Positions 1 through 38,407 of a DNA stretch of 38,407 nt are shown one piece after another. This stretch comes from Sulfurimonas sp. (GTDB lineage Bacteria > Campylobacterota > Campylobacteria > Campylobacterales > Sulfurimonadaceae), in assembly GCA_030654155.1 (NCBI GenBank), contig JAURYA010000026.1:1-38407 (forward strand), read 5' to 3'. The position numbers and the translations under genes are program-made. Positions within the stretch are counted from its first letter, which is position 1. Every line of letters begins with the position of its first letter. Below the pieces are notes generated by a model. The model made no database searches, was not told where the DNA came from, and was given only the letters and a program-made list of their open reading frames with translations.

Positions 1-17
1 TCACCTTTTTTAAGCAT
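1..17 (-). CDS. 5' end of a leftward gene, cut by the window edge
   Basis: On the minus strand an ATG at 17-15 opens a reading frame (Met-Leu-Lys-Lys-Gly) that leaves the window. A good Shine-Dalgarno sequence, AAGGAG, lies a few bases upstream at about 22-27. Only five codons are visible, so the product cannot be named. The gene is divergent from the endonuclease gene and they share the spacer 18-139. Confidence 0.45.
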
Positions 18-139
18 TTGTCTCCTTTCAATTTTTTGAAAAAAGACTTTAACAAAATTAATTTGTTTCTTTAAGCTTTGGGTTGTAAAAACTACTTTTT
101 AGCAGCTTTTCATACTGCCTATTTTAACTCCGCCGTTGA

Positions 140-859
140 CAATTACTACTTTTAGCACTTATTAGCACCCTATTACTAGCTTCAAATGAATCGTTTGAAC
201 ACTCTAAAAAAGAGCTTCGTAAAATCTATCATGACCACCAGACAACGATATATTGTGATTGTAAGTATAACTACAAAGATAAGTCCAATATGATAGATAG
301 AAACTCTTGTGGTTATATACCACGCAATAAGTACACTGAAAAGGGCAAAAGAAACGAGAGGGCAAGACGCATAGAGTGGGAGCACATGATTCCTGCTGAA
401 AATTTTGGCCGCCAATTTTCTTGCTGGAGAGACGGCGCAACTCAATGTGTAGATAGTAAAGGTAAAGAGTTTAAAGGCCGTAAGTGCTGCGAAAAAGTTG
501 ATAAGCAGTATAAAATCATGCAAGCTGATATGCACAATCTTTATCCTGCTATTGGAGAACTCAATGCAGATAGGAGCAATTTCAGATTTGATTTTGAGGC
601 ACCTATAAAAGGACAATACGGCGAGTGCAGATTTGAAGTTGACTTTAAAGCCGAGAGAGCAAAAGTAAGAGAAGAGATAAGAGGCACGATTGTTAGAACC
701 TACCTCTATTTCAATAAACAATACAATATGAAACTCTCATCTCAAGAACTCCAAAAGTTTGAAGCTTGGGATAAAACCTATCCAAGTGATGAATGGGAGA
801 GAGCGCGCAACAAGCGTATTGAAAAAATACAGGGCAATAGCAATCTTTACATAAAGTAA
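140..859 (+). CDS. endA: Endonuclease I (EndA/Dns family), start codon unresolved
   Basis: This is a periplasmic or secreted nonspecific DNA endonuclease of the His-Me finger type. Seen: an N-terminal DHQTTIYCDCKY, then SCGY, RIEWEHMIPAENFG with the catalytic His, a CWRDG segment, DMHNLYP with the metal-binding Asn, and the family's C-terminal GNSNLYI. The protein matches E. coli EndA along its length but stops about 8 residues earlier. The conserved N-terminus lies upstream of the first ATG (290), so an ATG290 start would delete family residues. The frame is open back to a TGA at 137-139 and encodes a hydrophobic leader (LLLLALISTLLLAS), yet holds no ATG, GTG or TTG before 290. Only an ATT at 161 is available, and it has no ribosome site. 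Either a rare start is used or a small indel broke the signal peptide. The family call is firm; whether the gene is intact is not. Confidence 0.85.
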   Translation, partial: QLLLLALISTLLLASNESFEHSKKELRKIYHDHQTTIYCDCKYNYKDKSNMIDRNSCGYIPRNKYTEKGKRNERARRIEWEHMIPAENFGRQFSCWRDGATQCVDSKGKEFKGRKCCEKVDKQYKIMQADMHNLYPAIGELNADRSNFRFDFEAPIKGQYGECRFEVDFKAERAKVREEIRGTIVRTYLYFNKQYNMKLSSQELQKFEAWDKTYPSDEWERARNKRIEKIQGNSNLYIK

Positions 860-869
860 ATGAAGTATT

Positions 870-905
870 TATATATGTTCTTTGTCTACGACAAGAGAAT
901 ATATA
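870..905. terminator. Imperfect hairpin between convergent genes, possible bidirectional terminator
   Basis: Arms at 870-886 and 890-905 form a long stem, with TTCTTTGTC facing GACAAGAGAA (one bulge) and alternating AT pairs outside, around a 3-base loop. It overlaps the 3' end of the leftward acetyltransferase-like gene just past the endonuclease stop. There is no clean T-run on either side, so the termination role is tentative. Confidence 0.35.
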
Positions 906-1713
906 AAATAGTCAACACGCTTAATAGCATTAACTTCTTATAAACTAATAGGCTTTTTTCTAATTTATCAAGATGAGTAAATATACGCTGTTTGTCATTT
1001 TTCAAAAAAGAAACTTCAAACTGTAATTGTTGTTTATTTTCAAATAAATCGTATAAAGTTTTTACCGCATCAATTTTTTCAATACCATTAATATTATGTT
1101 CGATTTTCAAGGTACTTAATTTCTCTACATAAAAACTGTTTTCCGTAACATGAAAACCTAGATTTTTATATAGTTTATATCTTCGTTCAAAATTATCTTT
1201 TCCAGCATCTACGGGAGATAGCTTACCTTGTAGTTTATGATTTGGAATATATTTTTGGGCTAGTAATAGTATTTTATTAATAGCCAATGTGCCTACCCCA
1301 TACGATCTATATTGAGAATTAATCATAATACTGGAATCAAAGGAACAATTATTATCTAGCTGACATGTTAGTAGCCATTCATTGAAAGACTTACCATCTT
1401 TGTGTAATTTACCTTTATTATCGATTAAAAATAAATATTCTATCTTTAATGATATGTCTAAGCTTCTACAATTTTTACCACTCATTGTAAAATCAGTAAC
1501 ATCGTATTTGATATCAAATGAAAAATACAGTTCATAATCTGATTTTCTAGTTGAATAATAATAGTCTTTATACTGAACTGTTTTTATAGACATTATTTCG
1601 CCTTTGTTAAATTCAATACCACAATTATATGTTTTTGAATTATTATCGTAATTATGTAAAACAAAAATTCCATGAGCATTATTCATATAGCTTTTAGCAA
1701 TATTTATACACAT
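886..1713 (-). CDS. GNAT-like acetyltransferase domain protein with C-terminal membrane anchor
   Basis: I do not recognise a specific family. In the 275-residue protein, SQYRSYGVGTLAINKILLLA around residues 135-154 resembles the acetyl-CoA pyrophosphate-binding loop (Q/R-x-x-G-x-G/A) and following helix of GNAT enzymes. The later YKLYKNLGFHV resembles the usual GNAT 'Y-x-x-x-GF' strand. The last 20 or so residues (LMLLSVLTILYILLS) form a hydrophobic tail, suggesting a C-terminal anchor with the catalytic part in the cytosol. The gene is visibly more AT-rich than its neighbours and sits between an endonuclease gene and a tRNA cluster, consistent with acquired DNA. No good ribosome site precedes the ATG at 1713, and a second Met lies at residue 10. 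Substrate unknown. Confidence 0.6.
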   Translation of the reverse strand: MCINIAKSYMNNAHGIFVLHNYDNNSKTYNCGIEFNKGEIMSIKTVQYKDYYYSTRKSDYELYFSFDIKYDVTDFTMSGKNCRSLDISLKIEYLFLIDNKGKLHKDGKSFNEWLLTCQLDNNCSFDSSIMINSQYRSYGVGTLAINKILLLAQKYIPNHKLQGKLSPVDAGKDNFERRYKLYKNLGFHVTENSFYVEKLSTLKIEHNINGIEKIDAVKTLYDLFENKQQLQFEVSFLKNDKQRIFTHLDKLEKSLLVYKKLMLLSVLTILYILLS

Positions 1714-1789
1714 TGAGGCTTGAGCTGATACAAATAGATGGATTTTTTGATGTTTGTTAGTCGTAAACTCTTTTTGATGTAATTAAGCT

Positions 1790-1810
1790 TTGGTTGGAAA
1801 TAGGTTGGAA
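1790..1810. repeat. Degenerate copy of a tRNA-fMet 3' end, possible old attachment site
   Basis: TTGGTTGGAAATAGG at 1790-1804 matches the 3' end of the neighbouring tRNA-fMet gene (1868-1884, TTGGTTGCGGAAATAGG) except for a two-base gap. A shorter echo, GGTTGGAA, follows at 1803-1810. Such partial copies beside a tRNA can be left by integration and loss of mobile DNA. No integrase gene is visible, and the match is short. Confidence 0.35.
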
Positions 1811-1868
1811 AATTGTTTTAAAAAGAAAACTTAAAATCGTGTGATAAAATAAGAAAAAATTATGATTT

Positions 1869-1945
1869 TGGTTGCGGAAATAGGATTTGAACCTATGACC
1901 TACGGGTTATGAGCCCGTCGAGCTACCGAACTGCTCTATTCCGCG
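1869..1945 (-). tRNA. tRNA-fMet(CAT), initiator, copy 1
   Basis: Read on the minus strand, the 77-base gene folds as a cloverleaf with anticodon CAT and an encoded 3' CCA. It has both marks of an initiator tRNA: an unpaired C1-A72 at the end of the acceptor stem, and three consecutive G-C pairs at the base of the anticodon stem (GGG/CCC around CTCATAA). The T arm GGTTCAAATCC is intact. It is the last gene of the three-tRNA transcript. Confidence 0.95.
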
Positions 1946-1969
1946 ACATGCCTATAAATAGGGGGTTTG

Positions 1970-2044
1970 TGGATGGGGATATAGGATTCGAACCTATGAA
2001 TGGTAGCACCAAAAGCTACTGCCTTACCACTTGGCGAATCCCCA
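1970..2044 (-). tRNA. tRNA-Gln(TTG)
   Basis: The 75-base gene on the minus strand has a seven-pair acceptor stem (TGGGGAT/ATCCCCA) and a five-pair anticodon stem (GTAGC/GCTAC). Its loop TTTTGGT gives anticodon TTG, and a GGTTCGAATCC T arm and encoded CCA are present. The discriminator base reads T rather than the G familiar from E. coli tRNA-Gln. It lies between the two initiator genes and is probably co-transcribed with them. Confidence 0.93.
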
Positions 2045-2063
2045 TCATTTATAAAAAGAAAAT

Positions 2064-2140
<77 letters not shown>

Positions 2141-2177
2141 TCATTACAAACAAGGCTAGCTTGGTTGTTGGAGTGGA

Positions 2178-2206
2178 ATTATAGGCAAATAAGCTATCTT
2201 TGTCAA
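2178..2206 (-). promoter_or_regulatory. Consensus sigma-70 promoter of the tRNA cluster
   Basis: On the minus strand TTGACA (2206-2201) and TATAAT (2183-2178) are both perfect consensus and are separated by exactly 17 bases. The expected start is near 2171, about 30 bases before the first tRNA at 2140. A fully consensus promoter fits a stable-RNA operon that includes initiator tRNA. Confidence 0.88.
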
Positions 2207-2262
2207 GGAGATTGCTGTTAAATTATAAAAGGTGGTTTTGAACTCAAATTAATCAACATTTA

Positions 2263-2270
2263 TATATAAT
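2263..2270 (+). promoter_or_regulatory. Probable -10 region of ribB
   Basis: TATATAAT lies 28 bases before the ribB start, with a T-rich stretch upstream and no clear -35, as is usual for Campylobacterota housekeeping promoters. An AAGAAG ribosome site follows just before the ATG. Confidence 0.5.
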
Positions 2271-2297
2271 TCGCCCAATCAAAATAAAGAAGAATAT

Positions 2298-3326
2298 ATG
2301 ACACCTACACAAAGAGTACTGGAAGCAATTGAAGAGATTAAAAGAGGGCGTATGGTCATCATGATTGATGATGAGGATAGAGAAAATGAGGGCGATTTGG
2401 TTTACGCTTCTGCTTTTTCAACTCCCGCACATGTTAATTTTATGGCGACTCATGCAAGAGGGCTTATCTGTGTTGCAATTAGTAAAAGTATCGCAACCCG
2501 CCTTGAATTAAATCCGATGGTTAGTTCAAATACATCTTCATATGAAACTGCATTTACGGTTTCTGTTGATGCAAAAAATGCTTTGACCGGCATTTCGGCA
2601 TCTGAGAGAGATGATACCATCAAGATTTTGGCAAACCCTATAAGTCATGCGGATGAGCTTGTAAAGCCGGGGCATATATTTCCTCTAATAGCAAAAGAGG
2701 GTGGTACGCTTATTAGAACAGGACACACTGAGGGTTCGGTTGACCTGTGCCGTTTAGCGGGTCTTAGCGAATCTGCCGTAATATGTGAAATCATCAAAGA
2801 AGACGGCACAATGGCACGACGTGACGACTTAGATGTATTTGGCGAGAAACATACACTTAAAACTGTTTTTATCTCAGATATTGTCGAGTATCGTCTTGCA
2901 AATGAGAGGCTTGTGAGTGAGGTCTGTGTTGAAGATATAGAATTTTTCAGTACAAAAGTTAAAAAATATACATTTGCGGATCACGACAAAATAGAACATA
3001 CCGTAATTGTATTTCATAAGGTAACTTCGATAGCAAATGTAAGAGTTCATAATGTTATACCGGATATCGAATTTCTCTTAAATCAAAAAAAATATAGCAA
3101 CCTGATTGCTTCTATTGAGTACTTAAAGCAAAATAGCGGAGTATTGATTTTTATAAACAAACCTACTCATAACGACAATGCAGCTATTAAAGAGTTTGGA
3201 ATCGGCGCGCAGATACTAAAATCTTTTGGAGTTTCAAAAATGAATCTTATCTCTTCACTTAGCCATACCGAGTTTGTAGGTCTTAGCGGTTTTGGGCTAG
3301 AGATTAACGAAGTTATAAATATCTAA
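2298..3326 (+). CDS. ribB: 3,4-dihydroxy-2-butanone 4-phosphate synthase with GTP-cyclohydrolase-II-like tail
   Basis: This enzyme makes the four-carbon unit of riboflavin from ribulose 5-phosphate. Residues 1 to about 200 form the RibB domain, with the metal and substrate motifs DDEDRENEGDL near residue 24 and RTGHTEGSVDLCRLAGL near 139. Residues from about 205 to 342 resemble the C-terminal half of RibBA in length and fold pattern. They lack the zinc-binding cysteines and the arginine-rich active site expected of GTP cyclohydrolase II. I infer that only the RibB half is active and that a separate RibA exists elsewhere, as in related RibBA-like proteins of this phylum. Start: ATG at 2298 behind AAGAAG. 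The flavin theme continues in the next gene, apbE, 15 bases downstream. Confidence 0.92.
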   Translation: MTPTQRVLEAIEEIKRGRMVIMIDDEDRENEGDLVYASAFSTPAHVNFMATHARGLICVAISKSIATRLELNPMVSSNTSSYETAFTVSVDAKNALTGISASERDDTIKILANPISHADELVKPGHIFPLIAKEGGTLIRTGHTEGSVDLCRLAGLSESAVICEIIKEDGTMARRDDLDVFGEKHTLKTVFISDIVEYRLANERLVSEVCVEDIEFFSTKVKKYTFADHDKIEHTVIVFHKVTSIANVRVHNVIPDIEFLLNQKKYSNLIASIEYLKQNSGVLIFINKPTHNDNAAIKEFGIGAQILKSFGVSKMNLISSLSHTEFVGLSGFGLEINEVINI

Positions 3327-3341
3327 TAAAATATCTAAAAT

Positions 3342-4310
3342 TTGAAAATATTAATCCTCTTTTTATCTCTGTTTTGGCTTCTAGAGGCCAAAATGGTATC
3401 ACGAACACAAGTAATTATGTCTACTTTTATAACTATCTCCGTAGATGAAAAGAACGCAAATCTCATAACTGACGGGTTTGATATTATAAAAAATATTGAG
3501 ATGTCACTCTCTTCATACAATCCAAAAGCCAGAATATATTTGTTAAATAAAAATCTACATGTAGAAGTTGACGATAATGTTTACGAATCGCTTAGTTTGT
3601 GTAAAAAGTATTACGCCGCAACGGACGGATATTTTGATATTACGGTAGGCTCGATAACAAAAGATTTGTATGGATTTGGAGAGAGCGAGAGGGTCGCTAC
3701 TCCTCTTGAGCTTCAGGATGCAAAAGTTGATATTGACGGTTTGCGTTTTAATGAAAAAGAGGCTTTTATAGATAAAGGCATAAAGGTTGATTTGGGTGGA
3801 ATGGGAAAAGGCTTTGCTGTAGATAAAGTCGCAGACTATTATAAGAGCAAAGGCGTTAATAGTGCCGTAATTTCTGCAAGTGGAGATATACGATGTTTAT
3901 CAGTATGCAAGATGGATGTTCAAGATCCATTTGTTGAAGATGGCTCTTTACTCTCTTTTGAAACTACAAAAGATGATTTAGGCATAACGACAAGCGGAAA
4001 CTACAACAGATATGTTGAATCTACAAAAAACAATCATCTTATAGACCCAAAAGCTAAAAAACCGCAAACTTCCTTTATCTCCATAACGCTCATTGGCGAG
4101 CTCTCTAGCAGTGATTTGGATGCTTATGCTACTGCTGCGAGTGTTATGCCTACAAAGAAGACTTATGAGTTTTTAGACGCTCTTGAAGTAGGTTATATTA
4201 TCATGCAAAGCGATGAAGAGATTGTTATAAGTAAAAACATAGCTAAATATGCAAAAAACTTAACTGTAAGTGATACTTTGAAAAAGCAACCAAGAGATAT
4301 AAAGAAGTAG
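3342..4310 (+). CDS. apbE: FAD:protein FMN transferase (ApbE family), exported
   Basis: ApbE takes FMN from FAD and links it covalently to a threonine of target proteins outside the cytoplasm. Seen: a TTG start and a short signal peptide (MKILILFLSLFWLLEAKM). Then come family motifs DLGGMGKGFAVDKV near residue 150, SASGDIRC near 178, GITTSGNYNRY near 212, HLIDPK near 233 and DAYATAASVM near 260. The length of 322 residues is normal. It begins 15 bases after ribB in the same direction, so the two flavin genes may be co-transcribed. Its last 51 bases overlap the end of a convergent membrane-protein gene. The obvious local substrate is the FMN-binding protein encoded at 5163-5690, which carries the ApbE target motif. 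No strong ribosome site precedes the TTG, so the start is less certain than the family. Confidence 0.92.
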   Translation: MKILILFLSLFWLLEAKMVSRTQVIMSTFITISVDEKNANLITDGFDIIKNIEMSLSSYNPKARIYLLNKNLHVEVDDNVYESLSLCKKYYAATDGYFDITVGSITKDLYGFGESERVATPLELQDAKVDIDGLRFNEKEAFIDKGIKVDLGGMGKGFAVDKVADYYKSKGVNSAVISASGDIRCLSVCKMDVQDPFVEDGSLLSFETTKDDLGITTSGNYNRYVESTKNNHLIDPKAKKPQTSFISITLIGELSSSDLDAYATAASVMPTKKTYEFLDALEVGYIIMQSDEEIVISKNIAKYAKNLTVSDTLKKQPRDIKK

Positions 4311-4706
4311 AGCCAAAAAAGTAAAAAATGAGAATAGTTTCATATATGCAAAGAACTCAAATCCGCCGATAATCATAAACGGCGTAAAAATCTCAAGAAG
4401 TGCGACGATAAAAGCGGCATAGACCAAAAGAGTTATATTTTCTTTGTATCTCAAATCAGCAAAGACCAAAAAGTGCAAAAGCACCATCGCAAAAAGCCCA
4501 AAGACAAAAATGTGAGGCAATACTATCTTTAAAATCCCGCCGGCACTCTGAGCAGTAATAAATTTCTCTTCATTGCCAGTGTAGTACTCCAAAACCCCAC
4601 TAAAGCTAAAGCCTATTTTGTGCTCAAACAGCATAAGCGCACTGACAATCAAAAGCAGCGAAAAAGCCAGATAGTAGAGTATTGAGAGCTTATACGCTTC
4701 TTGCAT
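4260..4706 (-). CDS. Small four-helix membrane protein with membrane histidines
   Basis: I do not recognise the family. The 148-residue protein has about four predicted membrane helices (roughly 10-27, 58-84, 91-113, 117-145). Histidines stand at 29, 65 and 78; H65 and H78 fall inside the second helix. Such histidines are compatible with b-type haem binding, but no cytochrome b motif is definite. The ATG at 4706 follows GGAAG and overlaps the end of the upstream membrane-protein gene by 17 bases, so the two are translationally linked. It is the last gene of the leftward FMN-binding-protein operon, and its 3' end runs 51 bases into the convergent apbE. A likely role is as a membrane partner passing electrons to or from the flavoprotein; this is inference from context. 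Confidence 0.75.
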   Translation of the reverse strand: MQEAYKLSILYYLAFSLLLIVSALMLFEHKIGFSFSGVLEYYTGNEEKFITAQSAGGILKIVLPHIFVFGLFAMVLLHFLVFADLRYKENITLLVYAAFIVALLEIFTPFMIIGGFEFFAYMKLFSFFTFLALLLYISWLLFQSITYS

Positions 4707-5163
4707 TTAACTTCCAAAAAGAGTAAAAAATCATATAAATAGCCACAAGATGCCAGAGAAAATAGCTAATTACATAGATATCTATAAAAAACTTTGAGGT
4801 ATAAAAAGCCAAAGGAAGCGAGAAAAGCGATATGAGAGCGCTAATCATAAGAGCGTTTGTGATGATATTTCTGCTTCTTTTTGCAACCCTTATAAAAACC
4901 GCGCTGAGAGTTAGCAGAATCATCATGATAAAGAAAATCTGAGTATGCCAAAACTCTAAAAAAGAAGATTCATTTATAGGGTCTATATATGCCTCTTCAC
5001 TCCCAAACAGCGTGGAACTTACAGCATCTGCGGATATCCCAAAACTAGATTTCATAACAAAAATATCCGATACGATATACAGGAGTATAAAAAAAAGAAA
5101 GCCTTTTAAAATAAGGCTCATAGCGCTATCTTTTTGAAGATTTTTGATTACTGTAAATTTCAC
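4690..5163 (-). CDS. Small four-helix membrane protein, partner of the FMN-binding protein
   Basis: No family is recognised. The 157-residue protein has a positively charged N-terminus and about four membrane helices (roughly 17-36, 70-91, 98-120, 126-150). Histidines H73 (FWHTQ) and H138 (LWHLV) lie in the second and fourth helices, a spacing that could allow two-histidine haem ligation. The start is GTG at 5163, whose last base is shared with the TAG stop of the FMN-binding-protein gene; AAGG in that gene's end serves as ribosome site. Together with the following gene it looks like a two-subunit membrane unit dedicated to the exported flavoprotein. The haem proposal rests only on histidine placement. 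Confidence 0.75.
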   Translation of the reverse strand: MKFTVIKNLQKDSAMSLILKGFLFFILLYIVSDIFVMKSSFGISADAVSSTLFGSEEAYIDPINESSFLEFWHTQIFFIMMILLTLSAVFIRVAKRSRNIITNALMISALISLFSLPLAFYTSKFFIDIYVISYFLWHLVAIYMIFYSFWKLNARSV

Positions 5164-5690
5164 TATTTGCCTTTTAAAACTTCATTATAAAGGGCAAAAG
5201 CAATTTTTGAGCCGTCGACAAAACTTTTAGCACTTAGTGTTGCACCGGTTATGGTTGGAATATCTTTAGAGAGATTTAGTGGCGTTTGGGTTTTTACATT
5301 CTCAAATTGTGATATCCACTTTTTTGAAGGTATATACTCCATAGGTTCGTTGAAGGCTATAATCTCCATGCCTTTTAAAACAGAGTCTGTTGAGATTAAG
5401 TAGAGAACAACACCGTTTTTTGAGCGTATTTTTTTGTTGATTAAAATCCCGTAACCAATAATTTTGCCGTTTTGCTCGGCTTTAAACACTTTAAAAATAT
5501 TACTTTCAAGTTTTACATTCGACTCATCTTGAATTTTTTTTGCCTGAATGTTTGTCAATAAAATATTATCTTCGCTTATTTTACTTTTTGCTCCATAGCT
5601 TTGATTCATAGCATCAATTGGTGAAATAAGCATTTTGGCACTCAGGGGAAGTGCCAAAAAAATAAGAAGATATAGTAAAAGTTGTTTCAT
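5163..5690 (-). CDS. Exported FMN-binding domain protein (ApbE target)
   Basis: The 175-residue protein has a signal peptide (MKQLLLYLLIFLALPLSA) and one FMN-binding domain of the type found in NqrC, RnfG and many periplasmic reductases. The sequence DIPTITGATLSAKSF contains the flavinylation motif (S/T)GAT-x-(S/T), so Thr151 is the predicted covalent FMN site. A longer frame extends upstream to 5849, but the ATG at 5690 follows AGGAG and starts exactly at the signal peptide. The gene leads a tightly packed operon with two membrane proteins and has its own near-consensus promoter. The porin gene lies upstream on the same strand and apbE at the other end. It probably carries electrons in the periplasm; the final acceptor is unknown. 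Confidence 0.88.
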   Translation of the reverse strand: MKQLLLYLLIFLALPLSAKMLISPIDAMNQSYGAKSKISEDNILLTNIQAKKIQDESNVKLESNIFKVFKAEQNGKIIGYGILINKKIRSKNGVVLYLISTDSVLKGMEIIAFNEPMEYIPSKKWISQFENVKTQTPLNLSKDIPTITGATLSAKSFVDGSKIAFALYNEVLKGK

Positions 5691-5717
5691 AATAAGAAGT
5701 GCTCCTAAGTTTTGCGG

Positions 5718-5746
5718 ATTGTATAAAATAAATTTTTTTTTGTCAA
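5718..5746 (-). promoter_or_regulatory. Near-consensus promoter before the FMN-binding-protein operon
   Basis: On the minus strand TTGACA (5746-5741) and TACAAT (5723-5718) are separated by 17 bases, with transcription expected to start near 5711, about 21 bases before the ATG. A second TTGACA lies 13 bases further upstream (5759-5754). The operon may therefore be expressed independently of the porin. Confidence 0.7.
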
Positions 5747-5757
5747 TGAACTTTGTC

Positions 5758-5781
5758 AATAAGAGCAAAAGAGCTCTTATT
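5758..5781 (-). terminator. Hairpin directly after the porin stop codon
   Basis: A perfect 9-base inverted repeat, AATAAGAGC and GCTCTTATT, flanks a 6-base loop and touches the porin stop codon at 5782. In the porin direction no T-run follows, so it may be a weak terminator or an mRNA 3'-end stabiliser separating porin from the FMN operon. Confidence 0.5.
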
Positions 5782-7026
5782 TTAAAAAATAAATCCCATA
5801 GAGAGGCTGAAAGTATCAGAATCAACTCCGCCTTGGCTCTGCATCGCATAGTCGGCTTTTAGAACAACCTGTTCATGCGGGAAGTAGTTTATGCCAAATG
5901 TCGTTGTGTCAATAGAATCAAGCGAACTTCCGTCTGTTTTTTTATCGGCACTGTTGATGCTCTCAAATTGAACAAAAATAGGTAATTTATTGCCTGATGA
6001 ACTTAAAGTTAAAAGGTCATAGCTAAGGTTTAAATAGCCGCCCTTTGCTTTGGTTTGAGACGGTAGTGTTGCGCTTGGAGTCAGATCCTCTGCATCTGAG
6101 CGACGAGCCTCGGCATATGTCCCGTATGCTCTAAATCCTTTTATTTTGTAGTCTGCATGAATATCGAACATATTTATATTTGAGTCCATATAAGCCGAAG
6201 CACCTGCCAAAAGACCGTTAATGTCTGTATAATCTAGCCTTGCTACAAAACCTAGTTTTGGGTCGCTGTTTGTAAACGAGCCGCCACGTGCGTTTCTTAA
6301 CCAGCTTGTATCACTGTCTATTGTCGGATTTAGTGCGGTAACTCCTGCAACTTTATACTCCAACCCTTCAAAAACATCTCCGTAAACCATTACGCCGCTC
6401 TCATGCCAAGTCGTAGGAATTATCTGTTTTGCCGTGTTTGGTCTTTGAACGGTTGTAAAAAGCGTCGGCTCATGTCTTTCGTTTATAAGTCCCATCGGCA
6501 TTAACATGTTACCGACCCTGATATTTGCATTTTCGTTGATTAGAAAGTCAAGATAAATGAACTCAACTATTACTTCTCCGCCCTCTGCAGTGCCGCCGTC
6601 ATTTGCCACTCCGCCGTGTTCAAATTCAAGCTCTACGTTCAGAAGGATATTGTCAGTAAACTTATAACCTATATATGGAACAAATCTATATACGTCAACT
6701 TTAGAGCTGTTTGAGCCGCTCTCTTTATTTGTATGTGAGTAGTACATCTCGCCATAACCGCCGATACTTAAAGGCGATTTTGAGTAGTAGACTTTTGATG
6801 CCGCAGCACCAAGTCCGCTATGAGAAGCTTCATTGTCAACCGTTGTGTAGTTGAAACCTGTCTGCAGATTGCTTGTTTCATCCGTTAAGATTTTAGTCTG
6901 CTCCTTAAGTTGTGTTATCTCTTTTCTAAGCTCCTCTATATCCGAAGCAGTATCCGCTTGCAAAGTGCTTGAGAGCATAATCGCCGCAGCCATGCTTAAA
7001 CCTAGTTTGTTGTTAAATAATTTCAT
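5782..7026 (-). CDS. Outer-membrane porin with N-terminal coiled coil, putatively iron-regulated
   Basis: A 24-residue signal peptide ends at LQADTASD. A short coiled coil (EELRKEITQLKEQTKILTDE) follows, and then a beta-barrel-like sequence of alternating strands ending in FIF, the terminal aromatic typical of BAM substrates. It resembles the phosphate-selective porin O/P superfamily, but the ion it passes cannot be read from the sequence. The ATG at 7026 follows an AGAGGAAAAAAG ribosome site. Two Fur-box-like sites lie within 105 bases upstream, suggesting repression when iron is plentiful. The product could deliver iron species to the flavin and membrane proteins encoded downstream, though that operon also has its own promoter. 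Length 414 residues. Confidence 0.85.
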   Translation of the reverse strand: MKLFNNKLGLSMAAAIMLSSTLQADTASDIEELRKEITQLKEQTKILTDETSNLQTGFNYTTVDNEASHSGLGAAASKVYYSKSPLSIGGYGEMYYSHTNKESGSNSSKVDVYRFVPYIGYKFTDNILLNVELEFEHGGVANDGGTAEGGEVIVEFIYLDFLINENANIRVGNMLMPMGLINERHEPTLFTTVQRPNTAKQIIPTTWHESGVMVYGDVFEGLEYKVAGVTALNPTIDSDTSWLRNARGGSFTNSDPKLGFVARLDYTDINGLLAGASAYMDSNINMFDIHADYKIKGFRAYGTYAEARRSDAEDLTPSATLPSQTKAKGGYLNLSYDLLTLSSSGNKLPIFVQFESINSADKKTDGSSLDSIDTTTFGINYFPHEQVVLKADYAMQSQGGVDSDTFSLSMGFIF

Positions 7027-7043
7027 CTTTTTTCCTCTTAGTT

Positions 7044-7062
7044 GAATTTGATAAGCATTATC
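7044..7062. promoter_or_regulatory. Fur-box-like site, proximal to the porin
   Basis: GAATTTGATAAGCATTATC matches the classical 19-base Fur consensus at 15 positions by my alignment, including the GATAA and ATTATC blocks. It lies 18 bases before the porin ATG, within the probable mRNA leader or promoter. Confidence 0.55.
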
Positions 7063-7109
7063 GTTGCTTTCTGAGTAACATTGTAGTTTATTGTATCTTA
7101 AGCTAATAT

Positions 7110-7128
7110 TAAAATGATAATTATTATC
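7110..7128. promoter_or_regulatory. Fur-box-like site, distal
   Basis: TAAAATGATAATTATTATC matches the 19-base Fur consensus at 16 positions; the core TGATAATTATTATCA is a near-palindrome. It lies 84 bases before the porin ATG and 70 bases before the divergent DUF695-RraB gene, so it could affect either. Confidence 0.65.
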
Positions 7129-7166
7129 AAGTTATTTTACTTTCTGTTTTTTTTGCATAAGTTGGC

Positions 7167-7172
7167 TATAAT
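7167..7172 (+). promoter_or_regulatory. Probable -10 box of the DUF695-RraB / polyamine run
   Basis: A perfect TATAAT lies 26 bases before the ATG at 7198 with a T-rich upstream stretch and no -35 match. It would serve the long rightward run of six genes. Confidence 0.5.
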
Positions 7173-7197
7173 AATTAAAAATAAAATGAAGTGAAAT

Positions 7198-7917
7198 ATG
7201 AGAGAATTATTTAGTAGAATTGAAGACGGCGAAGTTATAAATATAGAAGCAGAAGTTGATTTAGATGATGAGCAGGAGTCTTATCCTTGGCTCTTTAGCG
7301 TTTTTATAAAGTTTGGCAATATTGATGAAAATAGTGATAGTTTTGAGAATTTTTTAGAAACGAAAGAGTCTCTTATTATTGCGCTAGAGCATGAAAACAT
7401 AAGCAAATATGTTGGAGCGAGAGTTAAAGATGACTGGAATGAGTTCTACTTTTATGCAAAAAGCGCAAAAAATTTGGAAATTATTGTTACAAAGATGCTC
7501 AAAGAGAGCGGCTACAAGTACGAGAGCGGCGTTGTTAAAGATGCAAAGTGGGATTTTTATCATAAAAATTTATATCCTACCGAGTTAGAGTTTCACAACA
7601 TCGAGAGCGACAAGATAATATTTCTGCTTGAAGAAGAGGGTGATGAGCTCTCAACTCCTAGAGATGTGGAGCATTATGTCTCATTTGATACGGCTACTCA
7701 AAAAGAGAGATTTATCCAAAATGCCCTGACATGCGGATTTAAATTTAAAGACGATATAAGCAGCGAAGAGTTCGAGCACGGCGTGGCTCTGGTTAAGCTG
7801 CATACAGTTGTCAACGAAGATGTTAGAAGAGTTGTAGAGGAGCTTTATGAGCTTGTTAAAAAAGAGCATGGCTACTACGAGGGATGGAGTACGATTTTAA
7901 TAGACACTCAAAGTTAG
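7198..7917 (+). CDS. DUF695 domain plus RraB-like (RNase E regulator B) domain protein
   Basis: The 239-residue cytosolic protein has two parts. Residues 1 to about 130 look like DUF695: acidic start, SYPWLFSVFIKFG, then DDWNEFYFYAKSA. Residues about 140-236 match the RraB fold: HYVSFDTATQKERFIQNAL, GVALVKLHTV and the closing HGYYEGWSTIL. In gammaproteobacteria RraB binds and inhibits RNase E. Campylobacterota studied so far rely mainly on RNase J and RNase Y, so the domain may have another partner here. No signal peptide or catalytic motif is seen. It starts the rightward run, 3 bases ahead of the MFS/PlsC gene, so the two are surely co-transcribed. Confidence 0.82.
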   Translation: MRELFSRIEDGEVINIEAEVDLDDEQESYPWLFSVFIKFGNIDENSDSFENFLETKESLIIALEHENISKYVGARVKDDWNEFYFYAKSAKNLEIIVTKMLKESGYKYESGVVKDAKWDFYHKNLYPTELEFHNIESDKIIFLLEEEGDELSTPRDVEHYVSFDTATQKERFIQNALTCGFKFKDDISSEEFEHGVALVKLHTVVNEDVRRVVEELYELVKKEHGYYEGWSTILIDTQS

Positions 7918-7920
7918 AAT

Positions 7921-9735
7921 ATGAATAAAATGTTTGCTATTGTCGGAGTTGTAAACTATTTAGCCGTTGCCTTTTTAAATGCTTTTACGGATTTAGGGCA
8001 TAAGATAATCATACAAAACACTGTTTTTAAAGTGTATGACGGAACAACTCAGATAATACTTAGTGCAGTTGTAAATGCGCTTATACTTCTCCCCTTTATT
8101 CTTGCATTTTCACCATCAGGTTTTTTGGCCGACAAATTTGCTAAAAACATTATTATGAAATACTCGTCGCTTCTTGCAGTGGCTATTACGCTTATAATCA
8201 CATATTTCTACTATCAAGGCTGGTTTTTTGGCGCATTTGCCATGACTTTTTTGCTCTCTCTTCAAAGTGCCATCTATGGACCTGCAAAATACGGATATAT
8301 AAAAGAGCTTGTCGGCATAAAGTTCATAACTGCCGGAAACGGAGCGGTTCAGGCAACCACAACCGCCGCGATACTTTTAGGTATTATTTTTTACACGGTG
8401 CTGTTTGAAGCTCTGCTTGGGGATAACCTTAGCACCAAAGAGGATATTTTAAAGATTGTAGCACCGCTCGGATGGCTTTTGGTCTTAGGTTCGGTTATAG
8501 AGTATTTTTTGGCATCAAAACTGCCAAACATGATGACGGAGGCAAGCGAGCGAAAATTCAGATTTAAAAGATATTTTACCGGTGCCTATCTTAGAAAAAA
8601 TATGATTATGATTATGCGCAAAAAAGAGATATTTAACTCCATAATAGCGCTTAGTCTTTTTTGGTCAATATCTCAGGTAGTACTAGCTATCTTTGGCGAG
8701 TATGCAAAGAGTGAGCTGGGCATTACAAGTGCATCTGTTGTTCAGGGAGTTATGGCACTTGCGGTTTTAGGCATAGTGCTCGGCTCAATAATGGCGGCAA
8801 ATTTTTCAAAATATTATATAAATACAGGTTTGTCGGCTATTAGCGCTTTTTGTATCATCGTTATCTTGCTTTGTATCCCAGCCACGACTTCTATACTGTT
8901 TTTGGCAATAGAATTTATCTTTTTTGGTCTCTTCTCTGGTCTGTTGATAGTACCGCTAAATGCAAAGATACAATATCTCTCTCCAAATGTACATTTAGGA
9001 ACTATTTTGGCCGGAAATAACTTTGTTCAAACTCTCTTTATGTTTGGGTTTTTAATGCTAACAACACTCTTTGCATATTTTGGAGCAGATGCACAAATCC
9101 TTTTTTATCTGATGAGTTTTGTTGGAGTTTATCTTGCCGTGATACTATTTAAAAGATATTTTGTAATGACATGCTGGACATTTTTAGAGTTTGTGTTTAA
9201 AATAAGATATAGATTTAACTATGTAGGTCTGCATAATGTTCCAGAGGACAGAGCCGTAATGTTAGTCGGAAATCATGTAAGCTGGATTGATTGGTTTATT
9301 GTTCAGCTGCCTCTTGAGAGGCGGATTAGTTTTATGATAGACAAAGATATATATAATTGGAGGTTTTTAAATAGAGTTTTTAAGATGGCCCAATTGATTC
9401 CAATATCGAAAAAAGCTTCAAAAGATTCATTTATTGAAACCTCAATGAAATTAAAAAATGGTAAAATAATAGCAATATTTCCGGAGGGTGAAATTTCTAG
9501 AAATTCCGACGTCGCAAAATTTTATAGAGGCTATGAGTTTATCGACAGAGACGGTGCGGTAATTGTGCCGTTTTACATAGATGGTATTTTTGGAAGTCTC
9601 TTTGCAAGACATAAAGGCGATGCAAGAAGATGTTTTTTGAAAAAAAGAGAGATAACCCTCTATTTTGGGGAGCCTATCTCAGAAGAAATTAGAGCAGATG
9701 AGCTCAGAGACAGAGTTATAAAACTAAAAAGTTGA
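7921..9735 (+). CDS. MFS transporter fused to PlsC-type acyltransferase (LplT-PlsC fusion)
   Basis: Residues 1 to about 410 are a 12-helix MFS transporter of the LplT lysophospholipid-flippase type. Residues about 425-604 are a 1-acylglycerol-phosphate acyltransferase domain. Its catalytic HX4D motif (NHVSWID) is near residue 451 and FPEGEISRN near 519, followed by FYRGYEF. LplT imports lysophospholipid and PlsC reacylates it, so one polypeptide could do both steps of membrane-lipid repair. The longer versions known from other bacteria also carry an acyl-ACP synthetase domain (as in Aas), which is absent here, so acyl-ACP or acyl-CoA must be supplied separately. The start ATG is 3 bases after the previous stop. 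The lysophospholipid role is by family analogy. Confidence 0.88.
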   Translation: MNKMFAIVGVVNYLAVAFLNAFTDLGHKIIIQNTVFKVYDGTTQIILSAVVNALILLPFILAFSPSGFLADKFAKNIIMKYSSLLAVAITLIITYFYYQGWFFGAFAMTFLLSLQSAIYGPAKYGYIKELVGIKFITAGNGAVQATTTAAILLGIIFYTVLFEALLGDNLSTKEDILKIVAPLGWLLVLGSVIEYFLASKLPNMMTEASERKFRFKRYFTGAYLRKNMIMIMRKKEIFNSIIALSLFWSISQVVLAIFGEYAKSELGITSASVVQGVMALAVLGIVLGSIMAANFSKYYINTGLSAISAFCIIVILLCIPATTSILFLAIEFIFFGLFSGLLIVPLNAKIQYLSPNVHLGTILAGNNFVQTLFMFGFLMLTTLFAYFGADAQILFYLMSFVGVYLAVILFKRYFVMTCWTFLEFVFKIRYRFNYVGLHNVPEDRAVMLVGNHVSWIDWFIVQLPLERRISFMIDKDIYNWRFLNRVFKMAQLIPISKKASKDSFIETSMKLKNGKIIAIFPEGEISRNSDVAKFYRGYEFIDRDGAVIVPFYIDGIFGSLFARHKGDARRCFLKKREITLYFGEPISEEIRADELRDRVIKLKS

Positions 9736-9751
9736 TTTAAAGGATATAAAT

Positions 9752-10936
9752 TTGAGAACAACATTGATTATTGGTGCAGGTGGAGTAAGTCGCGTAGTTG
9801 TATATAAGTGCGTACAAAATGCGGATGTTTTTGGTCGTATTGTTCTAGCAAGCAGAACACTTAAGAGATGCCAAGATATAAAAGAAGAGCTTCCAAATGC
9901 TGATATAGAAGTAGCTTCGGTTGATGCAGACTCCACAGAAGAGGTTATAAAACTTATAAACTCATGCAAGCCGAGCATTGTGATAAATGTTGCGCTTCCT
10001 TATCAGGATTTGACGATTATGGATGCATGTATTGCTACAAAAACGCCATACCTTGACACTGCAAACTATGAACATCCGGATGAGGCTAAGTTTGAGTATA
10101 AACTTCAGTGGGAGAGAGATGCGAAGTTTAAAGAGGCGGGCATTATGGGACTTTTGGGAAGCGGTTTCGACCCAGGGGCAACGAACGTATTTTGTGCTTA
10201 TGCTCAAAAACACTACTTTGACGAAATACACACGATAGATATACTTGATTGTAATGCAGGCGATCATGGTTATGCTTTTGCAACAAACTTTAACCCTGAA
10301 ATCAATCTTCGTGAAGTCAGTGCAAACGGCAGATATTGGGAGAACGGAAAGTGGATTGAAACAAAACCATTAGAGATTATGCAGGTTTGGGATTATCCTG
10401 AGGTAGGTCCAAAAGATAGCTATCTGCTCTACCATGAAGAGATGGAGTCACTTGTAAAGCATATAAAAGGGCTAAAGAGAATCAGATTTTTTATGACATT
10501 CGGACAAAGTTATATAAAGCATATGGAAGTTCTTCAAAATGTCGGAATGTTGGGAATTGAGCCGATTGAGCATAAGGGTATGATGATAACTCCGATTGAG
10601 TTTTTAAAAACACTTCTTCCGGATCCTGCATCTTTGGGTTCAAGAACTAAAGGAAAAACAAACATAGGAATAGTTGCTGAGGGTATCAAAGACGGCAAAA
10701 AGAGAAAGATTTATATCTATCAAGTGAAAGATCATGAAGAGTGCTTCCGTGAAACTAACTCACAGGGTGTTTCATACACAACGGGAGTTCCGGCAATGAT
10801 AGGCGCAAAACTTATGTTAAAAGGCATCTGGAGCGGAGTAGGCGTGTTTAACATGGAACAGATGAATCCTGATCCGTTTATGGAAGAGATGAACACGCAG
10901 GGGCTTCCTTGGCAAATCAAAGAGTTAAGTATATAG
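9752..10936 (+). CDS. Carboxynorspermidine dehydrogenase (saccharopine dehydrogenase family)
   Basis: The enzyme condenses aspartate semialdehyde with a diamine, using NADPH, to give carboxy(nor)spermidine, the first step of the alternative spermidine route known from Vibrio and Campylobacter. Seen: an N-terminal Rossmann motif LIIGAGGVSRVV (residues 5-16), LGSGFDPGATNVF near 150, and a normal length of 394. The TTG start at 9752 follows AAAGGATAT; no ATG fits near the Rossmann strand. Its partner decarboxylase is at 11809-12957, which supports this assignment over lysine-pathway saccharopine dehydrogenase. The gene ends directly at the ATG of the HDOD gene. Confidence 0.92.
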   Translation: MRTTLIIGAGGVSRVVVYKCVQNADVFGRIVLASRTLKRCQDIKEELPNADIEVASVDADSTEEVIKLINSCKPSIVINVALPYQDLTIMDACIATKTPYLDTANYEHPDEAKFEYKLQWERDAKFKEAGIMGLLGSGFDPGATNVFCAYAQKHYFDEIHTIDILDCNAGDHGYAFATNFNPEINLREVSANGRYWENGKWIETKPLEIMQVWDYPEVGPKDSYLLYHEEMESLVKHIKGLKRIRFFMTFGQSYIKHMEVLQNVGMLGIEPIEHKGMMITPIEFLKTLLPDPASLGSRTKGKTNIGIVAEGIKDGKKRKIYIYQVKDHEECFRETNSQGVSYTTGVPAMIGAKLMLKGIWSGVGVFNMEQMNPDPFMEEMNTQGLPWQIKELSI

Positions 10937-11788
10937 ATGACATTTAAAAATATAATAACAAATTTAGAGTCACTGCCGCCGCTGTCTAACACACCTTTTG
11001 TTATACAGCAAATATATAGTCACGGCTCTCAAAAAATTGATATTATAAGACTTGTCAAAGTTATAGAAAATGATGCCGTATTGGCTGCAAATATTTTAAA
11101 AATGATAAATGCGCCTATATACGGGTTTTCTAGAAAAATTGCTTCTATCTCACAAGCTGTAACTCTTTTTGGAACAGATATGGTTTACGGTCTGGTTCTA
11201 AAATATGCAATCGGGGAACAGCTCAGAGCAGAAACTGAAATATACGGCGTAGATAACAAAAAATTCAACGATGTATGCCAGCTTCAAAGCACTCTTATGA
11301 TGCAGTGGTACTCAAGGGTAGACCTTAGACATGCTCAAATAATGACTCCCTTAGCACTCATTATGGAGTCCGGAAAACTAGTTTTAGCAAACGAAGTTAT
11401 GAAAAGCAACTATATAAAAAAGTTTACAATCGGATATAAAAATGCTAAAAATGTTACAGAGTATGAACATAATCTGCTTGGAACTACCACATACTATCTC
11501 TCGGCACTGCTCTTTGAGCATTGGAAATTTGAACCTCTCTATGTTGAGGTACTAAAAGGTTTGGATTTTGAAACAAATGCCAGCCCAAAGGTTAGAACAT
11601 ATATAGATTCTCTTGATGCGGTTAGAGTTGCAATAAATGTTAAAAATATTTTAACAATCAACTCTATAAATGGGGCTTGCGAAATAGTTGAAGAGATGGG
11701 GCTTGATGTGGATGATTTTAGACATATTGCTTCAAGGGTTAAAGAACAATATAATAAAGTTTTAATAAATAGAATGATACAAAAATAG
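10937..11788 (+). CDS. HDOD domain protein
   Basis: The 283-residue cytosolic protein is a single HDOD domain, a non-catalytic relative of the HD phosphohydrolases used in signalling. Seen: LPPLSNTPFVIQQIY at the start, then LVKVIENDAVLAANILKMIN and SISQAVTLFGTDMV, which are typical helices of the fold. There is no attached receiver, GGDEF or EAL domain. It begins at the base after the preceding stop and sits between the two polyamine genes, an odd place for a signalling protein. A link to polyamine or c-di-GMP control is conceivable but not shown. Confidence 0.88.
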   Translation: MTFKNIITNLESLPPLSNTPFVIQQIYSHGSQKIDIIRLVKVIENDAVLAANILKMINAPIYGFSRKIASISQAVTLFGTDMVYGLVLKYAIGEQLRAETEIYGVDNKKFNDVCQLQSTLMMQWYSRVDLRHAQIMTPLALIMESGKLVLANEVMKSNYIKKFTIGYKNAKNVTEYEHNLLGTTTYYLSALLFEHWKFEPLYVEVLKGLDFETNASPKVRTYIDSLDAVRVAINVKNILTINSINGACEIVEEMGLDVDDFRHIASRVKEQYNKVLINRMIQK

Positions 11789-11808
11789 CAAAAAGTGTAG
11801 AGAAAATT

Positions 11809-12957
11809 ATGAAAAATTTAGACAATCTAAGAACACCGTACTATATGTGCGACGAATCTCTCTTAAAAAATAATCTTGAAATATTAAATCATGTACAAAA
11901 AGAGAGCGGTGCTAAAGTTATTTTGGCATTAAAAGGTTTTGCAATGTGGAGTACATTCCCGCTTGTAAAGCAGTACTTAAAAGGGTGTACCTCAAGCGGG
12001 CTTCACGAAGCACTTTTGGCAAGGGAAGAGTTCGCAAAAGATGATAAAAATCTTGAGGTTCATACATACTCACCCGCTTTTAAAGATGAGGATATAGATG
12101 AGATAGCGCGCATATCGGACCATGTTGTATTTAATTCGCCAAATCAACTCTTTAAATACTGCGATAGAGTGAAAAAAATAAATCCCGATGTAAGTTTATC
12201 TTTGAGAATAAACCCTGAGCAGTCATCCTCTCCAAAAGATATCTACAATCCTTGCGGGCTTTACAGCAGGCTTGGAACAACGTTAGAAAATTTTGACGAG
12301 AGAGTTTTAGAGCATATCGAGGGTCTTAATTTTCACGCGCTTTGCGAGCAGGACGTTGATGCGCTTCTTGAGGTTTTAGAGGCGTTTGAAGCAAAGTTCT
12401 CAAAATACTTTAAAGGGATGAAGTATATAAATTTCGGCGGCGGACACCATATAACCAAAAAGGGCTACGATGTTGAGAAACTTATCTGCATCATTAAAGA
12501 TTTTAGAGCAAAATACAGTGTTGAGGTATATTTAGAGCCGGGCGAGGCTGTCGGCTGGGAGACAGGAGTTCTTGTCAGCAGCGTGCTTGATATTGTTCAC
12601 AACAAAATGGATATAGCTATCTTAGACACTTCGGCAGAAGCGCACATGCCCGATACTCTTGCGATGCCTTATCGTGCAATGGTAAGAGGAAGCGGTGAGG
12701 CTGGAGAAAAAAAGTACACATACCGTTTGGGAGGCAATACATGTCTCGCAGGTGACATCATGGGTGATTACTCTTTTGATGAACCTCTAAAAGTAGGCGA
12801 TAAAATTATATTTGAAGATCAGATTCACTACACATTTGTAAAAAATACTACATTCAACGGTATAAAATTACCATCATTAGTTATACTAAGGGAAGACAAA
12901 ACTCTAGAGTTAATCAAAGAGTTTGGATATCAAGATTACAGAAACAGATTATCTTAA
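11809..12957 (+). CDS. nspC: Carboxynorspermidine/carboxyspermidine decarboxylase
   Basis: This PLP enzyme of the alanine-racemase-fold decarboxylases releases CO2 from carboxy(nor)spermidine to give (nor)spermidine. Seen: N-terminal TPYYMCDESLL, the PLP lysine in LALKGFAMWS (Lys42), FGGGHHITKKGYD around residue 209, and the C-terminal-half LEPGEAVGWETG and GNTCLAGDIMGDY motifs. The last holds the cysteine and aspartate that reach the partner active site. At 382 residues the length matches the family. Together with the dehydrogenase two genes upstream it completes spermidine synthesis without SpeD/SpeE. Start ATG at 11809. Confidence 0.95.
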   Translation: MKNLDNLRTPYYMCDESLLKNNLEILNHVQKESGAKVILALKGFAMWSTFPLVKQYLKGCTSSGLHEALLAREEFAKDDKNLEVHTYSPAFKDEDIDEIARISDHVVFNSPNQLFKYCDRVKKINPDVSLSLRINPEQSSSPKDIYNPCGLYSRLGTTLENFDERVLEHIEGLNFHALCEQDVDALLEVLEAFEAKFSKYFKGMKYINFGGGHHITKKGYDVEKLICIIKDFRAKYSVEVYLEPGEAVGWETGVLVSSVLDIVHNKMDIAILDTSAEAHMPDTLAMPYRAMVRGSGEAGEKKYTYRLGGNTCLAGDIMGDYSFDEPLKVGDKIIFEDQIHYTFVKNTTFNGIKLPSLVILREDKTLELIKEFGYQDYRNRLS

Positions 12958-12970
12958 AAAGGGGATTTAT

Positions 12971-13525
12971 ATGAAAGAAGATAAACAGAGATGGAACGAG
13001 AGATATTTGGACAACCCGATGCCGCAAAGCGTCTCTCCATTTGTTGAAAAGTATATAGAACATGCCAAGATAGGGCAGGCGATTGATATAGCATGCGGAA
13101 CTGGCAGAAACACGCACTATCTTGCTGATTTAGGATTTATAGTTGATGCTGTTGATATATCTGACTATGCGCTAGAGAGAGTTAGAGACAGTTCTACTAT
13201 AAAGAAAATAGATACGGATTTGGACAAATACAATCTAACACCAAACCGCTATGACTTGATTGTAAATGTTAACTATCTAAACCGTCGTTTGGTTTCACAG
13301 ATGAAAGAGGCTCTAAAGGGCGGCGGTGTTTTGATGTTTGAGACATTTATAGTTGCGCATGGAGATTTTCATCTTCCTACTACCAATTTGGATTATTTGC
13401 TGCGCAAAAATGAACTTCTACACTCTTTTATAGGACTTGATGTAATCTACTATGAAGAGAGAGTTGATACAAATTTAAGAGGCGAAAGGATTAAAGTAGC
13501 TTCTATCGTAGCAAAAAAAGTATAA
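12971..13525 (+). CDS. Class I SAM-dependent methyltransferase, TehB-like
   Basis: The protein of 184 residues has motif I in AIDIACGTGRNTHYLADLG, the acidic end of strand 2 in VDAVDIS, and motif IV in YDLIVNVNYLN. It resembles small methyltransferases annotated as TehB-like or tellurite-resistance related. The substrate is unknown. The frame opens 48 bases earlier at a TTG inside the decarboxylase gene, but the ATG at 12971 follows AAAAGGGG and gives the usual N-terminus (KEDKQRWNERY). It is the last gene of the run begun at 7198, placed 13 bases after nspC; there is no evidence that it acts on polyamines. Confidence 0.85.
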   Translation: MKEDKQRWNERYLDNPMPQSVSPFVEKYIEHAKIGQAIDIACGTGRNTHYLADLGFIVDAVDISDYALERVRDSSTIKKIDTDLDKYNLTPNRYDLIVNVNYLNRRLVSQMKEALKGGGVLMFETFIVAHGDFHLPTTNLDYLLRKNELLHSFIGLDVIYYEERVDTNLRGERIKVASIVAKKV

Positions 13526-13567
13526 TTTTTTATTATATTTTTACTGGTATAAAATTTTATAATTTGC

Positions 13568-13573
13568 TATAAT
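13568..13573 (+). promoter_or_regulatory. Probable -10 box of tpx
   Basis: TATAAT in the AT-rich spacer, 31 bases before the tpx ATG, extended by an upstream TTGC. The ribosome site AAAGGGG follows. Confidence 0.5.
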
Positions 13574-13604
13574 TTTCTAATTTTTTATAAAGGGGCATAA
13601 ACAA

Positions 13605-14183
13605 ATGAAAAAAATATCAATGTTGTTTATTACTATAGTATTTTCTACATTCTCTATTGCTGCGGACATTTCTGTAAACTATAATGGAGAAGTAGTAAAA
13701 GTTAAAGGCAATTTTCCGGCAGTCGGCTCAAAAGCACCTGCAGCCCGTGTAACTCAGCCTGATTTTGCTATAAAAACAGTTGGCGGAAAAGCAGACAGGG
13801 TTCAAGTTATCGTAACGGTACCTTCGATTGACACTCCAATATGCTCGGCACAATCAAAAAGATTTGATGATGAAATAAAAAAGTTTCCTGAAGTAGATAT
13901 GACGGTTATTTCTATGGATCTTCCTTATGCAGACGATCGTTTTTGTAAAGGGCAAGGCATTCAAAATATTTCAATAGCTTCTGATTTTGCTTATAGTGAA
14001 GTTGGAGAAAAATATGGTGTTGTTATAAAAGAGGGTGAACTTAAAGGATTGTTGATTAGAGCGATTTTTATTGTCGGTAAAAATGGAAGAATTGTTTATC
14101 AAGAGATTGTTAAAGATATAAATAAAGAACCGGATTACAACAAAGTAATGGAAGCAATAAAAACAGCAAATTCATTAAAATAA
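13605..14183 (+). CDS. tpx: Thiol peroxidase (Tpx) with an N-terminal signal peptide
   Basis: An atypical 2-Cys peroxiredoxin that reduces hydroperoxides with thiol electrons. The first 20 residues (MKKISMLFITIVFSTFSIAA) are a clear signal peptide, so the enzyme is predicted periplasmic, whereas E. coli Tpx is found there despite lacking a typical cleaved signal. The core matches Tpx: PSIDTPICSAQSKRF with peroxidatic Cys80, and DLPYADDRFCKGQGI with resolving Cys114, at the same 34-residue spacing as in E. coli. The next gene, 39 bases downstream, is dsbD, which moves reducing power from cytosolic thioredoxin to the periplasm and is a natural source of electrons for this enzyme. Confidence 0.93.
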   Translation: MKKISMLFITIVFSTFSIAADISVNYNGEVVKVKGNFPAVGSKAPAARVTQPDFAIKTVGGKADRVQVIVTVPSIDTPICSAQSKRFDDEIKKFPEVDMTVISMDLPYADDRFCKGQGIQNISIASDFAYSEVGEKYGVVIKEGELKGLLIRAIFIVGKNGRIVYQEIVKDINKEPDYNKVMEAIKTANSLK

Positions 14184-14222
14184 GTGTATTGCTGTAACTA
14201 ATAATTTTTCTAGGAGCTTGTT

Positions 14223-16085
14223 ATTTTTTCGAAATTAAACCTGTTTTTTCTCATTTTATTTGCTTTGCCGTTTTCTCTATTTTCAGAGGATGACCTCTCG
14301 GCAAAAATAAACATCTTGCAAGATACAAATGAGTTTAACATCATTTTAAGCACTGAAAAAAACAACTATATACCCGAAGATATTCTAAGTTTAGATATAA
14401 GTGGAAATGAAGCATCTTTTAACACTGTTTTTTATCAAGATTCGAAGCTTTACGATGGCAAAAATATCTTTTGGAAAAAAACAAAAATAAAAGCCATCGT
14501 AGATTCAAAACAAGGTAAAGAGTTTAGGCTCATCTTAACATACCAGATATGCAACAAGTCGCATGAATGTTCAGAAATTCAAAAATATGAAAAAATATTT
14601 ACACTCTCAGACACAACTCAAACTAAAGAGACACCTGCAAATAAAACCCAAGAAATAGAGCCATGCGCTAAAGACGAAATCTGCTCGGATGCTAAAGAAA
14701 AAGTAGATGTATTTAACGATAGAGTTACAACTCTGACATTTGGCGATGCAAATCAAAGCAATAGTGGTACCACGCAAATAAAAAGTGAGCAAGACGACAT
14801 TGCGGAGATGCTAAAAAACAAAAATTTACTCTTCACATTAGTAACTTTTTTCGGTTTTGGATTTCTTCTTGCGTTTACTCCATGCATGTTGCCTGTTATT
14901 CCCATACTTTCTGCAGTTATAATCTCTAAAAAAGAGAGTATCAGCACAAAAGAGGGCTTTATGCTCTCTCTTATATATGTAATTTCAATGTCCGTTGTTT
15001 ATGCTCTCGCAGGAGTCATTGCAGCATCACTTGGAAGCAATATTCAAGCTTTTTTTCAACAAACATGGATAATAGTTTTGTTTAGCATGTTCTTTTTTGT
15101 GTTGGGCTTGGCAATGTTTGGAACATTTACTATACAAATGCCAAAAAGCATACAATCATTTATGAATAGCAAAGCGCTTAACAAAAAAGATAGAACATAT
15201 TTTAATGTTGCTTTGTTGGGGATACTCTCAGCGCTTATAGTAGGGCCATGCGTTGCGCCGCCGCTAGTCGGTGCGCTTATATATATTAGCCAAACCGGAA
15301 ATGAGTTTATAGGCGGACTTTCCTTGTTTTTAATGAGCTTTGGAATGGGCGTGCCTTTGCTTCTAATCGGTGCGGGTGCCGGCAGATTAATGCCAAAGCC
15401 GGGTTCTTGGATGGTTGATGTTAAACTATTTTTCGGCTTTATGATGATTGGATTTTCAATATGGATTTTATCTCGCATATTGGACGGGCAAATAATTTTA
15501 CTTTTATTGGGGATTTTACTTGCCGCTATTGCAGTTTTTATGAGTATATTTGAAAATAAAGCGTGCTCGGCTATTGATAGCATATATCATTTAAAAAAAT
15601 TAATAGCGCTGCTTGTTTTGATGTATGGCATTGTTTTGATGATTGGTGCAATTGCAGGCGCAACAAATGTAAAAGACCCGCTAGAGCCGTTTAAAGCAAA
15701 ATTTATTAGTGACAAAAGACTCTTGCTTGCAGAATTTAAAACTATATCTGCTGAAGAGTTTGATGAAACATTACAAAAATCGCAAAAGCCCTTAATGATA
15801 GTCTTTACTGCACAGTGGTGCGACAACTGCAAAGAGCTTGATGCAAATGTGCTCAGTAAAGTTGAAGTAACGCAGCAGCTTGATGGATTTGAGCTGATAA
15901 AAGTAGATGTTACGCAGGTTAGAGATATAGATATAGAGTTGTTGAAAAGATTTTCATTATATGGTCCTCCCGGTATACTCTTTTTTGATGCAAACAAAAA
16001 AGAGTTAGAGAACTTTCGTCTCTCCGGTAATAAAGATAAAAAGCTCTTTCTAGAACATATTCAAAAAGTAAAAGCTGCTCTCTAG
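14223..16085 (+). CDS. dsbD: Thiol:disulfide interchange protein DsbD, probable ATT start
   Basis: DsbD carries electrons from cytosolic thioredoxin across the inner membrane to periplasmic thiols. Domain order is complete. First is a signal peptide and an N-terminal immunoglobulin-like domain with the C-x5-C pair (QICNKSHECSE). Next is an eight-helix core with TPCMLPVIP and GPCVAPPL, and then a C-terminal thioredoxin domain with WCDNC. An additional Cys pair (CAKDEIC) sits in the linker after the first domain. The first conventional start, TTG at 14265, would cut the signal peptide in half. The in-frame ATT at 14223 lies 6 bases after AGGAG and gives MFSKLNLFFLILFALPFS, a full signal peptide. 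I therefore place the start there (about 620 residues). Confidence 0.9.
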   Translation: MFSKLNLFFLILFALPFSLFSEDDLSAKINILQDTNEFNIILSTEKNNYIPEDILSLDISGNEASFNTVFYQDSKLYDGKNIFWKKTKIKAIVDSKQGKEFRLILTYQICNKSHECSEIQKYEKIFTLSDTTQTKETPANKTQEIEPCAKDEICSDAKEKVDVFNDRVTTLTFGDANQSNSGTTQIKSEQDDIAEMLKNKNLLFTLVTFFGFGFLLAFTPCMLPVIPILSAVIISKKESISTKEGFMLSLIYVISMSVVYALAGVIAASLGSNIQAFFQQTWIIVLFSMFFFVLGLAMFGTFTIQMPKSIQSFMNSKALNKKDRTYFNVALLGILSALIVGPCVAPPLVGALIYISQTGNEFIGGLSLFLMSFGMGVPLLLIGAGAGRLMPKPGSWMVDVKLFFGFMMIGFSIWILSRILDGQIILLLLGILLAAIAVFMSIFENKACSAIDSIYHLKKLIALLVLMYGIVLMIGAIAGATNVKDPLEPFKAKFISDKRLLLAEFKTISAEEFDETLQKSQKPLMIVFTAQWCDNCKELDANVLSKVEVTQQLDGFELIKVDVTQVRDIDIELLKRFSLYGPPGILFFDANKKELENFRLSGNKDKKLFLEHIQKVKAAL

Positions 16086-16137
16086 CAGTTTGCTACTTCA
16101 ATCAAACAAACCACCAAAAACTTTAATAATCTACAAT

Positions 16138-16155
16138 TTGTAAAGAAATTGTAAA
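16138..16155. promoter_or_regulatory. CpxR-type direct repeat (TTGTAAA-N4-TTGTAAA)
   Basis: TTGTAAA occurs at 16138-16144 and again at 16149-16155, an 11-base period, giving GTAAA-N6-GTAAA. OmpR-family regulators bind direct repeats one helical turn apart, and the E. coli CpxR box is GTAAA-N(4-8)-GTAAA. The site ends 18 bases before the -35 box of the cytochrome operon, which encodes a CpxR-like regulator. Confidence 0.65.
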
Positions 16156-16173
16156 CAAACATTCAATCATGCT

Positions 16174-16202
16174 TTGACAAATTTACCCCATACTTCTAAT
16201 AT
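16174..16202 (+). promoter_or_regulatory. Strong promoter of the SHP/DHC cytochrome operon
   Basis: A perfect TTGACA (16174-16179) is followed after exactly 17 bases by TAATAT (16197-16202). Transcription would begin near 16209, and the AGGAG ribosome site at 16214-16218 would be very near the 5' end, so the leader is short. Confidence 0.75.
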
Positions 16203-16225
16203 CTAAAAAACATAGGAGTTTGAAA

Positions 16226-16645
16226 ATGGTCAAGGCAGTATTTGCTTTATTAATGGTTGTTTCATTTATGCAAGCATACGAGTTAAATGCTCAGATGAAA
16301 GATTTTATGGACAGTTTATTGACTGAAGCAAAAAAACAAAATCCAAATCTCAAAGCGTTTGACTATGCTAGGGGTGAGAAAATATTTACCGCAGAGCAGA
16401 TGGGTAAAAAAGGCAATAAAATCTCTTGTGTTACCTGCCATACGGCAGATTTGGCAAAAAAAGGTCTTAATGAAAACACGAACAAAGTCATTGAGCCGTT
16501 ATCGCCATCGGCAAATCCTAAGAGATTTAGCGATGCTAAAGAGGTTAAAAAGTGGTTGAGAAGAAACTTTAAAGATGTTTATAACAGAGAAGGTTCAGCT
16601 CAAGAGCAAGGCGATGTAGTCACTTACATCATAAATAAAAAATAA
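16226..16645 (+). CDS. SHP-like monohaem cytochrome c (DUF1924 family)
   Basis: The exported 139-residue cytochrome has a signal peptide (MVKAVFALLMVVSFMQA) and one haem site, CVTCH at residues 68-72. The C-terminal part, PLSPSANPKRF then VKKWLRRNFKDVY and QGDVVTYI, is the DUF1924 signature shared with the Rhodobacter sphaeroides haem protein SHP, an oxygen- and NO-binding cytochrome with an Asn ligand. Asn97 is a candidate for that ligand. From memory most relatives have a Cys pair where this protein reads RRNF and REGS, so the disulfide may be missing. A TTG two codons earlier is open, but the ATG at 16226 has the better spacing (7 bases) from AGGAG. It is the first gene of a six-gene operon, followed after 11 bases by dhc. 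Confidence 0.88.
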   Translation: MVKAVFALLMVVSFMQAYELNAQMKDFMDSLLTEAKKQNPNLKAFDYARGEKIFTAEQMGKKGNKISCVTCHTADLAKKGLNENTNKVIEPLSPSANPKRFSDAKEVKKWLRRNFKDVYNREGSAQEQGDVVTYIINKK

Positions 16646-16656
16646 AAGGATAGGTT

Positions 16657-17181
16657 ATGAAAAAATTAGTTATCGCATCTTTGTTAATAGCAGGAAGTTT
16701 GTTGGCAGAGAGTGGTTCATCATTTGAAAATAGAAAAGGTGTTGCACCGGCAACGGATAGTTTATACTTAAAAGAGTGCGGAAGTTGCCATTTTGCTTAT
16801 CAACCGGGACTGCTTCCAAGCAGATCATGGGTTAAGACTATGGAAAAGCTGAATGATCACTTCGGTACTGATGCGTCGTTGGAACCCGAAGAGAATAAAA
16901 AAATACTGAAGTATCTTGTTGATAATTCTGCAGAAAAATTTACAAACTATAAGAGAAGTAAAAAGATAAATGACAGCATTGGTAAAAATGAAACTCCGGC
17001 AGCCATAACAAAAACAGGTTATTTTATAAAAGAGCATAAAGGGATAAAACCAAAGCTCATAGAGCAAAAAGAGGTCAAATCTCTATCCAACTGTATGGCT
17101 TGTCACACAAAAGCAGACAAAGGTTCGTACAGCGAAAGAGAGATAAACATTCCGAATTACGGAAAATGGGAAGATGAGTAA
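16657..17181 (+). CDS. Diheme cytochrome c (DHC family)
   Basis: A signal peptide ends near residue 17 (LLIAGSLLAE). Two haem motifs follow, CGSCH at 41-45 and CMACH at 146-150, with the DHC hallmark FAYQPGLLPSRSWVKTM between. In known clusters DHC is the electron donor to SHP. The 174-residue protein is periplasmic. AAGGA lies 9 bases before the ATG. Its last 8 bases overlap the start of the cytochrome b gene. The C-terminal half of that next protein is a paralogue of this one, with LLP-SWVKMM and HFG-DASL conserved, which points to a domain duplication within the operon. Confidence 0.92.
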   Translation: MKKLVIASLLIAGSLLAESGSSFENRKGVAPATDSLYLKECGSCHFAYQPGLLPSRSWVKTMEKLNDHFGTDASLEPEENKKILKYLVDNSAEKFTNYKRSKKINDSIGKNETPAAITKTGYFIKEHKGIKPKLIEQKEVKSLSNCMACHTKADKGSYSEREINIPNYGKWEDE

Positions 17182-18292
17182 AATATATGTTTGGAGCCTT
17201 TTTACAAGGCTCTTTCACCTATTTTTAATTGTTGCTTTCGTAGTAACTTTTTTATTGTCTGATATAGAGAATCTATTAAGCTACCACGCGGCAATCGGCT
17301 ATGTTATAGGATTGCTGCTTCTATTTAGAGTGGTATGGGGCTTTATGGATGTAAAATTCTCGAAATTTAAAGATTTTAATTTTAATCTTAGAGATTTAGC
17401 AGAGTACATGTTAAATATATTGGGTAATAAAAAAGAGTATATAGGACATAATCCGGCCTCCAGCTGGGCAATAGTGGCTATGATTGCGCTGGGACTGGCT
17501 TCCGTTGTAAGCGGAGTTGTTGTTTACGGCACGCAGGAGGGGATGGGAATACTCTCTTTTTTAAATATCTCGCTCTTTAAAAATATGGATTTTTTTGAAG
17601 ATTTGCACGAATTTTTTGCAAATGCTTTTATGTTTGTGATATTTATTCATATAATCGGCGTTCTTGTAGATAGAATGTTTCATAAATCACAGGCGCTTGA
17701 TTCCATAGTTGGCGGATACAAACATGGCAATAGTGAGAGTCTGAAACTTACAATTTTTCAGAAACTTTTCGGTCTCTTGTGGATAGGTTCGTCACTTTTT
17801 CTTTTAGTATATCTTTTGGCAAATCCGTCAAATATTTTAATGGCAGATGCAAATAAAGCCGTTGATTACAAGGCGGAGAATGAACTGTTTGAGAGTGAGT
17901 GCATACGGTGTCATACTCTTTATCCGCCATTTCTGCTTCCAAAAGAGTCTTGGGTTAAAATGATGGATAACCTAGAGAATCATTTTGGCGATGATGCTTC
18001 GCTCGATGAAGCTGATAAAAATTCTATAAAAAAGTACCTTGTCAAAAATGCTGCCGAGAGTTCAACAAAAGAGTCTGCGTATAAAATTTTAAACAGCATA
18101 AAAGACAGAGAGACGATAGCAATAACCAAAACGCCTTATTGGGAAAAAAGACACAAGAATATTGAAAAAAGCATTTTTAAGAGTAAAAAAATTGCTGCAG
18201 AGTCAAACTGTAAGGCATGCCACAAAAATATAGAGCAAGGTTTATTAAATGATAAAGATATTAAAATGCCGGATACAGGAAATCAAAAATGA
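17174..18292 (+). CDS. Cytochrome b (b561/Ni-hydrogenase type) fused to a diheme cytochrome c domain
   Basis: Residues 1 to about 180 form a four-helix cytochrome b of the bacterial b561/hydrogenase subunit type. Candidate haem-ligand histidines are H15, H38, H145 and H159. A fifth helix near 200-217 leads to a periplasmic DHC domain with CIRCH at 243-247 and CKACH at 346-350. Separate SHP, DHC and cytochrome b genes are the usual arrangement; here the b subunit has its own diheme wire in addition to the free DHC. It would take electrons from the quinol pool and pass them through DHC haems to SHP. It starts inside the dhc gene and ends with a 4-base ATGA overlap with the Spy-like gene. Confidence 0.9.
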   Translation: MSKIYVWSLFTRLFHLFLIVAFVVTFLLSDIENLLSYHAAIGYVIGLLLLFRVVWGFMDVKFSKFKDFNFNLRDLAEYMLNILGNKKEYIGHNPASSWAIVAMIALGLASVVSGVVVYGTQEGMGILSFLNISLFKNMDFFEDLHEFFANAFMFVIFIHIIGVLVDRMFHKSQALDSIVGGYKHGNSESLKLTIFQKLFGLLWIGSSLFLLVYLLANPSNILMADANKAVDYKAENELFESECIRCHTLYPPFLLPKESWVKMMDNLENHFGDDASLDEADKNSIKKYLVKNAAESSTKESAYKILNSIKDRETIAITKTPYWEKRHKNIEKSIFKSKKIAAESNCKACHKNIEQGLLNDKDIKMPDTGNQK

Positions 18293-18666
18293 AGTTAATA
18301 ATTGTACTGCTGCTGTTTTTTACTACTATATTTGCCGATGATGATCATGATGGCCGCCATATAAACAAAGAGCTCTCTCATCTTGATTTATCAAAAGAAC
18401 AAAATGTAGAGATAAGAGAAATATTGCATGATTTTAGAGTAGAGTTAAAAGAGTTTGAAATTTTTAAAAAAGAGATAGAAAAAAGAAGAAAAGATTTGTT
18501 TTTAAGAGAGGCTTTTAGCTCGGACGAGCTCGATAAGCTCAGTCAAAAGCTAGATATAAAAGCACGCGAGATTGAAGGCAACTTCTTAAGCAAGATGCAC
18601 TCTATGCTAAATCTAAAACAGAGAACAAGGTTTATAAACCATTTTGATGATTGGGAAGTAAAATAA
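18289..18666 (+). CDS. Spy/CpxP-like periplasmic LTxxQ protein
   Basis: A 125-residue protein with a signal peptide (MKLIIVLLLFFTTIFA), an acidic/His start (DDDHDGRH) and an all-helical charged body. Two degenerate LTxxQ-type turns are seen, LDLSKEQNVEI and LNLKQRTRF, as in Spy, CpxP and periplasmic metal-sensor proteins. CpxP in E. coli binds the sensor domain of CpxA and damps signalling. The gene lies directly before a CpxR-like regulator and its kinase, overlapping the former by one base, so an accessory role in sensing is likely. The His/Asp-rich N-terminus might bind metal. The family is weakly conserved in sequence, so the call rests on size, helices, motifs and context. Confidence 0.8.
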   Translation: MKLIIVLLLFFTTIFADDDHDGRHINKELSHLDLSKEQNVEIREILHDFRVELKEFEIFKKEIEKRRKDLFLREAFSSDELDKLSQKLDIKAREIEGNFLSKMHSMLNLKQRTRFINHFDDWEVK

Positions 18667-19334
18667 TGCATAACGTGCTGCTTATAGAGGATGATTTAGA
18701 TATGCAGACACTTATTTGTGACTATCTTAAAAACTACGACCTGCATGTAGATGCATTTGTAAAACCGCTAGAAGCGCTCTCTCATCTTGAGAAAAACAGA
18801 GATAGATACTCCGTTGTAGTGCTTGATTTGATGCTGCCTCAAATGGATGGTTTTGATGTGTGTAAAAAAATCAGACAAATATCTGCCATACCAATCATAA
18901 TCTCATCTGCCCGCGGTGAAATAGGCGACAAAATATTGGGATTTGATTTGGGTGCCGATGACTATTTGGCAAAACCATACGAGCCCAGAGAGCTGGTTCT
19001 TAGGATAAACGCAATACTAAGAAGAGGAACGGATAAGCATAAAATTGTAGGCAGTTTTGAGATAAACGAAGATAGACATGAGATAAAAATAGACGGTCTG
19101 TTGCTTGACTTGACAAAAATAGAGTATGATATTTTAAATCTTTTTTTACAAAATATAGGTAAAGTTTTATCTAGAGAGTTCATATCAAATGCTGTAAGCG
19201 GCATTGAATATAACTCCAAAGACAGAACAATAGATATGCACATAAGCAACATACGACAGAAACTTGGCGATGATCCAAAAGATTCTCAATACATAAAGTC
19301 TGTATGGGGCATCGGCTATAAATTTATAGGTTAG
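18666..19334 (+). CDS. OmpR/PhoB-type response regulator (CpxR-like)
   Basis: A receiver domain at residues 1-115 has the acidic pair Asp9-Asp10, phospho-acceptor Asp54 (VVLDLMLPQMDGFD) and Lys103 (LAKPYEPREL). It is followed by a winged-helix DNA-binding domain ending IRQKLGDDP-YIKSVWGIGYKF. A longer frame begins at 18651, but the ATG at 18666 overlaps the preceding stop as TAATG and starts the receiver exactly, giving 222 residues. It probably regulates its own operon through the TTGTAAA repeat at 16138-16155. The CpxR comparison is based on that site and the Spy/CpxP-like neighbour; it could equally be named after other OmpR-family members. Confidence 0.92.
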   Translation: MHNVLLIEDDLDMQTLICDYLKNYDLHVDAFVKPLEALSHLEKNRDRYSVVVLDLMLPQMDGFDVCKKIRQISAIPIIISSARGEIGDKILGFDLGADDYLAKPYEPRELVLRINAILRRGTDKHKIVGSFEINEDRHEIKIDGLLLDLTKIEYDILNLFLQNIGKVLSREFISNAVSGIEYNSKDRTIDMHISNIRQKLGDDPKDSQYIKSVWGIGYKFIG

Positions 19335-19337
19335 CAC

Positions 19338-20552
19338 ATGTCAATAATATATAAAGTCATCATATTCTTTTTAATTAGCTTCTCTTTGATGATTTTTGTT
19401 TCAATGAAAATAAACAAACTTACGCAAAATACTATCGAGACTCTTTTAAAAGATAAATATATACATGTATCAGACGAGCTCTTTACATATCTCTCTAACA
19501 GCAATCAAACAATTTTGGAAAAAAAGATAAATGATTTGAAGTTTGAAATAGTTGAAGATAAAGAGCACTATTTTAAGTCATCACATATTTTATATAAGTA
19601 TGACACGGAGCTCTCAAGTATAAAAATATTAAAACATGAAGATAATAAATATCTGCTGTATATGAAATATTTGGATGATGATATTTTGGTAATAGACAAG
19701 TCTCAAAACAGCAGCTTTGAGCAGAAAGAGTTTTTAGATTATATGATTTTGGCTGATATATTGATTTTAATAACTCTCTGCTTGTTGATTTTAAAAATGG
19801 TATATCCATTAAAAAATATATCAAAAATTATTAGAAAGTTTGGAGACGGAGAGTACAACTTAAGAATCAAGACAAGCAACAAAGATGAGATAGGCGATGT
19901 TGCAAAAACATTTAACTCCATGGCATCAAATATTCAAGATTTGATAATATCAAGACAGAGACTGCTTCGTGACATCGGGCATGAGCTAAAAACTCCAATC
20001 TCCAAATCAAAAATAGCTCTAGAGATGATTGAAGAGAACAAATATAAAAAAATACTAAAAAAAGCACTCTCTCAAATCGATGAGATGGTTAATGAGCTCT
20101 TATACATAGAAAAATTGAATTCAAATCAAAATAGATTAAACATCGAGACATTTAGTTCTGAAACAGTTGTCGGAGAGGCGCTTTCAAGACTTTTTATAGA
20201 GGATGAATCCCTTGTAAATATCTCTATAAACTCCAGTTTTAAAATCAAAGGAGATTTAAATTATCTTTCAATAGCCATAAAAAATTTAATAGATAATGGA
20301 CTTAAATATGGAGCTACAAAGCCAGTTTATCTGCTTATTGATGATAGAAAGATATCCATAAAAAGTACAGGAGAGCCTCTTGATAAACCGCTTGAGTACT
20401 ATTGTGAAGCTTTTACGCAGGGAGATAACTCACGCTCGGCAGAAGGCTATGGCTTGGGGCTTAGTTTAGTAAAAAGGATTTTAGACAAACACAACTTTAC
20501 ATTTTCATATCAACACGAGAATGGGTTCAATCTGTTTGTCATAAACTTGTAA
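19338..20552 (+). CDS. Membrane sensor histidine kinase (CpxA-like partner)
   Basis: Two membrane helices (about 5-23 and 135-156) enclose a periplasmic sensor of about 110 residues. A HAMP segment (157-205) follows, then the H-box RDIGHELKTPISKSK with phospho-acceptor His215. The ATP-binding domain has the N-box IKNLIDNGLKYG and the G-box GYGLGLSLVKRIL. At 404 residues it is a standard orthodox kinase. It begins 3 bases after the response regulator and ends the operon. Its sensor domain is not recognised. Because the operon makes periplasmic haem proteins and a Spy/CpxP-like protein, a signal of envelope or redox stress, nitric oxide or metal is plausible. Confidence 0.93.
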   Translation: MSIIYKVIIFFLISFSLMIFVSMKINKLTQNTIETLLKDKYIHVSDELFTYLSNSNQTILEKKINDLKFEIVEDKEHYFKSSHILYKYDTELSSIKILKHEDNKYLLYMKYLDDDILVIDKSQNSSFEQKEFLDYMILADILILITLCLLILKMVYPLKNISKIIRKFGDGEYNLRIKTSNKDEIGDVAKTFNSMASNIQDLIISRQRLLRDIGHELKTPISKSKIALEMIEENKYKKILKKALSQIDEMVNELLYIEKLNSNQNRLNIETFSSETVVGEALSRLFIEDESLVNISINSSFKIKGDLNYLSIAIKNLIDNGLKYGATKPVYLLIDDRKISIKSTGEPLDKPLEYYCEAFTQGDNSRSAEGYGLGLSLVKRILDKHNFTFSYQHENGFNLFVINL

Positions 20553-20611
20553 GTTTTTTTATATGTAAATAGTAACTAGAACCGCAAAAATAATTGTATT
20601 AAAGGCACAAA

Positions 20612-22138
20612 ATGGATCCAATCAGCATAATAACAATCGTAATACTCTCAACTGTATTTGTCGGCTCAGTCATTTGGCTCAAAAAAAGCATAGAGCGACC
20701 GGCGTCTCTTGAGAGAGATCTGTTGGCTGAGCTAAATGAGAAGCGTGAGAAAGTTGCCGCTATACCATTTTTAAATCAGCAAATTTCAGAATTAAGTAGC
20801 AAAGAGAGTCTATTGCAGGTCACACTGGATAAGTTTAGAGAAAAAATTTCACAAAAAGATATAGAACTCACAAAACTTGAAAAAGATAGAGATATTTTAA
20901 TTACAAAAAATCAAGAATTAACCTCCACCATCGATTCTCTTGATAATAAAATAGATTTTTTAACTGAAAATAACGCTCAAGTGAGAGCAAAAAATGCCGA
21001 ACTTGTCTCAAGCCTAAATGCTCAACAAGAAAACAATGTAAAACTCAAAGTTGAATTTGAAGAACAGGGCAAAAAACTAGAGTTAAAACTCAATGAAATA
21101 ATGCAAAATAATTTAGAGAGTAAGCTCAAAAAGTTTGATGAAACATCTATAAAATCGCTAGACTCTATTTTAAAGCCATTTAAAGAAAATATTGAGTCAT
21201 TTAAGAAGAAAATAGAAGATTCTCAAGAGAGCAGTGTTAAAAAATTTGCTGAGCTTTCTAAAGAGATAGAACAAGTCACAAAAGCCAGTATGAATATCTC
21301 CAAAGAAGCGGAAAATTTAACAAAGGCATTAAAAGGTAAAAAACAGACACAAGGCAGCTGGGGCGAGATGATTTTGGAGAGTGTGTTAGAGTATTCAGGT
21401 TTGCTCAAAGATGTACATTACCATACTCAACAAAGTTATAAAGACGAACAAGGCAACACTAAACGCCCCGATGTTGTTATAAAGCTGCCTCAAGAAAGAA
21501 CAATGATAATCGACTCTAAAGTCTCTTTAAATGACTATGACAGTTACATTAGAGCCGAAACTGAGGAGGAAAGAGTAATCTCAATCAACAATATGGTTGT
21601 CTCTTTTAAAAACCATATAGACACTCTGGATTCAAAAGATTATGCACATTATAAAATAGGAACTCTGCAGTATGTTTTTATGTTTGTACCGATTGAGGGT
21701 GCATTTGCTCTTGCCGTACAAAGAGACCCAACCTTGTATGAATATGCACTTAAAAAACACATCGCAATTGTAAATCCATCAACTTTAACCGTATCCTTAC
21801 GAACAATCTATCTCTACTGGCAAAGTGAGCAATCTAACTCCCTCACGACAAAGCTATTTGACGAGGCTGGAAAATTATATGACAAAATGGTGGGCTATGC
21901 CGAAAACTTTAATAAAATCGGCAATCAAATAAAAACGCTCTCAAGCACTTATGAAACTACTCATAAACAACTGAGCGAGGGAAGCGGAAATATACTCGGA
22001 CGTGTTGAAAATTTAAAAAGATTAGGTGCAAAAGCATCTAAAACTCTCAAAGATTCTAAAATAGAATTTCAAGATTTTGATGATAGCAATGCAGAAGTCA
22101 TTATAGTTGATGATGAAGAGCTTTTAAAATTGGCGTGA
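20612..22138 (+). CDS. rmuC: DNA recombination protein RmuC
   Basis: RmuC limits inversions and rearrangements at short inverted repeats and is thought to be a nuclease of the PD-(D/E)XK fold. The 508-residue protein has an N-terminal membrane helix (about 4-24), a long coiled coil to about residue 230, and the conserved core. The core holds KKQTQGSWGEMILESVLEYSGL, RPDVVIKLPQERTMIIDSKVSLNDY with the nuclease residues Asp-x(n)-Asp-Ser-Lys, and FVPIEGAFALAVQ. The ATG follows AAAGG. It stands 59 bases after the kinase gene, probably with its own promoter. It is convergent with recO, 12 bases apart. Confidence 0.95.
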   Translation: MDPISIITIVILSTVFVGSVIWLKKSIERPASLERDLLAELNEKREKVAAIPFLNQQISELSSKESLLQVTLDKFREKISQKDIELTKLEKDRDILITKNQELTSTIDSLDNKIDFLTENNAQVRAKNAELVSSLNAQQENNVKLKVEFEEQGKKLELKLNEIMQNNLESKLKKFDETSIKSLDSILKPFKENIESFKKKIEDSQESSVKKFAELSKEIEQVTKASMNISKEAENLTKALKGKKQTQGSWGEMILESVLEYSGLLKDVHYHTQQSYKDEQGNTKRPDVVIKLPQERTMIIDSKVSLNDYDSYIRAETEEERVISINNMVVSFKNHIDTLDSKDYAHYKIGTLQYVFMFVPIEGAFALAVQRDPTLYEYALKKHIAIVNPSTLTVSLRTIYLYWQSEQSNSLTTKLFDEAGKLYDKMVGYAENFNKIGNQIKTLSSTYETTHKQLSEGSGNILGRVENLKRLGAKASKTLKDSKIEFQDFDDSNAEVIIVDDEELLKLA

Positions 22139-22150
22139 GTAAACAGATGT

Positions 22151-22771
22151 TTATAATCCCTCAAGAAGAAGATACCAGAGCCTATCTATCTCTTCGTCGT
22201 TTAAAAAAAGTGTCGTTTTATTTTTATATAGCTCAGTAATGGCACCCCTTTTTATGCTAAAAGTGTGAGTACACTCTTTGTGAGTAGGCAAAAAGGCGCG
22301 AAGAAGCGAAATGTCGTCTTCTACGATAGAGCCAGAACATATAAAACACTCAAATTCAGTGTGTAATCTGCCCTCATGCTCCAATAGTTTTATATATGAC
22401 TCTATGGCAACTCTTTTTGGGTTTTGTTTATTCCAGCTCTGTGAGGCACTCTCTAATAGCTCAAAATAAAAGTCATCTAACTCTTCGGCATCTTTTAGAT
22501 GTTTATAAAAAAGTGCACTGAAATCCTGCCATAATCTCAATAGTTTATAATCATTTATCCACTTATATCCAATGTGGATTACATCTTTTAGTCTTAATAT
22601 GTTTGATTTAGATGAGCTCTCTTTTTCGTAGTCAACTTTAAAACCTAGATTGATTACTCCATGCCTCGCGCCATAGAACCTATAAAGAGTATCTAAGCTT
22701 TCTCTTGATAAGATGGTAACTATTAAATCTTCATCTTTAACTCTGTTATGATTTAGAATGAAACCCTGCAT
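22151..22771 (-). CDS. recO: DNA repair protein RecO, short Campylobacterota type
   Basis: RecO helps RecR load RecA on gapped DNA. The 206-residue protein has the N-terminal OB-fold start MQGFILNHNRVKDEDLIVTIL and the following LDTLYRFYGARHG. A C-terminal helical part contains a partial zinc-type cysteine set (CFICSGSI, then HKEC). It is shorter than the roughly 240 residues of E. coli RecO, as usual in this phylum. The gene is divergent from gltB with a 177-base spacer. Confidence 0.9.
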   Translation of the reverse strand: MQGFILNHNRVKDEDLIVTILSRESLDTLYRFYGARHGVINLGFKVDYEKESSSKSNILRLKDVIHIGYKWINDYKLLRLWQDFSALFYKHLKDAEELDDFYFELLESASQSWNKQNPKRVAIESYIKLLEHEGRLHTEFECFICSGSIVEDDISLLRAFLPTHKECTHTFSIKRGAITELYKNKTTLFLNDEEIDRLWYLLLEGL

Positions 22772-22851
22772 TGACCGCTTCTTTTATACACATATTTTAT
22801 TTTTAATAAGAAAATTATCTTGATATTATATTTTTTTAAACCTTTGAATTG

Positions 22852-22857
22852 TATAAT
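22852..22857 (+). promoter_or_regulatory. Probable -10 box of gltBD
   Basis: TATAAT preceded by TTG (extended -10) lies 92 bases before the chosen gltB start, leaving a leader of about 85 bases. No clear -35 is seen. Confidence 0.5.
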
Positions 22858-22948
22858 GCAACTCTTATTCTCTAAATAGACTAAGTTTGTTTAAAAAGAG
22901 ATTAAATTTATAATGAATTTAAAAAAAATGCAAGATTTAGGAGTTAGT

Positions 22949-25900
22949 ATGGTTGAATATCATGATTTGTTAAGATCATTCAGAGATAATTGTGGTTTTG
23001 GGCTTGTGGCAAATATTAAAAATAAAGCATCACATAAAGTTCTTAACGACGCAATAACTGCATTAGAGAGAATGATGCACCGCGGTGCGGTAGCGGCTGA
23101 TGGAAAAACGGGAGACGGAAGCGGTCTTCTTTTGTCTTTTCCTGAAGAGTTTCTTCGCAAAGAGGCTACTAAAAGCGGTATTGAACTGCCAAAACAGTTT
23201 GCTGTTGCGGTAATTTTTACAAAAGATATCAATCATCTTGCTATAGTAGAGGCAGTTTGTGCAAACAATGATTTGAAAGTTGTTCTTCGCAGAGATGTTC
23301 CACTCGATACAAATGCGCTTGGAGAACAGGCTCTTGCATCACTGCCGCATATTGTTCAGCTATTTATAACTCCAAATTCAATCATGGCTACAAATAGATT
23401 TGATGCACTTTTATATCTATCTCGCAAAGAGAGCGAACATAAACTTGTAGATGATAGAAACTTTTACATAGCTTCAATGAGCTCAAAAGTTCTCTCATAT
23501 AAAGGGCTAATCATGCCTACTCATATAAAAGAGTTCTATAAAGACCTAAATGATGAAGATTTTAAAATATCGTTTTCACTGTTTCATCAAAGATTTTCAA
23601 CAAATACGCTTCCAGAGTGGAAGTTGGCTCAACCGTTTCGTGCAGTTGCGCACAACGGCGAGATTAACTCTGTTGAGGGGAATCGCTTTAATGTTGAGAT
23701 AAAATCTGAATCAATTAAGAGCGATGTTTTCACAAATGAAGAGATACAAAGAATATTGCCGATTTTACAGCCAAGATCTTCAGACAGTGCTTCAGCCGAC
23801 AACTTTTTTGAATTTCTTTTGGTAAACGGTATGGATTTTTTTAAAGCTGTTCGCGCGGTAATCCCTGCTGCCTGGCAAAACGCTCCGCATATGGACCCGG
23901 AACTTCGCGCATTTTATGAGTTTCAATCAACTGTTTTTGAAGCTTGGGACGGACCTGCCGCATTTTCAGTAACTGACGGTCGCTATATTGGCTGTGTACT
24001 GGATAGAAACGGTCTTCGTCCATCAAAATATATAATAACAAAAGATGACAACCTATTAATCGCCAGCGAATATGGCGTTGTAGATATAGCAGAAGAGGAT
24101 ATCAAAGAGAGAGGTCGTCTGCAGTCGGGCGAGATGCTCGGACTTGACCTTAAATATGGAAAGATATTTAAAAACAGCGAAATAAATGATTATTTGAAGA
24201 GTTCAAATCCATACATGGAGTGGCTAAACGAGCATATGATTTATCTTCAGGAGCATGTTGCGGAACAGTACATGTCAACTTCTGAATATGATAAAGATGA
24301 GCTTATTGCAAGACAAAGATATTTTAATGTTACACATGAGGTTATAGAGCAAGTTATTGAGCCTATGATTATTGAGGGAAAAGAGGCTGTCGGCTCAATG
24401 GGTGACGATACTCCGTTGGCTGCATTTTCAAACAAGCAGAGAGCATTTTCTGATTTCTTCAAACAAAAATTCGCACAGGTTACAAACCCTCCTATCGACC
24501 CGATAAGAGAAAAAGTTGTAATGAGTTTAAATACCGGTTTTGGAGAGGTTCACAATATACTGGATGAAGTACCGTTTCATGCTCATCGCCTAAAATCAAA
24601 TTCGCCGATAATTACGAGTGAAAAGCTAAAAGTATTAAAATCATTCGGAGACAGAAAATCACCTAGTTATCAATCTTTTTATTGCAATAAAACTTTCTCA
24701 ACTGCCTATGAAGCAGATTTGAAAAAATCACTGGATGCTCTGGTAGAGACGGTGATAGATTCAGTTAAGAATGATGGCACTAGAATCGTGATTCTGGATG
24801 ATTATGAGTTTAGTAAAAATAATAAGATAATCCCTATGGCTATGGCTGTTGGCCGCTTAAATATAGCGCTCTCAAAAGCTAATATCCGACACCTTGTATC
24901 TATGGTTGCGGTTACGGGAGAGGTTATGGATCCTCATGGCGCAGCGGTGTTAATAGGATACGGCGCAAATGCTATACATCCTAAGCTTCTGGCAGAGACA
25001 GTTATAGCGCATACGAAGAGATCAAATGCAATTACAATAGATTGTTATGAAGCTTTAAAATATGTTCACGGTGCCCTAAATGCCGGAATTTTAAAGATAA
25101 TGTCAAAAATGGGAATTTCTACCATTGCATCTTATAGAAATGCCGGTCTATTTGATATTATTGGATTGAATCGCGAAATAGTTAAAGAGTGTTTTGCTAC
25201 CTCCAACTCTGCGCTCGGCGGTCTTAACTATGAAGATATTGACGAAAAGCTTACAAAATATCATAAAGAGGCGTTTGATAATAATGGGTTTAACAAAATT
25301 TTTCCTCTTAACATCGGCGGGTACTATAAGTTTTATACGGGACAGGAGCACCACGATTTCGGTCCAGAAGTAATCCATGCAATTCACGCAACGGCAGAGA
25401 GCGGAAGCAAAAAAGATTATGACAAATTAAAAGATTTGGTAAACAAAAGAGGTCTTAAATTTATTCGTGATTTCTTTGAGATAAAATCTGACAGAAAACC
25501 TATCAACATATCTGAAGTTGAACCAAAAGAGGCTATCTTTAAGAGATTTGCTTCAGCGGCTATGAGCCTTGGTTCAATCAGCCCAGAAGCGCATGAGACT
25601 ATTGCAATGGCTATGAACAGAATCGGGGCTCAGTCAAACTCAGGAGAGGGCGGAGAAGATAGTGAGCGTTTTGGGACTGACAGAAACTCTAAAATTAAGC
25701 AAGTTGCAAGTGGTCGTTTTGGTGTAACACCTGCATATCTTCGCTCTGCTGAGGAGATTCAGATTAAAGTTGCTCAGGGTGCAAAACCGGGAGAGGGCGG
25801 ACAGCTTCCAGGGCATAAAGTTTCTCCGCTTATCGGTAAACTACGTCATACGATACCTGGTGTAACTCTTATTTCACCGCCTCCGCACCATGACATCTAC

Positions 25901-27388
25901 TCAATTGAGGATTTGGCGCAGCTTATTTTTGATGTTAAGCAGGTAAACCCAAAAGCCAAAGTTGCGGTAAAGCTTGTTTCAACAATCGGAGTCGGAACAA
26001 TTGCAGCCGGTGTTGCAAAAGCGTATGCTGATAAGATTATTATCTCAGGCGGCGACGGCGGAACGGGTGCAGCACCTCTGACATCAATAAAATTTGCAGG
26101 AAATCCTTGGGAATTGGGACTTAGCGAAGCGCACAATGCACTTAAGGCTAATAACCTAAGAGGACTTGTAGAGGTTCAAGCAGACGGCGGTCTGAAATCT
26201 GGACTTGATGTTGTAAAAGCTGCACTTTTAGGTGCTGAAAGTTACGCATTTGGTACCGGAGTTCTGACAATCGTCGGCTGTAAAATGCTTCGTATCTGCC
26301 ATGTAAACAAATGTACCGTTGGAATTGCTACTCAAAACGAGATGCTTCGCCAAGAGTTCTTTAAAGGGCATGTTGACCAGCTTATAAACTATTTTACTCT
26401 TATGGCTGAAGATGTTCGTTCTATAATGGCTGAACTTGGTTTTAAGACAATGGAAGAGATGATAGGAAGAAGCGATATCTTAAAAGTTGTGGATGACAAA
26501 TTTGCTCAAAAATTTGATTTTAGCTCTGTGCTTCATCAAGAAAACGGCGTAAATACATGTCAACAAAAATCAAACTACCCTTTTGATGATAACGCTTTTG
26601 AAAAAGATATTTTACAAGAGGCTATGAGTACGATTAAACATCCTGAGCATCCTGTAAGAATCAGCAGAAAAATAACCAATATAAATAGAAGTTTTGGAGC
26701 GCTAATAAGCGGAGAAATAGCTGAATATTACGGCGATAAAGGGTTGCATGCAGACACTATAAGAATAAACTTAACAGGTATTGCAGGTCAAGCCCTCGGC
26801 GCGTTTTTAATCCCCGGTGTATCTATTTATCTGAGCGGTGTCGCAAATGACTACATCGGTAAGGGTATGCATGGAGGTAAAATCATTGTCACTTCTGAAA
26901 ATGAAGGCGAAAAGTTCACTGCAGGAGGAAATACCTGCCTTTATGGAGCTACCGGCGGAAAGCTTTATATATCAGGCAGTGTCGGCGAGAGATTTGCCGT
27001 GCGTAACTCAGGAGCACTCGCAATAGTTGAGGGAACAGGCGATAATGCCTGCGAATATATGACTGGCGGTATTGTAGTTATTCTTGGTCGCACAGGAATC
27101 AACTTTGGCGCCGGTATGACAGGTGGAATCAGTTTTGTATATGACAAAGAGCATAGTTTTATTGAAAATGTAAATCGTGAACTGGTTGAATCTATTCGTA
27201 TTGACACGGATGATGGAGATGAAGCTAGACACTACCTAAAAAAACTTTTAAAAGATTATTTAGTGGAAACAGGAAGCAAAAAAGCAAAAGCGCTGCTTGA
27301 TAATTTTAGGGTAGAGGTCAGAAATTTCTGGCTTGTAAAACCTAAAAATTTAACTAAATTACCTATGAATTTAGAGATTGGAGATTAA
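22949..27388 (+). CDS. gltB: Glutamate synthase, large (alpha) subunit
   Basis: GltB transfers the amide nitrogen of glutamine to 2-oxoglutarate. Domain order: an Ntn amidotransferase domain with the nucleophile in CGFGLVAN, a central domain, the FMN-binding synthase domain (SGGDGGTGAAPLTS, GEGGQLPGHKV) with 3Fe-4S cysteines in CRICHVNKC, and a C-terminal beta-helix rich in glycine (GGKIIVTSE, MTGGIVVILG). A frame is open from an ATG at 22913, but the ATG at 22949 has AGGAG 5 bases upstream. It leaves a 14-residue propeptide (MVEYHDLLRSFRDN) to be cut before Cys15, so I choose it, giving 1479 residues. gltD follows after 2 bases. Confidence 0.96.
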   Translation: MVEYHDLLRSFRDNCGFGLVANIKNKASHKVLNDAITALERMMHRGAVAADGKTGDGSGLLLSFPEEFLRKEATKSGIELPKQFAVAVIFTKDINHLAIVEAVCANNDLKVVLRRDVPLDTNALGEQALASLPHIVQLFITPNSIMATNRFDALLYLSRKESEHKLVDDRNFYIASMSSKVLSYKGLIMPTHIKEFYKDLNDEDFKISFSLFHQRFSTNTLPEWKLAQPFRAVAHNGEINSVEGNRFNVEIKSESIKSDVFTNEEIQRILPILQPRSSDSASADNFFEFLLVNGMDFFKAVRAVIPAAWQNAPHMDPELRAFYEFQSTVFEAWDGPAAFSVTDGRYIGCVLDRNGLRPSKYIITKDDNLLIASEYGVVDIAEEDIKERGRLQSGEMLGLDLKYGKIFKNSEINDYLKSSNPYMEWLNEHMIYLQEHVAEQYMSTSEYDKDELIARQRYFNVTHEVIEQVIEPMIIEGKEAVGSMGDDTPLAAFSNKQRAFSDFFKQKFAQVTNPPIDPIREKVVMSLNTGFGEVHNILDEVPFHAHRLKSNSPIITSEKLKVLKSFGDRKSPSYQSFYCNKTFSTAYEADLKKSLDALVETVIDSVKNDGTRIVILDDYEFSKNNKIIPMAMAVGRLNIALSKANIRHLVSMVAVTGEVMDPHGAAVLIGYGANAIHPKLLAETVIAHTKRSNAITIDCYEALKYVHGALNAGILKIMSKMGISTIASYRNAGLFDIIGLNREIVKECFATSNSALGGLNYEDIDEKLTKYHKEAFDNNGFNKIFPLNIGGYYKFYTGQEHHDFGPEVIHAIHATAESGSKKDYDKLKDLVNKRGLKFIRDFFEIKSDRKPINISEVEPKEAIFKRFASAAMSLGSISPEAHETIAMAMNRIGAQSNSGEGGEDSERFGTDRNSKIKQVASGRFGVTPAYLRSAEEIQIKVAQGAKPGEGGQLPGHKVSPLIGKLRHTIPGVTLISPPPHHDIYSIEDLAQLIFDVKQVNPKAKVAVKLVSTIGVGTIAAGVAKAYADKIIISGGDGGTGAAPLTSIKFAGNPWELGLSEAHNALKANNLRGLVEVQADGGLKSGLDVVKAALLGAESYAFGTGVLTIVGCKMLRICHVNKCTVGIATQNEMLRQEFFKGHVDQLINYFTLMAEDVRSIMAELGFKTMEEMIGRSDILKVVDDKFAQKFDFSSVLHQENGVNTCQQKSNYPFDDNAFEKDILQEAMSTIKHPEHPVRISRKITNINRSFGALISGEIAEYYGDKGLHADTIRINLTGIAGQALGAFLIPGVSIYLSGVANDYIGKGMHGGKIIVTSENEGEKFTAGGNTCLYGATGGKLYISGSVGERFAVRNSGALAIVEGTGDNACEYMTGGIVVILGRTGINFGAGMTGGISFVYDKEHSFIENVNRELVESIRIDTDDGDEARHYLKKLLKDYLVETGSKKAKALLDNFRVEVRNFWLVKPKNLTKLPMNLEIGD

Positions 27389-27390
27389 TC

Positions 27391-28776
27391 ATGAGAGAAT
27401 ATTTAACAATTGACAGAATAGAAGCCAGAAAAAGATTAGTCGTTGAGAGAACAAAAGATTTTGGGGAGATTTACGAAGTTTTTGACAAGAGTGAAGCGGC
27501 AACTCAAAGTGAGAGATGTATTCAGTGCGGAGACCCGTTTTGTTTAAATAAGTGTCCGCTTCACAACTATGTTCCGCAGTGGCTAAAAGCTGTAAGCGAA
27601 AAGGATTTGGAGTTTGCATTTAAACTATCAAATGAGCCTTCGCCGTTTCCAGAAGTTATGGGTAGAGTTTGCCCGCATGATAAGCTATGTGAGGGAGATT
27701 GCACGCTAAATGACGGTCACGGAGCTATAACGATAGGTTCCGTAGAGACATATATTACGGAAGAGGGATTTAAAGCAGGTTTGAAACCTGATTTTCCTGG
27801 AATAACAACAGATAAAAAAGTAGCAGTTATAGGAAGTGGTCCCGCAGGACTCTCCGCGGCAACATACCTTTTACGTTCAGGAATAGCAGTTACTGTTTAT
27901 GAGAGAAGTGACAGAGCAGGCGGACTTATGACTTATGGAATCCCGAACTTTAAGCTTGACAAAAAAATTATAGAACGCCGTGTTAAGTTTCTTCTAGAGG
28001 CTGGAATGGAGCTTGTTCTTAACTGTGAAGTGGGCAAGGATATAACTTTTGAAGAAATAGCTGACAAACATGACGCTATGTTTATAGGTGTCGGTGCAAC
28101 AAAAGCTAAAAATGCCTCTATTAACGGCGAAAACGCCAGCAATGTTTATAAGGCAATGGACTATTTAACGGCAATACAGAGAAAGAATTTTAAAACTTCT
28201 TATGATAAAAAGTTTGATTTTAAAGATAAAAATGTTGTTGTAATCGGCGGTGGGGATACTGCTATGGACTGCCTAAGAACCGCAAAAAGAGATGGAGCAA
28301 AATCTGTAACTTGCCTATATCGTCGTGATGCGCACAATATGCCAGGAAGTCAAAAAGAGTATAAAAATGCTATGGAAGAGGGCGTTGATTTTACATTTTT
28401 TGTCTCTCCTAAGCAGATTATTTTAAACGACAAGGGCGATGCAATTGCTGTTGAAGTTGTCAAAACTATTCTTGGCGCTAAAGATGAGAGCGGGCGTCAA
28501 AAAATGGAAGAGATAAAGGGAAGTGAATTTAGAGTAAATGCAGATGCTATTATTTTGTCTCTAGGTTTTGACCCTGAAGTTCCTTCGTTTTTGGCCGAAA
28601 ATGGTATTGAGACAAACAAATGGGGCGGAGTTATCATCAACGAAGAGACTCATGAGACGACAACCTCTGGAATTTATGCCGGCGGAGATTGTTACAGAGG
28701 TGCGGACTTAGTTGTAACAGCGGCATATGATGGACGTGAAGCAGCAAGAAGCATAGTTAAATCTCTTTTAAGATAG
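27391..28776 (+). CDS. gltD: Glutamate synthase, small (beta) subunit
   Basis: GltD oxidises NADPH and feeds electrons through FAD to GltB. Seen: two cysteine clusters for 4Fe-4S centres (CIQCGDPFCLNKCP and CPHDKLCEGDC), the FAD dinucleotide fold VIGSGPAGLSAATYLL near residue 147, the NADPH fold VVIGGGDTAMDCLRTA near 285, and a closing GIYAGGDCYRGADLVVTA. Length 461 is typical. The gene is 2 bases after gltB and surely co-translated. A structured intergenic repeat follows. Confidence 0.96.
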   Translation: MREYLTIDRIEARKRLVVERTKDFGEIYEVFDKSEAATQSERCIQCGDPFCLNKCPLHNYVPQWLKAVSEKDLEFAFKLSNEPSPFPEVMGRVCPHDKLCEGDCTLNDGHGAITIGSVETYITEEGFKAGLKPDFPGITTDKKVAVIGSGPAGLSAATYLLRSGIAVTVYERSDRAGGLMTYGIPNFKLDKKIIERRVKFLLEAGMELVLNCEVGKDITFEEIADKHDAMFIGVGATKAKNASINGENASNVYKAMDYLTAIQRKNFKTSYDKKFDFKDKNVVVIGGGDTAMDCLRTAKRDGAKSVTCLYRRDAHNMPGSQKEYKNAMEEGVDFTFFVSPKQIILNDKGDAIAVEVVKTILGAKDESGRQKMEEIKGSEFRVNADAIILSLGFDPEVPSFLAENGIETNKWGGVIINEETHETTTSGIYAGGDCYRGADLVVTAAYDGREAARSIVKSLLR

Positions 28777-28803
28777 AAAAATTCCTTGTAATAAAGTATC
28801 TCT

Positions 28804-28894
28804 AAAAACTCCACTATTGACTGCCACGACTTCTTTGAAGTCTCGCAGTGACTGGGCTTTGTCATTGCGGGCGAAGCGTGGCAATCTAGTTTTT
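28804..28894. repeat. Structured intergenic repeat (long interrupted inverted repeat)
   Basis: Between gltD and accD, paired blocks nest around a centre at 28853-28860. CGCAGTGAC (28844-28852) faces GTCATTGCG (28861-28869), TGCCACG (28822-28828) faces CGTGGCA (28877-28883), and AAAAACT (28804-28810) faces AGTTTTT (28888-28894). A perfect inner hairpin GACTTC-TTT-GAAGTC occupies 28828-28842. The half-element GTCATTGCGGGCGAAGCGTG resembles the widespread GTCATTGCG-type intergenic repeat of bacterial genomes, and its GC content is well above its surroundings. It probably also ends or protects the gltBD transcript. Confidence 0.75.
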
Positions 28895-28941
28895 GGAGGC
28901 GCCCTATGTTTAAAATAGAGAAAAATCAAGTATAAATTTGA

Positions 28942-28947
28942 TACAAT
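28942..28947 (+). promoter_or_regulatory. Probable -10 box of accD
   Basis: TACAAT preceded by TTGA lies 30 bases before the accD TTG start, just past the structured repeat, so the accD group can be transcribed independently of gltBD. Confidence 0.45.
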
Positions 28948-28976
28948 TCGCCTCATTATATACAAAAGGATAATTT

Positions 28977-29828
28977 TTGAACCTATTAAGCATTTTTTCT
29001 AGAAATACCATTACAGATAAAAATCAACCGGTTAAAAGCGAAGCTCCTGCTCACTGGGTAAAGTGTAAATCTTGTCAATCACTTATGTATTACAAAGAGG
29101 TTGAGAATCAAAAGCATGTCTGTCCTAAGTGTGGTTACCATATTAGAATAGGCGTAAAAGAGAGACTTGAACTCTTGGCTGATGAGGGTACTTTTGTAGA
29201 GTATGACAGCAATTTAAAACCGGTAGACCCTTTAAAATTTGTAGATAAAATATCATACAAACAGAGACTTGAAGAGGCACAAGCAAAAACAGGCAAAACT
29301 TCATCAGTTGTAAGCGGCGAGTGCAAAATGAACGGTGTCAGCGCTCAGATTGTTATATTTGACTTTGCGTTTATGGGAGGCTCTTTAGGCTCTGTAGAGG
29401 GTGAAAAAATTGTTCGTGCAGTAAATCGTGCAATAGAGAAAAAACAGGGCTTAATCATACTAAGCGCAAGCGGCGGCGCAAGGATGCAAGAGAGTACTTT
29501 CTCTCTTCTTCAGATGAGCAAAACCTCTGCGGCTTTGGCAAAATTGGCAAAGCACAATCTTCTATATATTTCAGTTCTTACCGACCCTACAATGGGCGGT
29601 GTAAGTGCTTCATTTGCAACGTTAGGCGACATAATCATAGCTGAACCTGGCGCTCTGGTAGGCTTTGCAGGTCAGAGGGTTATAGAGCAGACAATCGGCT
29701 CTGCTCTTCCGGATGGCTTTCAGCGAGCAGAATTTTTGCTTGAAAAAGGTTCTATTGATATGATTGTAAATAGAAATGACCTTAAAAAAACACTCTCAGA
29801 CCTCTTAACACTTCTTAAAGTTGCATAA
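28977..29828 (+). CDS. accD: Acetyl-CoA carboxylase carboxyltransferase, beta subunit
   Basis: AccD moves the carboxyl group from biotin to acetyl-CoA in fatty-acid synthesis. Seen: an N-terminal four-cysteine zinc ribbon ([10 protein letters not shown] and CPKCGYH, residues about 33-58) and the crotonase-fold core with [15 protein letters not shown] near 160 and [16 protein letters not shown] near 202. The start is TTG at 28977 behind AAAGGATAA; the 283-residue length is usual. The stop overlaps the thiE start by one base, so lipid and thiamine genes are translationally linked here. Confidence 0.95.
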
Positions 29829-30391
29829 TGCGGCTTTACGCGCTTTGTGATCAAGACCTTTTGGATAAAAAAGGTCTCTCCCTTGAAGATTTTATTGAAA
29901 TTGCCAAGCAAAAAAATGCAGAGATTATTCAGTACCGAAACAAAAATGCAGATGTAGCATTTATAAAACAGCAGCTTATAAAAATCAGAAAGCTGTATGA
30001 CGGTTTTTTAGTGGTAAACGATGCATACGAGCTTATAGAGTTTTGTGACGGTGTTCATGTCGGACAGGACGATTTAAGAGCCATAGATAAAGATATATTT
30101 AAAGCTGTAAAAATTCTTAGAGAAGTTATAAAAAAAGAGAAACTCCTTGGCATCTCCACGCATAATAAAGAGGAAGTTTTGCAAGCAAACTCGATGGATA
30201 TAAACTATATAGGCTTAGGCGCATATAGAGATACAAGCACGAAAGATGACATATCAACGATTATCGGTGAAAAACTAGATGAGATCGCCTCGCTCTCTAA
30301 ACATTTTGTTGCTGCAATCGGCGGAGTAAAAGAGAGTGACAAATTTGTACATGTAACTTATCATGTAATCGGAAGCGGACTTATTAAGTGA
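29828..30391 (+). CDS. thiE: Thiamine phosphate synthase / TenI family protein
   Basis: A 187-residue TIM barrel with QYRNKNAD near residue 37, [21 protein letters not shown] with the pyrophosphate-binding Asp pair near 75, [10 protein letters not shown], and the phosphate loop [10 protein letters not shown]. ThiE joins the pyrimidine and thiazole halves of thiamine. The related TenI aminomutase is similar in size. The lysine and glycine motifs fit ThiE, but no other thiamine genes are nearby, so the choice is not certain. It overlaps accD by one base and rlmH by four. Confidence 0.82.
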
Positions 30392-30846
30392 ATATAGAAA
30401 TTATCTCAATAGCAAAAAAAGAGCGCTCTATTTACGATCCTCTCTATAAAGAGCTACTAATGATGATTTCTCGCTTTGCAAAAGTTGAAGATATAGAACT
30501 TTTTAATAAAGATGTAACAAAAGCACACACTATCTCACCGGAAGCCTCTAAAGCGGCTTATACAAAACTTTTTGAGCCATATATATCCAAAGGTTTTAAC
30601 GTTATATTGCATCCAGATGGAAAAATAGTTGACAGTTATGAATTTAGTAAGCTATTAGATGGTAAAATTGCGATTAAATTTTTCATAGGCGGAGCTTACG
30701 GCTTTGAAGAAAGCTTTTTAAAAAGAGGCGATTCTGTTATAAGTTTAGGAAATATCACCATGAGTCATAAGATTGCAAAAGCTGTATTGCTAGAGCAGAT
30801 TTATAGAGGTTTTTCAATTTTAAGCAACCACCCATATCATAAATAA
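30388..30846 (+). CDS. rlmH: Ribosomal RNA large subunit methyltransferase H
   Basis: RlmH is a SPOUT methyltransferase that methylates pseudouridine 1915 in helix 69 of 23S rRNA. Seen: [17 protein letters not shown] in the middle, the SAM-binding knot segment [42 protein letters not shown], and the terminal HPYHK. These are family hallmarks and the length (152) is normal. It starts with GTG, overlapping the thiE stop as GTGA. Confidence 0.95.
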
Positions 30847-30855
30847 GGAAAGTAA

Positions 30856-31206
30856 GTGCAAGATAGCGAGCTAAAATACTTCAAAGAGATACTTGAGGGT
30901 AGAAAAGAACAGATAATAAAAAATATCAAAGGTGTAAATGAGGAGCTAAGTCAGTTAAGTTCAATGGAACTAAATGATGAGGGCGACCACGCATCTGTCG
31001 ATAACAGCTCAATGGTAGAGAGTGCAATTGTGCACCAGCAAGAGCAAGAACTAAGAGAGATTAACGTAACATTGGGAAAAATAGTAACCGGTGATTATGG
31101 GATATGTGAAATGTGTGAAGATCCGATAGGTTTTCAAAGACTAAAAGTTAAGCCACACGCGATATACTGCATTGATTGTAGAGAAATAGTAGAAAAGTCT
31201 AGATAA
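30856..31206 (+). CDS. dksA: DksA/TraR family zinc-finger transcription regulator
   Basis: A 116-residue DksA-like protein that would act in the RNA polymerase secondary channel with ppGpp. Seen: a coiled-coil N-terminus with the tip motif DEGDHA (the D-x-x-D-x-A required for activity in DksA) and a four-cysteine zinc finger, CEMC then CIDC. It is shorter than E. coli DksA (151). The GTG start at 30856 follows AAGGAAA, 9 bases after rlmH. The intact zinc site and tip residues argue for a functional regulator. Confidence 0.9.
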   Translation: MQDSELKYFKEILEGRKEQIIKNIKGVNEELSQLSSMELNDEGDHASVDNSSMVESAIVHQQEQELREINVTLGKIVTGDYGICEMCEDPIGFQRLKVKPHAIYCIDCREIVEKSR

Positions 31207-31215
31207 GGAGCGGTT

Positions 31216-32232
31216 ATGCATATTAAAAAATACACGATAGCAGCATTAATATTGATTATAATAGTTGGTTGGTACGTTTTCGCATTTATTACTAAAGAGA
31301 GCATGAGTATTGAGTTTTTTGGTATAACACTGCCATCGCTGTCGATAGCTATATTAGCTGTAATCCCTATGATAATATTATATATAGCAAGTGTCCTGCA
31401 TATGTCATTTTATTCGATTTTAGGAGCCCTAAAGCTTCGTAAACATGAAAAAGATTATGAAAAAATAGTTGATGCGATAGTGGATGCCTATCTAGGCAAA
31501 GAGAACCGTTCCAACTCGTTTAAAACAGAGAAGTATAAGCTTTTAGGTTTTCTTGTTGATAATGCTACAATTTTTCCGGCAGACGGGCTTAACTCGGTAG
31601 TTGATAATAAAAAAATAAATAATGTTCTTGCTTTAATCAATGGTGTTAAAAATGGGGATGTTGTTGATTTAAGAAAATATTCTTTACCTTCATCAAATGC
31701 ACTTGTTATCCAAAATGAGAGAAATAGATATAAAAAAGGTACTATCAGCGCTGAAGATATTTTAAACGGCAATACAAAGTATCATATAAGTTTACGTAAA
31801 GAAGTTTATGTTGATTTTGTTAAAAAAGCGCCGCTTTATCTTATTGAAAAATATAAAGACGCAATCAGCAAAGAAGCACTTTTTGAAATTTTATCTAGAA
31901 TTAACGCAGATGCAAACACTCTGGTTGTATCAAATGATTCACTAATATCTCTCTTTAAAGATTTAAAACTAACTACGGATGATTATATACAGGCATCAAA
32001 AAAATTATCTAAGTCAATGCTTCCAGAGCAGAGAATTAAACTGTTTGAAACATTGAGTAATGAGAATGAGAACGTAGTGGACGCATATCTGTTTACTCTA
32101 TTTGATTTGGAGATGTTGGCACCTGCAAAAGAGATATTAGATATTTCACAGCCAGGTGAATATGCACATTTTAAAGCGTATAGTTCATTAAGAGAGTGTG
32201 GCAAATACTTCGATATCAATCTTTTTATATAG
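31216..32232 (+). CDS. Conserved membrane protein of unknown function
   Basis: I recognise no domain. The 338-residue protein has two N-terminal membrane helices (about 7-27 and 37-63), and the remainder is a helical, charged cytosolic region. The second half has repeated short helices with hydrophobic spacing (SKEALFEILSRIN, SLFKDLKLTTDDYIQASKK, AYLFTLFDLEMLAPAKEI) that hint at an alpha-solenoid. The ATG follows AAGGAG, 9 bases after the dksA-like gene. The dus gene starts 8 bases downstream, so it belongs to the accD-dus operon. I suspect it is conserved in related Campylobacterota. Confidence 0.75.
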   Translation: MHIKKYTIAALILIIIVGWYVFAFITKESMSIEFFGITLPSLSIAILAVIPMIILYIASVLHMSFYSILGALKLRKHEKDYEKIVDAIVDAYLGKENRSNSFKTEKYKLLGFLVDNATIFPADGLNSVVDNKKINNVLALINGVKNGDVVDLRKYSLPSSNALVIQNERNRYKKGTISAEDILNGNTKYHISLRKEVYVDFVKKAPLYLIEKYKDAISKEALFEILSRINADANTLVVSNDSLISLFKDLKLTTDDYIQASKKLSKSMLPEQRIKLFETLSNENENVVDAYLFTLFDLEMLAPAKEILDISQPGEYAHFKAYSSLRECGKYFDINLFI

Positions 32233-32240
32233 TTTATTAA

Positions 32241-33197
32241 ATGATTAAAAAAAAACTATCCTTTGACGAGCCTATCTATGTCTTAGCTCCGCTTGCAGGT
32301 TTTACGGACCTGCCGTTTAGAAGTGTTGTTAAGAAATTTGGAGCTGATTTGACGGTGAGCGAAATGCTTAGTTCAAATGCTTTGGTTCACGGCTCGCAAA
32401 AAACTTTCAGTATGATAGAAAAAAGTCCAAACGAGGACCCATATTCTGTTCAAATTGCCGGTGCAGAGGTAGATATTATAAAGCGTGCGGTTGAAATTTT
32501 AAATGAACAAGAGGGCATAGACGTAATAGACCTTAACTGCGGTTGTCCTGTACCAAAAGTAGTAGGACACGGAAGCGGAAGCTCACTGCTCTTAAATCTG
32601 CCTCTAATGGGCGATATTATAAGAACTATCAAAGATACATCAAATAAAAATTTAACAAGCGTAAAGATAAGACTTGGTTTTGAGAAAAAAAATCATATAG
32701 AAATAGCAAAAATGGTTGAAGATAGCGGAGCTGATTTTTTAGCCGTTCATGGAAGAACTCGCGCAGGAAAATTTAAAGCGGCTGTCGATTATGACGCAAT
32801 TGCCGAGATAAAACAGGCTATAAAGATTCCGGTAATTGCAAACGGGGATATTGACTCCTATGAAAAGGCAAAGTGGGTTTTAGAGCACACAGGTGCAGAT
32901 GGAGTGATGATAGGACGTGGGGCGGTTGGTGCTCCTTGGATCTTTCATCAGCTTAAATCCGGAACTAAAAATATTGACAAAAATCTTAAGCATGATATAA
33001 TCTTAGAACATTTTGACAAGATGATGGAATTTTACGGTCCTCATGGCGTAGTTATGTTTAGAAAGCACACACACACTTACTCTAAAGGCTATAAAGGCGC
33101 TTCTGCACTCAGAGACAGCGTAAACCGAATAGTTGATCCAAAAGAGTATCGTGCCACATTAGATGATTTTTTTAGTAATAGTGAGATAGTTTGTTAA
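32241..33197 (+). CDS. dusB: tRNA-dihydrouridine synthase, DusB type
   Basis: Dus enzymes reduce uridines of the tRNA D loop using FMN and NADPH. Seen: APLAGFTDLPFRSVVKKFGA at the start of the TIM barrel, the catalytic cysteine in DLNCGCPVPKVVGHGSG near residue 100, HGRTRAGKF, ANGDIDSYEKA, and the FMN-phosphate segment DGVMIGRGAVGAPWIF. Length 318. The last 7 bases overlap the start of the next gene. The B-type choice is from overall resemblance. Confidence 0.93.
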   Translation: MIKKKLSFDEPIYVLAPLAGFTDLPFRSVVKKFGADLTVSEMLSSNALVHGSQKTFSMIEKSPNEDPYSVQIAGAEVDIIKRAVEILNEQEGIDVIDLNCGCPVPKVVGHGSGSSLLLNLPLMGDIIRTIKDTSNKNLTSVKIRLGFEKKNHIEIAKMVEDSGADFLAVHGRTRAGKFKAAVDYDAIAEIKQAIKIPVIANGDIDSYEKAKWVLEHTGADGVMIGRGAVGAPWIFHQLKSGTKNIDKNLKHDIILEHFDKMMEFYGPHGVVMFRKHTHTYSKGYKGASALRDSVNRIVDPKEYRATLDDFFSNSEIVC

Positions 33198-34330
33198 AAA
33201 TAAGTAAATCAATAAAAACACTAGATGAGAGCGATATAGGCGATAATCTACTGCACTACGACTATAATGTAAAATATTTATTATCCCTCATTAGAAAAGG
33301 CATTAGCCAAGAAGATCAGCATTTTTTGAGTTCATATCGCTCTTTTGAGGGCGAAGTGTTTGAAAACTTTGTCTATGAAAAACTTTTAATATATGCGGCA
33401 GAAAATGATAATATAGAAAAGTTTGTCTTAAAAGGTTTCCATCAAGACAAAATTAAATCACATGCAAATACACTCTCTATAAGTGAAAAACAGCAGATTG
33501 TTTATAGAACAAAAAGCAGAGAAATCAGCGAATTTGACGCTATGCTTATTACAAAAGACAAAGAGCTCTATTTTGTAGAGATGACTCTTGTAAAATCTGT
33601 ACTAAAACTTAGAAAAAGACTTAGAAAGAAAAAAGCACTTTTAGAAATTATATTTCCAAACTATGAGATAAAAGCTCTAATTATTTTAAATGAAGGCGCT
33701 ACCGGTGTCAGGCAGTTGCCGCCGTACTGCAGTGTTTGGCTTACTGAGGAGTTCTCGGCTAAAGGCGTACTTGACTATATCGTTGATACAGATGCCAGAA
33801 AACTTATGCCAAAAAAGAGAATTAAATCTGACAAAATGATAGAAGCGCATGTTTTAAAGCTATATCCGTTTAGATACTACAATACAATTTCATGGATTAC
33901 TAAAACAATAAGAAGTAATAAAAAATATATTTTAGATATGAATTTTTTAATGAGTGAAAAAGTTCAAAGATATCATGATTTATATAACAAATTTTATATC
34001 GGTTATGTAGATGCAGCTGAAGTAAGAGAAGAGTTGAATCTTGACAAGAGCTTCGATGATGACCACAGGGTTATAGTAGCAATAGAGAAGAAACACTCGG
34101 ATGAGATAACTTTAACATACTATATACAGCAGACGCGTAAAATTTTATATCTATTCTCATATGATGATAATAACAAAATTGTGAGAGAGAAAAAAGACCC
34201 ATACGGTATAACTATAACAGAGGTTTACCATATAAGCAAGATGATGGACGATAAGTATAAGCTAAGTGCATCAAACCTAGTTATGATTAGAAAACTATTA
34301 GAAGAGAGAACTACTCAGACAGAGGCTTAA
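33191..34330 (+). CDS. Uncharacterised protein with a possible PD-(D/E)XK-like nuclease core
   Basis: No family name can be given. The 379-residue soluble protein has an N-terminal helical segment with FEGEVFENFVYEKLL. Then follow a strand-turn-strand EFDAMLITKDKELYFVEMT and a basic helix RKRLRKKKALLEIIF. This order (Glu helix, Asp strand, Glu-x-x strand, basic helix) resembles a PD-(D/E)XK fold, but the expected Lys after the second acidic residue reads Thr. The enzyme may therefore be inactive or use a displaced Lys. The C-terminal 150 residues are unassigned. The start is TTG, overlapping dusB by 7 bases. The stop codon lies in a perfect palindrome shared with the convergent FliO-like gene. 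Confidence 0.7.
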   Translation: MLKISKSIKTLDESDIGDNLLHYDYNVKYLLSLIRKGISQEDQHFLSSYRSFEGEVFENFVYEKLLIYAAENDNIEKFVLKGFHQDKIKSHANTLSISEKQQIVYRTKSREISEFDAMLITKDKELYFVEMTLVKSVLKLRKRLRKKKALLEIIFPNYEIKALIILNEGATGVRQLPPYCSVWLTEEFSAKGVLDYIVDTDARKLMPKKRIKSDKMIEAHVLKLYPFRYYNTISWITKTIRSNKKYILDMNFLMSEKVQRYHDLYNKFYIGYVDAAEVREELNLDKSFDDDHRVIVAIEKKHSDEITLTYYIQQTRKILYLFSYDDNNKIVREKKDPYGITITEVYHISKMMDDKYKLSASNLVMIRKLLEERTTQTEA

Positions 34331-34335
34331 GCCTC
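34322..34335. repeat. Perfect 14-base palindrome holding the stops of two convergent genes
   Basis: GAGGCTTAAGCCTC encodes Glu-Ala-stop on both strands, so the genes at 33191-34330 and 34327-35238 end within it and overlap by 4 bases. It could fold as a 5-pair stem with a TTAA loop, weak as a terminator. Confidence 0.85.
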
Positions 34336-35238
34336 ATACGAGATAGAAGCTGCTTTCTCTTTGTATGAGCGCAAAGACTCTTTGTATGTGTTATCTTCAT
34401 TTAAAAAATTCTCAAGCTCTTTATGTCTATTTTGTAAAATAGAGTTAAAGTCATCTTCCGTTGATGGTCTATTTTCATTAAACTTATCAAGAAGTATGTT
34501 GCTTTTGCCCATAAGAACAAGATAGCTCTGCTCACCAAAATCAAGCATAACAACGCTGTTTTCACCATTTAGAGGTTTTTGAAATCTTATGGTAACGTTA
34601 TTTGTGCTTGCAGTTGCAGTTGTTTGCGGGGTTGCCTCGCTTTGCGTCTCTTTGTTCTCTTTAAATAACCAAGAAGGTTGAGCTTGTCTGTTTTGCGGTG
34701 TTGAAACTCTCTTTTTAATATAAAAGAGTATTACTATTCCCAAAATCAATATTGTTAAAACAATGTAGTAGCTTTGAGATAAATCGTCACCTTTTTTTGT
34801 CGGAAGAGCACCTAAAGATTCACCTTCTGCCTCTTTTGGTTGCGTAACATTTGCATTTGCATTTGCATTTGCATTTGAAGGCACGTTTGTCGTAAATCTA
34901 AGTCTCAAACCATAAGCGTCAGATGTTTTTGAAGCTTGTAGACTAACAGAAGGCGGTACCTCGGCAACTACTTGCGTATAGTTTTCCATCGGTGTAATAG
35001 AGATAGCTTTTATATATTTGGATGAAAGTTGTTTTACTTTTGATGATTCGATTGAAGCATTTTGAAGCTTTATAGTAATGGTTGAGTTGCTTATATTTTG
35101 TTTGATAACTCCGTCGTACGGAGTGTCAAACGTTATCATAACATCTACTCTATCGGTTCTGTCGTATATGTTGTAACTTAATATCTTCGAAGCAGATAGA
35201 GAAAAAGGAATTATAAAAAGCAGTAATAATTTAATCAT
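34327..35238 (-). CDS. FliO-like flagellar assembly membrane protein with an AMIN-like exported domain
   Basis: A signal peptide (MIKLLLLFIIPFSLSAS) leads a periplasmic beta domain (about 20-115) that resembles AMIN domains (VDVMITFDTPYDG, ITIKLQNASI). A Lys/Glu-poor linker with Asn-Ala repeats follows, then one membrane helix (about 156-175) and a cytosolic part with MLDFGEQSYLVLMGKSNILLDKF. The latter is like the FliO segment that follows its single helix. FliO assists assembly of FliP in the flagellar export gate. The gene overlaps fliN by 4 bases (ATGA), the position of FliO-like genes in related genomes as I recall. The FliO part is a moderate match and the AMIN part weaker. Length 303. 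Confidence 0.72.
   Translation of the reverse strand: MIKLLLLFIIPFSLSASKILSYNIYDRTDRVDVMITFDTPYDGVIKQNISNSTITIKLQNASIESSKVKQLSSKYIKAISITPMENYTQVVAEVPPSVSLQASKTSDAYGLRLRFTTNVPSNANANANANVTQPKEAEGESLGALPTKKGDDLSQSYYIVLTILILGIVILFYIKKRVSTPQNRQAQPSWLFKENKETQSEATPQTTATASTNNVTIRFQKPLNGENSVVMLDFGEQSYLVLMGKSNILLDKFNENRPSTEDDFNSILQNRHKELENFLNEDNTYKESLRSYKEKAASISYEA
34848..34877. repeat. Hexanucleotide repeat, five CATTTG units, in the FliO-like gene
   Basis: Five perfect CATTTG units encode Asn-Ala repeats (on the minus strand, CAAATG) in the periplasmic linker of the FliO-like protein. Because the unit is 6 bases, slippage would lengthen or shorten the linker without breaking the frame. Confidence 0.9.
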
Positions 35239-35573
35239 AGTTTCTCTTTGGAAAGGTGATATAAAACAGCGCTTGAGTCTAGAATCTCATTTATACGAAT
35301 AGCAAGATTTTTTTCATATACCATAACTTCGCCTTTGCCCAAAATACGACCATTTACATAAGATTCAACACTCTCGCCGGCTGGTTTTTTCAGATCTATA
35401 ATAGAGCCTTTTGTGAGTTTTAAAATTTCGCCTACAGTCAGCTCTGTTTCGCCCAAGTCAGATACAAATTCTACTTCCATATCTAACAATCCAGAGTAGT
35501 CCATCCATGAAAGTTCTGTCTCTGAATCAAAGATTGTCTCTTTGGCACCATAAGTATGTCTCTTTTTTTTCAA
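35235..35573 (-). CDS. fliN: Flagellar motor switch protein FliN
   Basis: FliN forms part of the C ring that sets rotation direction and docks export substrates. The 112-residue protein is essentially a SpoA (FliMN C-terminal) domain: LDMEVEFVSDLGETELTVGEILKL, GSIIDLKKPAGESVESYVNG, and GEVMVYEKNLAIRINEIL, with the family Val-Asn-Gly turn. The start is TTG at 35573, immediately after the CheX-like stop, with AAGGA 7 bases upstream inside that gene. The stop overlaps the FliO-like ATG. A separate FliY is not encoded here. Confidence 0.93.
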   Translation of the reverse strand: MKKKRHTYGAKETIFDSETELSWMDYSGLLDMEVEFVSDLGETELTVGEILKLTKGSIIDLKKPAGESVESYVNGRILGKGEVMVYEKNLAIRINEILDSSAVLYHLSKEKL

Positions 35574-35996
35574 CTATAGTTCCTTGATGGCAATAATCAT
35601 CTCATCATTTTCAACTCTTAAAACTTTTGCCTGGTCATATGCAAAATCAAAGCTGTCAATCTTCTCAAAATGCGGAGTAGACATTGTGTATGCGTATTCG
35701 TCCACTGTCTCTGCAAGTACTTTGGCACTTCCGACTATCAGATTTGTAGTCTCAAGTATCATGTCAATCAAAGTATCTTCATCGCTCTCATCTTCTTCTA
35801 GCAGGAGAGTTGAAATTCTTTGTGCAAAACTTGGCGTCGCACCAATATAAACCCTATGTTTCTTACCGTTTAAAGTTTCTATATCAATATAAGCAATAAG
35901 TGTTCTCATTTTAGTTATATCATCAACAATCTCATGCGGTGCTCTAATTTGATGAATGCAAAAATTTCGTGAAGCTTCTATAATTATGTTTAACAT
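35574..35996 (-). CDS. CheX/CheC-like chemotaxis phosphatase domain protein
   Basis: The 140-residue cytosolic protein carries the single active-site helix of CheX-type phosphatases: the stretch ILETTNLIVGSAKVLAE (about residues 85-101) fits the E-x-x-N-x-x-x-G pattern. CheX and CheC dephosphorylate CheY-P, so this could reset motor switching. The ATG at 35996 follows AAGGG. It is the first gene of the leftward set with fliN and the FliO-like gene, which supports a motor-related role. The full fold cannot be confirmed by eye. Confidence 0.7.
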   Translation of the reverse strand: MLNIIIEASRNFCIHQIRAPHEIVDDITKMRTLIAYIDIETLNGKKHRVYIGATPSFAQRISTLLLEEDESDEDTLIDMILETTNLIVGSAKVLAETVDEYAYTMSTPHFEKIDSFDFAYDQAKVLRVENDEMIIAIKEL

Positions 35997-36065
35997 TTTA
36001 GCCCTTGTTTAGGTGATTATACTTTATTGAATCTCAAAGTAAAATTAAACTCTACTTTATGATGA

Positions 36066-36071
36066 TATAAT
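36066..36071 (+). promoter_or_regulatory. Probable -10 box of the TSUP-uvrA unit
   Basis: A perfect TATAAT lies 20 bases before the ATG at 36092 in the spacer shared with the divergent CheX-like gene; no -35 match. Confidence 0.5.
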
Positions 36072-36091
36072 TCGAAAAAAAGTTTTTAATA

Positions 36092-36823
36092 ATGATTGAG
36101 TTGATTTTTTTAGGTGTTGGTGTCGGTACATTATCCGGTTTTTTTGGAATTGGTGGCGGAACTATACTTGTTCCAGCCCTTATGCTGCTTGGACATGAGA
36201 TTAAAGATGCCATAGGTATCTCTGTTATCCAGATGGTTTTTAGTTCTGTTTATGGCAGTTACTTAAATAGAAAAAACAAAACTTTAGATGTTCCGATGGG
36301 TCTTGTTATCGGAGCTGGCGGATTTATCGGTGCGTTATCCAGCGGATTTATAGTATCAAATATTGATGACAAAACGCTAGAGGTTATTTTTTTAACTTTT
36401 GCCATTTTTGCACTCAGCAGACTTTTTTTTAAAACAAAAGTAGAAAAAGTAGAAAAGAATGTAAACAGAGTTATACTGTTTTTAATAGGTGTGGTTCTGG
36501 GTGTTCTTGGTATGATAATCGGGGTTGGCGGAAGTATACTTTTAGTCCCTATTTTGGTTGGATTTTTACATGTGGACCTTAAAAAAGCTATATCGGCAGG
36601 TTTATTTTTTGTTGTTTTTTCATCAATTTCCGGTCTTATTTCTCACTCTCTAAGCAGAGAGATAGATTTTCAAAGCGGAATAATAATAGGTTTGGCATCG
36701 CTAGTCGGTGTTTATGTTGGAGTGTCACTTAAGAACAGAGTGGATGTTGTGTTGCAAAAAAAATTATTATTAGGTTTTTACCTTTTAATAGTAATATATT
36801 TAACAAAAAGAATATTTTTTTAG
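36092..36823 (+). CDS. TSUP (TauE/SafE) family membrane permease
   Basis: The 243-residue protein has about eight membrane helices in two repeats, each starting with the family glycine motif: GFFGIGGGTILVPALM near residue 16 and GMIIGVGGSILLVPIL near 146. TSUP carriers move sulfite, thiosulfate or organosulfonates, which would suit a sulfur oxidiser, but the substrate is not readable. uvrA starts 16 bases downstream on the same strand. Confidence 0.9.
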   Translation: MIELIFLGVGVGTLSGFFGIGGGTILVPALMLLGHEIKDAIGISVIQMVFSSVYGSYLNRKNKTLDVPMGLVIGAGGFIGALSSGFIVSNIDDKTLEVIFLTFAIFALSRLFFKTKVEKVEKNVNRVILFLIGVVLGVLGMIIGVGGSILLVPILVGFLHVDLKKAISAGLFFVVFSSISGLISHSLSREIDFQSGIIIGLASLVGVYVGVSLKNRVDVVLQKKLLLGFYLLIVIYLTKRIFF

Positions 36824-36839
36824 AGGAAATTAGTCATAA

Positions 36840-38407
36840 ATGAAAAATAGAGATGTAATTAAAATAACTGGTGCCAGAGAAAATAACTTAAAAAATATAT
36901 CGCTTGAAATTCCAAAAAATAAGCTTGTAGTCTTTACGGGACTAAGCGGAAGCGGAAAATCAACTTTAGCGTTTGATACACTTTATGCTGAGGGGCAGAG
37001 ACGATATATGGAGTCATTGTCATCATATGCCAGACAGTTTCTTGACCGTGTCGGCAAACCTGATGTGGATAAAATCGAAGGTCTTACTCCCGCAATCGCG
37101 ATTGATCAAAAAACAACCTCCAAAAATCCACGCTCAACGGTCGGGACAATTACGGAGATATATGACTACTTAAGACTTCTTTATGCCCGTGTCGGCATTC
37201 AGCATTGTCATAAGTGTAACAAAGAGATCTCTCAAATGAGCGCTTCGGATATAATCGGCGAGGTTGCAAAACTTCCAGAGGGTGCAAAACTTGTTCTTTT
37301 GGCTCCAATCGTCAATGAAAAAAAAGGCGCATACGCCGATGTTTTGGAGTCGCTTGTACACAAAGGTTATGTCCGTGCCATGATAGACGGCGTAATGGTC
37401 AGGCTTGATGAAGAGATAGAGCTTAGCAAGACTAAAAAACATACCATAAAAGTCGTGATAGACAGGGTTATCGTGAATGAGCAAAACAGAGAGCGCATCG
37501 CAGCAGACGTTGAAAAAGCGTTAAAAGAGAGTTATGGCGAACTTGAGATTGATATTTTGAATCACGAAGAGTTGGGGCTGAACCGTTCAAGCATTCATTA
37601 CAGTGAACATAATGCCTGTTTTGATTGTAAGGTAAGTTTTGACCCGCTTGAACCGCTCTCTTTCTCTTTTAACTCGCCAAAAGGCGCGTGCAGAGAGTGC
37701 GACGGACTTGGACTTCGCTATGCGCTTGATCAGGATAAGATAATAGATATCGACCTCTCCGTTGAGAAGGGGGCTGTTAAAATTATCTATGGCTTCAACA
37801 AGGGTTACTACTTTACATTTTTAAATGGCTTTTGCGAGCAAAACAAGATAGATGTGACCATCCCTTACTCTGACTTGCCGGATTATCAGAAAAAGGCAAT
37901 TTTGCACGGAGGCATAGACGAAGTGAGTTTTCTTTGGAAAAACCACGAAGTAAAGAGAGTTTGGCCTGGAATAATCAAGATAGCTTATGACATGTTCAAG
38001 GATGAAAAAGAGTTGGCAGACTACATGAGCGAGAAGGTTTGCAACGTCTGCGGCGGACATAGACTAAAGAGGGAATCTCTTGCGGTAAAGGTCGGAAGCA
38101 AGGCAATTGCAGATGTTTTAGATATGCCAATCTCTAAAAGTTATGAGTGGTTTGAAAACAAAAATAATTTTAAATATTTAACAGCTCAGAGCACGCAGAT
38201 ATCAGCACCTATTTTAAATGAGATAAGAGAGAGACTCTACTTTTTGTTTGATGTCGGACTTGGATACATAACACTTGGTCGAGATGCAAGAACAATAAGC
38301 GGAGGCGAGGCTCAAAGAATCCGCATCGCTTCACAAATCGGCAGCGGTTTAACGGGCGTCTTATATGTTTTAGATGAGCCGAGCATCGGACTTCATGAGA
38401 GAGATAC
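36840..38407 (+). CDS. uvrA: Excinuclease ABC subunit A (UvrA), 3' end beyond the window
   Basis: UvrA finds damage in nucleotide excision repair as a dimeric ABC ATPase. The window holds about 522 codons. Seen: KITGARENNLKNI at the start, Walker A GLSGSGKST (residues 34-42), FDTLYAEGQRRYMESLSSYARQFL with the Q-loop, and GLTPAIAIDQKTTSKNPRSTVGT. CHKC and CFDC/CREC zinc-type pairs, the NBD1 signature TISGGEAQRI and Walker B LYVLDEPSIGLHERD follow at the window edge. The ATG at 36840 follows AGAGGAAAT. The second ATPase half is expected downstream. No frameshift or stop is seen. Confidence 0.96.
   Translation, partial: MKNRDVIKITGARENNLKNISLEIPKNKLVVFTGLSGSGKSTLAFDTLYAEGQRRYMESLSSYARQFLDRVGKPDVDKIEGLTPAIAIDQKTTSKNPRSTVGTITEIYDYLRLLYARVGIQHCHKCNKEISQMSASDIIGEVAKLPEGAKLVLLAPIVNEKKGAYADVLESLVHKGYVRAMIDGVMVRLDEEIELSKTKKHTIKVVIDRVIVNEQNRERIAADVEKALKESYGELEIDILNHEELGLNRSSIHYSEHNACFDCKVSFDPLEPLSFSFNSPKGACRECDGLGLRYALDQDKIIDIDLSVEKGAVKIIYGFNKGYYFTFLNGFCEQNKIDVTIPYSDLPDYQKKAILHGGIDEVSFLWKNHEVKRVWPGIIKIAYDMFKDEKELADYMSEKVCNVCGGHRLKRESLAVKVGSKAIADVLDMPISKSYEWFENKNNFKYLTAQSTQISAPILNEIRERLYFLFDVGLGYITLGRDARTISGGEAQRIRIASQIGSGLTGVLYVLDEPSIGLHERD

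Follow-up and report, generated by a model that had tools for sequence, protein, structure and literature searches.

The left part of a 38,407-nucleotide stretch of Sulfurimonas sp. DNA (the window, by which we mean the whole stretch that was analyzed) raises the question of why an outer-membrane porin, an exported FMN-binding protein, and two small membrane proteins should be encoded together behind what look like Fur operators. The initial annotation proposed an iron-responsive electron-transfer chain, for example a ferric or extracellular reductase with a dedicated porin, and all of the genes that it listed are present at approximately the positions it gave. We consider it reasonably probable that the array encodes an envelope-located ferric reductase that serves iron assimilation and is repressed by Fur.

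The array has an operon-like organization on the minus strand in the order porin, FMN-binding protein, MP1, and MP2. The porin (5782–7026, minus strand, 414 aa) is predicted to have an N-terminal coiled coil followed by a beta-barrel, is weakly Porin_O_P-like, and lacks close paralogues elsewhere in the genome. The exported RnfG-like FMN-binding protein (5163–5690, minus strand, 175 aa) begins with the signal peptide MKQLLLYLLIFLALPLSA, which sets the start at 5690; an open reading frame reaching 5849 is an artefact of an in-frame upstream ATG. The two four-helix membrane proteins are MP1 (4690–5163, minus strand, 157 aa), whose closest named matches come from Sulfurimonas MAGs (91–92% identity), and MP2 (4260–4706, minus strand, 148 aa). 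The GTG start of MP1 and the stop of the FMN-protein gene have one base in common, MP1 runs 17 bp into MP2, and MP2 overlaps tail-to-tail by 51 bp with apbE (3342–4310, plus strand), a refinement of the convergent arrangement already described. ApbE is an exported FAD:protein FMN transferase, and the gene upstream on the same strand, originally called ribB, is ribBA (2298–3326, plus strand; DHBP synthase/GTP cyclohydrolase II-like), a candidate source of flavin.

The intergenic region between the porin and FMN-protein genes (5691–5781) contains a hairpin with a 9-bp perfect stem (AATAAGAGC/GCTCTTATT), a possible internal terminator or processing site, together with a strong sigma-70-like promoter sequence, TTGACA-17-TACAAT (5746–5718), matching at 11/12 positions. 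Because these features precede the FMN gene, the FMN-MP1-MP2 genes may also be transcribed independently of Fur from a promoter of their own, besides the Fur-box promoter. The gap at this point is 20 nt or less in just 19 of 51 relatives, and in most relatives it ranges from an overlap up to about 150 bp.

Conservation of the gene set was surveyed across Campylobacterota genomes, and at least seven genera have the array. MP1 homologues are present in 24 of 60 near genomes and, across the phylum, in 23 of 298 genomes and 7 of 58 genera, and around them the order porin-FMN-MP1-MP2 with a convergent apbE is almost constant; the exceptions are a divergent apbE in L104 and a porin on the opposite strand in L100, and no adjacent apbE is seen in L095, L110, and L112. 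By this comparison of sequences the array is a conserved unit. Two subclades of Sulfurimonas carry additional genes at the locus. In one, a cytochrome c gene with five CxxCH motifs (about 367 aa) follows MP2 immediately, in the same orientation (e.g. L069:6174–7277; also L070, L073, L084, L086, L090, and L111), and in the other, an mntP-like manganese exporter gene occupies the MP2/apbE interval (L067:6900–7487, L074:1624–2175, L085:6933–7487, and L089:1729–2283). A further mntP-like gene, judged from sequence only, is located behind apbE in L104 (9325–9876). These clade-specific additions fit with redox and metal homeostasis.

Two Fur-box-like 19-mers had been reported before the porin gene, and they score exactly as claimed, with 16/19 matches at 7110–7128 and 15/19 at 7044–7062. 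A perfect 7-1-7 palindrome, TGATAATTATTATCA (7115–7129, no strand assigned), overlaps the first of these sites and has no second exact match in the draft genome (1.97 Mb). Boxes were scored against the 7-1-7 palindrome TGATAATNATTATCA over 14 positions with a threshold of at least 12/14, and the second box, TGATAAGCATTATCG (7049–7063, no strand assigned), 66 bp from the first and immediately upstream of the porin start, scores 12/14. A conserved Fur-box operator is present at the porin promoter among relatives, with a box at or above threshold in 47 of 49 porin upstreams, a count inflated by relatedness among the loci, versus 3 of 295 other gene starts at the same loci; L095–L110, which come from several families, retain it. 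Paired boxes occur in 39 of the 49 porin upstreams versus 3/295 other starts, mostly with a spacing of 64–72 bp. Since the boxes are conserved before the porins of relatives, a chance origin is very unlikely, and predicted control of the array by Fur is very likely. The Helicobacter pylori holo-Fur operator, a TAATAAT-n-ATTATTA repeat, is near-identical to TGATAATNATTATCA, and the pairing is also alike, with the operator doubled at some promoters, e.g. frpB1 and fecA2 (PMC9696931). Fur control of the convergent genes is unsupported, as the same scan of relatives' loci places a box before ribBA in 0 of 32 upstreams and before apbE in 1 of 57; ribBA is Fur-repressed in H. pylori (PMC9696931). 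On the other side of the operators lies a divergent gene coding for a DUF695-RraB fusion (window 7198–7917), such that the intergenic region with the Fur boxes is common to both, a position kept in some relatives, and this gene may be co-regulated with the array.

The feoAB operon, which served as an internal positive control for Fur-box scoring, has a related organization. On its own contig of this genome (C151:1375–5082, also extracted as L133:1375–5082), feoA-feoB is headed by an OprD-like porin gene, porin405, with 12/14 Fur-like boxes both before porin405 and before feoA. The porin-feoA-feoB arrangement is orthologous in several Sulfurimonas relatives, and a box scoring at least 12/14 precedes the porin405 orthologue in 11 of the 18 members with usable upstream DNA, which suggests that porin405 is a dedicated iron porin. 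With boxes before both the porin-led array and porin405-feoA-feoB, a porin would therefore be paired with an iron system in two instances in the genus. There is no iron transporter gene inside the array itself.

The identities of ApbE (PF02424, E 2.8e-53, Pfam) and RibBA (NCBIfam) are certain by profile, with the adjacency of their genes found mainly within Sulfurimonas. The FMN-binding protein is more divergent, scoring 19.4 bits against FMN_bind (PF04205), below the curated cut-off of 22, but it matches RnfG in NCBIfam (E 8.5e-6) and in the PDB (E 4.9e-5), in support of its being a distant RnfG homologue. The TGATLS flavinylation site noted at the outset is encoded at 5232–5249 (minus strand), providing an exported substrate with the S/TGAT(x)S motif at a locus that also encodes ApbE; the GAT is invariant in 23/23 members, as is the serine two residues later, and ApbE is predicted to attach FMN to T151. 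An apparent absence of PF04205 proteins from the genome proved to be a problem of sensitivity, given the score of this very protein, and a recheck with a tailored alignment finds one FMN-bind protein of this type, the 5163–5690 copy only. The sole ApbE found in the genome is likewise that of the array, and it therefore has one evident client. Across the phylum ApbE is encoded in 23 of 23 genomes with MP1 and in 8 of 275 without it (Fisher p 6e-28, relatedness ignored), and inside the genus the coupling is 10/10 versus 2/8, supporting the view that ApbE and the flavoprotein belong together. As judged from its genes, the array falls within the broad class of extracytosolic electron-transfer systems that depend on ApbE.

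MP1 and MP2 could not initially be matched to a named family, and this holds, as no acceptable match was obtained for the single sequences in Pfam and NCBIfam, nor any in the PDB by sequence profile. The DUF4405, PepSY_TM, and MsrQ (Ferric_reduct) profiles of Pfam have no match at E<=1 among 46 MP1 members, 40 MP2 members, and five distant ones. Among the 86 Sulfurimonas-group homologues there are two haem-related Pfam matches, one MP2 member to cytochrome b561 (PF01292, E 0.0017) and one member to COX7a (E 0.49), and the remaining weak matches are scattered and unrelated. Comparison of the two profiles (hhalign probability 94%, E 2e-7) indicates that MP1 and MP2 are paralogues, and the AlphaFold models of both (mean pLDDT 88 each) have four helices with a common topology, bearing out the earlier description of two overlapping four-helix proteins with histidines in their membrane segments; the charge distribution of MP1 fits an N-in/C-in orientation with the acidic first loop outside. 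Foldseek and VIA-align searches of these models against the PDB return generic helical bundles only, which is uninformative as expected for this fold, and similarities of MP2 to bc1 cytochrome b and of MP1 to haem A synthase (Z about 4–7) fall within helical-bundle noise and are not counted as evidence.

Each protein has a conserved pair of histidines in its membrane helices. MP1 has exactly two histidines, H73 (codon 4945–4947) in the outer part of TM2 and H138 (codon 4750–4752) in TM4, and MP2 has three (29, 65, and 78), of which H65 (codon 4512–4514) and H78 (codon 4473–4475), 13 residues apart in TM2, are conserved. All of 23 divergent members retain H73, H65, and H78, and 21 retain H138, its two losses being one interrupted copy and one replacement by Asn (L110). 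With this Asn, and with WN in place of the WH motif in L092, one putative haem ligand is not absolute. We note that MP1 of L111 (6028–6429) has an in-frame stop just before H138 in an otherwise complete genome. The acidic residue E70 beside H73 is conserved in the Sulfurimonas group only. Conserved membrane histidines beside apbE are the pattern from which DUF4405 was predicted before it was shown to bind haem b, as FezC also does (PMC11334425, mSystems 2024), and by this analogy MP1 and MP2 probably hold haem b between their four conserved histidines.

How these components might work together can be outlined from the gene set and its conservation, the conserved boxes, the flavinylation motif, the coupling to ApbE, the predicted four-helix fold, and the conserved histidines, from which we infer Fur binding, haem binding, the quinol donor, the direction of electron flow, the Fe(III) substrate, and the porin cargo. 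Upon iron shortage, Fur would leave the two operators and the operon would be expressed, with the porin admitting Fe(III) complexes into the periplasm. Electrons drawn from the quinol pool would cross the inner membrane through a heteromeric MP1–MP2 conduit, and T151 of the exported RnfG-like protein would receive its FMN from ApbE. This flavoprotein would accept the electrons of MP1/MP2 and reduce periplasmic Fe(III) to Fe(II), for import by FeoB from the second operon with Fur-like boxes.

A ferric reductase is favored by the conserved array, the paired Fur boxes, the feoAB parallel, the ApbE coupling, the four conserved membrane histidines, and the cytochrome c and mntP genes added in subclades, and by the precedents of Fur-repressed PepSY-type clusters (PMC8238504) and of new haem-b proteins (PMC11334425). 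Counted against it are the lack of a distinctive cytochrome match in the PDB, the H138 replacement in L110 and the WN in L092, the internal promoter-like sequence, the absence of an iron transporter from the array, and the lack of a box before apbE/ribBA. Of the chain first envisaged, the conserved unit, its very likely Fur control, and the link between ApbE and the flavoprotein all stand. Two of the refuting outcomes named at the outset could be checked by sequence, a gene set not conserved in relatives and membrane proteins assignable to a known family, and neither was obtained. Most members encode no electron carrier spanning the outer membrane, which makes a periplasmic assimilatory reductase more likely than an extracellular one.

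Iron as the substrate is not proven by Fur control alone, and MP1/MP2 and the flavoprotein could instead pass electrons to a non-iron periplasmic acceptor (thiols, peroxide, or a terminal reductase) as an iron-sparing or stress chain, taking over from an iron-rich cytochrome pathway during iron shortage. An iron-sparing use of flavinylation has been raised (PMC8238504), and the operon of one subclade includes the five-haem cytochrome c gene, but no iron is spared if MP1/MP2 bind haem, the array has no conserved gene for a reductase or oxidase, and the dedicated porin is better suited to uptake, which leaves this explanation unlikely. The conserved histidines might also be metal ligands, with MP1/MP2 acting as an Fe2+ permease or chaperone and the flavoprotein receiving its electrons from another source. 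The genome already encodes a separate FeoB, the flavoprotein has no other conserved membrane electron donor, E70 is unconserved beyond the Sulfurimonas group, and membrane electron donors are used by the flavinylation systems whose function is known (PMC8238504, PMC11334425); we thus give small weight to a permease, for which the conserved histidines and acidic residues, the Fur control, the lack of a permease gene in the array, and the mntP gene at the locus in one subclade can be cited.

Smallest is the prospect of a conduit for extracellular electron transfer resembling porin-cytochrome complexes, with the FMN protein in or at the barrel reducing extracellular minerals. That the porin is the first gene of the operon and without a close paralogue, and that one subclade has a multihaem cytochrome, would suit such a role, but a 414-aa barrel is small compared with those of the MtrB type, most members lack a carrier at the outer face, and Fur control suits assimilation more than respiration.

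The membrane electron donor is often unidentified in flavinylation gene clusters, and if the ferric-reductase reading is correct, the two-gene MP1/MP2 family with its conserved histidines may supply it in one phylum. It would also give a defined ferric reductase to chemolithoautotrophs living at vents and redoxclines, settings in which iron speciation is important, and predict that some Campylobacterota porins are iron-uptake porins with genes beside those of their inner-membrane partners. More tentatively, and with some doubt, we propose that MP1/MP2 are the founding members of a new class of transmembrane cytochromes, heteromeric and built of four-helix proteins. Together with the flavinylated carrier and its dedicated porin, they could serve many environmental Campylobacterota as the principal ferric reductase under Fur control, a function that may fall to P19-FTR1-type systems in host-associated relatives.

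Literature searches returned no description of this array. The ApbE-dependent class and Fur-repressed flavinylation clusters with PepSY-type membrane partners are already known, and the membrane pair MP1/MP2, the constant company of a porin, and the distribution in Campylobacterota are not described in the literature consulted. The closest parallel is with the PepSY-like clusters, which are Fur-repressed in Shewanella and Caulobacter and for which, as for flavinylation generally, a link with iron assimilation is proposed (Meheust et al. 2021, PMC8238504). Both combine ApbE, an extracytosolic FMN carrier, and a membrane electron donor, presumed here, under Fur repression, predicted here, but the membrane part of the array is a pair of four-helix paralogues with no PepSY profile match, and it has a porin where the PepSY clusters have a TonB receptor.

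MP1 and MP2 resemble DUF4405, FezC, and MsrQ-like proteins in having membrane helices with conserved histidines beside apbE, with haem shown for DUF4405 and FezC and proposed here, but they do not match the profiles of these proteins, and they are two four-helix genes with two conserved histidines each, whereas DUF4405 is one six-helix protein with four. The FMN protein is similar to RnfG and NqrC in its exported FMN-bind domain, S/TGAT motif, and weak but significant RnfG match, and differs in standing alone with a signal peptide in an array without Rnf or Nqr genes. Campylobacter takes up iron through P19-FTR1, a system that in some bacteria has FMN-bind or thioredoxin-like proteins as partners. 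P19 and MP1 never occur together in 298 genomes (P19 in 0/23 with MP1 versus 87/275 without), an exclusion that is only suggestive, being phylogenetically confounded by the concentration of P19 in one family. Although neither P19 nor FTR1 is part of the array, the two are alike as envelope systems with redox partners in the same phylum, devoted to iron acquisition in the one and, putatively, in the other.
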